Positions 1 through 64,000 of a stretch of 64,000 nt of DNA are shown here, one piece after another. The notes below the pieces were generated by a model that searched no databases, was not told the origin of the DNA, and was given only the letters and a program-made list of their open reading frames with translations. A program made the translations under genes and the position numbers. Position 1 is the first letter of the stretch, and each line of letters begins with the position of its first letter. Source of the DNA: Arthrobacter sp. Edens01. GTDB taxonomy: Bacteria; Actinomycetota; Actinomycetes; Actinomycetales; Micrococcaceae. The DNA lies in assembly GCF_001307035.1 (NCBI RefSeq), contig NZ_LKIU01000002.1, positions 727,088-791,087 on the forward strand. The letters run 5' to 3'.

Positions 1-2808
1 GCCCCAGTCGATGTTGCCCTCACGGGACATCTGCTCGCGCTTCTCCAGCAGGGACTTCAGCTTCGGATGGACCGTGAACCCTTCGGGAATGGTCACATGG
101 GCCTTGCCGATGCGGCCAAGGGTGTCCGCGGAGATCGCGGTGCTGGCCGGTGCCACGACGGTGGAACCTTCCTGCTGCGCCGCGGGGCGCTCCAGGTCGG
201 AGACAGCCTCGGAGTCCTTGGTGATGACCGGGATCGGAGAAGTCTGGGCGGCATGCGTTTCCGCGAAGACCCGCTCAAGGCGGCTCTGGTAATCGCGAAG
301 TGCCTGCTCGGCTTCTTCCTGGCTGATGTCACCGCGGCCAATCAGCGACTCGGTGTAGAGCTTGCGCACCGAGCGCTTGGCCTCGATCAGGGAGTACATC
401 ATCGGCTGCGTCATCGAGGGATCGTCGCCCTCGTTGTGGCCGCGGCGGCGGTAGCAGACCATGTCGATGACGACGTCCTTGTTGAACCGCTGGCGGTAGT
501 CGAAGGCCAGCTGGGCCATCCGCACAACCTGCTCGGGATCGTCGCCGTTTACATGGAAGATCGGTGCCTGGACCATCTTCGCGACGTCGGTGGCGTACAC
601 GGAGGAACGCGAGGACGTCGGAGCGGTGGTGAAGCCGACCTGGTTGTTCACGATCACGTGGATCGTGCCGCCCGTGCGGTAGCCGCGCAGCTGGGAGAGG
701 TTCAGCGTTTCCGCCACCACGCCCTGGCCTGCGAAGGCTGCGTCGCCGTGGATGAGGATCGGCAGGACGGGGAACTCATCCCCGCGGTCCAGCCGGTCCT
801 GCTTGGCCCGGACAATGCCCTCGAGCACGGAGTCGCCGGCCTCAAGGTGGGACGGGTTCGCGGCAAGGTAGACCTTGGTCTGGTTGCCGTTGTCCGAAGT
901 GAAGGTGCCCTCGGTGCCGAGGTGGTACTTCACGTCGCCGGAGCCCTGCACGGAGCGCGGGTCCTGGGTGCCTTCAAACTCGCGGAAGACCTGGGCATAG
1001 GTCTTCCCGGCGATGTTGGTGAGCACGTTGAGGCGGCCGCGGTGGGCCATGCCAATGCCGACCTCTTCCATGCCTTCGTCAGCGGCACCGGAAATGATGG
1101 CATCCAGCAGCGGAATCAGGGACTCGCCGCCTTCCAGCGAGAAGCGCTTCTGGCCGACGAACTTCGTCTGCAGGAACGTTTCGAATGCCTCTGCGGCGTT
1201 GAGCTTGCTCAGGATGCGCAGCTGCTCTTCGCGGGAGGGCTTGCTGTACGGAGCCTCGAGGCGGTCCTGGAACCAGGAACGTTCTTCCGGGTCCTGGATG
1301 TGCATGTACTCGATGCCTGCGGTACGGCAGTAGGCATCCCGCAGCACGCCGAGGATCTTGCGCAGCTTCAGCATCGGCTTGCCGCCGAATCCACCGGTGG
1401 GCCACTCGCGGTCCAGATCCCACAGGGTGAGGCCGTGGTTCAGGACGTCGAGGTCCGCGTGGCGGCGCTGGACGTACTCCAGCGGGTTGGTGTCCGCCAT
1501 CAGATGGCCGCGCACGCGGTAAGCGTGGATCAGCTGCTGGATCCGGGCAACCTTGTTGATCTGCTCATCCGGGTTGACCTGGATGTCAGGGCTCCAGCGG
1601 ACCGGCTCATACGGGATGCGCAGGGATTCGAAGATGTCATCGTAGAAGTTCTGCTCGCCCAGCAGGAGCTGGTGGATGATGCGCAGGAACTCGCCGCTGC
1701 CTGCACCCTGGATGACCCGGTGGTCATAGGTGGAGGTCAGCGTGATGATCTTGGAGATGGCGTTGCGTGCGAGGATCTTCTCATTCGCGCCCTGGAACTC
1801 AGCCGGGTATTCAAGGGCGCCGGCACCGATGATGCAGGCCTGGCCCTTGGACAGACGGGGTACGGAGTGAACCGTACCGATGCCGCCCGGGTTGGTCAGG
1901 GAGATCGTGGTGCCCTTGTAGTCATCCGCGGTGAGCTTGCCGGCGCGGGTGCGCTTGACCAGGTCTTCGTAGGCGTGCCAGAACTCCGAGAAGTTCAGCG
2001 TCTCAGCCTTCTTGATGTTCGGAACCACCAGCAGGCGGGTGCCGTCCGGCTTGGGCATGTCGATGGCCAGGCCGAAGTTGATGTGTGCGGGCTGGACTGC
2101 AACGGGCTTGCCGTCCACCTCGTCGTAGTACACGTTCTGGGACGGGAACTGGGCAGCGGCACGGATGATGGCGTAGCCGAGGAGGTGGGTGAAGGAAACC
2201 TTGCCGCCCCGGGCACGCTCCAGGTGGCTGTTGATGACAATCCGGTTGTCGATCAGGAGCTTGGCAGGAACAGCCCGCACGGTGGTGGCCGTGGGAACGC
2301 TCAGGCTGAGGTCCATGTTGGTGGCAATAGCCTTTGCCGGACCGCGCAGGACGGTTACGGTGTCCTCTTCAGTCTCGGTGTTGGGCTTGGTCTTGGGCAG
2401 CTGTGCCGGGATGGGCGCGGACTTGGTTTCCGGCTTGGCAGCGGCGGCGGCCGATTTGGGCTCATCCTTCGGAGAGGATGCTTCCTTGGCCACGGGGGGC
2501 TTTCCTGACTGCTGGGTTGCTGCCGGGGACTCCGCGGAAGCCTTGGGTGCCTGTGCCTCGGTGTTCACGACGGGCAGCTGGCGGGTTGCCGGATTGGCGC
2601 CGAGTTCGCTCGGCGGAGTTGAGCCGTTCCCGGAGGCTGAGTTGCCGGACGCCTGCTTGGCGTCCTCCGCCTTGAACGAGTCGAAAATGCTCCACCACTT
2701 CTTGTCAACAGAATTCTTGTCCTTGAGGTACTGCTCGTACAATTCGTCGACAAGCCATTCGTTCCCGCCGAATTCCTCCGGCAGGCGGTGGTTGGGTTGG
2801 TCTGGCAC
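1..2808 (-). CDS. kgd: 2-oxoglutarate decarboxylase/dehydrogenase E1, partial
   Basis: This is the actinobacterial multifunctional 2-oxoglutarate decarboxylase / dehydrogenase E1 of the TCA cycle, which feeds succinyl units to the dehydrogenase complex. The first 936 codons are present and the gene runs off the left edge; the family is about 1,230-1,270 residues, so roughly 300 C-terminal residues are missing. Domains in order: a short SucA-like N-terminal segment ([18 protein letters not shown]), an Ala/Pro/Lys-rich linker to about residue 110, an E2-like acyltransferase domain with the catalytic HRVIQGA motif near residue 360, then the thiamine-diphosphate E1 domain ([28 protein letters not shown]). 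The start is a GTG at 2808 preceded by GGAAGAGG. The frame stays open upstream, but homology to the family begins exactly at this GTG. Confidence 0.95.
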
Positions 2809-3301
2809 TAGATATACGCCTCTTCCATGAGTTGCCGTTTGCCCTGATGGCACCATGATCTGAGCGCTTCCGCCTCAAGACTTGCTGGTGCGGCCCGGTG
2901 CGCAGTGACCGAGACTTGGTTGCAAGTCTAGTTACAGATGGACGGAAGTGGCCAATCTCCACGCTGTGCGCTTGTGGCATTGGACACACTTTGGATTCGC
3001 GGACACGTGGGACAATACGCCCGTGCGGCGGCTCATTTTCTATCTGGCGCAGGCTGGTCAAACCTGTAAACTTGAAATTCTATGGACAGCAACTCTAGGC
3101 GCCGGCCTGCATCCTGTGCGGTAAAACCTGCACGGACGCACAGAGCCGGCAACGCCCGCACAAGATCCCCGCATTCTCCGGCAGCGTCATCGGAGCCTTC
3201 CAGTCCGGCTTCTGCCGACCACCCTCCTTCGGGCGCTAATCCGCCAACCGGCTCCCCGGGAACCGTAAACCCCAGCATGTGTGCGGGGGTGCTTTCCTGA
3301 C
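2809..3301. other. intergenic region with candidate kgd promoter and inverted repeat
   Basis: No credible gene lies in these 490 bases; short ORFs on both strands have Pro/Ser/Arg-rich shadow composition. Reading towards kgd (minus strand) there is TTGGCC (2955-2950), a 19-nt spacer and TAGACT (2930-2925), a plausible sigma-70-type promoter. A perfect 7-bp inverted repeat, AGACTTG-GTTG-CAAGTCT (2912-2929), overlaps that -10. I see no convincing promoter for the plus-strand gene at 3302. Confidence 0.4.
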
Positions 3302-4756
3302 ATGGAGTGGCTATTCCTGCTCGCCGGACTGCTGCTTATCTGCGGTACCGGTTTTTTCGTAGCCGTTGAGTTTTCACTGGTTGCCCTCGACCAGCCCACC
3401 GTGCGCCGCGCGGTGGAAGAGGGGGACACCCGCGCGGAACCGCTGCTTCGCTGCCTGACCACGCTCTCAACCCAGCTCTCCAGCTGTCAGCTGGGGATTA
3501 CCCTCACCACCCTGCTGACCGGCTACGTGATGGAGCCGTCGGTCGGGAGGCTGCTGCAGGGCCCGCTGGCATCGCTTGGCCTGCCTCCGGCAGCTTCGCT
3601 GTCCGTTTCCGTTGTCGCGGCGATGGTCCTGGCTACTCTGCTCTCGATGCTGCTGGGCGAACTGATCCCCAAGAACATGTCGATTGCGCTGCCCTTTACA
3701 GTAGGGCGGGCGCTGGCACGGCCGCAGCTGGCCTTCACCTTTGTGTTCAAGCCGGCCATCCTGCTCCTGAACGGCTTCTCCAACAAGGTGCTGAACCTTT
3801 TCGGCCTCGAAGCCAAGGAAGAAGTCTCCGGCGCACGAACCCCGGCAGAGCTGTCCTCGATGGTGCGCCGCTCGGCTGAGATGGGCACCCTGGACGCGGG
3901 GACGGCGAACTTCCTGGCCCGGACGCTCTCCTTTTCCGAGCGTACGGCGGCGGACGTGATGACGCCCCGTATCCGCCTCGAGACAATCGACGCAGACCAG
4001 CCGGTCTCCGACGTTATTGAGGCGGCCCGCCGTACCGGCTACTCGCGCTTTCCCATCCTGGGCGACTCTCCGGATGACATCCGCGGTGTTGTGCACGTCA
4101 AGAAGGCAGTGGCCGTGCCGCGCCGGAAACGTTCCGAACTGCCAGCTGCCGCCATCATGAGCGAGATCCTCCGTGTGCCGGAGACGGTGCACCTGGACTC
4201 CCTGCTCTCGGAACTGCGCAGCGCGAACCTGCAGCTCGCCGTCGTCCTTGATGAATACGGGGGAACGGCGGGGGTTGCCACGCTTGAGGACCTGGTGGAA
4301 GAGATCGTCGGCGAGGTTTCCGACGAACACGACAAGCTCAAGCCCGGCGTGCTGCAGAGTGCATCCGGCTACTGGTACTTCCCGGGCATTATGCGGCCCG
4401 ATGAAGTCTCCGTCCTGATCCCGTCGCTGCATGTGCCGGACGAATCCGGCTACGAGACGGTCGGCGGTTACATCATGGCCGAACTCGGCCGCATCGCCGA
4501 GGTAGGGGACACCGTTCCCGTGCCGGACGGACTGCTTGAAGTAGAACGAATGGACGGACGGCGCATTGACCGGATCTGCTTCGTTCCCAGTGAACCTTCC
4601 AATGCAGGCAGCGTGCCGGAGACAGCAGCGCCGGAGACAGCAGCGCCGCAGGCCGGCGTCCGGACAGGCCGGCAGTCTTCGCAGGCTGCGGTCCACGGAG
4701 CGCGTGCCGTTAATAGAGCCGGTGCTTCCCCGGCACCCAAGGAGGGGGCACGATGA
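3302..4756 (+). CDS. DUF21/CBS-domain membrane protein, CorC/HlyC family
   Basis: A 484-residue CNNM/CorC-type membrane protein, a family linked to divalent cation (Mg/Co) efflux or homeostasis and historically labelled hemolysin. It has an N-terminal DUF21 domain with about three to four hydrophobic segments (residues 1-140; CQLGITLTTLLTGYVMEP and the LGELIPKN signature). Two CBS motifs follow (VMTPRIRLETI and the region around LAVVLDEYGGTAGVATLEDL), then a C-terminal CorC_HlyC domain (GYETVGGYIMAELGRI). The ORF can extend to a GTG at 3281, but the ATG at 3302 gives the usual family N-terminus MEWLFLLAG. Near the C-terminus a 15-nt unit is tandemly repeated, encoding PETAAPETAAP in a low-complexity tail. 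It overlaps the next gene by 4 bp (ATGA), so the two are co-transcribed. Confidence 0.9.
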   Translation: MEWLFLLAGLLLICGTGFFVAVEFSLVALDQPTVRRAVEEGDTRAEPLLRCLTTLSTQLSSCQLGITLTTLLTGYVMEPSVGRLLQGPLASLGLPPAASLSVSVVAAMVLATLLSMLLGELIPKNMSIALPFTVGRALARPQLAFTFVFKPAILLLNGFSNKVLNLFGLEAKEEVSGARTPAELSSMVRRSAEMGTLDAGTANFLARTLSFSERTAADVMTPRIRLETIDADQPVSDVIEAARRTGYSRFPILGDSPDDIRGVVHVKKAVAVPRRKRSELPAAAIMSEILRVPETVHLDSLLSELRSANLQLAVVLDEYGGTAGVATLEDLVEEIVGEVSDEHDKLKPGVLQSASGYWYFPGIMRPDEVSVLIPSLHVPDESGYETVGGYIMAELGRIAEVGDTVPVPDGLLEVERMDGRRIDRICFVPSEPSNAGSVPETAAPETAAPQAGVRTGRQSSQAAVHGARAVNRAGASPAPKEGAR

Positions 4757-5823
4757 GTGACCTTGCCGGAATTTTTTGGCTGGTAGTCCTGCTCCTGGGC
4801 AACGCCTTCTTCGTCGGCGCGGAGTTCGCGGTGATGTCCGCCCGCCGCAGCCAGATCGAGCCACTGGCCGATGCCGGTTCCAAACGGGCAAAGACCACGC
4901 TCTGGGCCATGGAACACGTCTCGCTTATGCTCGCCTGCGCCCAGCTGGGCATCACGGTGTGCTCGCTGCTGATCCTGTACGTAGCTGAACCTGCAATCCA
5001 TCACCTCCTCGCCGCGCCGCTCGAAGCGGTGGGTGTCCCGGCGGAGGTGGCCAACCTCGCGGGCTTCCTTGCCGCGCTGCTGTTCGTGACCTTCCTGCAC
5101 GTGACCATTGGCGAGATGGTGCCCAAGAACATTTCCGTGTCCGTGGCGGACCGGGCTGCGCTGGCCCTGGCCCCGCCGCTGGTGATGGTCTCCCGGGTGG
5201 TCCGTCCGATCACCGCAAGCCTGAACTGGGTTGCCAACCACTCCCTGCGGCTTGTTGGCGTCACTCCCAAGGACGAGGTCACCTCGTCCTTCACCCTCCA
5301 GGAAGTGCAGTCGATCGTCCAGGAATCCACCCGGCACGGTTTGGTGGCGGATGATTCCGGTGTCATTTCCGGTGCTCTGGAGTTCTCCGGGCAGACCGCA
5401 GGGGAAGTCATGGTCCCGCTTGATGAGCTGGTTACGCTGCGCACCGACTGCACGCCGGCCGAGTTCGAAAAAGCGGTGGGCCGCACCGGGTTCTCACGTT
5501 TTGTGCTGATGGACGAGGCCGGGAACTTTACCGGCTACATGCATCTGAAGGACGTTATGGCCATCCCGGAAGAGGCCTATGAACGGCCGATCACCGAGAA
5601 CAAGGTCCGCACCCTAGCCAACCTGCGCCTCGCCGACGGGATTGAAGATGCCCTGGCGGTCATGCAGCGGACCGGTTCCCATGTGGCCCGTGTCCTCGGC
5701 GAGGACTCACAGACCCGGGGCGTGCTGTTCCTTGAAGACATCATTGAACAGCTGGTGGGCGAAATCCGTGATGCCACCCAGGCCCAGGGGCTTCGCCGGT
5801 CAGGAGAGAGTTTCACCGGCTGA
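4753..5823 (+). CDS. DUF21/CBS membrane protein lacking CorC_HlyC domain
   Basis: A 356-residue paralogue-like partner of the preceding gene. The DUF21 domain (CAQLGITVCSLLILYVAEP, IGEMVPKNISVSVADRAAL) is followed by a CBS pair (EVMVPLDELVTL, GVLFLEDIIEQLVGEIRD). It ends directly after the second CBS motif and has no C-terminal CorC_HlyC domain. The start codon is the ATG in the ATGA overlap with the upstream stop, so translation is probably coupled. Adjacent long/short DUF21-CBS pairs are common in actinobacteria and may form a heteromer. Transport substrate is unknown. Confidence 0.88.
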   Translation: MSDLAGIFWLVVLLLGNAFFVGAEFAVMSARRSQIEPLADAGSKRAKTTLWAMEHVSLMLACAQLGITVCSLLILYVAEPAIHHLLAAPLEAVGVPAEVANLAGFLAALLFVTFLHVTIGEMVPKNISVSVADRAALALAPPLVMVSRVVRPITASLNWVANHSLRLVGVTPKDEVTSSFTLQEVQSIVQESTRHGLVADDSGVISGALEFSGQTAGEVMVPLDELVTLRTDCTPAEFEKAVGRTGFSRFVLMDEAGNFTGYMHLKDVMAIPEEAYERPITENKVRTLANLRLADGIEDALAVMQRTGSHVARVLGEDSQTRGVLFLEDIIEQLVGEIRDATQAQGLRRSGESFTG

Positions 5824-5843
5824 AATCCATCCGCCGCTTAGAT

Positions 5844-5870
5844 GCGAATGATTCGCGTTTAGGTTATGCT
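5844..5870 (+). promoter_or_regulatory. Zur-like box and -10 of zinc uptake operon
   Basis: GCGAATGATTCGC (5844-5856) is a perfect 5-bp-arm palindrome around a central TGA and resembles the core of Fur/Zur boxes. It lies just upstream of a TATGCT -10-like hexamer (5865-5870) and about 70 bp before the zinc-binding lipoprotein start. A Fur-family repressor gene closes the same cluster. Inference: zinc-bound Zur represses transcription here. Confidence 0.6.
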
Positions 5871-5928
5871 GGTCAAGCCCCGGTGCCGCCGGAGGCTGCA
5901 CCAATACTTGAATGGGGATACTGACACT

Positions 5929-6894
5929 ATGCGCCGACTGCCCTTCCGCGTGGCTGGAATTCTGACTGCCGCAGCCCTGGCACTCTCTGCCTGCTCGGCA
6001 TCAGAAGACGGCGGAGACAGCGGCGACGGGACCATCCGCGTGGTGGCGTCCACCAACGTCTACGGGAACATCCTGGAGACCGTGGGCGGAGAGTACGTCA
6101 GCGTTGAATCGATCATCAACCGCCCGTCACAGGATCCGCATTCCTATGAGGCGACGGCACGGGACAAGCTCGCGGTCTCCGAAGCTTCCGTGGTGGTCCT
6201 CAACGGCGGCGGCTATGACGCCTTCATGGAGACCCTGGTCAAGGAGGAGTCCGTCGCCTCCGAAAACGTGCTTAATGCCGTCCAGATCTCGGGTCTTGAG
6301 GAAGAAAGCCACGCGGACGAGGACCACGCTGAAGAGGAAACCGGAGGGGACCACGCCGGGCACTCCCACGGCGCGTTCAACGAACATGTCTGGTACGACC
6401 CGGAAGCGATGGGCCTGCTGGCAGAAGCGGCAGCCGAGCGGCTCGCCGAGCTTGATCCGGAAAACGAACAGGTCTTCCGTGACAACGCCGCGGACTTCAG
6501 TGCCGGAATCCAGGAGCTGGAGCAGCGGCTGGAGGGCCTGCGTGACCAGGCCTCCGGCCGCGACGTGGCGATGACCGAACCGGTGCCCGCATACCTCCTG
6601 GAAGACGCCGGCCTGCACAACGTCACTCCGGACGACTTCACGGAATCCGTTGAAGAGGGACAGGACGTTCCGCCGGCCGTACTGAAGACGATGCAGGACC
6701 TGATGGCCTCCGGCAGCATCGCCTTCCTGGCCTACAACGAACAGACTTCCACTGCCCAGACGGAAGCCGTCCGCAGGACTGCCGAGGACGCCGGAGTCCC
6801 CGTGGTCGACTTCTCCGAAACCCTGCCGGAAAACGAAGACTACCTGGCCTGGATGAACCGCAACGTGACGGCAGTCCAGGACGTCCTGAAGTGA
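5929..6894 (+). CDS. znuA: zinc ABC transporter substrate-binding lipoprotein
   Basis: A 321-residue ZnuA-type (cluster A-I) metal-binding protein that captures Zn(II), or possibly Mn(II), outside the membrane and delivers it to the permease. It has a lipoprotein signal peptide with lipobox LSAC (Cys22), candidate metal ligands His71 (DPHSYE) and His153 (NEHVWYD), and a His/Asp/Glu-rich loop at about residues 128-147, typical of zinc-specific members. The C-terminal lobe contains AYNEQTST. The ORF extends upstream to 5866, but the ATG at 5929 begins the signal peptide. It overlaps the ATPase gene by 4 bp (GTGA). Confidence 0.93.
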   Translation: MRRLPFRVAGILTAAALALSACSASEDGGDSGDGTIRVVASTNVYGNILETVGGEYVSVESIINRPSQDPHSYEATARDKLAVSEASVVVLNGGGYDAFMETLVKEESVASENVLNAVQISGLEEESHADEDHAEEETGGDHAGHSHGAFNEHVWYDPEAMGLLAEAAAERLAELDPENEQVFRDNAADFSAGIQELEQRLEGLRDQASGRDVAMTEPVPAYLLEDAGLHNVTPDDFTESVEEGQDVPPAVLKTMQDLMASGSIAFLAYNEQTSTAQTEAVRRTAEDAGVPVVDFSETLPENEDYLAWMNRNVTAVQDVLK

Positions 6895-7706
6895 GCCGCG
6901 CCGTCGTGCAGCTGCGGGGGGCCTCTATGGCCTTCGGCAGCCGTACGCTTTGGCAGGGACTTGACCTGGACATCAACGCAGGAGAGTTCCTGGCAGTGCT
7001 CGGCCCCAACGGCACAGGCAAGACCACCCTGCTGAAGGTGCTGCTCGGCCTGCAGCCGCTCAGTTCCGGCACGGTGCGGATCAACGGACACAAGGCCGAA
7101 CGCGGCAGCAAGGACATTGGCTACATTCCGCAGCAGAAGACCTTTGCTGCCGGCACGCCGCTGCGGGCCCGGGACCTGGTGGGCATGGGGGTCGACGGCG
7201 ACAAATGGGGGATCCGCCTGCGGCGCGCCCCTGTGCGTGCCCGGGTGGATGAACTCCTGGCCCAGGTCGGTGCCGAAAGCTACGCTGATGCGCCGGTTGG
7301 GAAGCTCTCCGGCGGCGAGCTTCAGCGGCTGCGTGCTGCCCAGGCCCTGGCCACCGATCCCGACCTCCTGCTTTGCGACGAGCCCCTGCTTTCCCTTGAC
7401 CTGCACCACCAGCAGGCCATTAGCGCCCTGATTGACGCCCGTGCGCACGTCCATGATTCCGCCGTCGTGTTTGTCACCCACGAAATCAATCCGATAATCG
7501 ACTACGTTGACCGGGTGCTGTACCTGGCCGGCGGGCAGTTCCGGACGGGCACGCCGTCGGAAGTCCTGCGCTCCGATGTCCTCTCCGATATGTACGGCTC
7601 ACACGTTGAAGTGCTGCGCAGCCACGGCAGGATAGTGGTTCTGGGCGTACCGGATGCAACAACGCACCACCACGGCGAAGGCGAGGCCGACCTTGGAACT
7701 TTCTGA
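6891..7706 (+). CDS. znuC: zinc ABC transporter ATP-binding protein
   Basis: A 271-residue ABC ATPase that powers the zinc importer. It has Walker A GPNGTGKTT, a Q-loop in YIPQQKTF, ABC signature LSGGELQRL, Walker B DLLLCDEP and switch histidine in VFVTHEIN. The C-terminal stretch THHHGEGEAD is His-rich, as often seen in zinc transport ATPases. The GTG start lies inside the stop of the lipoprotein gene (GTGA overlap), indicating translational coupling. Confidence 0.93.
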   Translation: MSRAVVQLRGASMAFGSRTLWQGLDLDINAGEFLAVLGPNGTGKTTLLKVLLGLQPLSSGTVRINGHKAERGSKDIGYIPQQKTFAAGTPLRARDLVGMGVDGDKWGIRLRRAPVRARVDELLAQVGAESYADAPVGKLSGGELQRLRAAQALATDPDLLLCDEPLLSLDLHHQQAISALIDARAHVHDSAVVFVTHEINPIIDYVDRVLYLAGGQFRTGTPSEVLRSDVLSDMYGSHVEVLRSHGRIVVLGVPDATTHHHGEGEADLGTF

Positions 7707-8559
7707 TTTTCTGTCCTCGGTCTTCGACTTCAGCGACTACAGCCAGCTGCTGCCCCTGGTCACGAATTCACTGTGGGCTGCCGCCATCCTTGGCCTGGTT
7801 GGCGGGCTGATCGGCGTGTTCGTGATGATGCGGGACCTGGCATTCGCCGTCCACGGCATCGCCGAGCTCTCCTTCGCCGGCGCCGCGCTGGCCCTGCTCC
7901 TGGGCGTCAACGTGGTGCTGGGATCACTGGTCGGCTCCGTCGCCGCCGCCCTGATCCTGGCACTGCTGGGTCTGAAGGCACGGGACCGGAATTCAATCAC
8001 CGGTGTCCTGATGCCCTTCGGCCTTGGCCTGGGCATCCTGTTCCTGGCGCTGTACGAAGGCCGATCGGCCAACAAGTTCGGACTGCTGACAGGGCAGATC
8101 GTTGCCGTTGACAGCGTTCAGCTGAACCTGCTGGCGGTCTGCGCCGCGGTGGTGGTTGTGGGCCTGGTCGCCGTGTGGCGGCCGCTGACCTTTGCCAGCG
8201 CGGATCCGGAGCTTGCCCAGGCCCGCGGCGTCCCCGTGGGCGGCCTGTCAATTGTCTTTATGTTCCTGCTTGGGCTCTCAGTTGCACTGTCCATCCAGGT
8301 GGTGGGTGCGCTGCTGGTGCTCTCCCTGCTGATCACGCCCGCGGCAGCGGCACTGCTGGTGACCTCATCGCCGAGGCTCGTGGTTGGGCTAAGCGTGCTC
8401 TTTGCGCTGGCCTCCGCTGTGGGAGGCATCCTTCTGGCACTGGGCGGCCGTATTCCGATCAGCCCGTACGTCACCACGATTTCCTTCGCGATCTACGTCA
8501 TTTGCCGGATCATCATGGCAATCCGCGGACGTACCCGCCGCCTGGCCACCGCAGCCTAG
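7693..8559 (+). CDS. znuB: zinc ABC transporter permease
   Basis: A multi-spanning permease of the ZnuB/MntB (ABC-3) family, about 288 residues, with seven to eight hydrophobic helices and family segments such as MMRDLAFAVHGIAELSFAGAA and GQIVAVDS. It is the third gene of the zinc operon. The start is uncertain: an ATG at 7654 would add 13 polar residues encoded within the ATPase gene. The TTG at 7693 is preceded by AAGGCGAGG and gives the N-terminus expected for the family, so I prefer it. Confidence 0.9.
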   Translation: MELSDFLSSVFDFSDYSQLLPLVTNSLWAAAILGLVGGLIGVFVMMRDLAFAVHGIAELSFAGAALALLLGVNVVLGSLVGSVAAALILALLGLKARDRNSITGVLMPFGLGLGILFLALYEGRSANKFGLLTGQIVAVDSVQLNLLAVCAAVVVVGLVAVWRPLTFASADPELAQARGVPVGGLSIVFMFLLGLSVALSIQVVGALLVLSLLITPAAAALLVTSSPRLVVGLSVLFALASAVGGILLALGGRIPISPYVTTISFAIYVICRIIMAIRGRTRRLATAA

Positions 8560-8578
8560 GCTGCGCACCCGGCCGGAA

Positions 8579-8998
8579 TCAGCGGGAGCAGTCAGGGCAC
8601 AGCCCAAAGACCTCAACTGTGTGCGCGACTTCCGTAAACCCATGTTCACGGCCCAGGCGCGCCGCCCAGCTCTCGACGGCCGGCGCTTCGATTTCCACGG
8701 CCTTGCCGCAGTTCCGGCAGACAAGGTGGTGGTGGTGATGCTCGGCCTGACAGCGCCGGTACAGCACCTCACCGTCGATCCCGCGGAGTACATCAACCTG
8801 CTCCTCATCGGCCATGGACTGCAGAATCCGGTAGGTGGTGGCCAGGGAGACTTTCTCACCGCGGTCCTGAAGCAGGCGGTGCAGTTCCTGGGTACTCACA
8901 AAGTCATCCAGCGAATCCAGGGTGCGGCCCACGGCCAGCCGCTGCCGGGTCACCCGGGGCTCGGCAGGCCGCCGCGGGGACGATGGCTGCGCAGACAT
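8579..8998 (-). CDS. zur: Fur-family zinc uptake regulator (Zur)
   Basis: A 139-residue Fur-family repressor. The N-terminal winged helix (RVTRQRLAVGRTLDSL, SLATTYRILQSM) is followed by a metal-binding dimerisation domain with HHHHHLVCRNCG and a C-terminal CPDC pair, which together give the structural zinc Cys4 site. It converges with the zinc operon, with about 19 bp between stop codons, so it probably controls the Zur-like box at 5844. The ATG at 8998 follows a strong AGGAGG. Zur is favoured over Fur by context only. Confidence 0.9.
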   Translation of the reverse strand: MSAQPSSPRRPAEPRVTRQRLAVGRTLDSLDDFVSTQELHRLLQDRGEKVSLATTYRILQSMADEEQVDVLRGIDGEVLYRRCQAEHHHHHLVCRNCGKAVEIEAPAVESWAARLGREHGFTEVAHTVEVFGLCPDCSR

Positions 8999-9103
8999 TC
9001 AAGCCTCCTGGGCTGACGGGGATCGGACCTCAACCCAGATTATCAGCGTTGGCACGCCGTGGCCTGCCCCGGCCCGGTCCGGGGCCCGGAGTATCGTGAC
9101 CGT

Positions 9104-9763
9104 ATGAAAATGACCAAGTACACCCATTCCTGTGTCAGGTTCGAAAAAGAGGGCTCAGTGCTGGTGCTGGATCCCGGCAACTTTTCGGAGGTCGAAGAGG
9201 CCCTCAGGAACGCCGACGCCATCCTGCTTACCCACGAGCACGCAGACCATATTGACCGTGAGCAGGTGCTGCCCATCCTCGCTGACCGCGCCGGCCTGCA
9301 GCTTTACGCCCCCGCGGCCCTGGCGGCCTCGCTGCGGGAGGAAACGGGCGACGACGCCCGGACCCGCATCCACGACGTCGAGCCCAACACTGTCCAGGAC
9401 GTCGCCGGGTTTTCAGTGCGCTCCTTTGGCGGCCAGCATGCCCTGATCCACCCGCTGATTCCCATGGTGGAGAACCTCGCGTACCTGATCGAGGACCGCA
9501 TTTACCACCCGGGAGATTCCTTCGTTGTGCCGAATGGGCTGAAGGCCGAGGTCCTGCTCGTCCCGATCCATGCACCCTGGTCCAAGGTCGGAGAAGTGAT
9601 CGACTTTGTCATCGCGGTTGGAGCACGGACCGCCCATCCCATCCATGACGCACTGCTGAACGGGAAGGGCCGCGGGATCGTCGAGAAACACCTTGAACGC
9701 TTCGGCGCGATGTACGGCACCAGCTACCAGCAGCTGGCGCCGGGAGACGTGGTGGAGCTGTGA
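9104..9763 (+). CDS. metallo-beta-lactamase-fold hydrolase
   Basis: A 219-residue metallo-beta-lactamase-fold protein of the UPF0173/UlaG-like type. It carries the metal-binding THEHADHID motif and a later HPGDSF motif. Substrate is unknown. The ORF can start at 9059, but a TATCGT hexamer (9092-9097) ends 6 nt before the ATG at 9104 and there is no Shine-Dalgarno, so I read this as a probably leaderless start at 9104. Its stop overlaps the GTG of the next gene (GTGA), so the two are coupled. Confidence 0.88.
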   Translation: MKMTKYTHSCVRFEKEGSVLVLDPGNFSEVEEALRNADAILLTHEHADHIDREQVLPILADRAGLQLYAPAALAASLREETGDDARTRIHDVEPNTVQDVAGFSVRSFGGQHALIHPLIPMVENLAYLIEDRIYHPGDSFVVPNGLKAEVLLVPIHAPWSKVGEVIDFVIAVGARTAHPIHDALLNGKGRGIVEKHLERFGAMYGTSYQQLAPGDVVEL

Positions 9764-10599
9764 CCGGAGTGCTGATCAGCGCAGCCGGGCTGCAGCAGGC
9801 GCTGGCAGGCGGGACGCCGGTGCGGCTGCTCGACGTGCGCTGGGAACTGGGCCGCAGCGACGGGTACCTGCGCTATCGGACCGGTCATCTTCCCGGCGCG
9901 GTCTACGTTGACCTGGATACCGAACTTTCGGCACCGGCAGGGGCAGGCGGGCGTCATCCGCTGCCTTCCCCGGCAGTGTTCGCAGCACTGGCCCAGGGCT
10001 GGGGAATCAACGACGGCGACCTGGTAGTTGCGTACGATGCCTCGGGTGGCGGCGCCGCTGCCCGGGCCTGGTGGCTGCTCCGCCACGCGGGTTTCGCGGA
10101 TGTCCGGCTGCTCGACGGCGGCCTGCAGGCATGGCAGGAAGCCGGGGGAGAACTCGAAACTGCCGACGTTACTGCTGTCCCGGGCAACGTGGTCCTTTCC
10201 TGGGGGCACATGCCCGTGCTGGACATCGACCGCGCCGCGGACCTGGCGCGGGTGGGAGTCCTTCTCGACGCCCGGGCCCCCGAACGCTACCGCGGAGACA
10301 GCGAACCCGTGGACCCGCAGGCTGGCCATATCCCCGGCGCCGTCAGCCTCCCCGCTGCGGGAAACCAGGACGAACGCGGCCGGTACCTGCCGGCCGGGGA
10401 ACTCAGGGAGAGATTCGCCGGCGCCGGCGCAGACGGCAGCAAGCCTGTGGGCACATACTGCGGCTCGGGCATCTACGCCTCCGCCCAGGTGGCCGCACTT
10501 GCACAGGCGGGCATCGAAGCGGCGCTGTATCCCGGCTCCTGGTCCGAATGGTCCTCCACGCCGGGGCGGCCAGTGGCAACCGGGACCGGGGACAGGTAG
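9760..10599 (+). CDS. sseA: sulfurtransferase, tandem rhodanese domains
   Basis: A 279-residue thiosulfate / 3-mercaptopyruvate sulfurtransferase with two rhodanese domains. The N-terminal, inactive domain includes LLDVRWELGRSDGYLRYRTG. The C-terminal domain carries the active-site loop YCGSGIYAS with Cys234 as persulfide carrier, and LLDARAPERYRG. The loop is closer to the thiosulfate/mercaptopyruvate type than to CDC25-like forms. GTG start, overlapping the upstream stop by 4 bp. Cytoplasmic; no signal peptide. Confidence 0.9.
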   Translation: MTGVLISAAGLQQALAGGTPVRLLDVRWELGRSDGYLRYRTGHLPGAVYVDLDTELSAPAGAGGRHPLPSPAVFAALAQGWGINDGDLVVAYDASGGGAAARAWWLLRHAGFADVRLLDGGLQAWQEAGGELETADVTAVPGNVVLSWGHMPVLDIDRAADLARVGVLLDARAPERYRGDSEPVDPQAGHIPGAVSLPAAGNQDERGRYLPAGELRERFAGAGADGSKPVGTYCGSGIYASAQVAALAQAGIEAALYPGSWSEWSSTPGRPVATGTGDR

Positions 10600-10690
10600 C
10601 GTCGAAGTCATGTTTACCGGCCGTCCCGTTCCGCCCCCGCTGCGTGTGCAGCTCCCTGGCGGGGACCGCCAGCCAGAGCAAGGAGAACGC

Positions 10691-11119
10691 ATGAGTACGC
10701 TTTTCACCAAGATTATTGAGGGTGAAATCCCAGGCCGTTTTGTCTGGAAGGACGACGACGTCGTTGCTTTCCTGAGCATCGGCCCCCTCGCCGACGGGCA
10801 CACCCTGGTGGTCCCGCGGCAGGAGATCGACAAGTGGACGGACGCTCCGGCAGACCTGCTGGCCAGGATGACCGCCGTTGCCCAGGCCATCGGCAAGGTA
10901 CAGGTGGACGTATTCGGTGCCGAGCGTGCCGGACTAACGATCGCCGGTTTCGAAATAGACCACCTGCACATCCACGTCTGGCCGGCGAACTCGCTGCAGG
11001 ACTTCGACTTCAGCCGCGCGGAAACCAGCCCCGACCAGGACAAGATGGCAGCCAACGCCGAAAAGCTGCGCGAAGGCCTGCGGGCCGCCGGCCACGGCGA
11101 GTTCGTTCCCGAGGCTTAG
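10691..11119 (+). CDS. HIT-family nucleotide-binding protein
   Basis: A 142-residue histidine-triad protein (nucleotide hydrolase or transferase, cytoplasmic). The triad HLHIHVW is near residue 99 and the N-terminal segment FTKIIEGEIPGRFVWKDDD is diagnostic. Start at the ATG at 10691 behind AAGGAGAACGC. A longer in-frame ORF from 10028 is a shadow of the sulfurtransferase gene. The stop codon falls in a 17-bp tandem duplication. Confidence 0.93.
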   Translation: MSTLFTKIIEGEIPGRFVWKDDDVVAFLSIGPLADGHTLVVPRQEIDKWTDAPADLLARMTAVAQAIGKVQVDVFGAERAGLTIAGFEIDHLHIHVWPANSLQDFDFSRAETSPDQDKMAANAEKLREGLRAAGHGEFVPEA

Positions 11120-11148
11120 CCCCGGCAGGAACTTAGCCCCGGCAGGAA
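11115..11148. repeat. 17-bp tandem duplication at HIT stop codon
   Basis: CTTAGCCCCGGCAGGAA occurs twice head to tail (11115-11131 and 11132-11148). The first copy contains the HIT-gene stop codon and the second reaches the convergent hrpA stop at 11149. It looks like a recent slippage duplication in the short convergent spacer. Confidence 0.85.
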
Positions 11149-14100
11149 CTACGCCGGCGCCAGCGCCTGGTTCAAAGCGGTCCGGATCCGTTTCTCTGAA
11201 ACGGACCGGGCCGTTCCCAGTTCCTGGGCGAAGAAACTGATGCGCAGTTCCTCGATCATCCAGCGCACCTCGGCCAGCGCCGGGGGAGTCCCGCGCCCGG
11301 GCGCCAAAGCCGCCACGGCGTCGTCGTAATCATCTTCCAGGCCCTGCACGACCGCCATGTTCAGCGAATCCCGCTGCACGTTGGTGGGCAGCTTTTCCAG
11401 CCGCCGCTCAATGCCGCCCAGATAGCGGGGCAGCTGGGCCAGCTGGGCATAGCCCGTCCGTGCCACGAAGCCCGGATACACCAGCTGTTCAAGCTGCGCC
11501 CGTACGTCGTTCAGGGCTGAAATCAGTGCCAGGGACGTGGTTCCCTTGAGCTGTTTCTGGATTCGCCGGGTGGCGGAAAGGACCTTTTCGACGATTGCAG
11601 TCACTGTGAAGACGGTGTCGATCAGATCCGCGCGAACCCTCTCGTACAGGGCATCGAACTCTTCCCTGGTCCAGGGCAGTTCCTCCGGCGTGAGCTTGTC
11701 GATCGCTGCCAGGGTGCAGTCCTCGATCAGGGCGGCCACGGAGCCGTGCGGATTCTGGCTGAAGGTGAGCTTCTCCGCGTTGCTCAGGTGTTCCAGCACG
11801 TACTTTGCCGGACTGGGCACCCGCAGCGCGAGCAGGCGGATCACGCCTGCACGCATTGCCGCGGCCTGCTCATCTGCGCTCTGGAAAACACGCAGGCCAG
11901 CGGTGCTGCCTTCGTCCACCAGGGCCGGATAGCCCGTGACAGTGTGGCCGGCCACGAGCGTATCGATCCGGCGCTCGATGGTGCCCACGCTCCACTCGGT
12001 GAGGCCGGTTTCCTCCCGGAAGGAGGACGATGCCTTCCCGTTCCCGTTTGCGGCGGCCGCGCGGGACGGCTTGGCCGTGGCTGTCTTCTGTGACGGCTTG
12101 ACGGTTCCGGGCGTGGCTCCCAGGGATTCTGCAATGGCACGGCGGGTTGCAGGGGCCAGCGACTCCTCCAGGGCGGCAAGGTCCTTGCCCTCATCCAGGA
12201 CCCGTCCGGAGGAATCCACCACGGTGAACCGCATCCGCAGGTGTTCCGGGATAGCGTCCCAGTTCCAGGAACCCGGAGGGATGATGTGTCCCTTCAGGCG
12301 GCGAAGGGCCAGCTCCAGCGACGGTTCCAGGGGATCCGACGCCGGGTCAAAGTCCGCTGCAAGGGCAGCTGCAGCAGCCCTCGCCACATCCGGGGCAGGA
12401 ATGAAGTTCTTCCGCACAGCCTTGGGCAGGGACTTGATCAGGGCCGTGATCAGCTCGGCCCGCAGGCCCGGAATCTGCCAGCGGAACGGTTCAGGATCCA
12501 GCTGGTTCAGGAAGAGCACCGGGACCTCGACGGTCACGCCGTCGTTGGCTCCCGGAACCCCGGGGGTGAACTCATAGGAGAGCGGCAGATCGAAGTCCGC
12601 ATAGCGGAAGGTCTTGGGGAACTCCGCTTCGTCCAGGCCGGCGGCGTCATCGGTGCGCAGTGCGTCCGGGTCGAAGTCCAGCAGCTTCGGGTCCTCATGC
12701 CGGGCATGTTTCCACCACTTGTCGAAGTGCCGTTCGGAGACCACTTCGCTGCCAATGCGTTCGTCGTAGAACTCGAACAGCGTTTCGTCATCCACACGCA
12801 GGCCGCGGCGGCGCACCCGGGTCTCCAGCTCTTCGACCTCGGCAAGCAGCGCCTGGTTGCGGTGGAAGAACTTGTGGTGGGTGCGCCAGTCACCCTCAAC
12901 GAGGGCATGCCGGATGAACATTTCGCGGGACAGCACGGGGTCGATCCGGCCGTAGTTCACGCTGCGGCGCGGAATCACGGGCACCCCGTACAGGGTGACC
13001 TTCTCGTAGGCCATCACGGACCCGTTGCGCTTGGACCAGTGCGGCTCGCTGTAGGTGCGCTTGATGAGGTGCGGCGCCACTTCCTCTACCCACAGCGGAT
13101 CAAAGCGTGCAGCGATCCGGGCCCAAAGCCGGGACGTCTCCACCAGTTCGGCGGCCATGACCCAGTCAGGGGACTTCTTGAACAGTGCCGATCCCGGGAA
13201 GACGGCGAACCGGGTCCCGCGCGCGCCGGCGTACTCACGCTTGCGCTGGTCGTACAGACCAATGTGGCTCAGCAGCCCGGACAGCAGGGAAATGTGGACG
13301 TCTTTTTCTTTCCCGACCGGATCCACATCGCCGGGGGAGAGAGTGATGCCCAAGGGCTTGGCCAGCTGGCGCAGCTGCGCGAACAGGTCCTGCCATTCGC
13401 GGATGCGCAGGAAGTTAAGGAACTCGTTTTTGCACAGTTTGCGGAACTGGGAGGAGGAGAGTTCCTTCTGTTTCTCCTGGACGTAGCGCCAAAGGTTCAG
13501 GAAGCCGGTGAAGTCCGAGTTCTCATCCACGAACCGCTTGTGCAGCTCGGCTGCCTTCTGCGCCCGTGCCGGGTCGTCCTTGGACGGCCGTTCGCGGGGA
13601 TCCTGGATGGTCAGCGCCGCAGCCAGGACCATGACCTCGCGGACGCAGCCGCGCTGCCCGGCTTCCACGATCATCCGGCCGAGGCGGGGATCAACGGGGA
13701 GCTGGGCAAGTTTGCGCCCGACGGCGGTGATCCCGCCCTTGGGGGCCAGCGCACCGAGCTCGCGGAGCAGCAGTGCGCCGTCGTTGACCGCCTTGGGATC
13801 CGGCGGCTGGACGAATGGGAAGTCCGCTACGTCCTTGGGCCCCTGTGCCACGCCCATGGCGGCCATCTGCAGGATGACGGCGGCAAGGTTGGTGCGCAGG
13901 ATCTCCGGGTCGGTGAATTCGGGGCGGGCCTGGAAATCCTCGTCGGAGTAGAGCCGGATGGCGATGCCGTCCGAGACACGGCCGCAGCGGCCCGAACGCT
14001 GGTTCGCCGAGGCCTGGGAAATACGCTCAATGGGCAGCCGCTGGACCTTGGTCCGGTGCGAGTACCGGGAGATACGGGCGGTGCCTGTGTCAATGACGTA

Positions 14101-15045
14101 CTTGATGCCCGGGACGGTCAGCGACGTCTCGGCAACGTTGGTGGCGAGCACAATCCGGCGGTGCTTGCCGGGGGAGAAGACCCGGTGCTGTTCCGCCAGG
14201 GACAAGCGGGCATACAGCGGCAGGATCTCGGTATTGGCGAGCCGCGGGTTGCGGGTGACCGTACCGCGCAGCGCGTCGGCGGCGTCGCGGATTTCACGTT
14301 CTCCGGAGAAGAAGATCAGGATGTCACCGGGAGCCTCACGGGAGAGTTCGTCTACGGCATCGCAGACTGCGTCCAGCGGGTCGCGGTCCTCTTCGAGCTC
14401 GTCCTCTTCTTCGTCGTCCGTCCCCAGTGCGGGCTGGTTCAGCGGCCGGTAGCGGATCTCCACGGGGAAGGTCCGGCCCGAAACTTCAATCACCGGAGCA
14501 GGAGTGCCGTCCGGCGCCGCGAAGTGCCGGGCGAAGCGGTCCGGGTCAATCGTGGCGGAGGTGATGATGATCTTCAGGTCCGGCCGCTCCGGCAGCAGCC
14601 GCTTGAGGTAGCCGAGGATGAAGTCGATGTTCAGGCTCCGCTCGTGGGCCTCATCGATGATGATCGTGCTGTACTTCCTGAGCTTGCGGTCATGCTGGAT
14701 TTCCGCGAGCAGGATGCCGTCGGTCATCAGCTTGACCTTCGTATCCCGGCTGGTCTCCCCGGTGAACCTCACCTGGAAGCCCACTTCGGCGCCGATCTCG
14801 ACGTCGAGCTCCTCCGCGATGCGTTCGGCGACAGTCCTCGCCGCGAGACGCCGCGGCTGCGTGTGGCCAATCAGCCCCTTCTCGGCCAGGCCCAGCTCCA
14901 GGCACATCTTCGGGATCTGGGTGGTTTTACCCGAACCTGTGGCACCGGCGATCACGGTGACCTGGTTGGCCGCGATGGCGGCCATGATGTCATCCCGGCG
15001 TTCCGAGACGGGAAGCTCCGGGGGATAGGAAATTGTCAGTGCCAT
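11149..15045 (-). CDS. hrpA: ATP-dependent RNA helicase HrpA (DEAH box)
   Basis: A large DEAH-box RNA helicase of about 1,298 residues, matching full-length HrpA (about 1,300). Motifs in order: Walker A GATGSGKTTQ, PRRLAARTV, DEAH in IIIDEAHERSLN, SAT in ITSATIDPDRF, and QRSGRCGRV. These are followed by the winged-helix/ratchet/OB region and the HrpA-specific C-terminal DUF3418 half. Probable roles are RNA remodelling and ribosome rescue. The ORF extends to 15255 inside the WYL gene, but the conserved N-terminus MALTISYPPELPVS starts at the ATG at 15045; a GTG at 15054 is an alternative. It lies 13 bp downstream of the WYL regulator and is probably co-transcribed with it. Confidence 0.94.
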   Translation of the reverse strand: MALTISYPPELPVSERRDDIMAAIAANQVTVIAGATGSGKTTQIPKMCLELGLAEKGLIGHTQPRRLAARTVAERIAEELDVEIGAEVGFQVRFTGETSRDTKVKLMTDGILLAEIQHDRKLRKYSTIIIDEAHERSLNIDFILGYLKRLLPERPDLKIIITSATIDPDRFARHFAAPDGTPAPVIEVSGRTFPVEIRYRPLNQPALGTDDEEEDELEEDRDPLDAVCDAVDELSREAPGDILIFFSGEREIRDAADALRGTVTRNPRLANTEILPLYARLSLAEQHRVFSPGKHRRIVLATNVAETSLTVPGIKYVIDTGTARISRYSHRTKVQRLPIERISQASANQRSGRCGRVSDGIAIRLYSDEDFQARPEFTDPEILRTNLAAVILQMAAMGVAQGPKDVADFPFVQPPDPKAVNDGALLLRELGALAPKGGITAVGRKLAQLPVDPRLGRMIVEAGQRGCVREVMVLAAALTIQDPRERPSKDDPARAQKAAELHKRFVDENSDFTGFLNLWRYVQEKQKELSSSQFRKLCKNEFLNFLRIREWQDLFAQLRQLAKPLGITLSPGDVDPVGKEKDVHISLLSGLLSHIGLYDQRKREYAGARGTRFAVFPGSALFKKSPDWVMAAELVETSRLWARIAARFDPLWVEEVAPHLIKRTYSEPHWSKRNGSVMAYEKVTLYGVPVIPRRSVNYGRIDPVLSREMFIRHALVEGDWRTHHKFFHRNQALLAEVEELETRVRRRGLRVDDETLFEFYDERIGSEVVSERHFDKWWKHARHEDPKLLDFDPDALRTDDAAGLDEAEFPKTFRYADFDLPLSYEFTPGVPGANDGVTVEVPVLFLNQLDPEPFRWQIPGLRAELITALIKSLPKAVRKNFIPAPDVARAAAAALAADFDPASDPLEPSLELALRRLKGHIIPPGSWNWDAIPEHLRMRFTVVDSSGRVLDEGKDLAALEESLAPATRRAIAESLGATPGTVKPSQKTATAKPSRAAAANGNGKASSSFREETGLTEWSVGTIERRIDTLVAGHTVTGYPALVDEGSTAGLRVFQSADEQAAAMRAGVIRLLALRVPSPAKYVLEHLSNAEKLTFSQNPHGSVAALIEDCTLAAIDKLTPEELPWTREEFDALYERVRADLIDTVFTVTAIVEKVLSATRRIQKQLKGTTSLALISALNDVRAQLEQLVYPGFVARTGYAQLAQLPRYLGGIERRLEKLPTNVQRDSLNMAVVQGLEDDYDDAVAALAPGRGTPPALAEVRWMIEELRISFFAQELGTARSVSEKRIRTALNQALAPA

Positions 15046-15058
15046 AGTTGGCACCAGT

Positions 15059-16039
15059 CTAATGCGTGGGCGGAATCTCCCCTGCTGCCCTTGCCAGGCG
15101 CCCCGCCGCTGTGCGGGCGCGTTCACGCATCTCTTCCGGTGCCAGGATTTCGAACTCCACACCCATGCCGGCCATGCGCACCAGAGGCTGGTCCAGCGAA
15201 TCCCACCCGCTGCGCAGGACGGTGTGGCCCGGTCCGTCCGCTTCCAGCACTGCAACCTCCGCGGGAACCTGCTCGGCTACTGCCGCAAGCGGCGAAGCGA
15301 TGCGGATAACGACGTCGTACCGGTAGGGACTGCGGGTGATCGCCGCCTGAACGTACGCCGCCAGGTCCTGTGCCGGGAGCGGCCGCGGCGCAAACTTCTC
15401 CCGGAGGACGGGCACCGACTGGCATCTGTCCACCCGGAACGTGCGCCAGTCCCGGCGTTCGGTACACCAGGCCACCAAGTACCAGCGCCGTCCCGTGCTG
15501 ACCAGTTTGTAGGGCTCCACGATCCGGCGGCCCTCCGCGGCCTCATGGGCCTGGTAGCGGAATGCGGCGGCCCGCCGTTCGGAGATTGCGGTCGAGAACG
15601 CGGTCAGGATCTCCGGGTTCACTGCGGAAACGGTGGCCGAAGGACCTGCCATGACGCTCACGGACTGGCGCAGGGCGGAGAACTTTGGCCGCAGCCGTCC
15701 CGGGAGGACCTGTTCCAGCTTCACCAGCGCCCGGATCGATGCCTCGCCGATTCCCGAGACCGGCCCGGAAGCGACGGCCGTCAGGCCCAGCGCGACGGCG
15801 AGCGCCTCCTCGTCGTCGAGCAGCAGGGGAGGCAGCTGCGCACCGGCGCCCAGCTGATAACCCCCGGCGATTCCGGGGGAAGCAGAGATCGGATAGCCAA
15901 GGCTGCGGAGCTTGCCGATGTCCCGCCGGACGGTGCGTTCAGTGACGGACATCCGCTCGGCCAGGGCGGAGCCGGTCCATTCGCGGCGCAGCTGCAGGAG
16001 GGACAGGAGATGCAGCAGCCTGGCGGAAGTCTCGAGCAT
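15059..16039 (-). CDS. WYL-domain HTH transcriptional regulator
   Basis: A 326-residue DeoR/YafY-type regulator. An N-terminal winged HTH (SALAERMSVTERTVRRDIGKLRSLGY) is followed by a WYL domain (RRWYLVAWCTERRDWRTFRVDR), a ligand- or nucleic-acid-sensing module, and a C-terminal WCX extension. It is directly upstream of hrpA on the same strand with 13 bp between them. The ligand is unknown. A TAGCTT hexamer ends 7 nt before the ATG, which may indicate a short or absent leader. Confidence 0.9.
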   Translation of the reverse strand: MLETSARLLHLLSLLQLRREWTGSALAERMSVTERTVRRDIGKLRSLGYPISASPGIAGGYQLGAGAQLPPLLLDDEEALAVALGLTAVASGPVSGIGEASIRALVKLEQVLPGRLRPKFSALRQSVSVMAGPSATVSAVNPEILTAFSTAISERRAAAFRYQAHEAAEGRRIVEPYKLVSTGRRWYLVAWCTERRDWRTFRVDRCQSVPVLREKFAPRPLPAQDLAAYVQAAITRSPYRYDVVIRIASPLAAVAEQVPAEVAVLEADGPGHTVLRSGWDSLDQPLVRMAGMGVEFEILAPEEMRERARTAAGRLARAAGEIPPTH

Positions 16040-16127
16040 GGTCCTAAAGCTACTCCGGGATGCGGACAGAAGCTGTCCTTGATCGAAACGGGTCTGGTGT
16101 CCACCTGCCTAATCGGGGAGGGGACAT

Positions 16128-16175
16128 GGCCGCAGTAACGCTGCTGTCGCGGGATCGAAGCGACGTTACTGGGCC
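16128..16175. repeat. interrupted hairpin between two minus-strand genes
   Basis: GGCC/GGCC and CAGTAACG/CGTTACTG arms (16128-16140 and 16164-16175) enclose an inner TCGC/GCGA pair, giving an imperfect long stem just past the stop of the 66-residue gene. No T-run follows. It may act as a weak terminator or RNA-stabilising structure. Confidence 0.4.
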
Positions 16176-16187
16176 AGGGCAGGCGCG

Positions 16188-16388
16188 TCAGTACCCCCGC
16201 GGCTGGTAGGGACGGTCGAGGTAGAGGTCCCGCGGATCCCGTACGTCCCACAGCGAATTGCCGTGCCATGGGCGGCCGGAGCTGACCGGAGGGAGGTGGC
16301 CCCGCCCGTCATTGCGGATGCCGATGATGACGGCGGCGATGCTCAGCAGGAGCAGTGCGGTTACGACGGCTATGAATAAGATTTCCAT
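16188..16388 (-). CDS. small single-pass membrane protein
   Basis: A 66-residue protein with one hydrophobic segment at residues 3-22 (ILFIAVVTALLLLSIAAVII) and a polar, Arg/Asp/Pro-rich tail ending DPRDLYLDRPYQPRGY. The composition suggests a real membrane-anchored protein rather than a shadow ORF; nothing competes on the other strand. No recognisable family. The Shine-Dalgarno is weak. The tail could interact with cytoplasmic partners, but function is unknown. Confidence 0.6.
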   Translation of the reverse strand: MEILFIAVVTALLLLSIAAVIIGIRNDGRGHLPPVSSGRPWHGNSLWDVRDPRDLYLDRPYQPRGY

Positions 16389-16469
16389 GTCTCAAGGCTG
16401 TGCCGTCCGGCCGGAAAAAATAAGTGACAGAAAGGACCATCATCAGTATGAAACTGCCATACTCTGGGC

Positions 16470-17504
16470 ATGCTGAAATCGGTAGCCGTGGTAGCGCTGG
16501 ATAACGTGGGTCCGTTTGAGCTGGGACTGGTGGCGGAGGTGTTCGCCCTGGACCGCTCACACCGCGGGACAGGAGTGCCCCGCTTCGATTTCAGGCTGGT
16601 CACCGATGTGCCGGGACCGGTACGCACCTCCGGCGGATACACGATCATGGTTGAGCGCGGGCTCGAAGCGGCAGCAGATGCGGATCTGGTGGTCATGGCG
16701 CCGTTTGGGCGATGGAAACCCGAACCCACCCCGGTTCCGCCCGCAGTGCAGGAAGTGCTTCAGCATGCCGTCCGGCGGGGCGCCTGGGTGCTTTCGGTCT
16801 GCACCGGAGCGTTCGCGCTCGCCGAAGCAGGCATCCTGGACGGCAGGAAGGCCACTACGCACTGGAGGAACGCGGGGCAGCTGGCCTCGGGCTATCCCCG
16901 GGTGGAAGTGGATGAAAACGTGCTCTACGTCCAGGACGGCAACGTGATTACGAGTGCGGGCACGGCAGCAGGCATCGACGCAGCGCTCCACCTTGTCCGG
17001 GTTGAGCTCGGAGCCAGGGCGGCGTCGTCAATTGCCAGGGACATGGTGGTGCCCCCGCACCGTGACGGCGGGCAGGCGCAGTACATTGACCGTCCGCTCG
17101 CCGTCACAGGCTGCGACACGCTGGAAGACACCCTTGTCTGGATCAGCGGCAACCTGGAGCAGGAGCATTCAATCACGGCGCTCGCAGCCCGGGCACACAT
17201 GTCAGAGCGCACTTTCGCACGCCGGTTCAAGGCCGAAACCGGCACAACGCCTTCGGCCTGGATCAATGCGCAGCGTGTGCTCCGCGCCCAGGAACTCCTG
17301 GAAGAATCCGAGCTGAGCATTGAAGAGGTTGCCCGGGCCTCCGGGTTCGGGCAGGCCGTCCTGCTGAGGCACCACTTCAACCGCGATGTGGGGATCAGCC
17401 CGGCCGCGTACCGCAGGGTCTTCCGCGGACGCGCGGTGCGGCACAGCCCCGGCCGGGGATACCCGCTCCACCCATACCCGCCGGCTGCTGCAGACGCCGG
17501 GTAG
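16470..17504 (+). CDS. GlxA-type AraC regulator with DJ-1/PfpI domain
   Basis: A 344-residue regulator of the GlxA family. Residues 1-185 form a DJ-1/PfpI (class I glutamine amidotransferase-like) sensor domain with the nucleophile-elbow segment SVCTGAFALAEAG. Residues 220-325 form an AraC-type double HTH (LAARAHMSERTFARRFKAETG, EVARASGFGQAVLLRHHF). The ligand is unknown; relatives respond to small metabolites. A CATACT hexamer ends 6 nt before the ATG and there is no clear Shine-Dalgarno, so a leaderless start is possible. Transcribed convergently with the pyruvate oxidase gene. Confidence 0.92.
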   Translation: MLKSVAVVALDNVGPFELGLVAEVFALDRSHRGTGVPRFDFRLVTDVPGPVRTSGGYTIMVERGLEAAADADLVVMAPFGRWKPEPTPVPPAVQEVLQHAVRRGAWVLSVCTGAFALAEAGILDGRKATTHWRNAGQLASGYPRVEVDENVLYVQDGNVITSAGTAAGIDAALHLVRVELGARAASSIARDMVVPPHRDGGQAQYIDRPLAVTGCDTLEDTLVWISGNLEQEHSITALAARAHMSERTFARRFKAETGTTPSAWINAQRVLRAQELLEESELSIEEVARASGFGQAVLLRHHFNRDVGISPAAYRRVFRGRAVRHSPGRGYPLHPYPPAAADAG

Positions 17505-17527
17505 TGTCCATGCCGCCGGACCGGGCC

Positions 17528-17566
17528 AGGGCAGGAACGGCGGGCGCCGGCACAGCGACCTGCCCT
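17528..17566. terminator. possible convergent terminator hairpin
   Basis: AGGGCAGG (17528-17535) and CCTGCCCT (17559-17566) pair across a GC-rich loop that can itself fold. It sits between two convergent genes and touches the poxB stop. There is no T-run, so it is only a candidate. Confidence 0.4.
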
Positions 17567-19313
17567 AGGACCGGGGAATGTTGCGCAGATTGCTTCGGGC
17601 CATGCTGACCGCCTGGCCCGCGCCCTTGTTCAGCACCACCTTTGACATGGCTGTGGCGAATCCAAGAACCTGGTCGGTGGTGATTTTGGGCGGTATGGAC
17701 AGGGCATTGGGATCGGTGATCAGCTCCACCAGGGACGGCCCCTGATGGTCGAAGGCTGCCCGGTAGGCGTCCATGATGTCCGCCGGATCACTGACCCGCA
17801 CGGAATGGAAGCCGATGGCAGCGGCAATTGCTGCGTAGTTGGTATCGGGTACGTCCACCCCGTGGTCGTTCAGCCCGTCCACCAGCATTTCAAGCTTCAC
17901 CATCCCCAGGGTGGAGTTGTTGAAGACAACCACGTTCAGCGGCAGATTGTTCGTCCGGGCCGTGATCAGCTCGCCGAGCAGCATGGACAGTCCACCGTCA
18001 CCGCAGAGCGCCACCACCTGCCGGTCCGGCTGGGAGAGCTGGGCGCCCACAGCGTGGGGGAGCGCATTGGCCATGGTGCCGTGCAGGTAGGAACCGATGA
18101 TGCGCCGCGTCCCCAGCGGATTGATGTACCGGGCAGCCCAGACGTTGCACATACCGGTGTCCGCGGTGAAGACAGCGTCCGGGGAGGCTGCCTCGTCCAG
18201 GAGCGAAGCCGCATACTCCGGGTGGATGGGGACGAGCCTTTCCGCCTTCTGGGTATAGGCGCCAACCGCTTTGTTCATCAGCCGGTCGTGCTTCCTGAGC
18301 ATTTCGTCCAAGAACCTCCTGTCCTGCTTCTCCTCAACCAGGGGCAGCAGCGCCTCAAGAGTGGGAAGGACGTCGCCGTGAACCGCAATGTCCACGTCGG
18401 TGCGCCGCCCCAGGTGCTGCGCGGCCCGGTCGACCTGAACCGTCCTGGTGTCAGGAAGGAACTGGTTGTACGGGAAATCGGTGCCCAGCAATACCAGCAG
18501 GTCCGCGTCCTTGATCCCCTCCGCGGCTGCCCCGTAGCCCAGCAGCCCCGTCATGCCTACGTCGTAGGGATTGTCGTACTGGATGAAGTCTTTTCCCCGG
18601 AGGGAGTGGCCCACCGGCGCCTTCACCTTGGCAGCGAATTCAACGACGGCGTCGTGGGCGCCTTCCGTCCCGATGCCGGCGAACACCGCAACTTTCCGGG
18701 CTTCGTTTACGGCAGCAGCCAGCTCCCGGATGCTCTCGGCGGCTGGAACCATGGTGGCCGGGCGGCACAGCGCCGGTTCCGGAGTCGGCGCCGTGGCCCT
18801 CTGCCCGGCGATATCGCCGGGAATAGTGACCACTGAGACTCCGTGCAGGGCTACTGCGTGCTGGATCGCGCTGTGCATGATACGCGGAGCCTGATCGGTG
18901 GTGCTGACAAGTTCGGAATACACCGAGCACTCGGTGAAAAGCCGGTCGGGGTGGGTCTCCTGGAAAAAGCCGCTGCCAATCTGGACGCTGGGGATGTGCG
19001 AGGCGATGGCCAGTACAGGGGCGCCGCTTCGGTTCGCATCATAAAGTCCGTTGATCAGGTGCAGGTTCCCCGGTCCGCAGGAACCGGCGCAGACAGCCAG
19101 CTTTCCCGTGAGCTGCGCTTCCGCTGATGCTGCCAGTGCGGCCGCTTCCTCATGCCGCACATGAATCCAGTCGATCCCGCCGCGGCTGGATCCTCCGGTC
19201 CGGCGGACAGCATCAACTATGGGGTTCAGGCTGTCTCCGACGATTCCATAAATGCGCTCCACCCCGGCGGCGCGGAGCTGGTCGATCAGTTGCGTGGCGA
19301 GCTGCTTGGCCAT
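17565..19313 (-). CDS. poxB: pyruvate oxidase / pyruvate dehydrogenase (quinone)
   Basis: A 582-residue thiamine-diphosphate flavoenzyme of the PoxB type (E. coli enzyme 572 residues). It oxidatively decarboxylates pyruvate to acetate and passes electrons to quinone at the membrane. The N-terminal TPP-pyrimidine domain contains the catalytic Glu in HVRHEEAAALAASAEAQLTG. The central domain contains GIGTEGAHD, and the C-terminal TPP-binding motif runs from GDGGLSML to NN in VVVFNNSTLGMV. The upstream ORF extends to 19577 but that part has shadow composition. The ATG at 19313 follows GGGAG at good spacing and gives MAKQLATQLIDQLRAAG. Confidence 0.92.
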   Translation of the reverse strand: MAKQLATQLIDQLRAAGVERIYGIVGDSLNPIVDAVRRTGGSSRGGIDWIHVRHEEAAALAASAEAQLTGKLAVCAGSCGPGNLHLINGLYDANRSGAPVLAIASHIPSVQIGSGFFQETHPDRLFTECSVYSELVSTTDQAPRIMHSAIQHAVALHGVSVVTIPGDIAGQRATAPTPEPALCRPATMVPAAESIRELAAAVNEARKVAVFAGIGTEGAHDAVVEFAAKVKAPVGHSLRGKDFIQYDNPYDVGMTGLLGYGAAAEGIKDADLLVLLGTDFPYNQFLPDTRTVQVDRAAQHLGRRTDVDIAVHGDVLPTLEALLPLVEEKQDRRFLDEMLRKHDRLMNKAVGAYTQKAERLVPIHPEYAASLLDEAASPDAVFTADTGMCNVWAARYINPLGTRRIIGSYLHGTMANALPHAVGAQLSQPDRQVVALCGDGGLSMLLGELITARTNNLPLNVVVFNNSTLGMVKLEMLVDGLNDHGVDVPDTNYAAIAAAIGFHSVRVSDPADIMDAYRAAFDHQGPSLVELITDPNALSIPPKITTDQVLGFATAMSKVVLNKGAGQAVSMARSNLRNIPRS

Positions 19314-19663
19314 GGGTGCTCCCGAGTACTCGTGGCGGACTGACGAAACGTGCTTCGGCCATCCAGCAAACCAATCGGACACAAGCATGCCGGCGGCCGG
19401 AACCCTGATTCTACGTACCGGGCAGCCGGTGTCCACCCGGCCGGTGAACACGGACGGGGCCGCGTGCAAGTCAGCCCGGAAGATGAAAACCCTCCACCGC
19501 CGGGATGGAATGCGGCGCGGCTGAAGCCGTTTACGGCCAATGCAGCCTGCCTGCGGGGTAGCGTTCACCCCAGTCAAACCGGAACCGCAAGGTAGAGACA
19601 GGTTCCGGACAACGAAACGCAGCTGGCCCCACCCGGCAGCGGTCTACCCTATTTGGAGGGCTC
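19314..19663. other. divergent intergenic region, poxB / export operon
   Basis: 350 bases separate two divergent genes. The overlapping short ORFs here have no family character. The only structure I see is the 8-bp inverted repeat at 19579-19608. No clear -35/-10 pair was recognised for either gene, though TACCCT close to the plus-strand start could be a -10. Confidence 0.4.
19579..19608. promoter_or_regulatory. inverted repeat upstream of export operon
   Basis: CCGGAACC (19579-19586) and GGTTCCGG (19601-19608) are perfect complementary arms separated by 14 nt, 55 bp before the adaptor gene start. This could be an operator for a dimeric repressor or a leader hairpin. Confidence 0.45.
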
Positions 19664-20701
19664 ATGGGTGCTGCCCGGCGCATTGTTTTCCCAATCCTGT
19701 GGCTGGTTGTTTTCGCCGTCATCGCCGCAGCGTTGTTCAAGCTCGCTTTCCTTGACGGCATGCGGGCTGAGGCACAGACAGACGTGCCCTCTGCCCAGAT
19801 ACAGACAGCTACGGTCCAGGCTGAGCTGGCCACCATCACCAACACCGTGGAGGTCCAGGGATCGGTGCTGTCCGATCCGGGGATCCCGGTCCGCAGCACC
19901 ACGGACGGGACAGTGGTCTTCATCGATGCAGAGCAGGGGCAGACGGTGGAGAAAGGCCAGCGGCTTTTCCAGGTTCGAAAGCTCCTCGAGGACCAGCCGG
20001 TCATGCCTGCAGCCGATGAGGATGACGGCCCCCCGCCGCCGGCCGCGCCGCTTTACACCTACGTTGACGTTACGGCCACGGCCGGCGGAACCCTGGGCAC
20101 ATTCACGGTGCTGCTGAACCAGCAGGTCACCGTCGGAACAGAGGTTGCCTCGATCGATCCGGGGACGTTCTCGGTCCAGGGGACACTGACCCCCGACCAG
20201 CAGTTTCGAATCCTGAACCGCCCGGGTACCGCCGAGGTTGCACTGAATGGGGGACCGGCCCCCTTCGCCTGCGGTGACCTCACCATGGGCAAAACGCCGG
20301 CCGCTGCCGGGGGCGACGGCGCGGCGGGGCAGGACGGTTCAGCCCCTGGTCCGCAGACGCCGCAGGGCAGCGGATCCGTGAGCTGCGCTGTTCCCGGCGA
20401 TGTCCCGGTGTTCGGCGGCCTGGGTGCCACCATTACCATCACGGCCGGCGAGGCAAGCGACGCAGTCACCGTGCCCACCACCGCTGTCCAGGGGCTCGTG
20501 CAGAACGGCGTGGTGTGGGTTGTCACCGCTTCGGGGGATACCGAGGAACGCCCGGTCACCCTCGGCCTGACCGATGGACAGGCTGTTGAGATCACGCAGG
20601 GCCTCAGCGAGGGCGAGGAAGTCCTCCTGTTCGTCCCGGGGGCCGAAGCTCCGCAGGATGAACAGGGCATGATGTACGGTCCCGGGGTGATGGGCGGATG
20701 A
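19664..20701 (+). CDS. MacA-like membrane-anchored adaptor protein
   Basis: A 345-residue HlyD/MacA-type adaptor with an N-terminal transmembrane anchor at about residues 8-31 and no lipobox. The extracytoplasmic part contains lipoyl-like half-domains (DGTVVFIDAEQGQTVEKGQRLF, TAGGTLGTF), a Gly/Ala/Pro-rich insert at about residues 206-230, and a C-terminal barrel (VPTTAVQGLVQNGVVWVV). It is the first gene of a MacAB-like tripartite operon. It probably couples the ABC transporter to substrate outside the membrane; the substrate is unknown. Stop and next start overlap by 4 bp (ATGA). Confidence 0.85.
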   Translation: MGAARRIVFPILWLVVFAVIAAALFKLAFLDGMRAEAQTDVPSAQIQTATVQAELATITNTVEVQGSVLSDPGIPVRSTTDGTVVFIDAEQGQTVEKGQRLFQVRKLLEDQPVMPAADEDDGPPPPAAPLYTYVDVTATAGGTLGTFTVLLNQQVTVGTEVASIDPGTFSVQGTLTPDQQFRILNRPGTAEVALNGGPAPFACGDLTMGKTPAAAGGDGAAGQDGSAPGPQTPQGSGSVSCAVPGDVPVFGGLGATITITAGEASDAVTVPTTAVQGLVQNGVVWVVTASGDTEERPVTLGLTDGQAVEITQGLSEGEEVLLFVPGAEAPQDEQGMMYGPGVMGG

Positions 20702-21456
20702 CCGGACTTGCATCAGAGGTCTCGGTCCAGCCTGGTGCGGGGGCAGAGCCGGAGTACGTGCGCCGTTCACTCATTAGCCTGGAGCAGGTGACCCGCAGCG
20801 TTATGCTCCCGGACGGCAAGAACCTCACCATCCTGGACGGCGTTGACCTGCAGATCCACGGGGGAGACCACGTATCGGTGGTAGGCCGCTCCGGGTCCGG
20901 CAAGTCCACCCTGCTGAACATCCTGGGGATGCTGGACCTTCCTACATCGGGGCAGATGGAGTTCGACGGGATTCCCGTGGAGTCCATGAACCCGAACGCA
21001 CGTGCCGTCAGGCGGGGCAGCGCCGTCGGGTTTATCTTCCAGCAGTTCAACCTCCTGCCCGAACGCACGGCCGTGGAGAACGTTATGACCCCGCTGCTCT
21101 ACGCCCGTGGGCGGTCCTTTTGGCAGCGGGAGAGAATCGCCGCGCAGATGCTGGACCGCGTTGGCCTCGGCAGCCGGCTTCACGAGAAGCCGCAGAAACT
21201 GTCCGGCGGAGAGCAGCAGAGGGTCGCAATTGCCCGGGCGCTGGTCCGCGGACCGCAGCTGATTTTGGCCGATGAACCTACGGGTGCGCTGGACATCGGA
21301 ACGGGCCAGGCAGTCATGGCACTCCTGCAGGAGGTGGTGGCTGAATCCGGAGCAGCACTGGTGACGATCACCCATGACCCCAATGTCGCGGCGCTCGCGG
21401 ACAGGCATTTCCTCCTGGACGCCGGACGCCTGAGTGCCGGGGAGGAGGCGGCATGA
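20698..21456 (+). CDS. MacB/LolD-type ABC ATPase
   Basis: A 252-residue ABC ATPase of the MacB/LolD/FtsE class. Walker A GRSGSGKST, Q-loop FIFQQFNLLPERT, signature LSGGEQQRVAIARAL, Walker B LILADEPTGALD and switch ITHDPN all match the class. It is flanked by the MacA-like adaptor and a FtsX/MacB-fold permease with ATGA overlaps on both sides, so the three are one transcription unit. Mechanotransmission-type export of a peptide, lipid or antibiotic is inferred. Confidence 0.92.
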   Translation: MTGLASEVSVQPGAGAEPEYVRRSLISLEQVTRSVMLPDGKNLTILDGVDLQIHGGDHVSVVGRSGSGKSTLLNILGMLDLPTSGQMEFDGIPVESMNPNARAVRRGSAVGFIFQQFNLLPERTAVENVMTPLLYARGRSFWQRERIAAQMLDRVGLGSRLHEKPQKLSGGEQQRVAIARALVRGPQLILADEPTGALDIGTGQAVMALLQEVVAESGAALVTITHDPNVAALADRHFLLDAGRLSAGEEAA

Positions 21457-22655
21457 GCCTGTCCGGAATGGCCGCTGCCCTGGTGGAGGCATGGACCGAA
21501 CTGAGGATCCACCGGGCCCGGATCCTGCTGGCCCTGGTTGGGGTTGCCCTGTCAGTAGCGGCGCTGACCGCCGTCGTCGCGCTGGCAGATATGGCACGTG
21601 CTGCGATGGCGCAGGGATCCGAAGCCCAAAGCGGGCGCCCGGCAACCGTGAGCGTCTCGGCCTACCCCAATGACGGCTCCCCCGCAGATACCGCCGCGCT
21701 GCGCGAGGCCTACGACGCCACGGTGGAGCGCTATTCCGTCAAGCACGCCTCACTGTTTTTTCCCACGGTTATCCCGTTCCAGTTCCCTGACGGGGTAGTC
21801 CAAATCCAGACCTCGGTTGTGGACGTGGACTACGGCACCATGAGGCGGGTGAAGCTCGATTCAGGAACCTGGTTTACCGAAGCTGATGCCGAGCGGTTTG
21901 CCCCCGCCGTAATCGTCAACGAAGCATTCCACGCGCGCCTGGGCTACCCGGATCTGGACGCCGATCCGGTCGTGGAAATCCGGAACGGCAGCCACCCCGT
22001 GGACGCCGTTGTCACCGGCGTCCGGCCAAACCTGTATCCGGAGGAGTCTGCGTCCGCATACCTCCTTACCGGCGCTTACGACAGGCTGGGAACCGCGGAC
22101 AACGGATCCGTACCGATGCTGGAACTGTGGGTGCCCGAAGACACGGCAGAGGCTCTGCAGCACGCCATTACGGCCGATCTCGCGGCACAGTTTCCCGGCA
22201 TGCAGCCAAATGTCTACCGCAGCGACTATGCAGCGTGGGGTGACCCCTATGCGGTGATGACACTGGTGGTGGGAGGGATCGCGGGCATGGTGATGCTTCT
22301 TGGCGCCGTAGGCCTGCTCAATATCTCCATGGTCACGGTGAAGCACCGGGTCCGGGAAATCGGCATCCGCCGCAGCTTCGGCGCTACGTCGGGCCGGATC
22401 TTCTTTGGGGTAATGCTCGAATCCGTGGTGGCGACGTTCGCGGCCGGAGTCCTGGGGGTGATGGCGGCCGTCGCCGTCGTCAAGCTCCCGGTAGTACAGC
22501 AGCAGGTCGCCTTTGGTGTCACCGAGCTGCCCCCGTTCCCGGTGGAGGCTGCCTTGCTGGGGCTGGGAGCGGCCACTGCCGTCGGGGCCCTCGCAGGACT
22601 CATACCTGCCCTGGTAGCGGTGCGGGTAAAGGTCATCGACGCCATCCGCTACTGA
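21453..22655 (+). CDS. MacB/FtsX-fold ABC transporter permease
   Basis: A 400-residue permease: one N-terminal transmembrane helix (about residues 25-48), a large MacB-type extracytoplasmic domain (about residues 50-265), then three C-terminal helices from about residue 267 on. The conserved coupling segment VKHRVREIGIRRSFGATSGRIF lies between helices 2 and 3. Last gene of the export operon, overlapping the ATPase by 4 bp and followed by a strong terminator. Confidence 0.92.
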   Translation: MSLSGMAAALVEAWTELRIHRARILLALVGVALSVAALTAVVALADMARAAMAQGSEAQSGRPATVSVSAYPNDGSPADTAALREAYDATVERYSVKHASLFFPTVIPFQFPDGVVQIQTSVVDVDYGTMRRVKLDSGTWFTEADAERFAPAVIVNEAFHARLGYPDLDADPVVEIRNGSHPVDAVVTGVRPNLYPEESASAYLLTGAYDRLGTADNGSVPMLELWVPEDTAEALQHAITADLAAQFPGMQPNVYRSDYAAWGDPYAVMTLVVGGIAGMVMLLGAVGLLNISMVTVKHRVREIGIRRSFGATSGRIFFGVMLESVVATFAAGVLGVMAAVAVVKLPVVQQQVAFGVTELPPFPVEAALLGLGAATAVGALAGLIPALVAVRVKVIDAIRY

Positions 22656-22670
22656 CAGGGACAAGGCAGC

Positions 22671-22706
22671 AAAAAACCCCGCTGCCATGAATGGCAGCGG
22701 GGTTTT
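22671..22706. terminator. bidirectional intrinsic terminator
   Basis: Twelve-base-pair perfect stem CCCCGCTGCCAT-GA-ATGGCAGCGGGG with A6 before and T4 after, so it can work in both directions. It ends the MacAB-like operon on the plus strand and the tRNA-Arg transcript on the minus strand. Confidence 0.9.
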
Positions 22707-22719
22707 CCCTGCAATTTCG

Positions 22720-22792
22720 TGCCCTCGATAGGATTCGAACCTACGGCCTGTTGCTCCGGAGGCAACCGCTCTATCCCCTGAGCTACGAGGGC
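22720..22792 (-). tRNA. tRNA-Arg (anticodon CCG)
   Basis: Read on the minus strand, the 7-bp acceptor stem GCCCTCG/CGAGGGC closes a complete cloverleaf: a D-arm with GCTCAGGGGATAGAGC, an anticodon stem GTTGC/GCAAC with loop CTCCGGA (anticodon CCG), and a T-arm with GGTTCGAATCC. The discriminator base is A and no CCA is encoded. 73 nt. It would read CGG codons, which are frequent here. Confidence 0.96.
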
Positions 22793-22886
22793 GGGACACC
22801 GGGTAACCGGTGTGTCCTGCAGGGACTAAAGAAGCTTAGCAGGTTCTTGCCGGTGCCCGGAAACCATTTCCCCGCCCCCACCCGCC

Positions 22887-22940
22887 GAGAGGGCAGTTAC
22901 GGCTCGTTTCAGCCTGCAAAAGAGCCGTAACTGGCCTCTC
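22887..22940. repeat. 19-bp near-perfect inverted repeat
   Basis: GAGAGGGCAGTTACGGCTC (22887-22905) pairs with 22922-22940 with one mismatch around a 16-nt loop. It lies between tRNA-Arg and the 3' end of the reductase fusion gene. No T-run follows on either strand, so it looks more like an interspersed palindromic (REP-like) element than a standard terminator. Confidence 0.7.
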
Positions 22941-22957
22941 GATGGATCAGGAGGAGG

Positions 22958-24475
22958 TTAGTACCCCAGGAACGGATCGGTGTGGACCCGGCGCACTCCG
23001 GCTCCCTTGAGCGCGCTGCGGGCGGCAGCGACGGCCGACGGCGAACCGGCCACGAACGCCGTGCGCTCCGCGGCGTCGGGAACCGCCTTGGCCAGGGCAG
23101 CGGCATCCGGCAAACGTGCCCCAAGCCAGGTCCATCCCGGCCGCGAAGGATCTTCAGGCGTGCAGGCAACTACCCTGACCCCAAGCGCTGCCAGCTCGTC
23201 AGCGTAGGCCAGCTCCGCGGTGGAGGAAGCGGAGTAGACCAGCACAATGTCCCGGCCGGCAGCGTCGGGGGAGCGCAGCTGGCTCAGGAACGGCGTAATG
23301 CCGATTCCCGACGCCATCATCAGGATTTTGCGTCCGGAATCGCGCGGAAGCTGAAAGTCGCCGCCCACGGACGTTGCCGAGATTCGGGCACCGGGCTTCA
23401 GCGCCAGCAGCTTCGTCTTGAAGGAACTGCCCGGAGATGAAACCCGCAGCGCTACCGAAACGGTCTGCGGGTCCTCAGGTGCGGAGGTGAGGCTGAAAAT
23501 TCTGCGCAGGCCGCGGCTGTCGGGGCTGGGATGCGGCAGGCTCAGCTCCAGGTACTGCCCCGCCCGGTAGCGCAGCGGCCGCTCCGGTTCAAAGACCAGC
23601 TCCCGTGCTGTGGGGGTCAGCTCCCGGGAGCCGCGCAGCCGCAGCGAGATGCCGCCCCGCTGTCCGGCAGCGAAAGCAAGCAGGTTGCCGATCAGCAGGG
23701 CAAGTTCGGGAGACATAAACACCGGTCCGAGGGAGAACGGAACGGAGAACAGGATGCCAACGACGCCGGCTTCCGCCAGCCGCTGCCAGCGCAGCGGCGG
23801 CAGGGTCAGCGGTTCGGAGAGCATAAAGCCGGCGAAGAACAGCACAGGATAGGACCCCAGCGCCGTGGCCAGGCCCTCCAGCACTGACTCTCCGGCAGAG
23901 GCAAAGCGAATCACCACGACTGCCGTTGCCACGAGCACGAACATTCCGGCCATCGGCAGCAGGCGGCTGCGGTAAAGCACCAGCAGTGCTGCCGGGATCA
24001 CCACTACGAGCATCAGCGGCGCGGCCACCCACCAGACAGGAGCGTTAAGCCCCGTGACGCCCATGACGAAAGCGCCAACGGCAGCCGGGTTGAAGATGTG
24101 GCGCCGCCGCCAGACCAGCACGTACTTCGAGGCCGTTGCAGCCAGTCCAGCCAGCGCGATCCAGCCAAGCTGGACGCCGTCGGTGGTTGGCCAGAAGAGG
24201 AAGAACAGCAGCAGTCCGGTAATCAGGGCAGAGTCCGTCTGCGGGAAGGTCCGGAACAGCAGCCCCATCACCCGGCTGGCCATCAGCGTGGAGACCACCG
24301 CGGTTGCCAGCGTCGCCGCAAGCTCGGCCGGAGTGTAGAAAAGCGCGCCCGCAAGGGAGAGCACAAAGGACCACGCGGCCATGGCCAGCAGCAGTACCAC
24401 GAGCATGCGGTACATGCTCATCCTCCCCAGCAGGCGCTGCAGCCGTGCGGAGGGAGTGCTCAGGGAAACGGTCAT
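22958..24475 (-). CDS. NqrB/RnfD-like membrane protein fused to flavin reductase
   Basis: A 505-residue fusion. Residues 20-265 form a polytopic membrane domain resembling NqrB/RnfD (about eight helices; HIFNPAAVGAFVMG matches the family FNPAAVG motif). Residues 270-505 form a ferredoxin-NADP reductase-type module: FAD motif RAGQYLELSLP, NAD(P) motif MASGIGITPF, and AFVAGSPSAV near the end. The [2Fe-2S] ferredoxin domain of NqrF is absent, and I cannot find the covalent-FMN motif of NqrB/RnfD. It is the last gene of a three-gene operon with an FMN-binding lipoprotein and ApbE, overlapping apbE by 4 bp. Inferred role: move electrons from cytosolic NAD(P)H across the membrane to the lipoprotein. 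Confidence 0.85.
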   Translation of the reverse strand: MTVSLSTPSARLQRLLGRMSMYRMLVVLLLAMAAWSFVLSLAGALFYTPAELAATLATAVVSTLMASRVMGLLFRTFPQTDSALITGLLLFFLFWPTTDGVQLGWIALAGLAATASKYVLVWRRRHIFNPAAVGAFVMGVTGLNAPVWWVAAPLMLVVVIPAALLVLYRSRLLPMAGMFVLVATAVVVIRFASAGESVLEGLATALGSYPVLFFAGFMLSEPLTLPPLRWQRLAEAGVVGILFSVPFSLGPVFMSPELALLIGNLLAFAAGQRGGISLRLRGSRELTPTARELVFEPERPLRYRAGQYLELSLPHPSPDSRGLRRIFSLTSAPEDPQTVSVALRVSSPGSSFKTKLLALKPGARISATSVGGDFQLPRDSGRKILMMASGIGITPFLSQLRSPDAAGRDIVLVYSASSTAELAYADELAALGVRVVACTPEDPSRPGWTWLGARLPDAAALAKAVPDAAERTAFVAGSPSAVAAARSALKGAGVRRVHTDPFLGY

Positions 24476-25341
24476 GAAAAAAGGACTCCAGCCATTGCGG
24501 GTGAATACTCTGCCCTGCCGTCGGAGAACATTCGCACGTAGTCGAATTGGAACTCGGCAGCGAGAGAGGAAGGGTCAGTGAGGAACAGTGCTGTGGCCAG
24601 GCCGTCTGCAGTCATGGCGTTCCGCGCCAGGACCCAGGTGGCAGCTACGGCCCTGACAGGTAAGCCCGTGGAGGCATCCAGGACATGGTGCAGGCCATTG
24701 CCCCATGCCCGCCGGTTGGTGGCGGAGGCGCACAGGGCGCGGTCCTGTAGGTGCACGACGCCGATGGCCTGGTTTGGGTCGAAGGGATGCTCCAGCCCAA
24801 CCCGCAGTCCGGGTCCACAGTGGCGCATGTCGGAACCGGCATCCACCACAACCGAAGCATATCCGCGTCCGGTAACCAGTTCCCAGACGAGGTCTACCAG
24901 CTGGCCCTTCCCGGCAGCCCCGACGTCGAGCGTCCCGGGGCGGTCCAGGCTCAGGCGGACATCGTCCCGGGCCCCGGACTCCCAGCGCACGGCCTCCGGC
25001 CAGGGCGGGGCGCCGGCAGCCGGACCCTGCGGGGTCAGCCGGTAGCCCGGGCCGTAGCCCAACAGCTCAAGCGAACCGCCAACCAGCGGGTTCATCCGCC
25101 CGCCGGTCAGCCGGTCCAGGGAATCAAAGAGCGAGAACAGTTCAGCCGTGTAGCGGGGCAGGGATACCGTGCCTCCGCCGTGTGAGAGCCCGGACAGGAT
25201 CGAGTCGCTGCGGAAACGGGAGAGCGCCGCGTCGTACTCGGAGACAAGCCCTGTCACGGCCGCACGGGTCTCGGCGTCGAGCGGGGCCTCGGCACTGATT
25301 TCCCACTGCGTGCCAATCGCTTCGAAGGACCAGGACTCCAT
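24472..25341 (-). CDS. apbE: ApbE-family FAD:protein FMN transferase
   Basis: A 289-residue flavin transferase that attaches FMN covalently to Ser/Thr of target proteins using FAD and Mg. Motifs: the N-terminal segment AIGTQWEI, TLDVGAAGKGQLVD (residues 138-150, the family GG-AKG loop), VVVDAGSD (164-171), and MTADGLATALF near residue 250 for Mg binding. The protein begins directly with the catalytic fold, with no signal peptide or lipobox, and no upstream in-frame start is available. That is odd because its likely target is an exported lipoprotein. It lies 10 bp after the lipoprotein gene and overlaps the fusion reductase by 4 bp. Confidence 0.92.
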   Translation of the reverse strand: MESWSFEAIGTQWEISAEAPLDAETRAAVTGLVSEYDAALSRFRSDSILSGLSHGGGTVSLPRYTAELFSLFDSLDRLTGGRMNPLVGGSLELLGYGPGYRLTPQGPAAGAPPWPEAVRWESGARDDVRLSLDRPGTLDVGAAGKGQLVDLVWELVTGRGYASVVVDAGSDMRHCGPGLRVGLEHPFDPNQAIGVVHLQDRALCASATNRRAWGNGLHHVLDASTGLPVRAVAATWVLARNAMTADGLATALFLTDPSSLAAEFQFDYVRMFSDGRAEYSPAMAGVLFS

Positions 25342-25351
25342 GATCAGGCCT

Positions 25352-25825
25352 CTAGCGGGCCGCTTCGCTCTTGATTTCGTCCAGTGCCTTGTTGAAGCCC
25401 GAGCTGGTCAGCGAGGAAGAAGCGATTTTGTCCACCTTCACCTCATCAAGGGGTTTTCCAACGACCTCCTGCTGGACTCCACCAGTGAACTCGGCCTGGT
25501 AGCGCTTGGACGTCGGGTGGTTGCCGGACGTGGAAACTTCCACGTCCGTGACTACGCCGTCGCTCAGGGTCAGGGATACCGTGACCTCTTCCTTGGTGTT
25601 TGACGGCGGAATGTAGCTGCCCGTGGCGGTGTATTCACCGTTCTGGTACTGGCCGCCAGTTGCCGGCGCACCGCTGGACGCTGTACCGCTGGACGCTGCG
25701 GGCGTGGAAGCACCCGCTGCCTCGTCGGAAGCGGCGTCCTGGGCCGTTCCGGTGGAGCCGCAGCCGGCGGTTCCCAGCAGCGCCAGACCTGCGGCGGCAG
25801 TTAGCAGCGGTTTCTTGGAATTCAC
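25352..25825 (-). CDS. FMN-binding-domain lipoprotein
   Basis: A 157-residue lipoprotein: signal peptide with lipobox TAGC (Cys22), a Ser/Ala/Thr/Gly linker to about residue 57, then an FMN_bind domain (NGEYTATGSYIPP, DGVVTDVEVST). The region where this family carries covalent FMN, consensus Dxx(S/T)GA(S/T), reads D132-KIASSS-LTS here, so Ser138 is the best acceptor candidate and the usual G-A pair is replaced by Ser-Ser. Companion apbE downstream supports flavinylation. Start ATG at 25825 behind GAAGGAG. First gene of the operon. Confidence 0.88.
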   Translation of the reverse strand: MNSKKPLLTAAAGLALLGTAGCGSTGTAQDAASDEAAGASTPAASSGTASSGAPATGGQYQNGEYTATGSYIPPSNTKEEVTVSLTLSDGVVTDVEVSTSGNHPTSKRYQAEFTGGVQQEVVGKPLDEVKVDKIASSSLTSSGFNKALDEIKSEAAR

Positions 25826-25988
25826 GGATGCTCCTTCAATTGCAGGCGGGTCTTCCCCTCTTATTACAACCCATCAACGCCGCCGTGTGCCTTTCGGTGC
25901 CCGGCTGTGCTGCAGGACACATTTGCCCCCGGGCTGGAGATTCAGGTGACGCAAACCGGAGGAATAAGGCCGGTGTGTGCAGCCCCGC

Positions 25989-25994
25989 TATGCT
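25989..25994 (+). promoter_or_regulatory. -10 element of a probably leaderless argS
   Basis: TATGCT ends 6 nt before the GTG of argS and no Shine-Dalgarno is present, so transcription probably starts at or next to the start codon. No good -35 is visible. Confidence 0.5.
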
Positions 25995-26000
25995 TAACCG

Positions 26001-27650
26001 GTGACTCCTGAAGAACTTTCCTCTGCCGTAACTGCCTGCCTCAAAGACGCCATCGATGCGGGTGACTTCAGCATCGAGCTCCCCTCCGAGGTCCGCGTGG
26101 AGCGCCCGCGGAACCGGGACCACGGTGACTGGGCCACCAACATTGCGCTCCAGCTCTCCAAGCAGGCCGGTATGAACCCCCGCCAGTTCGCGGAAATCCT
26201 GTCCTCGCGGCTGGAGAAGATCGACGGCGTTGCCAAGGTTGACATTGCCGGACCCGGCTTCCTGAACATCACGCTCGACGCCGGTGCCGCGGGCGAGCTG
26301 GCGAAGGCAATCGTTGAAGCCGGCCCCTCCTACGGCCGCTCCGATGCGCTTTCCGGCACACGGATCAACCTGGAATTCGTTTCCGCCAACCCCACCGGTC
26401 CGATCCACCTGGGCGGAACCCGCTGGGCCGCCGTCGGCGACGCGCTGGCCCGGGTCTTCGAATCCCAGGGAGCTGAAGTCACCCGGGAGTACTACTTCAA
26501 TGACCACGGTGCGCAGATCGACCGCTTTGCCCGCTCCCTGCTGGCCTCGGCCAAGGGTGAGCCGGCGCCGGAGGACGGTTACGCCGGTGCCTACATCGAG
26601 GACATCGCCGCCCGCGTGCTCGCGGTTGAATCCAACATCCTGGAACTGCCGGAAGCGGAGGCGCAGGAGCGCTTCCGCGCCATCGGTGTGGACCTGATGT
26701 TCGGGGACATCAAGGAATCCCTGCACAACTTCGGCGTTGACTTCGACGTCTATTTCCACGAGGACTCCCTGCACGAAAACGGGCAGGTCGACAAGCTGCT
26801 GGAGCAGCTCAAGGGATCGAAGAACCTGTACGAGAAGGACGGCGCCTGGTGGTTGAACTCCACCGAGTTCGGCGACGACAAGGACCGCGTAGTCATCAAG
26901 TCCGACGGCAACGCCGCCTACATTGCCGGCGACATCGCCTACATCCAGAACAAGCGCGAGCGCGGCTTCGACCTGAATCTCTACATGCTGGGTGCGGACC
27001 ACCACGGCTACGTGGCACGCCTGAAGGCGGCTGCTGCTGCCCTGGGCCACGACCCGGAGTGCGTCGAGGTGCTGATCGGCCAGATGGTGAACCTGGTCAA
27101 GGACGGCAAGCCGGTCCGTATGTCCAAGCGCGCCGGAACCGTGGTCACGCTCGAAGACCTGGTTGACGCCGTGGGCGTTGACGCAGCCCGCTACACGCTG
27201 GCCCGGTTCTCCACGGATTCAAACATCGACATTGACCTGGACCTGCTGACCAAGCGCAGCAACGAAAACCCGGTGTTCTACGTCCAGTACGCCCACGCCC
27301 GGACCTACGCACTGGCCCGCAACGCCGAGGCCGCCGGCGTGGACAACTCCGCCTTTGACGCCACGCTGCTGTCCCACCCGACCGAAGGCGCACTGCTGGC
27401 TGCCCTTGGCCAGTACCCCGGTGTGGTGGCCCAGGCCAGCACGTTCCGGGAACCGCACCGCGTGGCACGCCATCTGGAAGTCATTGCCGGCACCTACCAC
27501 CGCTGGTACGACGCCTGCCGCATTGCCCCGCAGAACGGGGAAGAGGTCACGGACGTGAACCGTACCCGCCTGTGGCTGAACACGGCGGCCCGCCAGGTGC
27601 TGGCCAACGGCCTGGACCTGCTGGGCGTCTCCGCTCCGGAACGGATGTAA
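26001..27650 (+). CDS. argS: arginyl-tRNA synthetase
   Basis: A 549-residue class I aminoacyl-tRNA synthetase charging tRNA-Arg. It has the N-terminal Arg-tRNA-synthetase additional domain (residues 1-90), the catalytic core with HLGG in [19 protein letters not shown] (HIGH equivalent), the KMSK-like segment PVRMSKRAG, and the DALR anticodon-binding domain ending [12 protein letters not shown]. Full length. The GTG start coincides with a probable leaderless transcription start. The next gene begins 8 bp downstream. Confidence 0.97.
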
Positions 27651-27657
27651 GGAAAGC

Positions 27658-29079
27658 ATGAGCGTTTCCCCGCTGGCACCTGCTTGGCTCAGCCTGCCCG
27701 AAGACCCCAACGCCCTGCGTCCCGACATGTGGGCGCAGGACGTGCGGCGCGGAGAGCACGGCGAACTTGAGATCTCCGGAATCCCGGTCTCCGCCCTCGC
27801 GGCAGAGTTCGGCACCCCGGTGTTTGTGGTCTCGGAGGCTGATTTCCGGGCCCGTGCCCGGGACTTCAAGGATTCCTTCGACGCCGCTTTCGCCGAGGTC
27901 TGCGGGGGAGTGGACGTGTACTACGCGGGGAAGGCTTTCCTCTGCACCGAGATCGCACGCTGGGTCGGCGATGAAGGACTGCGGCTGGACACATGCTCCG
28001 GCGGCGAACTGGCTGTTGCCGCCCGTGCCGGCATCCCCGGTGCCAACCTGGGCCTGCACGGCAACAACAAGTCCGATGCCGAGCTGAACCGTGCGCTGGA
28101 CATGGAACTGGGCCGGATAGTTGTGGACTCCCTCCCGGAACTGCACCGGCTGGGTGCCCTTGCGCAGGACCGCGGCGTGCGCGCCAACGTAATGCTGCGG
28201 CTGACTCCCGGAGTGCATGCCCACACCCACGAGTTCATTGCCACCGCGCACGAGGACCAGAAGTTCGGCCTGTCCATGGCAGCCGATCCGGAAACCGGGA
28301 CGTCTCCGGCAGCCGAAGCTGTCGCCGCAGCACTGGAAAACCCCGGGATCAATCTGCTGGGCCTGCACAGCCACATTGGCTCGCAGATCTTCGACCCCGC
28401 CGGGTTCGAAGAAGCTGCCCGCCGCCTGCTGGCCTTCCTGGCCGAGGTCAGGGCAGTCCACGGCGTTGAACTGCCGGAACTGGACCTTGGCGGAGGCTAC
28501 GGCATTGCCTACACCGAGGCGGACACCCCGCGTCCGGCTGCGGAGATTGCACAGGCCATGGCCGCCGTCGTCTCCTCCACCTGCGCTGAGCTGGGCCTCG
28601 CTGCCCCGCGCATCTCGATTGAGCCCGGACGCGCGATCGTTGGGTCCACTACGTTCACGCTCTACCGCGCCGGCACCGTCAAGACTGTCCGCGTTGACAC
28701 GCCCGCCGGAGAAACGGCGGCGCGCCGCTATGTATCCGTGGACGGCGGGATGAGCGACAACGCCCGCCCGGTGCTTTACGACGCCGACTACTCCGCCGTG
28801 CTGGCCTCGCGCGCCTCGGAACATGACGCAGTTATGTCGCGCGTGGTTGGCAAACACTGCGAGAGCGGGGACATAGTGGTGAGGGATGTATATCTGCCCT
28901 CGGACGTGGACCACGGCGATCTCGTGGCTGTTCCCGGCACCGGCGCCTACTGCTGGGCGCTGTCGAGCAACTACAACTACATTGCCCGCCCGCCTGTTGT
29001 GGCTGTTAGGGACGGGGCCGCGCGGTTGATTATCCGCGGCGAAACCGAAGAAGACCTGCTGTCGCGGGACGTTTCATGA
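27658..29079 (+). CDS. lysA: diaminopimelate decarboxylase
   Basis: A 473-residue PLP enzyme (fold type III) converting meso-diaminopimelate to lysine. The PLP-lysine segment is DVYYAGKAFLC. HGNNKSDAEL, GLHSHIGSQIF, DLGGGYGIAYTE and EPGRAIVG are all family motifs, and the C-terminal catalytic Cys lies in GKHCESGDIV. It sits behind AAGGAAAGC and heads the lysA-hom-thrC-thrB aspartate-family operon, directly after argS, a frequent actinobacterial arrangement. Confidence 0.97.
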   Translation: MSVSPLAPAWLSLPEDPNALRPDMWAQDVRRGEHGELEISGIPVSALAAEFGTPVFVVSEADFRARARDFKDSFDAAFAEVCGGVDVYYAGKAFLCTEIARWVGDEGLRLDTCSGGELAVAARAGIPGANLGLHGNNKSDAELNRALDMELGRIVVDSLPELHRLGALAQDRGVRANVMLRLTPGVHAHTHEFIATAHEDQKFGLSMAADPETGTSPAAEAVAAALENPGINLLGLHSHIGSQIFDPAGFEEAARRLLAFLAEVRAVHGVELPELDLGGGYGIAYTEADTPRPAAEIAQAMAAVVSSTCAELGLAAPRISIEPGRAIVGSTTFTLYRAGTVKTVRVDTPAGETAARRYVSVDGGMSDNARPVLYDADYSAVLASRASEHDAVMSRVVGKHCESGDIVVRDVYLPSDVDHGDLVAVPGTGAYCWALSSNYNYIARPPVVAVRDGAARLIIRGETEEDLLSRDVS

Positions 29080-29102
29080 CCGGTATAGGAGAAGGCACAG
29101 CA

Positions 29103-30401
29103 ATGAAGACCCTCAAAGTGGCACTGTTGGGATGCGGGAACGTGGGATCCCAGGTGGCCCGGATCCTCATTGACGACGCCGCTGACCTCACCGCCCGCAC
29201 GGGAGCAAAGCTGGAGCTGGCCGGAATCGCCGTCCGCAACCCTGACGCACCCCGGGATGCCGAGCTGCCCCGCGAACTTTTCACCACGGACGCCGAGGCA
29301 CTGGTTGAATCGGCGGACATCGTGATTGAGCTGATGGGCGGCCTTGAGCCGGCCCGCACGCTGATCCTGCACGCAATCGGCCACGGTGCCTCCGTGGTCA
29401 CCGGCAACAAGGCACTGCTGGCAGCCGACGGGGCTGCCCTGTATGAGAAGGCCGACGCTGCCGGCGTCCGGCTGGCCTACGAAGCCGCCGTTGCCGGCGC
29501 CATCCCCATCCTCGGGCCGATCCGGGACAGCCTGTCCGGCGACCGGATCACCCGTGTGCTTGGCATCGTCAACGGCACCACCAACTACATCCTTGACCAG
29601 ATGGATTCCACCGGCGCACAGTTCGCCGATGCACTGGCCGAAGCCCAGCGCCTGGGCTACGCGGAAGCGGACCCGACCGCCGACGTCGAAGGCCACGACG
29701 CCGCTGCCAAGGGCGCGATCCTCGCATCCCTGGCCTTCCATACAACCTTCGACCTGGCCAACGTCTCCTGCGAAGGCATCTCCTCGATCACCGCGGAGGA
29801 CATTGCGGCGGCAAAGGACGCCGGCTTTGTCATCAAGCTGCTCGCGATCGCCGAAAAGCTGGAGGCCGACGGCGCCGAGGGCGTCAGCGTCCGGGTCCAC
29901 CCCACGCTCCTGCCGCGCACCCACCCCCTGGCAGCCGTCCACGGCGCGTTCAACGCAGTGTTCGTGGAGGCCGAAAACGCCGGCGAACTGATGTTCTACG
30001 GCCAGGGCGCCGGCGGCACACCGACCGCCTCCGCTGTTATGGGCGACGTCGTCACTGTTGCCCGCCGCCTGGTGCTGGGCGGCCATATGGGCGTCGAGGC
30101 GGCTTCCGGGCATGTCCCGGCCCTGCCGATGGACAAGGTCACCACCAGCTACAGCATTGGCCTTGACGTGGCCGACGCTCCCGGTGTCCTGTCCGCAGTG
30201 GCCCGGGTCTTCGCCGAGAACGGCGTCTCCATCGAGACCATGCGCCAAAAGAGCCACACCGACGCAGCCGGCGCCTCCGCCGAACTGCGCTTCGTGACCC
30301 ACCGTGCACCCGAGGCTGCGCTGGCGGCCACCGTGCAGGCCATCAAGGGCCTGGACGTCATCAATTCCGTTACATCCGTCCTGCGGGTAGAAGGAGTCTA
30401 G
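29103..30401 (+). CDS. hom: homoserine dehydrogenase
   Basis: A 432-residue NAD(P)-dependent homoserine dehydrogenase at the branch to threonine and methionine. It has the Rossmann motif [12 protein letters not shown], a catalytic domain with [11 protein letters not shown] and [18 protein letters not shown], and a C-terminal ACT domain ([20 protein letters not shown]) that usually mediates threonine feedback. An ATG at 29076 overlapping lysA would add nine residues. The ATG at 29103 has GAAGG at good spacing and the expected N-terminus, so it is preferred. Confidence 0.96.
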
Positions 30402-30405
30402 AACC

Positions 30406-31530
30406 TTGGCTCATCAATGGCGCGGCGTCATCCGCGAATACGCCGACCGTCTCCCGGTCACCGAGAAGACCGAAGTCATCACGCTCGGTGAAGGCGGCAC
30501 CCCGCTGGTCCATGCGAAGGCCCTCTCCGAACTGACCGGCAATGAGGTCTACCTCAAGGTCGAAGGCATGAACCCCACCGGGTCCTTCAAGGACCGCGGC
30601 ATGACCATGGCAATCACCGCTGCCGTGGAAGCCGGAGCGAAGGCAGTTGTCTGTGCCTCTACCGGCAACACCAGTGCCTCCGCTGCTGCCTACGCGACAC
30701 AGGCCGGACTCACCTGCGCGGTGCTGGTCCCGGACGGCAAGATCTCGATGGGCAAGCTGAGCCAGGCGATCGCGCACGGTGCGCAGCTGCTGCAGGTCAA
30801 CGGCAACTTCGACAACTGCCTTGAGGTTGCCCGGAAGCTGGCCGAGGCCTACCCGGTCTTCCTGGTCAACTCGGTGAACCCGGCCCGCATCGAAGGCCAG
30901 AAGACCGCCTCCTTCGAGGTCGTCGACTTCCTGGGCGACGCACCGGACTACCACCTGCTGCCGGTCGGCAACGCCGGAAACATCACCGCATACTGGCGCG
31001 GCTACCAGGAATACGCCCAGCCCTGGACCAACAACGCCGGTACCGAGCTGGCACCGGTCGCCACCAAGACTCCGGTTATGTGGGGCTTCCAGGCCGAGGG
31101 CGCATCCCCGCTGGTCAAGGGCCACCCCGTGACAGATCCTGACACCATTGCCACGGCCATCCGGATTGGCAACCCCGCGTCCTGGGACCAGGCAATCGCT
31201 GCCCGCGACGAATCCGGCGGCCTCATCGAAGCAGTCACGGATACCGAAATCCTTGAAGCCCACCGCTGGCTTTCCTCCCGCGAGGGTGTCTTCGTGGAAC
31301 CTGCCTCCGCGGCCGGTGTGGCGGGACTGCTCAAGAAGCACGCAGCCGGAGAGGCTCCCACGGGCAAGAAGATCGTCATCACCGTTACCGGCCACGGCCT
31401 GAAGGACCCGCAGTGGGCCCTGCGTACCGCCGACGGATCCGACGTTGAGCCCACCAAGGTGGACTTCGACGTCGTCAGCGTGGCCGCTGCACTGGGCCTT
31501 GAAGAGGCCGCCCCGGCCTCGGCCGGCTAG
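30406..31530 (+). CDS. thrC: threonine synthase
   Basis: A 374-residue PLP enzyme making threonine from O-phosphohomoserine. PLP lysine in [25 protein letters not shown] and [14 protein letters not shown] are phosphate and PLP loops. The start is a TTG at 30406, 9 nt after AAGGAG and 4 bp after the hom stop; no better ATG or GTG exists near the conserved N-terminus. Confidence 0.96.
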
Positions 31531-31538
31531 GGCAGGCC

Positions 31539-32516
31539 GTGAAGGTGGAAGTCCAGGCTGCGGACGCAGCGTCCGGTGACCGGATTGCAGCGGGCCAGGA
31601 CCTTTCGGTCCGGGTCCCTGCGACCAGCGCCAACCTGGGTCCGGGATTCGATTCGCTGGGCATGGCCGTCTCGCTGTACGACACCGTGCGGGTCCGCACC
31701 ACGGATTCGGACACGGTCCGGGTGCGGGTCCGTGGTGAAGGCCAGGACGTGCTTCCAACGGACGAAACGCATTTGGTGGCACGGACCATCGCGGACACCA
31801 TCCGCCGGGCCGGGTTCGTCGCAGGCGGGTTTGAGCTTGAGTGCGAGAACGTGATTCCGCATGGCAGGGGCCTCGGCTCCTCCGCCTCGGCCATTGTGTC
31901 CGGAGTCCTGGCGGGAAACGCGCTCCTGCCCGCTTCCGCCCGCCTGGATGCCGCCGGCCTGCTGCACGCCTGCTCGGCGCTGGAAGGCCACCCGGACAAC
32001 GTGGCACCGGCTCTGTCCGGTGCGCTGGCGGTGTCCTGGGAGGAAGCCGGCGTATTCCGCTCCATCCGGGCCGGTGTACATCCGGACATTGTGCCCGTTG
32101 TCGCCATTCCAGCCACTGAACTTTCCACCGAAAGCGCCCGCGGGCTGTTGCCGGCGGCCGTGCCGCACCGCGATGCCGCCGCGAACTCCGGACGTGCGGC
32201 GCTGCTGATGCACGCCATGACCACGGATCCGTCGCTGCTCCGCGAAGCAACCGAGGACTTCCTGCACCAGGGCTACCGGGCCCCCGCCATGGCCCCGAGC
32301 GCTGACCTCATCCGTGCCCTGCGCAGTGAAGGATACGCGGCCGTCGTCTCCGGCGCCGGGCCAACGGTTATGACGCTCGCCCCGGACGCGGACCAGGCAC
32401 GCGCCGCAGAGGAATTCATCTCCGCCTACCTGGACGCACACAGCGGCCAAAACTGGCGTGTGCTGGGGCTTGGCGTCGACCAGGATGGTGCTAGAGTGGT
32501 ACTGCACCATCGGTAA
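31539..32516 (+). CDS. thrB: homoserine kinase
   Basis: A 325-residue GHMP kinase phosphorylating homoserine. It contains PATSANLGPGFDSLGMA near the N-terminus, the ATP-binding loop PHGRGLGSSASAIVSG, and the C-terminal VVSGAGPTVMTL motif. GTG start 8 bp after thrC. The 3' end carries a good promoter sequence for the downstream rho gene. Confidence 0.96.
   Translation: MKVEVQAADAASGDRIAAGQDLSVRVPATSANLGPGFDSLGMAVSLYDTVRVRTTDSDTVRVRVRGEGQDVLPTDETHLVARTIADTIRRAGFVAGGFELECENVIPHGRGLGSSASAIVSGVLAGNALLPASARLDAAGLLHACSALEGHPDNVAPALSGALAVSWEEAGVFRSIRAGVHPDIVPVVAIPATELSTESARGLLPAAVPHRDAAANSGRAALLMHAMTTDPSLLREATEDFLHQGYRAPAMAPSADLIRALRSEGYAAVVSGAGPTVMTLAPDADQARAAEEFISAYLDAHSGQNWRVLGLGVDQDGARVVLHHR
32470..32497 (+). 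promoter_or_regulatory. candidate rho promoter inside thrB
   Basis: TTGGCG (32470-32475), a 16-nt spacer and TAGAGT (32492-32497) form a near-consensus actinobacterial housekeeping promoter at the 3' end of thrB. Predicted transcription start is near 32504, about 464 nt upstream of the rho start codon. Confidence 0.6.
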
Positions 32517-32967
32517 ATACCCGTAACTCGGTATGTCACCGTATTTGTGCTTCCACCGGCAGGTCGTCCCGTTCTGTGGACCACCGTGGCTTGTTCCTAA
32601 GACCGGATTGTTGACTGTGTTGGCTGTGCTCTGCAGCTTCCAGCCCAGATGTGCTGGCGGCAAATACAGCCTTCATAACGATTCGGACGGCTGGGCAAAG
32701 TCGACCCGCGGAAACGCAAGCATCGGTGTAGCCTTCCGGAGACTGCCAAGAAACGGTCAGTCGATGATTATCTGATCCAGGTGTTTTCAGGCAGCGAAGC
32801 TGCCGTAACTACCGTGGACTCTCCAATCAAGGCACCAGCAGATTCACCGTTGCCGGGAATCCCCGCAGCAGGTGAACCCTGGACCGCATGTCAGATCATC
32901 GGTCCAAGGGCCATTCAACGCGGCCGGCATCCATGCCGGACCGCCCGACGAGGGGGAAGGATCCTTC
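32504..32967 (+). promoter_or_regulatory. long 5' leader of rho
   Basis: About 460 nt separate the candidate promoter from rho. An 80-codon ORF (32533-32775) in it has no family character. A small hairpin GGCAGC-GAA-GCTGCC is at 32790-32804. Long leaders mediating autogenous, Rho-dependent control are known for rho in other bacteria; that role here is inferred. Confidence 0.5.
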
Positions 32968-35115
32968 GTGACAGATACCACCGACCTGACTGCAGGTGTG
33001 GACTCATCAGCATCCGCCGGTTCCAACGGCGAAACAAATTCAAAGAGCTCCGGTCTTGCCGGCCTGAAGCTTGCACAGCTGCAGGCACTGGCCGGCCAGC
33101 TGGGCATCACCGGCGGATCCCGCATGCGCAAGGGCGATCTGGTTACGGCCATTTCAAACCACCAGCGCGGGGGAGCAGTGGCAGACCGTGCCGCAGCTGA
33201 CCGTCCGGTACGCGGCTCCAAGGCTGAGGCCACAAAGGCTGACAAGGCCGGAGCCGACCGTCCGGTAAAGGAAGCTGCCGCACCGGCAGCTGCCGCTGCA
33301 CCGGCCGCTGAGGCTCCCGCTGCCGCTGAGGGCGAGAAGGCCGCCGAGCGTCCGTCCCGCACCCGCAACCGCAACCGCCGTGCAGCGAGCGACGGCGTCG
33401 TCACTCCCGCCGCCGGTGAGGCACCGGAGGCGGCACAGGCAGAGGCCCCCGCAGCCGCACCGGCTCAGGAAGGCACCCGCGAAGAGGGTCAGCGCGAGCG
33501 CGGCCGCAACCGCCGCAACCGCCGCAGTGACAGCGAAACTTCCAGTGAAGGGAACGCCGCAGAGACTGCAGGCGCGGACGCTTCACAGGAAAAGGGCGAC
33601 TCTTCCCGTGAGTCCCGTGAGGACGACCGCGGCGAACGCCAGGGCCGCAACCGGAACCGCAATGACCGGGACAACAACCGGAATGACCGCGAGAACAACC
33701 GGGACAACAACCGGAACGACCGGGACAACAACCGCAGCGACCGCGAGAACAACCGGAACGACCGCGACAACAACCGCAGCGACCGCGACAACCGCGATTC
33801 CGACGGTGACGACAACAGCCGCAGCGGACGCAACCGCCGGAACCGGAACCGGAACGACCGCAATGACCGCGGCGACCGCAACGACCGCTTCCGCGACCGC
33901 AATGAGCGCCGCCGCAACCGCGACCGCAGCCCCGAGGTTGACGACGTCGAGGTCACTGAAGACGACGTGCTGCTGCCCGTCGCCGGCATCCTGGACGTCC
34001 TGGAGAACTACGCGTTCGTCCGCACCTCCGGTTACCTGCCGGGCCCGAACGATGTCTACGTTTCCCTGGCACAGGTAAAGAAGTACAACCTGCGCAAGGG
34101 CGACGCCGTGGTTGGCGCCATCCGTGCACCCCGTGAGGGAGAGAACCAGGGCAACACTGCGCGCCAGAAGTTCAACGCGCTGGTCCGCCTGACCTCCGTC
34201 AACGGCAAGCCGGCCGAGGACAACAAGGACCGCGTCGAGTTCAACAAGCTGGTTCCGCTGTACCCCTCCGAGCGCCTGCGCCTGGAGACCTCGCCCAAAG
34301 TGATCGGCCCCCGCGTCATCGACCTGGTTGCCCCGATCGGCAAGGGCCAGCGCGGCCTGATCGTCTCCCCGCCCAAGGCGGGCAAGACGCTGATCCTGCA
34401 GGCGATCGCCAACGCGATCTCCATCAACAACCCCGAAGTACACCTGATGATGGTCCTCGTGGACGAACGTCCCGAAGAAGTCACCGACATGCAGCGCACC
34501 GTCAAGGGCGAGGTCATTGCCTCCACCTTCGACCGTCCCGCCGATGACCACACCACGGTTGCCGAACTCGCCATTGAGCGGGCCAAGCGCCTCGTGGAAA
34601 TGGGCAACGACGTCGTGGTCCTCCTGGACTCCATGACCCGTCTGGGCCGTGCCTACAACCTGGCCGCTCCGGCGTCGGGCCGTATCCTCTCCGGCGGTGT
34701 CGATTCTTCGGCCCTGTACCCGCCGAAGCGTTTCTTCGGTGCAGCCCGAAACATCGAAAACGGCGGCTCGCTGACCATCCTCGCAACTGCTCTCGTTGAG
34801 ACCGGTTCCAAGATGGACGAGGTCATCTTCGAGGAGTTCAAGGGCACCGGCAACATGGAACTGCGCCTTTCCCGCAACCTCGCGGACAAGCGCATCTTCC
34901 CCGCTGTGGACGTCAACGCCTCGGGCACCCGCCGCGAAGAGAACCTGCTCTCCGCTGAAGAGGTCAAGATCATGTGGCGCCTGCGCCGCGTCCTTTCCGG
35001 TCTTGATACCCAGCAGGCACTGGAGCTCCTCACCGGCAAGATCAAGGAAACGCAGTCCAACGTTGAGTTCCTGATGCAGGTGCAGAAGACCACCCTGGGC
35101 ACCAAGAACGATTAG
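32968..35115 (+). CDS. rho: transcription termination factor Rho
   Basis: A 715-residue Rho, far longer than E. coli Rho (419). Residues 25-65 are a Rho N-terminal SAP-like domain (LAGLKLAQLQALAGQLGITG). Residues 70-225 are Ala/Glu/Arg-rich, and about 228-322 are a disordered Arg/Asn/Asp repeat. The RNA-binding cold-shock domain follows (AGILDVLENYAFVRTSGYLPG), then the RecA-like ATPase: Walker A SPPKAGKT near residue 468, LVDERPEEVTD, VVLLDSMTRLGRAYN, and the Q-loop/R-loop region. The in-frame ORF extends to 32872, but the GTG at 32968 after GGGGGAAGG gives the expected N-terminus. Confidence 0.97.
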   Translation: MTDTTDLTAGVDSSASAGSNGETNSKSSGLAGLKLAQLQALAGQLGITGGSRMRKGDLVTAISNHQRGGAVADRAAADRPVRGSKAEATKADKAGADRPVKEAAAPAAAAAPAAEAPAAAEGEKAAERPSRTRNRNRRAASDGVVTPAAGEAPEAAQAEAPAAAPAQEGTREEGQRERGRNRRNRRSDSETSSEGNAAETAGADASQEKGDSSRESREDDRGERQGRNRNRNDRDNNRNDRENNRDNNRNDRDNNRSDRENNRNDRDNNRSDRDNRDSDGDDNSRSGRNRRNRNRNDRNDRGDRNDRFRDRNERRRNRDRSPEVDDVEVTEDDVLLPVAGILDVLENYAFVRTSGYLPGPNDVYVSLAQVKKYNLRKGDAVVGAIRAPREGENQGNTARQKFNALVRLTSVNGKPAEDNKDRVEFNKLVPLYPSERLRLETSPKVIGPRVIDLVAPIGKGQRGLIVSPPKAGKTLILQAIANAISINNPEVHLMMVLVDERPEEVTDMQRTVKGEVIASTFDRPADDHTTVAELAIERAKRLVEMGNDVVVLLDSMTRLGRAYNLAAPASGRILSGGVDSSALYPPKRFFGAARNIENGGSLTILATALVETGSKMDEVIFEEFKGTGNMELRLSRNLADKRIFPAVDVNASGTRREENLLSAEEVKIMWRLRRVLSGLDTQQALELLTGKIKETQSNVEFLMQVQKTTLGTKND
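33651..33935 (+). repeat. degenerate repeat encoding Rho Arg/Asn/Asp tract
   Basis: About 285 bp of short degenerate repeats built on GACCGCGACAACAACCGG-like units encode alternating N-R-N-D-R-D blocks in the Rho insertion. The variable unit length suggests expansion by slippage while keeping frame. Confidence 0.8.
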
Positions 35116-35126
35116 CTGCCTGACCT

Positions 35127-35173
35127 AGCCGCTCATGCCCGGCCCTCTTCGGAGGACCCGGGCCTGGGCGGCT
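35127..35173 (+). terminator. candidate rho terminator hairpin
   Basis: A long imperfect stem: AGCCG/CGGCT outer, GCCCGG/CCGGGC middle, CCTC-TTCG-GAGG inner with a UUCG tetraloop. It lies 12 nt after the rho stop. No T-run follows. Confidence 0.5.
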
Positions 35174-35294
35174 TGGCAGTTAACCGGCAGCCCGATTATT
35201 CACGGGTGCCGATCCGGGTGAGAATGGTTCTAAGACAGCAGCGGGATGCGCAGTAACCGGCGTACCCCAACGCGCGAAGAAGGAATGGAAAACA

Positions 35295-36374
35295 ATGTTT
35301 GAGTCCATACAGGGACTGCTGGATGAGCACGCTGAACTCCAGATGCGGCTCTCCGATCCCGCCGTGCACGCTGACCAGGGACTGGCGCGGCGCCTGGGCC
35401 GGCGCTACGCCGAGCTGAGCCGGATCGTTGATGCCTACAACACCTGGCACGGACTGGAAGACGACCTCGCCGCCGCCCAGGAAATGGCCGACGAGGATCC
35501 CGAGTTCGCAGCTGAGGTTCCTGTGCTCAAGGACCAGCTTGCAGATGCGCAGGAAAAGCTGCGCCGGCTGCTGATTCCGCGCGACCCGAACGACGGACGC
35601 GACGTCATCATTGAGGTCAAGGGCGGTGAAGGCGGCGACGAAGCAGCCCTGTTCGCCGGTGACCTGCTGCGCATGTACACGCGCTACGCCGAGCACCGCG
35701 GCTGGCGCACCGAGATCATCTCGGCCACGGAATCGGACCTCGGCGGGTACAAGGACGTGTCTATGGCCATCAAGGGTTCATCCAACGACCCGGCTGAAGG
35801 CGTTTACGCCCGCCTGAAGTACGAGGGCGGCGTGCACCGGGTGCAGCGCGTCCCTGTCACCGAGTCACAGGGCCGGATCCATACCTCCGCTGCCGGTGTG
35901 CTGGTACTTCCCGAAGTGGATGAGCCTGAAGAAGTCGAGATCAGCCAGAACGACCTCAAGATCGACGTCTACCGGTCTTCCGGCCCCGGCGGCCAGTCAG
36001 TGAACACCACCGACTCCGCCGTGCGCATTACCCACCTGCCCACGGGCATTGTGGTGGCCATGCAGAACGAGAAGTCCCAGCTGCAGAACCGTGAAGCTGC
36101 AATGCGTGTGCTCCGTTCCCGCATTCTTGCGCACGAGCAGGAGAAGATTGACGCCGCCAACTCGGACATCCGCAAGTCGCAGATCCGCACCATGGACCGC
36201 TCCGAGCGCATCCGAACCTACAACTACCCGGAAAACCGGATTGTGGACCACCGCACCGGGTACAAGGCCTACAACCTGGACACCGTGATGAACGGTGACC
36301 TGGAAGCCGTTGTCCAGGCTGCCATCGAAATGGATGAGCAGGCACGCCTGGACGCAATCGGCGACGAAGCCTAG
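35295..36374 (+). CDS. prfA: peptide chain release factor 1
   Basis: A 359-residue class I release factor reading UAA/UAG. The anticodon-like PxT tripeptide is PVT in [15 protein letters not shown], and the peptidyl-hydrolysis GGQ is in [13 protein letters not shown]. Length matches RF1. First gene of a prfA-prmC-tsaC run; PrmC methylates the Gln of this GGQ. Confidence 0.97.
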
Positions 36375-36382
36375 GAAAGGCA

Positions 36383-37264
36383 ATGCCCGCGCTGTCCCTG
36401 GATCAGGCACTGCGGCACGCTGCAGCGGAACTCTCCGCTGCGGGCGTGCCCAGCCCGCGCGTCGACGCCGAAATACTCGCAGCGCACCTGCTGGGGGAGA
36501 GCGTAGGCCGGGTAAGGGCATTGGCCTTTACTGACGCAGCAGCGCCCGAAGGCTATGACGAACTGGTGGCCGAGCGGGCGCGCCGCATTCCGCTGCAGCA
36601 CCTGACCGGCAAGGCGTATTTCCGCAGGCTCGAGCTTGCGGTTGGACCAGGCGTGTTCGTACCCCGGCCGGAAACGGAAACTGTGGCCCAGCTGGCCATC
36701 GACCGGGCGCTGCTCGTACCGGGCGGCGCCAAGGCAGCGGACCTCGGAACGGGATCCGGCGCCATCGCCGGATCGATCGCCGCCGAGGCTCCCGGCTCCG
36801 AGGTCTACGCTGTTGAACTGAGTCCCCTGGCCCTTGCCTGGGCACGGAAGAACCTGGAGCCGCTGGGCGTCCAGGTGCTGGAAGGTGACCTCCGGACTGC
36901 GCTGGAAGGACACAACGGAACGTTCGACGTCGTTGCCTCCAACCCGCCCTACATCCCCGCAGACGCCGTGCCCAACGAGCCCGAAGCTGCGGAACACGAT
37001 CCCGCAATGGCGCTTTACGGCGGCGGAGCGGACGGAATGGAGCTTCCCGACGCCGCTGCCCGCACCGCGGCGCGGCTGCTCCGTCCCGGCGGCTATTTCG
37101 TCATGGAACACGCCGAGGTGCAGGCGGATACCATCGCCGAACGGCTGGCTTCCAACCCGGCCTGGCAGGAGGTCACTTCCCACCAGGACCTCAATGACCG
37201 GCCCCGGGCTACCTCCGCGGTTAGGTCAACAGCAGTTACTACATCCCGTGACGTGAAAGAATAA
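36383..37264 (+). CDS. prmC: release factor glutamine methyltransferase
   Basis: A 293-residue SAM-dependent methyltransferase modifying the GGQ glutamine of release factors. N-terminal helical substrate domain (VDAEILAAHLLG, RIPLQHLTGKAYFRRLELAV), FVPRPETE, SAM motif ADLGTGSGAIAGSIA, and catalytic NPPYIP. It starts 8 bp after prfA, as in most bacteria. Confidence 0.96.
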   Translation: MPALSLDQALRHAAAELSAAGVPSPRVDAEILAAHLLGESVGRVRALAFTDAAAPEGYDELVAERARRIPLQHLTGKAYFRRLELAVGPGVFVPRPETETVAQLAIDRALLVPGGAKAADLGTGSGAIAGSIAAEAPGSEVYAVELSPLALAWARKNLEPLGVQVLEGDLRTALEGHNGTFDVVASNPPYIPADAVPNEPEAAEHDPAMALYGGGADGMELPDAAARTAARLLRPGGYFVMEHAEVQADTIAERLASNPAWQEVTSHQDLNDRPRATSAVRSTAVTTSRDVKE

Positions 37265-37269
37265 TCCCC

Positions 37270-38070
37270 GTGACCACCAGCTTTGACTGCTCAGATACTG
37301 ATTCCCGCAGCGCCGGACTTGCCGCCGCGCAGCAGGCGATCGCCAACAGGCAGTGCATCGTGCTGCCGACCGATACCGTCTATGGAATCGGGGCCGATGC
37401 CTTCTCTGCCCAGGCCGTCGCAACGCTGCTCGCCGCCAAGGGCAGGGGGCGCTCCATGCCGCCGCCCGTGCTGGTGCCGCGCCTGCAGACCATGGACGGA
37501 CTGGCCGTGGACGTGGCTCCCGAGGCACGTGCCCTGGCAGAAGCTTTCTGGCCGGGCGGCCTGACCCTGATCTTCCATGCCCAGCCGTCCCTGACCTGGG
37601 ACCTGGGCGATACCAAGGGCACCGTTGCCCTGCGCATGCCCGATGACGAGATTGCCCTGGATCTGCTGGCACTCACCGGGCCAATGGCAGTTTCCTCGGC
37701 CAACCGCACCGGACAGCCGGCTGCCCAGACGGCCGCAGAGGCGCAGGCACAGCTGGCAGAATCCGTAGCCGTTTACCTGGAAGCCGGCCCGCGGCCGGAA
37801 TCGGGCAGCGAGGGCGTCCCGTCGACAATCGTGGACGCGACGGATTTCCCGCTGCGGGTGGTTCGTCAGGGTGCCATCAGCCTGGAAGAGCTGCGGAAAG
37901 TAGTGCCGTCCCTCCTGGGACTCGGGGAAGAACCCGGAGCGCAGGAGCACGCAGACGCAGAGCCGGCAGCCGAGGCTGTCGAAGCCACCGGGGTAGAAAC
38001 GGAGCCGGCTTCAGAACCAGCCGAAACCGCGGACGCCGCAGCGGAAAGCCGGACGGCCCCGCAGCCCTAG
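37270..38070 (+). CDS. tsaC: threonylcarbamoyl-AMP synthase
   Basis: A 266-residue TsaC/YrdC/Sua5-type enzyme making threonylcarbamoyl-adenylate for tRNA t6A37. Motifs: LPTDTVYGIGADAF, KGRGRSMPPPVLV, FWPGGLTLIF, VALRMPDDE, SSANRTGQPAA. Residues after about 220 form an acidic Ala/Glu/Pro-rich tail, not a Sua5 domain. GTG start 5 bp after prmC. Its stop overlaps the stop of the opposing epimerase gene in a CTAG. Confidence 0.95.
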   Translation: MTTSFDCSDTDSRSAGLAAAQQAIANRQCIVLPTDTVYGIGADAFSAQAVATLLAAKGRGRSMPPPVLVPRLQTMDGLAVDVAPEARALAEAFWPGGLTLIFHAQPSLTWDLGDTKGTVALRMPDDEIALDLLALTGPMAVSSANRTGQPAAQTAAEAQAQLAESVAVYLEAGPRPESGSEGVPSTIVDATDFPLRVVRQGAISLEELRKVVPSLLGLGEEPGAQEHADAEPAAEAVEATGVETEPASEPAETADAAAESRTAPQP

Positions 38071-39038
38071 CGCTTTTCCCGGGCCGCGCGGACGACCTGT
38101 TCCACCCGCGGTTCGGGAACATTGCCCGTTGCCTCTGCCCAGCCGGGCTCCTGGCGCTGTCCGAACCACATCATTTCGACCCGGCGCAGCACACCGTGCA
38201 GCCGCTCGCCCAGCAGCGCTGACACCAGGTACCCGGTTTTCAGCGCGGCACGGCAGAACCAAACCGGCAGATGCAGCGGTTTCCGGCCGCCCGCTGCCTG
38301 CAGGACCGATGCCACGGTTGCGCCTTCCCATGGCTGAAGGATTACCGGCGGCATGGCGCCGCGATGGAGCCCAACGGAGACCACAAACTCGCACAGTGCG
38401 TCCACGGAACTGGCCGGGCTGGGGGAATCCCCGCGCCCGGCTACGGAGGAGAGGGGAGTGGAAGCGATCCGAACCAGAGTGGCCGTGGTTTCCCTGGCCG
38501 GTCCCTGGACCGAGGTCGCGCGAAGGGACAGCACAGAGCAGGTTCCCGGTTCCCGTGCTGCCAGCACCGCCTCGCCCAGCGCCTTGGAGCGCGAGTAGGC
38601 CGAGAACGGTTCAACGTGCGCGCTCTCGTCGAGGTACGGACGGTGCCCCTGCACGGCGGCGCTGCTGAGATGGATGAAACGGCGAACCCCGGCGTCATCC
38701 GCCGCATCGGCGATCAGCGCCGGCAGCAGGGCATTGGCGCCGCGGAGTCCGGGCGTCTCAGCGCCCGACGGTGTGGCCAGGCCCGCGGCATTGATTACGA
38801 CGTCGGCGCCCTCCAGCTCTCCGAAGAGGTCCTGCCTGGCATCTGCGAGCGAGGCGGCTTCGCTCAGGATCCCTGCGGCGTCCCCGGAGAGAGCACTCAG
38901 CCGCGGAGCCTTCACGTAACGCACGGTGATGCCGTGGCTCGCCAGGGTGGAGCTCAGGGCGCTGCCGATGAAGCCTGTGGCGCCCACAACGGCCCAGATC
39001 GGCTCCGGGGCATGGCTGGATGATGCACTGCTGTTCAC
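38067..39038 (-). CDS. NAD-dependent epimerase/dehydratase family protein
   Basis: A 323-residue extended short-chain dehydrogenase. Rossmann motif VVGATGFIGSAL at the N-terminus, INAAGLATPSGAE, HLSSAAVQG, and catalytic-type YSRSK (Tyr-x-x-x-Lys). Likely acts on a nucleotide sugar; it is co-directional with two glycosyltransferases. GTG start. It overlaps tsaC stop to stop by 4 bp. Confidence 0.88.
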   Translation of the reverse strand: MNSSASSSHAPEPIWAVVGATGFIGSALSSTLASHGITVRYVKAPRLSALSGDAAGILSEAASLADARQDLFGELEGADVVINAAGLATPSGAETPGLRGANALLPALIADAADDAGVRRFIHLSSAAVQGHRPYLDESAHVEPFSAYSRSKALGEAVLAAREPGTCSVLSLRATSVQGPARETTATLVRIASTPLSSVAGRGDSPSPASSVDALCEFVVSVGLHRGAMPPVILQPWEGATVASVLQAAGGRKPLHLPVWFCRAALKTGYLVSALLGERLHGVLRRVEMMWFGQRQEPGWAEATGNVPEPRVEQVVRAAREKR

Positions 39039-39050
39039 GCGGTATTGGTC

Positions 39051-40028
39051 CTACTTCTCAGTGCCGCCAAGGGCACTGGTCGCTTGCGGTAACGGCGGCA
39101 TGGGCTGCCACCCGGAGTCCTTAAGGATCGCGCGGGATTCACGCCAGCCGCGCCACAGGCTGCTGATGCCCTGGAGCCGGCGCTCAACGACGGCAAGCCG
39201 GAGCAGCTCCTTCGCAGCAGTCAGTGCAGTGCCGGCGGCGAATCCTGCCCGGTTGAACCGGCCGTGGGCCCTCAGATACCCGGCAGTGTGCCCGCGGTTG
39301 CGCATGGCGCAGAACCGGCTGAGGTCACTTGAATCGTTCAGGTGCCGGATTCCGAGGTCTATCTGCTTCTGCGGACGAACCTTGCGAAGGACGAATGCGT
39401 TGACGTAGGCCACCCGGTGGGCAAGGGAAGCCAGCCAGCCGTAGATTTCATCGTCGCCGTTAATGAAGAACCGCGGATCCGGCAGGCCGATGGACCGCAC
39501 GGTCTCGGCGTTGATCAGCATTCCCTCGAAACAACCCACGTTCGTGTCGAACACGGGCCTGTCCCGGAAGACGTTGCCGCGCACGGGAACATGCACGCCC
39601 AGCACTGGAATAAATCTGTGCTGCCAGAAAAAGGGGCGGCCGGCTTCATCGAAGCGCCGGCCGTGGATGCAGTCGTACTCGCCTGTCCATTCGCCCAGGG
39701 CGGCCACTGCCCCCGGCAGTGCCACCACGTCGTCGTCCATGAGCCACAGCCACTTGGCACCCAGATCAAGCGCCGTCTGGATCCCCGCGGCGAATCCACC
39801 CGAACCGCCGGTGTTCTCGGTGAGTGTGCGGACCGTTAGGGGTACCGGGAACCCGCCCGAGATGCGTTCCAGGAATGAGGCAGTGCCGTCGGTGCTGGCG
39901 TTGTCCACCACCACCACGCGCGCGGGCGCAGGATCGAGTGCCGCCACCGATTCCAGCAGGCCCTGCAGGTAATCGGATCGGTTGAAGGTCACAATGACCA
40001 CCGCCAGGCCATCGATTCCCGCTGCCAT
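39051..40028 (-). CDS. GT2 glycosyltransferase, GlfT1/rhamnosyl-like
   Basis: A family 2 (GT-A fold) glycosyltransferase, about 325 residues. VVIVTFNRSDYLQGLLESV, VVVDNASTDGT, ENTGGSGGFAAGI and the DDD metal site in WLMDDDVVAL are typical of galactofuranosyl/rhamnosyl transferases of the actinobacterial envelope; FINGDDEIYGWLA is the likely acceptor/catalytic loop. The start is either the ATG at 40028 or a GTG at 40037 immediately after the upstream stop. It resembles the adjacent upstream glycosyltransferase. Confidence 0.88.
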   Translation of the reverse strand: MAAGIDGLAVVIVTFNRSDYLQGLLESVAALDPAPARVVVVDNASTDGTASFLERISGGFPVPLTVRTLTENTGGSGGFAAGIQTALDLGAKWLWLMDDDVVALPGAVAALGEWTGEYDCIHGRRFDEAGRPFFWQHRFIPVLGVHVPVRGNVFRDRPVFDTNVGCFEGMLINAETVRSIGLPDPRFFINGDDEIYGWLASLAHRVAYVNAFVLRKVRPQKQIDLGIRHLNDSSDLSRFCAMRNRGHTAGYLRAHGRFNRAGFAAGTALTAAKELLRLAVVERRLQGISSLWRGWRESRAILKDSGWQPMPPLPQATSALGGTEK

Positions 40029-40037
40029 GCCCGGCAC

Positions 40038-40937
40038 CTAGAAGCCCAGGTCCGAGGGCGGGCCGAACGTTTTTCCGCGCACACCGCCGGTATAGGCGCG
40101 CAGCCAGCTGCGGAAGCCGCGGAGGTCACGGGTACGGGCAAAGTAAACGGTGTACCCCACAACGTCTGCAGCCAGGGAACGCACACGCTTGTACTTCGCG
40201 GTGAGGTGGCCCCGGTTGCGGTAGAAGAAGAAGCGCTTGAACTCAGTGTCCGGGACCAGCACATGCAGTCTCCCGCCCAGGATCTCCTGGACCTCGGACC
40301 AAGCTGCCGGGTGGCTCAGGGCCACTGAGGTCAGGGTGCCGAAGGGAATGCCGGCCTTACGCAGGCGGATCATGAAATCGGTCTCATCGCCGCGGATGAA
40401 CAGGCGCAGATCGGGCAGTCCCACCCGGAAAAAGACGTCACGGCGGATCAGGGCGCCGTTGAAGAAATGGCCGACTCCGGGCAGGAACCCTGCCTTCGCA
40501 ACTTCGGCGCGGTCGTGCGTCAGCCGTCCGTCAATACGGAAGTGGAAGCTGAGTGTGTCCGGTTTGCCCGGCGCGACCACCAGGGGAAGGATTACGTCCA
40601 GGCCGCGCTCGTTGGCGGCGTCGAGCAGTGCCTGAAGGCACCCGGGATCTTCGGGATGGGCGTCATCGTCCATGATCCAGATCCATTCGGCCCCGGAAGC
40701 GATTGCCGTCAGGATCGCCAGCGAAAACCCGCCTGCGCCGCCCAGGTTTGTCTCCGAGCGCACGTACGTGACATTGGCATCCGATGCCTCGGCTATATCC
40801 TTAACCGGGCTCCTGCCGGAGTCCACGAGGGCTACGGAAGAGATGCCGGCTGACTGTGCGGCCAGTGCCCCCAGGAGGGTCTTGACGTCATCGGGGCGGT
40901 CGAAAGTCACCGCGGCCACGGCCACTGATTCCGGCAA
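40038..40937 (-). CDS. GT2 glycosyltransferase, paralogue of neighbour
   Basis: A 299-residue family 2 glycosyltransferase. VAVAAVTFDRPDDVKTLLGAL, NLGGAGGFSLAI, WIMDDDAHPED metal site, FIRGDETDFMIRL. It shares order and motifs with the next gene (NLGGAGGF / NTGGSGGF; FFYRNRGH / AMRNRGH), which indicates an old tandem duplication with two related linkages. Start is a TTG at 40937 preceded by GAAAGGA. First gene of the minus-strand cassette. Confidence 0.88.
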   Translation of the reverse strand: MPESVAVAAVTFDRPDDVKTLLGALAAQSAGISSVALVDSGRSPVKDIAEASDANVTYVRSETNLGGAGGFSLAILTAIASGAEWIWIMDDDAHPEDPGCLQALLDAANERGLDVILPLVVAPGKPDTLSFHFRIDGRLTHDRAEVAKAGFLPGVGHFFNGALIRRDVFFRVGLPDLRLFIRGDETDFMIRLRKAGIPFGTLTSVALSHPAAWSEVQEILGGRLHVLVPDTEFKRFFFYRNRGHLTAKYKRVRSLAADVVGYTVYFARTRDLRGFRSWLRAYTGGVRGKTFGPPSDLGF

Positions 40938-40993
40938 GACGATCCTTTCAGGGCTCCGCCCCGATGCACGGGCATTGCCGGACGTTCAGGGTG

Positions 40994-41022
40994 GTGCAGT
41001 TAGTATGCTGAATAGAATTCAG
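40994..41022 (+). promoter_or_regulatory. promoter-region motif with inverted repeat
   Basis: GTGCAGTT (40994-41001) and TAGAATTCA (41013-41021) are repeated almost identically upstream of the atp operon. Here the second block lies in the perfect inverted repeat CTGAAT-AGA-ATTCAG (41008-41022). It sits in the divergent region between the glycosyltransferase and dehydratase genes, 95-120 bp before the latter. Confidence 0.5.
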
Positions 41023-41116
41023 TCTATTACACCGGATTGGACCCGCTGCCGTGCCGGCTGCACGGCAGGACCGCTTACAACCTAGACACGAACCGGGCGC
41101 AGGCCCGCTGAGGACT

Positions 41117-43045
41117 ATGAACGATTCAAGCAGGGACAGAACCACCCCGGCCCGGGACGAGAAGCCGGCACTCTGGCTCTGGTCCCAATATGTGCTGGAC
41201 TCTCTGGCCTGGGTGGTGGCCATCGTCCTGGCGCTGGTCCTGCGCTACGAACTGTCCGTCGATGAGATAAACGTCGCAGGCCTGGCCGCATTCTGCGGGG
41301 TGGCCGTGGTGACCCAGCTGGTGGTTGGCTACTCGTTCGCCCTCTACCGCGGCCGCTACAGTTTCGGCAGCTTCCACGAGATGCGCCTGCTGGCTGTCGT
41401 CACCATTGTGGTTTCGGCCATCCTGGTCCTGGTCAGCGCTCTCTTTGGCCTCGCGATCGACATTCCCCGAAGCACGGGCGTGCTCGCCTTCCCGTTCGCC
41501 TGCCTGTTCATGGCCGCGATCCGCTACATGAAGCGCATGTACGTTGAGAGCAAGGCCCGTCCGGGCGACGAAGCCCAGCGCACCCTGATCTACGGCGCCG
41601 GTTTCCTGGGCAATTCGCTTGTAACGCGCATGATGAACGATCCGGATTCTCCGTACTTCCCCGTGGGGCTGATCGACGACGATCCTGCCAAGAAGCACCT
41701 GCGGCTGGGAACCGTGCCGGTGGTCGGCAAGCTGGTGGACCTGCCGGACCTGGTCCAGCGCACACGGGCCAAGGTGCTTATCATCGCGATCGCCGACGTC
41801 GATGCGGCGCAGGTGCGTGAGGTCACCGACCGGACGGAGGGCCTGAACCTGAGGGTCATGGTGCTCCCGCCGCTGCGGGACATGCTCGCAAAGGGGGCCG
41901 GCGCTGGCCTGACCGACTTCCGCGAAGTCGCAGTTGAGGACTTGATCGGCCGGCGGCCCGTGGACATCCACGTGGATGAAGTCGCCGGCTACCTCACCGG
42001 CAAGAAGGTTCTTGTCACCGGAGCCGGAGGCTCCATCGGCTCCGAGCTCTGCCGGCAGATCACCGCGTTTGAACCGAGCGAACTGATCATGGTGGACCGG
42101 GATGAGACCGGCCTCCAGCTGACTCAGCTCTCAATCACGGGCCAGGGCCTGCTCAACGGCAAGGACACCGTCCTCGCTGATATCCGGGATGCCCGTGCTC
42201 TGGATGAGATCTTCTCCCAGCGCCGCCCCGACGTCGTATTCCACGCAGCTGCCCTGAAGCATGTATCGCTGCTGGAGCAGTATCCGCTCGAAGCCTGGAA
42301 GACGAATGTCCTGGGTACCGCCAATGTACTTCGCTCGGCACAAAAAGCGGGCGTGAGCCACTTCGTCAACATTTCAACGGACAAGGCAGCCAACCCCACA
42401 ACCGTGCTGGGCCACTCCAAGCGCGTAGCGGAAAAGCTCACCGCCTGGATGGCAGGACAGACCGGCCAGAGGTTCGTTTCGGTCCGGTTCGGCAACGTGA
42501 TCGGCAGCCGCGGCTCCATGCTGCCGCTGTTCACGGAGCAGATCCGCCAGGGCGGTCCCCTGACAGTCACGGATCCGGAAGTCACCCGGTTCTTCATGAC
42601 CATTCCGGAAGCCTGCCAGCTGGTTATCCAGGCCGGAGCGATCGGCCGCGGGGGAGAGGTCCTGATTCTTGACATGGGCGAACCGGTCAAGATCCTCGAC
42701 GTCGCCCGCCGGATGATCGCCATGTCCGGCAAGGACATCGAAATCGTCTTCACCGGGCTCCGCAAGGGCGAGAAGCTGCACGAAATCCTGGTGGGTACGG
42801 GCGAAGACGATTCGCGCCCGCTGCATCCGAAGATCTCACACACCTCCGTGGCCGTATTGGCGCCGGAGGACCTCGACGCCGCGGACTGGCTTCGCCGCTG
42901 CGGCTTCGATCCGTCTGCAGAGGCGGACGCCGCCGGGGGAGTGGCCGCTGCTTTGTTCCCGCTGCCGGATACGGCGGCCCTTCGCCTGGCTGACCTCCAG
43001 GGCGGCACGCCCGCGACCGGGCAGGGCGAGCGGCGGACCGGCTGA
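41117..43045 (+). CDS. polysaccharide biosynthesis nucleotide-sugar 4,6-dehydratase (CapD/PglF type)
   Basis: A 642-residue membrane-bound dehydratase/epimerase. Four N-terminal helices (residues 15-140), a first Rossmann-like domain (IYGAGFLGNSLV), then the catalytic short-chain dehydrogenase domain with VTGAGGSIGSELCRQI, DIRDARAL, HAAALKHVSLLE and ISTDKAANPTTVLGHSKR. Closest in design to WbpM/PglF UDP-GlcNAc 4,6-dehydratases. It probably supplies the sugar that the downstream transferase loads on undecaprenyl phosphate. The ATG at 41117 follows TGAGGACT; the longer ORF from 41051 is rejected. Confidence 0.93.
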   Translation: MNDSSRDRTTPARDEKPALWLWSQYVLDSLAWVVAIVLALVLRYELSVDEINVAGLAAFCGVAVVTQLVVGYSFALYRGRYSFGSFHEMRLLAVVTIVVSAILVLVSALFGLAIDIPRSTGVLAFPFACLFMAAIRYMKRMYVESKARPGDEAQRTLIYGAGFLGNSLVTRMMNDPDSPYFPVGLIDDDPAKKHLRLGTVPVVGKLVDLPDLVQRTRAKVLIIAIADVDAAQVREVTDRTEGLNLRVMVLPPLRDMLAKGAGAGLTDFREVAVEDLIGRRPVDIHVDEVAGYLTGKKVLVTGAGGSIGSELCRQITAFEPSELIMVDRDETGLQLTQLSITGQGLLNGKDTVLADIRDARALDEIFSQRRPDVVFHAAALKHVSLLEQYPLEAWKTNVLGTANVLRSAQKAGVSHFVNISTDKAANPTTVLGHSKRVAEKLTAWMAGQTGQRFVSVRFGNVIGSRGSMLPLFTEQIRQGGPLTVTDPEVTRFFMTIPEACQLVIQAGAIGRGGEVLILDMGEPVKILDVARRMIAMSGKDIEIVFTGLRKGEKLHEILVGTGEDDSRPLHPKISHTSVAVLAPEDLDAADWLRRCGFDPSAEADAAGGVAAALFPLPDTAALRLADLQGGTPATGQGERRTG

Positions 43046-44049
43046 TGGGACTCGCTGTTCCGGCCGCAGTTGCCTTCCTTGCCAGCCTGCTGCTGCCCTT
43101 CGCTTTCATTCCGCTGCTGCGCCGCCTGGGCGTAGTGGACGTGCCCAATGAACGTTCTTCCCACACCAAGGTGGTCATCCGCGGCGTGGGAGCCACCATC
43201 GGCGCCGGTGTGCTCCTGGGCCTGGCCGCGGCGCTGGTTACCGGCTACGTTGCCGTGGACCGTTCCCTGGTGCTGCTGCTGATCGGCATCAGCGGCTCTG
43301 CTGCCCTGCTGGGCTGGGTCGAGGATTTCCGCGGGCTTTCCGTCCAGGTGCGGTTCGGGCTGCAGCTGGCGATCGGTGCAGCGGGCACGACGGCGCTGGC
43401 CGCCGCCCTGGGCCAGAGCTTCTGGTGGGTGCCGGTAGGGACCCTGGTCATCGCCGGATACATCAACGTTGCAAACTTCATGGACGGGGTGAACGGTATT
43501 TCCGGTCTGCACGGACTGGCAGTGGGTGTCCTGTACGCGGTGGCCGGCGTGCTCTCCGACCAGGTGTGGCTGACAGTTGCCGGAACCGTCATTGCGGCTG
43601 CCTTCGCGGCCTTCCTGCCCTGGAACCTCGGCCGGGGCTCAGTCTTTATGGGAGACGTCGGCAGCTACCTCCTGGGCGCCTCCATCGCCGGGACCGCTGT
43701 GGCTGCCTTCCTTGCCGGGGTCTACGTGGAGTACCTGCTGTTCCCGATCCTGATTTACGTCCTGGATACCTTTACCACCCTTGTTCGCCGTATCTGGCGC
43801 GGGGAACGCTGGTACGCCGCCCACCGCCAGCACGTCTACCAGCGGCTGACTGACGCCGGCCTGAGCCACCTGCAGTCGGCAGCGGTGGTCACCGTATGCA
43901 CCGTGCTGGTTGGCAGCACCGGCCTGGTTACCGGCGGGTCAGGGTGGGGCATTACAGCTGCGGGAACCGTGTTCGTCGCTGCCGTGGCGGCCCTGTACCT
44001 CGCGTCGCCGCGAATAGCCGCGCGTCTGCGGCAGCGTGCCCGTACCTGA
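43045..44049 (+). CDS. undecaprenyl-phosphate sugar-1-phosphate transferase (WecA/MraY family)
   Basis: A 334-residue polytopic PNPT-family enzyme with about ten helices. Signature motifs: PNERSSHTK near residue 35, catalytic NFMDGVNGI, FMGDVGSYLLG, and the cytoplasmic HRQHVYQR loop. It starts synthesis of a wall or surface glycan by moving a sugar-phosphate from a UDP-sugar to undecaprenyl phosphate. Its ATG overlaps the dehydratase stop (TGATG), so it is translationally coupled. A WecA/Rfe-like gene upstream of the atp operon is usual in actinobacteria. Confidence 0.93.
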   Translation: MGLAVPAAVAFLASLLLPFAFIPLLRRLGVVDVPNERSSHTKVVIRGVGATIGAGVLLGLAAALVTGYVAVDRSLVLLLIGISGSAALLGWVEDFRGLSVQVRFGLQLAIGAAGTTALAAALGQSFWWVPVGTLVIAGYINVANFMDGVNGISGLHGLAVGVLYAVAGVLSDQVWLTVAGTVIAAAFAAFLPWNLGRGSVFMGDVGSYLLGASIAGTAVAAFLAGVYVEYLLFPILIYVLDTFTTLVRRIWRGERWYAAHRQHVYQRLTDAGLSHLQSAAVVTVCTVLVGSTGLVTGGSGWGITAAGTVFVAAVAALYLASPRIAARLRQRART

Positions 44050-44098
44050 TGCGGTCCGGGCCTGCCTGCCGGGGACATGGTGACGCCCCGATGTCATT

Positions 44099-44125
44099 GT
44101 GCAGTTCTATGTACTGTAGAATTCA
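44099..44125 (+). promoter_or_regulatory. atp operon promoter-region motif
   Basis: GTGCAGTT (44099-44106) and TAGAATTCA (44117-44125), nearly identical to 40994-41021. TAGAAT could be the -10 of the atp operon, giving a leader of about 75 nt. No good -35 at standard spacing. Confidence 0.45.
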
Positions 44126-44202
44126 AACGTCGCGGCGTACGGTAATGCGTCAACCCGGACCCGAACCACGTTCCCCCAAAGCACAAGGATGATCCTGCAG
44201 CC

Positions 44203-44682
44203 ATGAGCCAAGCCAACGGCGGACTCGCTAAGCGGATCAGTGTTTCCGGGCCAACGGACGCTCCGTGGATCGGCATCCTCAAGACTTCCCTTCTCTGGAC
44301 AGCTGTTCCTGCACTAGCTGCAGCCTGTGTGGCCCTGGCTGGCCCGGGCATCAACGGTGCATTCAGCGTTGCAGCCGGCTGGGCCCTGATCGTCCTGTTC
44401 TTCGGAATCAGCCTGCTGGTAGGCCACGTTGTCGGCCGGAAGAACCCCTCAGGCGCCATCGGAATGTTCGCCGTGACATATGCCGTCAAAGTAGTCGGCT
44501 TCGCGGCCGTTCTGTGGATGGTGGGAGTTCCGCAGTGGCTCGAAAGGCCGTGGTTTGCCTACGCGGCACTTGGGACGGTCGTAATCTGGCAGGTGGCCGA
44601 AATCCGTGCGTTTTCCCGGACCCGCCAGCTCATTTATTCCGATGCGCCTGCGGGCGCGGACAAAAAAGTGAAAGGAGTCTGA
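44203..44682 (+). CDS. AtpI-like membrane protein
   Basis: A 159-residue protein with four hydrophobic segments, in the position of atpI at the head of the ATP synthase operon. Weak sequence conservation is normal for this protein, which is thought to help c-ring assembly. The conserved-type region is ISLLVGHVVGRKNPSGAIGMFAVTYAVKVVGF. The C-terminus is Lys-rich and cytoplasmic. The ATG at 44203 has no strong Shine-Dalgarno. Confidence 0.75.
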   Translation: MSQANGGLAKRISVSGPTDAPWIGILKTSLLWTAVPALAAACVALAGPGINGAFSVAAGWALIVLFFGISLLVGHVVGRKNPSGAIGMFAVTYAVKVVGFAAVLWMVGVPQWLERPWFAYAALGTVVIWQVAEIRAFSRTRQLIYSDAPAGADKKVKGV

Positions 44683-44683
44683 G

Positions 44684-44962
44684 GTGGCAGCGAAATCAAA
44701 GAAGAATGCAGCCGGCCAGGTTCCCGCAGCCTTTGAAGCGCCGTTGAGCAAGCGTCGCGCGATCCTCCAATATGTCCTGTCCGGAATCATTGCCCTTGGT
44801 TTGATAGGGTGGGGGCTGGACAGTCTTCTGGAGACCCGCTGGATTCTTTTTGCAGGTATTGCCCTGGGCGGGCTGAGCGGTTATTACGTCGCTGCCGCCC
44901 ACGGGCTCACTTCCACTAAGCCAAAACCGCCTGCGGGTGGAGAACGGCCGGACGAGGGTTAG
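44684..44962 (+). CDS. AtpZ/AtpI-type small membrane protein
   Basis: A 92-residue protein with two hydrophobic segments (about residues 27-47 and 52-70), a Lys-rich N-terminus and a Pro/Gly/Lys-rich tail. Position between the AtpI-like gene and atpB suggests an AtpZ-like accessory subunit. GTG start, 1 nt after the previous stop, with AAAGGAG upstream. Function is assigned only by position and topology. Confidence 0.7.
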   Translation: MAAKSKKNAAGQVPAAFEAPLSKRRAILQYVLSGIIALGLIGWGLDSLLETRWILFAGIALGGLSGYYVAAAHGLTSTKPKPPAGGERPDEG

Positions 44963-45056
44963 ACGAAGCAATGTCACACAACTTAGTAAACGGATGCATG
45001 CCACATGCCCCCGCCAATGAAATGCCCAACGATGGACAAAGCAGAGAGGAAACGCG

Positions 45057-45863
45057 TTGATCGCGCTTGCGCTTCCCGCCGCCAATGAAGAGGGGTTTGT
45101 TCCACCAACCCTCGATGAAATGCACCTCCCTGAGATCCTTCCCTGGGGCGCCGAGTACGGCGAGGGCTTTGGAAAGCAGATGCTGCTTATCCTTCTGTCC
45201 GTTGCCCTGATCAGCTGGTTCTTTATTGCTGCCGCGCGGAAGCGGCAGCTTGTTCCGGGCCGGCTGCAGTTCCTGGGCGAGTTCAGCTACAACCTCGTCC
45301 GCAACTCGATCGGACGCGACATCATCGGTGAGAAGGACTTCCGTCCGTTCATCCCGCTGCTGTTCTCCCTCTTCTTCTTTATCCTGCTGAACAACCTGTG
45401 GGGCAGCATCCCGCTGGCCCAGCTGCCCACCACCTCGCATGTTGGAACGGCATATGCCCTGGCAGCGATCGTGTACTTCACCTGGATCATCCTTGGCATC
45501 AAGAAGCACGGCATCAAGTACTTCAAGTACGCCACTGTTCCTTCCGGTGTTCCGATGGCCATCCTTCCGCTGGTTGTCCTGATCGAAATCATCTCGACCT
45601 TCCTGGTCCGCCCGATCACGCACAGCCTCCGACTCTTTGCCACCATGCTCTCCGGCCACCTGATCATCATGCTTGCTGCATCGGGTACCGAGTTCCTGCT
45701 GCTCGAGGCTGAAGGCCTGCTGAAGCCGCTTGGCGCGCTGACGCTCGTTGGCGGCGTGGCAATGTTCTTGTTCGAAGTTTTGATCCAGTGCCTGCAGGCC
45801 TACGTCTTTACCCTGCTGACTGCGATCTACATCCAAGGCTCTGTCGCAGCCGCGGAACACTAA
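45057..45863 (+). CDS. atpB: ATP synthase F0 subunit a
   Basis: A 268-residue subunit a forming the proton half-channels. The essential Arg is in RPITHSLRLFATMLSGHL, and LIQCLQAYVFTLLTAIYI is the conserved last helix. Start is a TTG at 45057 behind AGAGAGGAAACGCG; no ATG or GTG fits the conserved N-terminus better. First structural gene of atpBEFHAGDC. Confidence 0.96.
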   Translation: MIALALPAANEEGFVPPTLDEMHLPEILPWGAEYGEGFGKQMLLILLSVALISWFFIAAARKRQLVPGRLQFLGEFSYNLVRNSIGRDIIGEKDFRPFIPLLFSLFFFILLNNLWGSIPLAQLPTTSHVGTAYALAAIVYFTWIILGIKKHGIKYFKYATVPSGVPMAILPLVVLIEIISTFLVRPITHSLRLFATMLSGHLIIMLAASGTEFLLLEAEGLLKPLGALTLVGGVAMFLFEVLIQCLQAYVFTLLTAIYIQGSVAAAEH

Positions 45864-45933
45864 AACCTCCCCTTAGGGGGAAACCCCTGAACCAAACAAC
45901 CTGCCTGCGGGCATCTTGAAAGGAACAAACCAA

Positions 45934-46152
45934 ATGACTGGTGAAATCAACGGCAGCCTTAACCTCATCGGCTACGGCCTCTCCGCAATCGGTGGTGCTA
46001 TTGGTGTGGGCCTCGTCTTCGCCGCTTACATCAACGGTGTTGCACGTCAGCCGGAAGCACAGCGCGTGCTGCAGCCGATCGCATTCCTGGGCCTGGCCCT
46101 GACCGAAGCACTCGCCATCCTTGGTCTGGTTTTCGCGTTCGTCCTCGGATAG
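45934..46152 (+). CDS. atpE: ATP synthase F0 subunit c
   Basis: A 72-residue two-helix proteolipid forming the c-ring. Gly-rich first helix ([17 protein letters not shown]), polar loop ARQPEAQ, and the proton-binding Glu58 in [15 protein letters not shown]. An in-frame TTG at 45916 would add six residues, but GAAAGG precedes the ATG at 45934. The Glu site and Gly-rich helix fit H+ coupling. Confidence 0.96.
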
Positions 46153-46193
46153 TTTCAGCGCGTTTTCCCACACCAAGTAGATAGGACGGATGA

Positions 46194-46747
<554 letters not shown>

Positions 46748-46748
<1 letters not shown>

Positions 46749-47563
46749 TGGCAGGTATATCGAGCGAGTCACTGGCAGCGGCCCAGGGTCAGTTGGAAGC
46801 ACGCCTTCCCAACGCGACCCTTGGCCTTGCCGAGGAACTCTTTGGAATCCTGGGCCTCCTGGACGGCCAGACCGGCCTGCTGCGGGCCCTGACTGATCCG
46901 GCTCGTGACGGCCATGAGAAGGCAGCCCTGGTCTCCAAACTGGTTGGCGGCAAGGTTTCGGCCGACGCCGAGCAGATTGTTGCTTCTTTGGTTGAATCCC
47001 GGTGGCGCACACCGCGCGACCTCGGGGATGCTCTGGAAACCCTGGCTGCAACGGTTGTCTCCGCGGTCGCGGAAAACAAGGGTCCCGGTGCAGCCGGCCT
47101 TGAGGAACTTGAGGGAGACCTCTTCCGTTTCAACGAGACCGTGGCGTCCAGCCATGAAGTGCAGCGTGCACTGTCCAACCCGCAGGCAACTGTTCAGGCT
47201 CGGGCAGAGCCGGCACTGAAACTTGTACCCGGAGCGTCTGACGCAGCCAAGGTACTGATCCGGCAGGCTGTTACCGCTCCGCGCGGCCTCCGCCCCACTG
47301 CACTGGTCACCCGGTTCCTGGAACTGGTGGCTGGACGGCAGCAGCGGTGGATCGCAGAAGTGCGGACCAGCCGGCCCCTCACCGATGAGCAGCGTGCACG
47401 GCTGCAGGCGTCCTTGAACGGCCTGTACGCCCGTGAGCTGAAGATCAACGCAACCGTTGATCCCTCGATCGTCGGTGGTATCCGGGTTACGGTGGGCGAT
47501 GAAGTCGTCGATTCCACCGTGGTGACCCGGTTGTCGGAACTGCGCCGGAAGCTCGCGGTTTAG
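46748..47563 (+). CDS. atpH: ATP synthase F1 subunit delta
   Basis: A 271-residue delta subunit, longer than the E. coli one (177) as is usual in actinobacteria. It links the top of alpha3beta3 to the b stalk. The C-terminal family signature is [28 protein letters not shown]. The extra length lies in the N-terminal half (residues 1-95). Confidence 0.95.
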
Positions 47564-47663
47564 CCACCTTTGTGGCTCTACCGGCCATGAGAAACATTTG
47601 AGAACCAATCGAAGGTCATCGGCACGAAGCGATGATCACAACATAGGAGAGCAGGGACTGCAG

Positions 47664-49301
47664 ATGGCCGAATTGACCATCAACGCCGACGACGTCCGTA
47701 ATGCGTTGAATGAATTTGCGGCGTCCTACGAACCCGGAAACGCAGAGCGCGTTGAAGTTGGCCGCGTAACCACCGCCAGCGACGGCATTGCCCGTGTGGA
47801 GGGCCTGCCCTCCGTGATGGCGAACGAGCTGCTTCGGTTTGAGGACGGCACGCTGGGCCTGGCCCAGAACCTCGACACCCGTGAAATCGGTGTCGTTGTC
47901 CTTGGCGACTTTGGCGGCATTGAAGAAGGCCAGGAAGTTCACCGCACCGGTGAAGTTCTGTCCGTCCCCGTTGGGGATGCCTTCCTTGGCCGCGTCGTCG
48001 ATCCGCTGGGCGAGCCCATGGACGACATGGGACCGATCCAGGCTGAAGCACGCCGTGCACTGGAACTCCAGGCACCGGGTGTTACGCAGCGTAAGTCGGT
48101 TCACGAGCCGCTTCAGACCGGCCTGAAGGCCATCGACGCGATGATCCCGATCGGCCGCGGCCAGCGCCAGCTGATCATTGGTGACCGCAAGACCGGCAAG
48201 ACGGCAATCGCCGTCGACACCATCCTGAACCAGAAGGCCAACTGGGCCTCGGGCGATGCGCAGAAGCAGGTGCGCTGCATCTACGTGGCCATCGGCCAGA
48301 AGGCTTCGACGATCGCCGAGATCAAGCGCACCCTCGAAGACGCAGGCGCCATGGAGTACACCACCATCGTGGCCTCCCCGGCATCTGACCCCGCAGGCTT
48401 CAAGTACCTGGCACCGTACGCCGGTTCGGCCATCGGCCAGCACTGGATGTACGGCGGCAAGCACGTCCTGATCATCTTTGATGATCTCTCCAAGCAGGCT
48501 GAAGCCTACCGCGCCGTGTCGCTGCTGCTGCGGCGCCCGCCGGGACGCGAAGCCTACCCGGGCGACGTCTTCTACCTGCACTCCCGCCTGCTGGAGCGCT
48601 GCGCAAAGCTCTCTGACGAGCTCGGTGCAGGCTCGATGACCGGCCTGCCGATCATCGAAACCAAGGCAAACGACGTGTCGGCTTACATTCCGACCAACGT
48701 CATCTCCATCACCGACGGCCAGATCTTCCTGCAGTCGGACCTCTTCAACGCCAACCAGCGCCCCGCAGTGGACGTCGGTATCTCTGTCTCCCGCGTTGGC
48801 GGTGCTGCACAGCAGAAGGCCATGAAGAAGGTCTCCGGTACTTTGAAGCTGGAACTGGCCCAGTACCGCGACATGCAGGCATTCGCCATGTTCGCTTCGG
48901 ACCTGGACGCTGCTTCACGCCAGCAGCTGACCCGCGGTGCACGCCTGATGGAACTGCTCAAGCAGGGCCAGTACGCTCCGTTCCCCGTTGAAGACCAGGT
49001 TGTCTCCATCTGGGCCGGTACGAACGGCTACCTCGACGACGTTCCGGTGGAAGACATCCGCCGCTTCGAATCCGAGTTCCTTGACCACGTCCGCCACTCT
49101 TCGAAGGTCCTGACCGTTCTGGCCGAGACCAACAAGCTCGAAGATTCAACGGTGGATGAACTCAAGACCCTCATCACCAACTTCAAGCAGGGCTTCTTCG
49201 GCGAAGGCGACAACCGCATGGTTGCAGCCGGCCACGAAGAGGCATCGGCTCTGGACGAGGATGCAGTCGACCAGGAAAAGATCGTCAAGCAGAAGCGCTA
49301 G
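47664..49301 (+). CDS. atpA: ATP synthase F1 subunit alpha
   Basis: A 545-residue non-catalytic nucleotide-binding subunit. Walker [26 protein letters not shown], and [15 protein letters not shown] are standard. The ATG at 47664 follows AGGAGAGCAGGG; the in-frame extension to 47598 is intergenic. The stop is followed by a very strong stem-loop before atpG. Confidence 0.97.
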
Positions 49302-49349
49302 CGGCTTAGGGTTCCGCGGCCGGTTCACACCGGCCGCGGAACCCGCCGC
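49301..49349 (+). other. intra-operon stem-loop between atpA and atpG
   Basis: A perfect 15-bp stem (49309-49323 with 49330-49344) and 6-nt loop TTCACA; an outer GCGGC/GCCGC extends it across a 3-nt bulge. It begins at the atpA stop. No T-run follows, so full termination is unlikely; RNA processing, stability or partial attenuation within the atp operon is inferred. Confidence 0.8.
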
Positions 49350-49397
49350 AATTGCCTTAGCCCCTAGTTCAAAACGCTAGGAACCGAAAGGAAAAGT

Positions 49398-50291
49398 ATG
49401 GGAGCCCAAATTCGGGTCTACCGCCAGAAGATCGCCTCGACCACGTCGATGCAGAAGATCTTCAAGGCGATGGAGCTGATTGCTGCCTCTCGCATTGGAA
49501 AGGCCCGCACCCGCGTAGCCGCGGCGCTGCCTTATTCCAACGCGATCACCCGTGCCGTTTCTGCTGTGGCGTCCCAGTCGGAAATCGATCACCCGCTGAC
49601 TACCGAACCGGAGCAGATCCGCCGGGCAGCAGTGGTCATCATGACTTCCGACCGCGGTCTTGCCGGATCTTATTCCGCCGGCGTCCTGAAGCAGAGCGAA
49701 TCGCTTAACGAGTTGCTCCGTGAAGAGGGCAAAGAGGTCAAGACGTACCTGGTTGGTCGCAAGGCCCAGGCGTACTACGACTTCCGTGACCGTGCCTACG
49801 AGCGCGTGTGGACCGGCGGTACGGATGCGCCCGAGTTCGAGACTGCCCGTGAAATCGGCAAGACACTCCTCGATGACTTCAATACGGCCTACGAAGACGG
49901 CGGCGTGGACGAAATCCACATCGTGTTCACGCGCTTCAAGTCCATGGTTGTCCAGGAACCTGCGGTTATCCGTCTGCTGCCGCTGGAAGTAGTCGAAGAG
50001 GAAGCACCGTCCGAATCGGACATCCTGCCCCTCTACGAGTACGAGCCCGAGCCGGAACAGGTCCTTGACGCCCTGCTGCCGCGTTACATCGAGTCACGCA
50101 TCTTCGCAGCAATGCTCCAGGCCGCCGCTTCCGAGCTCGCAGCCCGCCAGCGTGCCATGAAGTCCGCAGGGGACAACGCCTCCGATCTTATTAAGAAGTA
50201 CACGCGACTTCGCAATAACGCCCGTCAGGCTGAAATCACCCAGGAACTCTCCGAGATCGTGGCTGGTGCGGACGCGCTTAGCGCTTCCTAG
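49398..50291 (+). CDS. atpG: ATP synthase F1 subunit gamma
   Basis: A 297-residue central-shaft subunit. N-terminal helix [46 protein letters not shown], and the C-terminal helix [23 protein letters not shown] are conserved. AGGAACCGAAAGGAAAAGT precedes the ATG. It lies after the large stem-loop. Confidence 0.97.
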
Positions 50292-50342
50292 CCCGCCTTC
50301 GAAGAGATCCACCAGAAAATACTTAGTCCACACGCCATCTAA

Positions 50343-51824
<1,482 letters not shown>

Positions 51825-51829
51825 GCCCC

Positions 51830-52123
51830 ATGGCTGACACTGCTGAACTCGAAGTCGAGATTGTCGCGGCCGACCACTTTGTGTGGTCCGGCCCGGCAAA
51901 GATGGTCAAGGCACGCACTGCCGACGGTGAAATCGGGATCCTTCCCGGCCACGCGCCGGTGCTGGCGATCCTGGCCGAGGGCGAGCTGGCCATCGAACCG
52001 GTGTCCGGCAGCCGTATCACGGTGGGCGTCGACGGAGGATTCTTCTCCGTTGATTCCAACCGTGTGGTCATCGTCGCGGACAACGCCCAGCTGAACGACG
52101 CAGCCAACGCTGGGACCCGCTGA
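51830..52123 (+). CDS. atpC: ATP synthase F1 subunit epsilon, short form
   Basis: A 97-residue epsilon subunit with the N-terminal beta-sandwich (KMVKARTADGEIGILPGHAPVLAIL, VDGGFFSVDSNRVVIVAD). It stops right after the sandwich, so the C-terminal helical hairpin present in E. coli (139 residues) is missing. Starts 5 bp after atpD. Confidence 0.95.
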   Translation: MADTAELEVEIVAADHFVWSGPAKMVKARTADGEIGILPGHAPVLAILAEGELAIEPVSGSRITVGVDGGFFSVDSNRVVIVADNAQLNDAANAGTR

Positions 52124-52132
52124 CCCTTCCCA

Positions 52133-52561
52133 ATGGACAGTACCTACGTGTTCATTGCGCTGGCAGCGGTCCTCGGACTGCTGGTACTCGCAACGGCGCT
52201 TTTCTGGGTGCGCCGCACACAGCTGCGGCGCACCCTGGGTACCTTCGACGCCTCCATCTGCTTCCCGCCCGGCGGGTGGCGGATGGGGGTTTGTCGTTAT
52301 ACGGACACCCATCTGGAATGGCTCCGGCTGCTTTCACTCAGCCCGGTTCCTCCGTACCGGTTCCTGCGCAGTTCCCTGGTGCTGAAGGGGTGGCGCCAGC
52401 CCACTGAGGCTGAGCGCGCCCGTATTCAGCCCGGAGCACTCGTAGTGACCTTTGAGTACGAAGGACGCGAGCTTCACATGGCGATGAAATACGACGTCTA
52501 CACGGGACTGTCTTCCTGGCTGGAAGCCGGGCCCGTGATTGGCATCGGCACCTGGCGGTAA
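52133..52561 (+). CDS. DUF2550 family membrane protein
   Basis: A 142-residue single-pass membrane protein: N-terminal helix (about residues 5-26), then a cytoplasmic domain beginning RRTLGTFDASICFPPGGWRMGVCRYT and a second motif WLRLLSLSP. Matches the actinobacterial DUF2550 family, commonly placed between atpC and murA. Starts 9 bp after atpC and probably ends the atp transcript, since a strong hairpin follows. Function unknown. Confidence 0.88.
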   Translation: MDSTYVFIALAAVLGLLVLATALFWVRRTQLRRTLGTFDASICFPPGGWRMGVCRYTDTHLEWLRLLSLSPVPPYRFLRSSLVLKGWRQPTEAERARIQPGALVVTFEYEGRELHMAMKYDVYTGLSSWLEAGPVIGIGTWR

Positions 52562-52578
52562 CGCCGGCAGGACTAAGC

Positions 52579-52620
52579 ACGCGTAAAGGCGCGGGGAATA
52601 TTCCCTGCGCCTTTACGCGT
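52579..52620. terminator. near-perfect palindromic terminator
   Basis: A roughly 42-bp palindrome whose arms ACGCGTAAAGGCGC... pair with ...GCGCCTTTACGCGT around a GGGAATATTCCC core, with one mismatch. It lies between DUF2550 and murA and can end the atp transcript. Confidence 0.75.
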
Positions 52621-52670
52621 ATCCGGACCCCCTGAGGACCGGTGGCCAAACCGGACCTTAGTATGGAGGA

Positions 52671-53936
52671 ATGGAAGACGTCATTGTTGCCACCGGCCCC
52701 TCCACACTCAACGGATCGGTGACCGTCCCGGGGGCCAAGAACTCGGTACTGAAGCTGATGGCAGCAACGCTGCTGGCGCAGGGACGTTCCACCATCACCA
52801 ACGTGCCGAATATCCAGGACGTCTGGATTATGTCGGAATTACTCCGCCGGCTGGGCTGCGCGGTTGACTACGACGCCGACGCAGCGGAGGTACGGATCGA
52901 CGTTCCAGCCGTCCCCGGGCACCAGGCCGACTATGACCTGGTTCGGGCCATGAGGGCATCGATCTCCGTCCTTGGTCCGCTGGTGGCCCGCTGCCGGCGT
53001 GCTGAGGTTGCCCTGCCCGGCGGAGACGCCATCGGCTCGAGGGGACTGGACATGCACCGGGCCGGGCTGGAGGCGATGGGCACTTCGATTTCCATCGACC
53101 ACGGCTACCTGATCGCTTCTGTTCCGGAAGGCCTGCACGGCGCCCGCCACATCCTTGATTTTCCATCGGTTGGCGCAACCGAGAACATCATGATGGCCGC
53201 CACCCTGGCCCGCGGCACCACGGTGATCGACAACGCGGCCAGGGAACCGGAAATCACCGATATTGCGCAGATGCTGTGCTCCATGGGGGCGCGCATTAGC
53301 GGGATCGGTTCCAACACGCTCGTGATCGAAGGTGTTGAAAGTCTTTCTCCGGTGACGCACCGGGTTGTTCCGGACCGGATTGTTGCCGGTACGTGGGCCT
53401 TCGCAGCGGCTATCACGGGAGGGAATATCGAGATCCGCAACGCGGACCCGCGTGCCCTGACCATGGTGCTGGACAAGCTTTCCCAGGCCGGCTGCGCCGT
53501 GGAAACCGGCCAGGACAGTTTTACAGTCAAAGGACCGGCACGCCCGGAACCGATCAATGTTTCCACCCTCCCATACCCGGGGTTTCCCACTGACCTCCAG
53601 CCCTTCGTCGTCGCCCTTAACGCCGTGTCCACCGGTTCGGGCATGGTGACGGAAAATGTCTTCGAAGCCCGCTGGGGGTTCACGTCCGAGCTGGCCCGCC
53701 TGGGCGCCGTAGTGCGCCTGGACGGACACCACGCCCTGATCCAGGGAGTCTCGCGCCTCTCCGGCGCACCGGTGGAGGCGAACGACATCCGGGCCGGGGC
53801 CGCACTCGTCATCGCCGGACTTGCAGCAGAGGGAACCACCGAAGTGCGGGGAGTGGACCACATTGACCGCGGGTACGAGCGTTTTATGGAATCACTGCGG
53901 GGCCTCGGCGCCAACGTCCTGCGCCGCCGCAGCTGA
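52671..53936 (+). CDS. murA: UDP-GlcNAc 1-carboxyvinyltransferase, Asp-type
   Basis: A 421-residue MurA for the first committed step of peptidoglycan synthesis. GAKNSVLKLMAATLLA, LGPLVAR, FPSVGATENIMMAATLA and YPGFPTDLQPF are diagnostic. In the catalytic loop the usual Cys (PGGCAIG) is Asp119 (LPGGDAIGSR, codon at 53025), the variant known from M. tuberculosis that is insensitive to fosfomycin. TAGTAT ends 6 nt before the ATG; GGAGGA is immediately adjacent and too close for a normal Shine-Dalgarno, so the mRNA may be leaderless. Confidence 0.96.
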   Translation: MEDVIVATGPSTLNGSVTVPGAKNSVLKLMAATLLAQGRSTITNVPNIQDVWIMSELLRRLGCAVDYDADAAEVRIDVPAVPGHQADYDLVRAMRASISVLGPLVARCRRAEVALPGGDAIGSRGLDMHRAGLEAMGTSISIDHGYLIASVPEGLHGARHILDFPSVGATENIMMAATLARGTTVIDNAAREPEITDIAQMLCSMGARISGIGSNTLVIEGVESLSPVTHRVVPDRIVAGTWAFAAAITGGNIEIRNADPRALTMVLDKLSQAGCAVETGQDSFTVKGPARPEPINVSTLPYPGFPTDLQPFVVALNAVSTGSGMVTENVFEARWGFTSELARLGAVVRLDGHHALIQGVSRLSGAPVEANDIRAGAALVIAGLAAEGTTEVRGVDHIDRGYERFMESLRGLGANVLRRRS

Positions 53937-53990
53937 CGCCGCCCAGGCAGCCGCTTCCGTACCCGGTGCAGGAGAGCGTCCGGGCAGCAG

Positions 53991-54020
53991 AAAAGCGGGG
54001 ACCGTTCGGTCCCCGCTTTT
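53991..54020. terminator. bidirectional intrinsic terminator
   Basis: AAAAGCGGGGACC-GTTC-GGTCCCCGCTTTT is a perfect stem with A-tract and T-tract, placed between convergent murA and csp. It can terminate both. Confidence 0.93.
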
Positions 54021-54049
54021 GCTGGTGCTGCGGACTTTTGCTGGTGCTG
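54016..54049. repeat. 15-bp direct repeat after csp stop
   Basis: CTTTTGCTGGTGCTG occurs at 54016-54030 and 54035-54049, a 19-bp period, overlapping the terminator end and stopping just short of the csp stop codon. Confidence 0.8.
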
Positions 54050-54053
54050 AGAA

Positions 54054-54257
54054 CTAGAGGGCGGTTACGCCGGTGGCCTGGGGGCCCTTGGCGCCCTGGC
54101 CGATCTCGAACTGAACGCGCTGGTTCTCATCCAGGGTCTTGAACCCGTTGGACTGGATTTCCGAGTAGTGGACGAAAACGTCTCCGTCGGAATCATCCGG
54201 GGTAATGAAGCCAAAACCCTTTTCCGCGTTAAACCATTTGACGGTTCCCTGTGCCAT
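54054..54257 (-). CDS. cspA: cold-shock domain protein
   Basis: A 67-residue CspA-family RNA/ssDNA chaperone. RNP1 EKGFGFITP and RNP2 DVFVHYSEI are intact, and the start is [10 protein letters not shown]. The ORF extends 13 codons upstream, but the ATG at 54257 follows AGGAGACAGGCAA. A leader of about 160 nt fits the long 5' UTRs of cold-shock genes. Confidence 0.97.
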
Positions 54258-54423
54258 TTGCCTGTCTCCTTTATTGCTGGAACTGTACCGGCACACTTCG
54301 TGCCTGTGGTTGTTACCGAAGCGGGAAGTCCAGGTTCCCTGCCGGTAAGGCAGTTCCTACAGGAGCTTCACGCTCGCAACCGTCTTGCGAGCATGAAAAA
54401 CACCTACACAAAGACTGGTTATA

Positions 54424-54451
54424 GAGTTACATACCACTAATGACCCGTCAA
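54424..54451 (-). promoter_or_regulatory. candidate csp promoter
   Basis: On the minus strand TTGACG (54451-54446), 16-nt spacer, TAACTC (54429-54424). The -35 is good and the -10 weak. It would give a csp leader of about 160 nt. Confidence 0.35.
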
Positions 54452-54521
54452 TGGATTCGAAGAAAAACTTCGGAGATTTTTTCGGCACGTTTTGCGGCCA
54501 TTAACCGGGCCGTCAAAGTGC

Positions 54522-55217
54522 TCAGAACAGGCGCGACTCGACGTCGTCCACACCGCGCATTTCGTCGTAGTCCAGGGTTAGGCAATCAATGCCGCGGTCC
54601 GCAGCAAGAACGCGTGCCTGCGGTTTGATCTGCTGGGCGGCAAAGACCCCGCGGACAGGTGCCAGGAGGGGATCGCGGTTCAGCAGTTCAAGGTAGCGGG
54701 TGAGCTGCTCCACGCCGTCGATGTCCCCGCGGCGCTTGAGCTCGACGGCTACGGTGCCGCCGTCGGCGTCGCGGGCCAGGATGTCCACCGGTCCAATGGC
54801 AGTCATGTACTCACGGCGGATCAGGGTGTAGCCCTCGCCCAGCTTCGTGATCTGCTCCGCCAGCAGGCGCTGGAGATCTGCTTCCACGCCGTCCTTGATC
54901 AGTCCGGGATCGGTTCCCAGCTCATGGGCGACGTCGGAGAGATGCTCGTACACGCTGATCACCAGCTTGTCGTCGGTCTTGGCGCTCTGGACGTTCCAGA
55001 CCTCAACAACACCGGCCTCGGCGTCGTCCGGCGCCGGTTCCGTGATCCGGAGCGTAGCGGGCGGACTCATCCAGTTCAGCGGTTTATACGAACCGCCGTC
55101 GGAATGGATCAGCACGGAGCCGTCCGCCTTCACCATCAGCAGGCGGGTAGCGAGGGGCAAATGGGCACGGAGGCGGCCGACGTAGTCAACGGAGCAGCGG
55201 GCTATCACTAAACGCAC
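54522..55217 (-). CDS. nucS: mismatch-specific endonuclease NucS/EndoMS
   Basis: A 231-residue NucS, which replaces MutS/MutL mismatch repair in actinobacteria by cutting both strands at mismatches. The N-terminal dimerisation domain is followed by a RecB-like nuclease domain with catalytic Asp145, Glu159 and Lys161 (GPVDILARD...VAVELKRRG). The extreme C-terminus SRLF is a plausible beta-clamp contact. GTG start; TAAAGT ends 6 nt upstream and there is no Shine-Dalgarno, so a leaderless transcript is likely. Confidence 0.95.
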
Positions 55218-55256
55218 AGTTGCACTTTACCGGCTCCGCTGCGGCAAGATGGACTC

Positions 55257-55616
55257 ATGCCCCGCTCCAACCGTCCCCGCCGGCAGCTGCCGGCTTCCAG
55301 CACGGCCGCGGGACGCAATGCACGCCGCAAGTGGGCGGCCCCGGTCCCTGACATTGACCTGGAACGGGCGCGGGCCGGGCTGCCGCAGCGCGAGTCGGCC
55401 TCCGACGGCGAATGGTCGGTGCGCCGGATCACCGCCAGGAATGCTGCCAAGGACTACCGCTGCCCGGGCTGCGGGCAGATTATTCCGCCCGGGATCGAGC
55501 ATCTGGTGGTCTGGCAGGAAGACTCCCTCTTTGGCAGGCAGAGCGCGGTCGAGGACCGGCGCCACTGGCATGCCCGGTGCTGGCGCACCCGTCCGGGTTC
55601 CGCTCCGCGCCGCTAG
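55257..55616 (+). CDS. conserved small Cys/His protein, possible zinc ribbon
   Basis: A 119-residue protein with a basic, disordered N-terminus (residues 1-35) and a C-terminal module with CPGCGQIIPPGIEH and HWHARC. The Cys-x2-Cys plus His/Cys pattern suggests one zinc site. Divergent from nucS with only 39 bp between start codons; CAAGAT ends 6 nt before the ATG. Possibly nucleic-acid related because of the basic arm and nucS linkage, but function is unknown. Confidence 0.8.
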   Translation: MPRSNRPRRQLPASSTAAGRNARRKWAAPVPDIDLERARAGLPQRESASDGEWSVRRITARNAAKDYRCPGCGQIIPPGIEHLVVWQEDSLFGRQSAVEDRRHWHARCWRTRPGSAPRR

Positions 55617-55637
55617 CCCCGGTCCTTCCGGAACCGG

Positions 55638-56945
55638 CTAGATCCGGTCCTGCCGGGCAATGACTACTTCCTTCATCAGCAGCAGCACCGCTGCGGCGGT
55701 GGGAATAGCGATCAGGGCGCCGAGCACGCCCAGGAGGGTTCCGCCGGCAATGACGGCGATGACCGCCACTGCGCCGGGAACCGCCACCGCCCGCTGCATA
55801 ACGCGCGGAGAAACGAAGTAGGCCTCAAACTGCAGGTAGGCCATGTAGAGAATGGCGAAAACCACCGCCGTCTGCCAGCTGGCCGTGAGGGCGACGAGCG
55901 AGACCAGCACCAGTGCGATCGGCGGGCCGACCAGCGGGATGAAGGCCAGGAGCGCGACGACGAATGCCAGCAGCACGGAGAACGGAACTCCGGTGATGGT
56001 CATGATGATGAACGCGTAGAGGGCGTCAAGCAGTGCCACGAAGCCCTGGCCGATGACGTAGTTCCCCACGCTTCCGGTGATTTCCTCCGAGAGGGCTTCC
56101 ACCCGCCTGCGGCGGCTGCGCGGTGCCAGCCGGTAGGCCCATTTCTTCATCGACGGCAGCGAGGCCAGGAAGTAGAGCGTCAGCACCAGGATGATCAGCG
56201 CGCCGAACAGGCCGTTGGCGATGACTGTGCCAACGCTAAGGACCCCGCCAAAGATGCCGCCCACCGCGTCAGCGTTGGAGAAGAACTTCTGCACCTCTTC
56301 ATCCACGCGTTCGCGGATCTTGAACTGTGCCTCAATTGTGACGAAGAAGTCGGAGGAGAGGAACCGGTCCACATAGCTCGGGGCATTGTTCACGATTTCA
56401 GTGGTCTGGCTGACGATCGTGGGGATAAGGGTGGCGAAGAATGCGGTGACGGCTCCGGCAAGGACGACCACCACTATGGCTATGCCCGCGGGCCGAGGGA
56501 CTCCCCGGGCGCTGAGCCAGCGCACCACCGGGTCAAGGCCAAGGGCGATGAAAAGTGCAGCACCAATCCAAACCAGCAGTTCCCCGACGTTGGTGATGAT
56601 GAAGAACAGCAGCAGGGCAAAGCCCACGCCAACCGTGAACATAAAACCGAACCGGATGGGGTGTTTATCCGGGCCGGCGCCGGTCACGATCGGAGGCTGG
56701 GCGCCTCCGAACCGGCGTCGTTCATCCGAAAGCTTGGCGTCCGGGTCCACCTCCGGTTCGGGAAGGATCTCCAGTTCCTCCTCTTCCGGCGGGAAGTCGA
56801 ACTGTGGGCGGGGACGTGCACCCGGGATTCGGGAGACCATGCGCCAGACACGTGAGCTGGCCGAACTCAGCCGCTCGCGGCGGGTGGGAGGGGCACCCGG
56901 CGCAGGGAGTGGTTCGTCGACGGGAAGGTCCCGGTCTTCGCTCAT
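55638..56945 (-). CDS. AI-2E family transporter (YdiK/PerM type)
   Basis: A 435-residue polytopic membrane protein. Residues 1-95 are a polar, Pro/Glu-rich cytoplasmic arm. About eight helices follow with family segments ITNVGELLVWIGAALFIALGLDPVV, GQGFVALLDALYAFI and FIPLVGPPIALVLVSLVAL. Family members export diverse small molecules or ions; autoinducer-2 export is only one proposed role. Confidence 0.9.
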   Translation of the reverse strand: MSEDRDLPVDEPLPAPGAPPTRRERLSSASSRVWRMVSRIPGARPRPQFDFPPEEEELEILPEPEVDPDAKLSDERRRFGGAQPPIVTGAGPDKHPIRFGFMFTVGVGFALLLFFIITNVGELLVWIGAALFIALGLDPVVRWLSARGVPRPAGIAIVVVVLAGAVTAFFATLIPTIVSQTTEIVNNAPSYVDRFLSSDFFVTIEAQFKIRERVDEEVQKFFSNADAVGGIFGGVLSVGTVIANGLFGALIILVLTLYFLASLPSMKKWAYRLAPRSRRRRVEALSEEITGSVGNYVIGQGFVALLDALYAFIIMTITGVPFSVLLAFVVALLAFIPLVGPPIALVLVSLVALTASWQTAVVFAILYMAYLQFEAYFVSPRVMQRAVAVPGAVAVIAVIAGGTLLGVLGALIAIPTAAAVLLLMKEVVIARQDRI

Positions 56946-57202
56946 CTGGCTTGCTCTCCCTCGGTGCCTGTACTGCTGCTCGGGGTGTACCGTGCCGCGC
57001 CAGATTATCAGTCGTATACCGGCTGCGGGCGAAGGCCCGCTGCAGGGAACCCCCAGGGGAGCCCCGGATGCCCAAATGTGCTCTTGGAGGGGCTTTCGTT
57101 ACCATAGGGTTATAAAGCAACCGCCAATGAGGATGACCATAGGGGCATCACGTCCCGTTCCCGCTGCCCAAGCGGAGGACCGTGACCAACGATAGGTAAG
57201 CT

Positions 57203-58909
57203 GTGCGAAACAAAATTGCAGTTCCGCTGATAGTGCTCGGAATCCTGATGATGCTCATCGGGATTGGCCAGCGCACGCTGTGGGCTCCGCCCGAAACCGT
57301 AACGGCCCAGGCGCCCCAGGATGCCGGAACCGCTCCGGTCGCCGTGCTGGAGGCTGACCTGCTGGCCTCGCGGCCGGACGGCGCAGAGATCAGGGTGCGG
57401 TCCGCGGACCCCGTGTTCCTGGCAGTCGGCCGGTCAGCCGACGTCGATGCCTGGGTTGGCGATGCAGCCGTCACGCGGATCTCCGCAGGCACCGAGGATT
57501 CCCTCAGCGCGGAAACTGCCGAGGGCGAAACAACGGTCCCGAATCCGGCCGGGTCAGACCTCTGGGTCAGCGAGGAAGCCGAGGACGGCGAGGTCTCCTA
57601 TACCTGGACCGCGCCGGCTGCCGGAGACTTCTCGGTACTGATCGCCTCTGATGGAACTGCACCGGCTCCCACCGACATCACGCTCAGCTGGGCCAACGAC
57701 GAAGGAACGCCGCTGGCGGTTCCGCTGATCATCGCCGGTGCACTGGCCGCCGTGCTTGGTCTGGCGCTTGCCTTCCTGACCCGCAGCGGCGGCAAGCCGA
57801 CCCCGCCTGCACCCGGCAGCCGCCGTGCAGTACGGGAATCCGACACCGCTGCCCAGCGAATCGTAGCCCGCCGGGGCGCCGGTGCTGCGTCGTCGTCTGC
57901 CACGAACACCGCACCCCGCACCGCAGCCGGGATTACCGCCGCGGTACTGGCCGGCGGCCTGGCAGTGAGCATGGTTCCCGGTGCCGCAACCGCAGCCGAA
58001 ACCAGTGCTCCCGAGGAGAACTATCCGGTGGTGCTGGACGGGCAGCTGGCCAGGATCCTCAGCTCTGTTGCCGGGACGGTCCAGAAGGCAGACGCAGCCA
58101 AGGACGCGAAGCTGCTGGCTGACCGCACCGCCTCAACGGCACTGGAGCTGCGGAAAGCCAACTATGCAGCGGCTGCCAAGGTCCCTGACACGGAGGCTCC
58201 CGCTGCTGTCGCAGCTGCTCCGCTGCTTACCGACCTCGTCGCCACGGGGACAGAGTTCCCGCGGACGGTCATTGCCGTTACCCAGGGGGAGGACAACACC
58301 GTTCCCCAGGCACTGATGCTGGTGCAGGAATCCGCGCGGGAAAACTACAAGCTTGTCTCAGCGATCCAGATGCTGCCGGGAACAACGTTCCCCCAGCCCC
58401 CGGCTGACGGAGCGGGCGTGGAAGCCGCAGCTGCGGACTCCGATGAGGACCTGGCCCTCGCACCCCAGGCATCAGTCGAGGCGCTGGCAGACGCACTGAC
58501 CAACCCGGACGGTGACAACAAGGGAACTTTCGCACCGAACAGCTTTGCGGAGGCAGTTACCAAGTTCCAGGCCGAGGTGACGGCCAACCCGGACAACGAG
58601 TTCGCAACCATCACGTTCAAGCACACTCCGGTTGCCGCCGACACCAGGGCACTTCGGACAGCGGACGGCGGGGCGATCGTCTTCGGCTACATGTCCCACG
58701 ACTACTCCAGCGTGCCGCGCGAAGCCGGCGACTCGATCAACCTGGAGGGCACCATTTACGAGAGCCTGACCGGTGAGAAGAACACCGAGAAGGGCATCGA
58801 CGTCACCTACGGCGAGGCAGTGATGCTGTATGTGCCTCCGGCCGGCAGCTCCGACCAGGTTGAGGTCATTGGCGCAGCGCAGGAACTGCTCTCCGCCAAA
58901 CTGAAGTAA
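57203..58909 (+). CDS. large membrane-anchored protein of unknown function
   Basis: A 568-residue protein not assigned to a known function. It has an N-terminal hydrophobic segment (about residues 5-23), an extracytoplasmic beta-rich domain (about 45-160; FLAVGRSADVDAWVGDAAVTRI), a second helix (about 174-194), a basic linker (RRAVRESDTAAQRIVARRG), a third hydrophobic segment (about 236-258), and a C-terminal secreted domain (about 270-568) with EFATITFKHTPVAADTRALRT and YGEAVMLYVPP. The topology suggests an envelope protein with two external domains. GTG start with no strong Shine-Dalgarno. Confidence 0.8.
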   Translation: MRNKIAVPLIVLGILMMLIGIGQRTLWAPPETVTAQAPQDAGTAPVAVLEADLLASRPDGAEIRVRSADPVFLAVGRSADVDAWVGDAAVTRISAGTEDSLSAETAEGETTVPNPAGSDLWVSEEAEDGEVSYTWTAPAAGDFSVLIASDGTAPAPTDITLSWANDEGTPLAVPLIIAGALAAVLGLALAFLTRSGGKPTPPAPGSRRAVRESDTAAQRIVARRGAGAASSSATNTAPRTAAGITAAVLAGGLAVSMVPGAATAAETSAPEENYPVVLDGQLARILSSVAGTVQKADAAKDAKLLADRTASTALELRKANYAAAAKVPDTEAPAAVAAAPLLTDLVATGTEFPRTVIAVTQGEDNTVPQALMLVQESARENYKLVSAIQMLPGTTFPQPPADGAGVEAAAADSDEDLALAPQASVEALADALTNPDGDNKGTFAPNSFAEAVTKFQAEVTANPDNEFATITFKHTPVAADTRALRTADGGAIVFGYMSHDYSSVPREAGDSINLEGTIYESLTGEKNTEKGIDVTYGEAVMLYVPPAGSSDQVEVIGAAQELLSAKLK

Positions 58910-58926
58910 GGAAGCGTTCATTACCG

Positions 58927-58961
58927 GCGGCGCCGCAGGCAACCAATGCCTGCGGCGCCGC
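58927..58961. terminator. strong hairpin after unknown membrane protein
   Basis: CGGCGCCGCAGGCA-ACCAA-TGCCTGCGGCGCCG, a 14-bp perfect stem 18 nt after the stop. No long T-run follows, so it is a probable terminator or Rho-assisted end. Confidence 0.65.
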
Positions 58962-59028
58962 TGCCGTTTCAGCAGAACCTGCGGGGACACTTGCCCGGCA
59001 GCACAGTGCCCGTATTAGGGTTGAGGCC

Positions 59029-59976
59029 ATGAGTACACCGAACCACCGCCCTGCGCCTGCACCCTCCATGAACCTTCGGGGAGCAGTGGACCTTTCCGCA
59101 CTCAAGAACCGGGCCAGTGCTCCTCCGGCCGCACCGGCACCGGCCGGGGGAGAGGGCGCAGGCGGCTCTTCCTATGTGGTGGAGGTTTCAGAGCAGACCT
59201 TCCCGCAGGTGGTGCAGCTTTCGGCGACCGTTCCGGTGATCGTGAACCTGTACTCTGCCCGCAGTCCGGAATCCGCCGAGGTTACGGCCGTGCTGGAGCA
59301 GGAAGCTGCAGGACGGCGGGGAAAGGTGCTCCTGGCCAACGTTGACGTTGATGCCCACCCGCAGATCGCCCAGGCATTCCAGGCAGCGTCGGTACCCACC
59401 GTCGCCGCCGTCATCAAGGGCCAGCCGGTCCCGCTCCTGGACCGTGCAGTTCCGGCGGAGCAGATCCGGGCGCTCATTACCGAACTCATGCAGGTGGCCG
59501 AGGCCAACGGCGTCAGCGGGAGTCTCGGAGAAGGCGGTGCCGCTGCCGAGGAAGAGGCGCCGCTCCCGCCGCTGCACCAGGAAGCCTACGACGCGATCGT
59601 TGCAGGGGACTACGACGGCGCTGCGGCCGCCTACCGGAAAGCCCTGGCAGAGCAGCCCGCTGATGCTGACGCAAAAGCCGGGCTGGCACAGGTTGAACTG
59701 ATGCAGCGGCTCAGGGACGCAGATGCTGAGGCGCTCCGCTCTGCCGCCGCTCAGGAACCGGACAACGTGGATGCCCAGCTTGCCGTGGCGGACCTGGACA
59801 TGTCCGGCGGCCATGTTGAGGACGCTTTCAACCGGCTGATCCGGCTGATCAGCCGCACCTTCGGGGAGGACCGGGAACGCATCCGCGTGCGCCTGCTGGA
59901 CCTTTTCGAGATTGCGGGACCGGCCGATCCCCGTGTGACCAAGGCCCGCTCGGCTCTGGCCCGGGCTCTGTTCTAG
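59029..59976 (+). CDS. thioredoxin-like/TPR co-chaperone (YbbN-like)
   Basis: A 315-residue protein with a thioredoxin-fold domain (about 45-155; PVIVNLYSARSPESAEV, VPTVAAVIKGQ) followed by a TPR-type helical domain (about 190-315; YDAIVAGDYDGAAAAYRKALAEQP). The redox CxxC is replaced by Arg-Ser-Pro-Glu, so it is not a disulfide reductase; YbbN/CnoX proteins act as holdase co-chaperones. TAGGGT ends 7 nt before the ATG with TTGCCC 19 nt further up, a candidate near-leaderless promoter. Confidence 0.88.
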   Translation: MSTPNHRPAPAPSMNLRGAVDLSALKNRASAPPAAPAPAGGEGAGGSSYVVEVSEQTFPQVVQLSATVPVIVNLYSARSPESAEVTAVLEQEAAGRRGKVLLANVDVDAHPQIAQAFQAASVPTVAAVIKGQPVPLLDRAVPAEQIRALITELMQVAEANGVSGSLGEGGAAAEEEAPLPPLHQEAYDAIVAGDYDGAAAAYRKALAEQPADADAKAGLAQVELMQRLRDADAEALRSAAAQEPDNVDAQLAVADLDMSGGHVEDAFNRLIRLISRTFGEDRERIRVRLLDLFEIAGPADPRVTKARSALARALF

Positions 59977-60153
59977 GACTATCCGGGCTTTCCGGTCCCC
60001 ACCCTCTGCCGCAACCTCCTGCGCAGGCCTAAGCTGAAACAGCCGGGCAGCGCAGGGGGACAGGCAGCCTCGCCGGTCCTGGATCCGGCCCGGCCCAGGA
60101 CATAGGGACAGGCGGAACCCGATTCCGGGCCCGCCGGGACAGGGGAGTACCAA

Positions 60154-61101
60154 ATGTGCACAGGCATCAGATTCTCTGACGGCAGCGGAAACCTCTATCT
60201 GGCGCGGAACCTGGACTGGACGGCAGGCTACGGGGAACGCGTGGTGCTGACTCCCACGGGGTACGCGACGCGGTCTCCGTTTGGTGCAGTGCCCCGGATC
60301 CGCCACGCCGTGATCGGCATGGGAATCGTGGAAGAAGACACACCGCTGTACTTCGACTGCGGCAACGACGCGGGCCTGGCCGTCGCAGGCCTCAACTTCC
60401 CGGGATACGCGGACTACGCGGCGGAACCGGCGGACGGTGCCGTGAACGTTGCCGCCTTCGAGTTTCCGCTCTGGGTTGCTTCGCAGTTTGCCAGCGTTGA
60501 CGAGGTCGAGGCTGCCCTCGGCCAGGTAGTCATTGTGGACAAGCCGATCAACGAGAAGTACCCGAGCTCCCTGCTGCACTGGATCATCGGGGATTCGACG
60601 CGCGCGATAGTCGTGGAATACACCAGCGACGGCATGCACGTCTTCCAGGACGACGTTGACGTCCTGACGAACCAGCCAGGTTTTGGCTGGCACCACGAGA
60701 ACCTGCGCAACTACCTCAACGCTTCGCCTGACTATCCCGAGAAGGTTGTGCTCAATCGGGCCGACCTGGTGCCGTTCGGGTCAGGTTCCCTTATGCGGGG
60801 AATTCCGGGGGACTACTACTCTCCGTCGCGGTTCGTACGTGCGGCGTACGTCCACGCGCATTACCCGGGCAAAGACACCGAGGAAGAGAATGTCAGCCGG
60901 GCGTTCCACACGCTGCAGCAGGTCGCGATGGTGGAGGGCAGCGCGGCCATGGGATCGGGCGAGTTCGAGAAAACTATTTACACCGGCCTGTTCTCCTCCC
61001 GGACCAACAGCTATTACTGGAACACATATGAAGACCCCTCAGTCCATTCCGTGTCGATGGCAGACCATCCCTCCGGCGGGACGGACCTGCTGGTGTTGTA
61101 A
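60154..61101 (+). CDS. choloylglycine hydrolase-family amidase
   Basis: A 315-residue Ntn-hydrolase of the bile salt hydrolase / penicillin V acylase family. Nucleophile Cys2 becomes N-terminal after Met removal. Other active-site candidates are Arg18 and Asp21 (LARNLDW), Asn81 (GLNFPGYA), Asn173 (LTNQP) and Arg226 (SPSRF). No signal peptide, so it is cytoplasmic. In a non-gut actinobacterium the natural substrate may be an N-acyl amino acid, N-acyl homoserine lactone or penicillin rather than bile salt. GGGGAG lies 7 nt before the ATG. Confidence 0.9.
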   Translation: MCTGIRFSDGSGNLYLARNLDWTAGYGERVVLTPTGYATRSPFGAVPRIRHAVIGMGIVEEDTPLYFDCGNDAGLAVAGLNFPGYADYAAEPADGAVNVAAFEFPLWVASQFASVDEVEAALGQVVIVDKPINEKYPSSLLHWIIGDSTRAIVVEYTSDGMHVFQDDVDVLTNQPGFGWHHENLRNYLNASPDYPEKVVLNRADLVPFGSGSLMRGIPGDYYSPSRFVRAAYVHAHYPGKDTEEENVSRAFHTLQQVAMVEGSAAMGSGEFEKTIYTGLFSSRTNSYYWNTYEDPSVHSVSMADHPSGGTDLLVL

Positions 61102-61157
61102 CCGGAGCCTCCACAGGGCCCCTAGTCCGCGCGGTGGGTGCGGCGCACACCTTAATT

Positions 61158-61176
61158 TTGCGGATTTCGTCCGCAA
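61158..61176. promoter_or_regulatory. palindrome upstream of ABC exporter
   Basis: TTGCGGA-TTTCG-TCCGCAA, 7-bp perfect arms, centred about 43 bp upstream of the likely -10 TAGATT (61205-61210) of the ABC operon. Candidate operator; no T-run for a terminator. Confidence 0.5.
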
Positions 61177-61216
61177 GATGGATGGCCGGAAGGCTCCAGG
61201 TTGCTAGATTTCAGGT

Positions 61217-62074
61217 ATGAGCCAAACACCTGATCCTTCCGCAATGCCCGGAGGGAACCAGCAGCCCGACCCTTCCGTTTCGACACCCGCGGAGCAGGCG
61301 CCCTCGGCAGCCGCACAAGCCGTACCCGCCCTTGCAATCCGCGGACTGGCCAAGCGCTTCGGAGCGAAGATCGCCGTCAACGGCATCAACCTTGACGTGC
61401 CTGCCGGGTCCTTCTACGGCCTGGTTGGCCCCAACGGTGCGGGAAAGACGACTGCCCTGTCCATGGCGACCGGACTGATGCGCCCGGATTACGGCCAGGT
61501 CTGGGTCCACGGTGTGGATGTCTGGGAGCAGCCTCTCGCTGCCAAGAAGCTTATGGGCGTGCTTCCCGACGGGGTGCGGCTCTTCGACCGGCTGACCGGC
61601 GAACAGCTGGTGACCTACGCCGGACTGCTGCGCGGAATGGACCGGGACACCGTGGCCGAGCGGACAGCGGACCTCCTGCGTGCGCTTGACCTCTCTGCCG
61701 ACGCAGGCACCCTGGTGGTGGACTACTCAGCCGGCATGACCAAGAAGATCGCACTGGCATCGGCATTGATCCATGCTCCGCGGCTGTTGGTCCTGGACGA
61801 GCCCTTCGAGGCCGTGGACCCGGTCTCCGCAGCGAACATCCGGGACATCCTGGCGGACTACGTCTCCTCCGGCGGAACGGTCATTGTTTCCAGCCACGTT
61901 ATGGACCTGGTGCAGCGCATGTGTGACCACGTTGCCGTGGTCGCGGCCGGGAACGTCCTCGCGGCCGGGACCGTGGACGAAGTCCGTGGCGGACAGAGCC
62001 TGGAAGAGACCTTCGTCAACCTGGTGGGCGGCCGCAGCACCTCGGAGGGCCTCTCATGGTTGCGCACCTCCTAA
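61217..62074 (+). CDS. ABC transporter ATPase, exporter type
   Basis: A 285-residue ATPase with a Pro/Ala/Gln-rich N-terminal extension (residues 1-38). Walker A GPNGAGKTT, signature variant YSAGMTKKIALA in place of LSGGQ, Walker B LLVLDEPFEAVD, switch VSSHVMD. The divergent signature is typical of ATPases paired with large multi-pass permeases of the ABC-2 kind. TAGATT ends 6 nt before the ATG, suggesting a leaderless mRNA. It overlaps the permease gene by 19 nt. Confidence 0.92.
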   Translation: MSQTPDPSAMPGGNQQPDPSVSTPAEQAPSAAAQAVPALAIRGLAKRFGAKIAVNGINLDVPAGSFYGLVGPNGAGKTTALSMATGLMRPDYGQVWVHGVDVWEQPLAAKKLMGVLPDGVRLFDRLTGEQLVTYAGLLRGMDRDTVAERTADLLRALDLSADAGTLVVDYSAGMTKKIALASALIHAPRLLVLDEPFEAVDPVSAANIRDILADYVSSGGTVIVSSHVMDLVQRMCDHVAVVAAGNVLAAGTVDEVRGGQSLEETFVNLVGGRSTSEGLSWLRTS

Positions 62075-63633
62075 AGCTCAAACTCATCCTGCTGCGCAAC
62101 TCACTGCGACGCAGTCCCTGGCAGATCGTCGGCATCGTCTTCGGGGCGCTCTACGGCATCGGAATCCTGACCCTCCTGATCGGTGCGCTCTTTTTCCTTG
62201 GAATGAGCGATCCCGCCCTGGCGCGCACCGTCGTCATCCTGGCGGGGTCGGCACTGCTGCTCGGCTGGGGGCTCGTTCCGCTTCTCGCCACCGGCGTCGA
62301 CATGACCCTCGACCCCGCACGCTTCGTGACCTTCGCGATCCCCATGCCCCAGATGCTCACCGGTCTGGCGCTCGGATCACTGATCGGCATCCCCGGACTC
62401 ATCACGCTGCTCGCTTCCCTGGCACAGGCCTTTTCCTGGTGGGCACACCCTGCTGCCGTGCTGGCGGGAATCCCGGCGGCACTCATCGCTGTGATGTCCT
62501 GCGTTGTCCTGGCCAGGATGACTGTCGCCGCCACAACGTCGCTTGCCAGTTCGCGGCGGTTCAAGGACGTCGCGGGCCTGATCGCCATCGTGCCGCTGGT
62601 ACTGATTGGCCCCATTTTCGGGACGATGGCCACGGCGTTTTCAGCGTCAGGGAACTTCCTGGCTGATCTGGCGGACGGACTCGCCTGGACTCCCTTTGGG
62701 GCCGCGTGGGCCATCCCGGGGGATATCGCAATGGGAAATCCCGGAGCAGCCGCCGCGAGATTCGTGATCGCCGCCGCCTTCCTGGCGCTGATCACCTGGG
62801 CCTGGAAAGTCCTGCTGGCCCGTGCGCTGGTTACGCCGGCACACAACGCGACTGCCCGCCGGGGCGCCGGTAAGCTGGGCTTCTTTGCCCGATTCCCGGC
62901 AACACCCACCGGCGCCGTCGCCGCGCGTGCACTCACGTACTGGATCCGGGATCCCCGCTACGGCGCTTCCCTGATCATCATTCCGGCGCTTGTCGTAGTG
63001 CTGGTCTTCACCGGCATCCAGGGCGGAGAGGGAATCCCTCCGGTGGTGCTTGGCCTCGGCCCGCTGGTGGCCTTCCTGCTCGCGTTCGGCATCTCGGCGG
63101 ACATCTCCTACGACAACACCGCCTTTGCCCTCCACATTTCCACCGGGGTCTCCGGGACAGCAGACCGGGCCGGCCGTGCAATTGCCTGCGCAGTCTTCGC
63201 CCTTCCTGCCACGCTGGCGGCAGCGGTGGTGCCGCCGGTGCTGATTGGTCAGCCGGAAGCCATACCGGTTCTTCTCGGGCTCTCGCTGGGACTGCTGCTG
63301 AGCGGGCTGGGGCTCTCGAGTGTGTTCTCTGCCCGCTACACCTACAACGTGCCGCTGCCGGGGGAGAACGCCTTCAAGACCCCTCCGGGTTCCACGGGAC
63401 GCACCATGCTGGTCCAGTTCCTCTGGCTTGCAGTGCAGTTCGTGATCGCGCTGCCCCTGCTGGTCCCTGCGGCACTGTATACGTTCGGCGCGGGCGGCTG
63501 GTGGGGCTGGGTCACTCTGGTGCTGGGAGTGCTGTACGGCTCGGCGGCCATGATCGCCGGTATCCGGATTGGCGGCAAGTGGCTGGACCGGCGTGCGCCG
63601 GAGGTTCTTTTGGCTGTTTCGGTCAACAAGTAG
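62056..63633 (+). CDS. ABC exporter permease
   Basis: A 525-residue membrane protein with about 12 hydrophobic helices in two similar halves, partner of the preceding ATPase. Segments such as ALTYWIRDPRYGASLIIIPALVVVL and SADISYDNTAFALHISTGVSG mark the second half and resemble actinobacterial ABC-2-type transport permeases. Start ATG at 62056 inside the ATPase gene. Substrate unknown. Confidence 0.88.
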   Translation: MVAHLLKLKLILLRNSLRRSPWQIVGIVFGALYGIGILTLLIGALFFLGMSDPALARTVVILAGSALLLGWGLVPLLATGVDMTLDPARFVTFAIPMPQMLTGLALGSLIGIPGLITLLASLAQAFSWWAHPAAVLAGIPAALIAVMSCVVLARMTVAATTSLASSRRFKDVAGLIAIVPLVLIGPIFGTMATAFSASGNFLADLADGLAWTPFGAAWAIPGDIAMGNPGAAAARFVIAAAFLALITWAWKVLLARALVTPAHNATARRGAGKLGFFARFPATPTGAVAARALTYWIRDPRYGASLIIIPALVVVLVFTGIQGGEGIPPVVLGLGPLVAFLLAFGISADISYDNTAFALHISTGVSGTADRAGRAIACAVFALPATLAAAVVPPVLIGQPEAIPVLLGLSLGLLLSGLGLSSVFSARYTYNVPLPGENAFKTPPGSTGRTMLVQFLWLAVQFVIALPLLVPAALYTFGAGGWWGWVTLVLGVLYGSAAMIAGIRIGGKWLDRRAPEVLLAVSVNK

Positions 63634-63661
63634 CTCCACCCCGCAGTACTAAGATGGGGGC

Positions 63662-63964
63662 ATGACTCTGCCTCCTGATCCCTTCGAATCCGATCCCATG
63701 CGCCGGGCCGACAGCGGTTCCTCCACCGCAGTCATCGAGCGTGAAGAACAGCGCGAACTGGTTGAGCCCGGTGACGCGGAACGGTTCTCGCATTACGTGC
63801 GCAAGGAAAAGATCATGGAATCGGCCCTGTCCGGTGAACCGGTCATTGCCCTCTGCGGCAAGGTCTGGACCCCGGGCAGGGACCCGAAGAAGTTCCCGGT
63901 CTGCCCCACCTGCAAGGAAATCTACGAAGGCCTGCGCCCCGGCAAGGACAAAGGCGACAAATAA
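63662..63964 (+). CDS. DUF3039 domain protein
   Basis: A 100-residue soluble protein with the actinobacterial DUF3039 pattern: acidic N-terminus, RFSHYVRKEKIMESALSGEPV, ALCGKVWTPGRDPKKFPVCPTCKEIY. The CGK...CPTC cysteines could bind a metal. Function is unknown. TAAGAT ends 6 nt before the ATG; GGGGG in between may be a weak Shine-Dalgarno, but a leaderless start is more likely. Confidence 0.88.
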   Translation: MTLPPDPFESDPMRRADSGSSTAVIEREEQRELVEPGDAERFSHYVRKEKIMESALSGEPVIALCGKVWTPGRDPKKFPVCPTCKEIYEGLRPGKDKGDK

Positions 63965-64000
63965 GCCGCTGCACCTCCCAGCCCTTCGTCGCCGTCGCAT

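Follow-up and report, generated by a model that had tools for sequence, protein, structure and literature searches.

Genes and surroundings of the trio

The window, a 64,000-nucleotide stretch of the Arthrobacter sp. Edens01 genome (contig NZ_LKIU01000002.1), carries three closely packed genes that we call fmn, apbE, and nqr. As the sequence-only reading had described, they share one strand, and the open reading frame coordinates confirm a 10-bp gap between fmn and apbE (25342-25351) followed by a 4-bp overlap of apbE and nqr (24472-24475). The features are as follows.

25826..26000, no strand: intergenic region between the trio and the divergent argS (alignment of 22 loci; role presumed)
25352..25825, minus strand: fmn, FMN_bind lipoprotein, an ORF of 157 aa with a GTG start
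25760..25825, minus strand: signal peptide and lipobox ending in GTAGC, predicted lipidated Cys22 (from sequence; KK, without a twin arginine)
25412..25414, minus strand: Ser138, predicted FMN acceptor in ASSSLTS, family motif AGSSLTS (alignment)
25355..25645, minus strand: FMN_bind domain, residues 61-157 (model pLDDT block means of 79-96; fold matches)
24472..25341, minus strand: apbE, ApbE, FAD:protein FMN transferase, 289 aa (PF02424)
22958..24475, minus strand: nqr, RnfD/NqrB-like membrane domain fused to an NqrF/FNR-like FAD-NAD(P) domain, 505 aa
23666..24475, minus strand: membrane domain, residues 1-270, apparently without the RnfD segment that bears the covalent FMN site (profile and model comparison)
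22961..23656, minus strand: cytosolic FAD/NAD(P)H reductase domain, residues 274-505 (NqrF fold, PF00175)

The order fmn-apbE-nqr on a single strand is kept in all 30 of the best-scoring loci (this one and 29 others), and the trio is therefore not a chance arrangement. A genome search for the trio and its fixed neighbors, which the sequence-only reading had proposed, found the trio in 24 of 24 same-genus genomes among those listed, with argS and lysA beside it in 28 of 28 wider loci (L034-L053, picked from 86 genomes with matches, and L063-L070, with G272 present twice). An exception is G028, which has retained the fusion gene and lost fmn and apbE at the trio site. In six loci, and likewise in G028, argS is separated from the trio site by an MFS gene.

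With Pfam we sampled one example each from the larger clusters of recurrent downstream neighbors. These were a DEAH helicase with DUF3418, an AraC-type regulator with a DJ-1 domain, ABC ATPases, a TetR regulator, a zinc dehydrogenase, a HIT protein, a ketoacyl-ACP synthase III, an M4 peptidase, a WYL regulator, and a MacB-like permease; one predicted ORF was matchless. None of the recurrent neighbors sampled from the 28 wide loci points to an electron acceptor. The intergenic alignment covered 22 of 29 regions, six having been omitted for length and one having no gene. Close relatives share an AGGAG upstream of fmn together with a TGTAATAA-like box at 25861-25868. The only features to stand out were a -10-like block for argS, the Shine-Dalgarno sequence, and a -10-like box before fmn, and a search by eye for an operator found no conserved palindrome in the 22 aligned regions, a weak negative.

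A predicted lipoprotein with serine at the acceptor position

A lipobox-like site is present in 51 of 52 fmn frames. The window lipoprotein scores 19.1 bits against PF04205, slightly under the 22-bit Pfam cut-off, and is among the 31 of 34 aligned proteins that match at E <= 0.1. Within its own genome the trio lipoprotein is the top FMN_bind match (21 bits, slightly below the cut-off), and the second match has an E-value of 0.67. Its predicted fold resembles covalent-FMN domains: the model aligns with domain 2 of SaFMN3 (8p2a; Z 11.2, rmsd 1.9, 87 aligned), NqrC (4xa7; Z 8.6), and RnfG (9eri_G; Z 7.2). The Foldseek list for this model held no match at E <= 0.001, Foldseek lists being weaker than the VIA second look at structure matches. 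Comparison of the lipoprotein profile with E. coli RsxG by hhalign gave a probability of 1.2% (E 0.045).

The acceptor motif of the family, AGSSLTS, offers a serine and departs from SGATxT. Each of the 46 lipoproteins compared has serine at the acceptor position, in an alignment column where the two most distant rows place the threonine of SGATNTS. The motif regex caught a linker in two lipoproteins, in which ASSSLTS was seen on separate inspection. According to the available text of published work, the minimal flavinylation motif is D-x-x-[S/T]-G-A-[S/T], a seven-residue sequence usable as a terminal tag, and the substitutions T to S, G to A, and A to V lowered flavinylation. In the corresponding window sequence, DKIASSS, the Asp and the last Ser are all that remains of this motif, the S/T, G, and A positions being altered; the Asp is itself variable across the family. 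Covalent attachment of FMN is uncertain because the window motif departs from the consensus and the published substitutions lower flavinylation. Since the published motif is only seven residues long and functions as a terminal tag, the lipoprotein precursor could nevertheless be flavinylated.

A membrane reductase that appears to lack the RnfD flavin segment

The model of the fusion protein has a mean pLDDT of 89.8 and matches RnfD over its membrane part (8rbq_D, Z 24.0, 263 aligned, rmsd 7.0; 7zc6_D, Z 22.3, 253 aligned, rmsd 5.6) and NqrF over its reductase part (7qu5, Z 24.1, rmsd 2.7, 230 aligned). The window protein has no match to PF03116 (NqrB/RnfD), a family that matches 9 of 35 aligned fusion proteins (best 1.7e-9). 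PF00175 scores 19.1 bits on the window protein, under the 22-bit cut-off, and is found in 32 of the 35 at E <= 0.1. The top 50 Foldseek matches were all of reductase type, and comparison with PHROGs gave a weak ferredoxin-type match and nothing else. The membrane profile matched RnfD 8ahx_D weakly (E 0.0021) and E. coli RsxD with an hhalign probability of 17.6% (E 0.0014). Because the latter probability is low, the RnfD-like identity rests on Pfam matches in relatives and on the fold. Taken with conserved synteny, the families and folds support the domain reading of the three proteins made from sequence.

Alignment indicates that the membrane domain is missing the segment on which RnfD carries its covalent FMN. 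Between two blocks aligned to RnfD, the first of them weak, there are 77 RnfD residues versus 7 profile positions, and the part of E. coli RsxD that is missing here contains DGISQAT (placed by eye). No SGAT-like motif occurs in 49 membrane domains. The genome also fits the sequence-only description of a layout without other Nqr/Rnf subunits, as judged by two families: a PF03116 search gave no match and a PF02508 search gave a single match below threshold, with 15.4 bits where 23.8 are required.

A published architecture and a probable outward route

The trio layout is not new. It is an instance of the NQR/RNF-like flavinylation systems that a 2021 paper proposed (PMC8238504) and a 2024 preprint modelled for Ktedonobacter racemifer (PMC10979944). 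The earlier description of the layout as uncharacterised holds only in the sense that both papers, in their accessible text, describe these systems by sequence and AlphaFold and present no experiment. The published systems likewise join an NqrB/RnfD-like and an NAD-binding domain in one protein, accompanied by an FMN_bind subunit and ApbE; they do not keep the covalent Thr of NqrB/RnfD, and they count Actinobacteria among their chief hosts. The trio differs in its Ser acceptor and signal-less ApbE, which the accessible text of the two papers does not discuss. The published rule for an NQR/RNF-like system requires PF03116 and counted 127 genomes (PMC8238504); at E <= 0.1 this family misses 26 of the 35 aligned fusion proteins, the window's included, which suggests that the published count is low.

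RNF and Na+-NQR share with the trio the RnfD/NqrB fold, an NqrC/RnfG-type FMN domain, and an NqrF-type reductase. They differ in that the trio genome has no PF03116 match and only the sub-threshold PF02508 match, and in that the RnfD FMN segment is apparently absent from the fusion protein. Since the subunit matches and this segment are lacking, neither a return path nor ion pumping would be expected.

We propose that the route starts with NAD(P)H, which reduces the FAD of the fusion protein's cytosolic C-terminal domain. From this FAD the electrons would traverse the membrane via the RnfD-like domain, with a non-covalent flavin as the probable carrier given that the covalent-FMN segment of RnfD is gone, and arrive at the FMN that Ser138 of the lipoprotein would carry through a phosphoester bond at the outer face. 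From there they may pass to a diffusible or cell-surface acceptor. FNR-type modules are able to run in both directions, and flow could in principle be inward, with the lipoprotein oxidizing an outside donor and the fusion protein making NAD(P)H. We regard inward flow as very improbable, because the published proposal for the same architecture, in its available text, is outward (PMC8238504, PMC10979944) and no obvious donor-side oxidase is found among the recurrent neighbors named by Pfam. For the outward route, which the sequence-only reading had traced from NAD(P)H through FAD and the membrane to an outside FMN, families, fold, and synteny are favorable. That reading placed covalent FMN outside the cell and did not consider where ApbE acts; with an ApbE that lacks a signal peptide, this step has to be revised.

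An exported target and a signal-less ApbE

The ApbE domain is a strong match to PF02424 (1e-38). A catalytic Ser-His-Asp triad has been described for ApbE (PMC12052999, available text), and, by our own residue mapping, Ser206, His218/219, and Asp246 are invariant in 45 of 45 sequences, as is DxGxxxKG. The ApbE N-terminus has no signal peptide, the domain starting within the first few residues. By a hydrophobicity rule, used in place of SignalP, an N-terminal signal or anchor is present in none of 48 trio loci (those located out of 50 given, window included), in none of 86 further ApbE loci from the class of Arthrobacter, which we take to be Actinomycetes, and in 42 of 50 loci from other classes of the phylum, a sample biased toward high-scoring matches. 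The class set includes one gene twice (L122, L159) and a few ApbEs that are trio-type by sequence. Among the eight negatives from other classes, L092 is a fragment and L108 has a visible lipobox-like AGLAGC. In an ApbE tree that used 49 of the 50 other-class loci (L092 left out, L108 scored as signal-positive), the class and other-class sets divide cleanly with a local support of 0.998. A first, crude hydrophobic-window test had called 6 of 54 trio ApbEs positive; on inspection these calls came from the domain's first strand or from upstream frame, with no signal peptide among them, and were discarded.

The FMN_bind neighbors of these class ApbEs do carry export signals. A match was found in 33 of the 86 class loci, and a signal or anchor is present on all 15 high-scoring neighbors (>= 79 bits). 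The other 18 rows, below 30 bits, were discarded as unreliable; two of them have a signal, giving 17 of 33 when all are counted. Several other FMN_bind anchors of the class start with MRR.

Judged from N-terminal sequences, there is thus a compartment mismatch: the target lipoprotein is exported, but its ApbE has no export signal. Because of this mismatch, attachment of FMN to the lipoprotein precursor in the cytosol is most likely. The neighboring ApbE would modify the precursor there, FAD being available in the cytosol, and export would follow; alternatively, flavinylation and export may be coupled at the inner face. The twin arginine is the Tat consensus. It is not conserved among the trio lipoproteins (KK, SK, and RK are usual, RR occurs in a few), and we rejected Tat as a general solution for trio export; it may yet serve other FMN_bind anchors of the class, such as those starting with MRR. 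With the twin arginine so variable, a trio precursor already folded and flavinylated would not be an evident candidate for Tat, and Sec would have to export an FMN-bearing chain.

Could ApbE instead work outside the cell, leaving by a leaderless route or by hitchhiking, such as in complex with its target, and using exported FAD? ApbE is an extracytosolic lipoprotein in well-studied systems, according to the available text of PMC12052999, and the trio target is itself exported. Against this, no signal was found in the 48 trio and 86 further class loci, and the FAD-exporter family PF07456 was above its cut-off in none of 46 genomes, with two weak matches below. We therefore consider an outside ApbE unlikely.

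There is precedent for a signal-less ApbE in Klebsiella, where, in the available text of PMC12052999, the enzyme flavinylates soluble fumarate reductase. That target is cytosolic, whereas the trio's is an exported lipoprotein. By analogy, and given the divergent acceptor motif, the trio ApbE might serve another, cytosolic target while the lipoprotein binds FMN non-covalently or not at all. Such a division is decidedly unlikely in view of the tight operon across the 30 best-scoring loci, the acceptor-position Ser in every lipoprotein compared, and the rank of the trio lipoprotein as the best, if just sub-threshold, FMN_bind match of its genome. On balance, we favor cytosolic flavinylation and think it somewhat probable that the operon is a minimal NQR/RNF-like system that exports electrons in one direction, with FMN put on the lipoprotein before export.

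The mismatch extends beyond the trio. In Actinobacteria MsrQ-like flavinylation systems, recognized here by eye from their gene clusters, an exported FMN_bind protein also adjoins a signal-less ApbE, while the membrane partner differs, being a ferric-reductase-type heme protein (PF01794; PMC8238504, available text). We suggest, with confidence evenly poised, that across the class a signal-less ApbE supplies exported flavoproteins with covalent FMN while they are still inside the cell, and that they leave it pre-flavinylated, the trio being one case and the split in the ApbE tree a deep one. Among the open-licence papers surveyed, we found none reporting that an exported FMN_bind protein is flavinylated in the cytosol.

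Implications for extracytosolic flavinylation

Extracytosolic flavinylation is described, in the available published text, as an outside step that needs FAD there, and in Listeria a dedicated ECF transporter supplies this FAD (PMC9973259). If our reading is true, the class builds surface electron carriers by a different logic, with the flavin step inside. Neither a FAD exporter nor an extracytosolic flavin transferase would be needed, since the flavin would already be attached at export, and Sec or Tat would be able to pass a flavin-bearing chain. Being small, and accompanied by no second apbE in its genome, the trio of Arthrobacter sp. Edens01 would offer a clean setting for testing flavinylation inside the cell.

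Conservation of the operon and its surroundings

The sequence-only reading described a compact flavin operon, and the window sequence confirms its three open reading frames, 10 bp gap and 4 bp overlap:

25352-25825, minus strand: fmn, FMN_bind lipoprotein
24472-25341, minus strand: apbE, flavin transferase
22958-24475, minus strand: nqr, RnfD/NqrB-like membrane domain fused to an NqrF/FNR-like FAD-NAD(P) domain

The trio is flanked by tRNA-Arg(CCG) on one side and argS-lysA on the other. The genome search proposed in that reading found the order fmn-apbE-nqr in 30/30 top-scoring loci, which take in all 24 same-genus genomes; of the 20 wider loci selected to cover further genera, 19 share it. 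The fixed neighbours it asked about are argS and lysA, present in 20/20 wider and 8/8 named loci. The site looks like an old chromosomal locus rather than a mobile one.

In a search that may not cover the window's own record, the closest named relatives we found for the fusion are in A. citreus, A. koreensis, and A. gandavensis (87-89% identity), which makes Arthrobacter the most likely genus of the window. Among the matches listed, the fusion was matched over most of its length in 86 of 295 family genomes, including all 24 same-genus genomes listed; matches in genomes G285, G144, G114, and G008 are partial. In a 396-genome phylum sample, which contains the window's own genome and one other family member, 10 genomes match at E <= 1e-25. 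Both domains are covered in eight, six of them outside the family and one (G591) with an internal stop. Two genomes have an interrupted fusion gene (G144:C1:1209730-1211231 and G591:C16:33784-35139), which may reflect decay of the system or a fault in the sequence.

The exception in gene order is genome G028:

L043 (G028 locus), 5261-8189: open fusion reading frame next to an MFS gene; fmn and apbE lost

The sole FMN_bind match in G028 lies in a separate cluster (L123, MsrQ-like by eye), and its fusion may borrow another FMN protein. G028 is a natural partner-swap case. At L071 (2345-7932), from the distant relative G507, fmn lies ~2.6 kb from apbE-fusion with other genes intervening; a PF04205 search of this locus did not detect fmn.

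Genes for an HlyD-like adaptor, an ABC ATPase, and a MacB/FtsX-type permease (window 19664-22655, plus strand) converge on the trio across tRNA-Arg, and such genes are near the trio in several relatives too. In six genomes from other genera (L038, L040, L042, L047, L048, and L049), argS and the trio are separated by an MFS transporter gene. Two genomes from a different family within the same order encode an OmpR-type response regulator directly downstream of the trio and in the opposite orientation (L072, 4137-6403; L073, 9102-9836), accompanied in L072 by a histidine kinase. Neither the trio neighbours nor promoter footprinting gave a lead to the electron acceptor.

A divergent branch of a published architecture

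The 289 aa ApbE has a clear PF02424 match (1e-38). The window lipoprotein and fusion score under Pfam cut-offs when searched singly. At E <= 0.1, FMN_bind matched 31/34 aligned lipoprotein-family proteins, and PF00175 and PF03116 (NqrB/RnfD) matched 32/35 and 9/35 aligned fusion-family proteins. The AlphaFold2 model of the fusion is confident (mean pLDDT 89.8). Its top 50 Foldseek matches are all reductase-type; a second look gave NqrF FAD domains (7qu5, Z 24.1, rmsd 2.7) and RnfD of three organisms (8rbq_D, 9eri_D, and 7zc6_D; Z 22 to 24, rmsd 5.6 to 7.0, 253-263 aligned, over spans that extend beyond the membrane domain). The lipoprotein gave no Foldseek matches at E <= 0.001. Its C-terminal domain resembles the covalent FMN domain of SaFMN3 (8p2a, Z 11.2, rmsd 1.9, 87 aligned), NqrC (4xa7, Z 8.6), and RnfG (9eri_G, Z 7.2), in a list where unrelated folds reach 9.2. 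The family profile also matches SaFMN3 domain 2 by sequence (3.1e-6).

The proposed route from NAD(P)H through FAD and the membrane to covalent FMN outside is sound, but the compact layout is not new. According to PMC8238504, "NQR/RNF-like" systems of the same architecture form 127 clusters in 127 genomes, mainly of Actinobacteria and CPR; that paper proposes that they export electrons one way from NAD(P)H. The Ktedonobacter system has been modelled, and its membrane subunit has lost the covalent Thr (PMC10979944). Likewise, trio membrane domains lack an SGAT-like motif (0/49). The fusion-family profile aligns to RnfD residues 21-142 (weak, not significant alone) and 220-329, with 7 profile positions between these blocks versus 77 in RnfD. 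E. coli RsxD has DGISQAT in the part between the blocks (placed by eye). Published detection relied on PF03116 (PMC8238504), which misses the window fusion and most of the aligned family, and therefore the published count is likely too low.

The usual flavinylation motif is D-x-x-[S/T]-G-A-[S/T], with Thr favoured over Ser (PMC12052999). The trio lipoprotein motif is AGSSLTS (DKIASSSLTS in the window). Ser occupies the acceptor position in 46/46 lipoproteins compared; SGATNTS is kept in two distant relatives outside these 46. The paired ApbEs keep Ser206, His218/219, and Asp246 in 45/45. It is plausible that ApbE and acceptor motif co-evolved, and a covalent link of FMN to the lipoprotein Ser is predicted. 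The architecture is known, and the trio is a sequence-divergent branch with a Ser motif.

A signal-less ApbE and its probable exported target

The window lipoprotein carries a signal peptide and lipobox, as do 51/52 family frames. The window ApbE leaves no space for a signal, because its domain starts nearly at residue 1 and only a few bases separate the gene from the preceding fmn stop codon. A rule applied to all loci alike, which asks for a start codon, a basic n-region and a hydrophobic core, detected a signal or anchor on 0/48 trio ApbEs (50 given, two not located), at 0/86 further ApbE loci of the same class, and on 42/50 ApbEs from the phylum's other classes. A tree built from 183 ApbE domains cleanly separates the other-class set from the trio-plus-class set (local support 0.998), with two signal-state changes, whereas 200 shuffles averaged 39. 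The L076 trio, from a distant low-GC genome in the phylum, also has a signal-less ApbE, which the tree places among the signal-less ones.

The partners of the class ApbEs are exported, since each of their 15 high-scoring FMN_bind neighbours carries an N-terminal signal or anchor. FMN_bind proteins adjoining signal-less ApbE at L120, L181, L183, L184, and L191 start MRR followed by a hydrophobic stretch, possibly Tat or Sec anchors.

The window genome encodes one ApbE. In Listeria, FAD is exported by EetB, a PF07456 member (PMC9973259); a PF07456 search of 46 genomes gave none over the cut-off and two weak matches under it.

In the most likely mechanism, NAD(P)H would reduce FAD in the fusion's C-terminal domain, electrons would cross the membrane via a flavin that the RnfD-like domain binds non-covalently, and Ser-linked FMN of the lipoprotein would take them up outside. 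Attachment of this FMN to the lipoprotein precursor most likely takes place in the cytosol, where FAD is found. A seven-residue tag suffices for ApbE action (PMC12052999), and modification therefore need not depend on a folded exported domain. The modified chain would then need Sec export, since trio lipoproteins show no conserved twin arginine.

Cytosolic ApbE is already known for a cytosolic target; in the portions of the literature searched, we found no published description of a signal-less ApbE with an exported target or of its class-wide extent. It is this signal-less ApbE serving an exported target, more than the operon, that a specialist would want to test.
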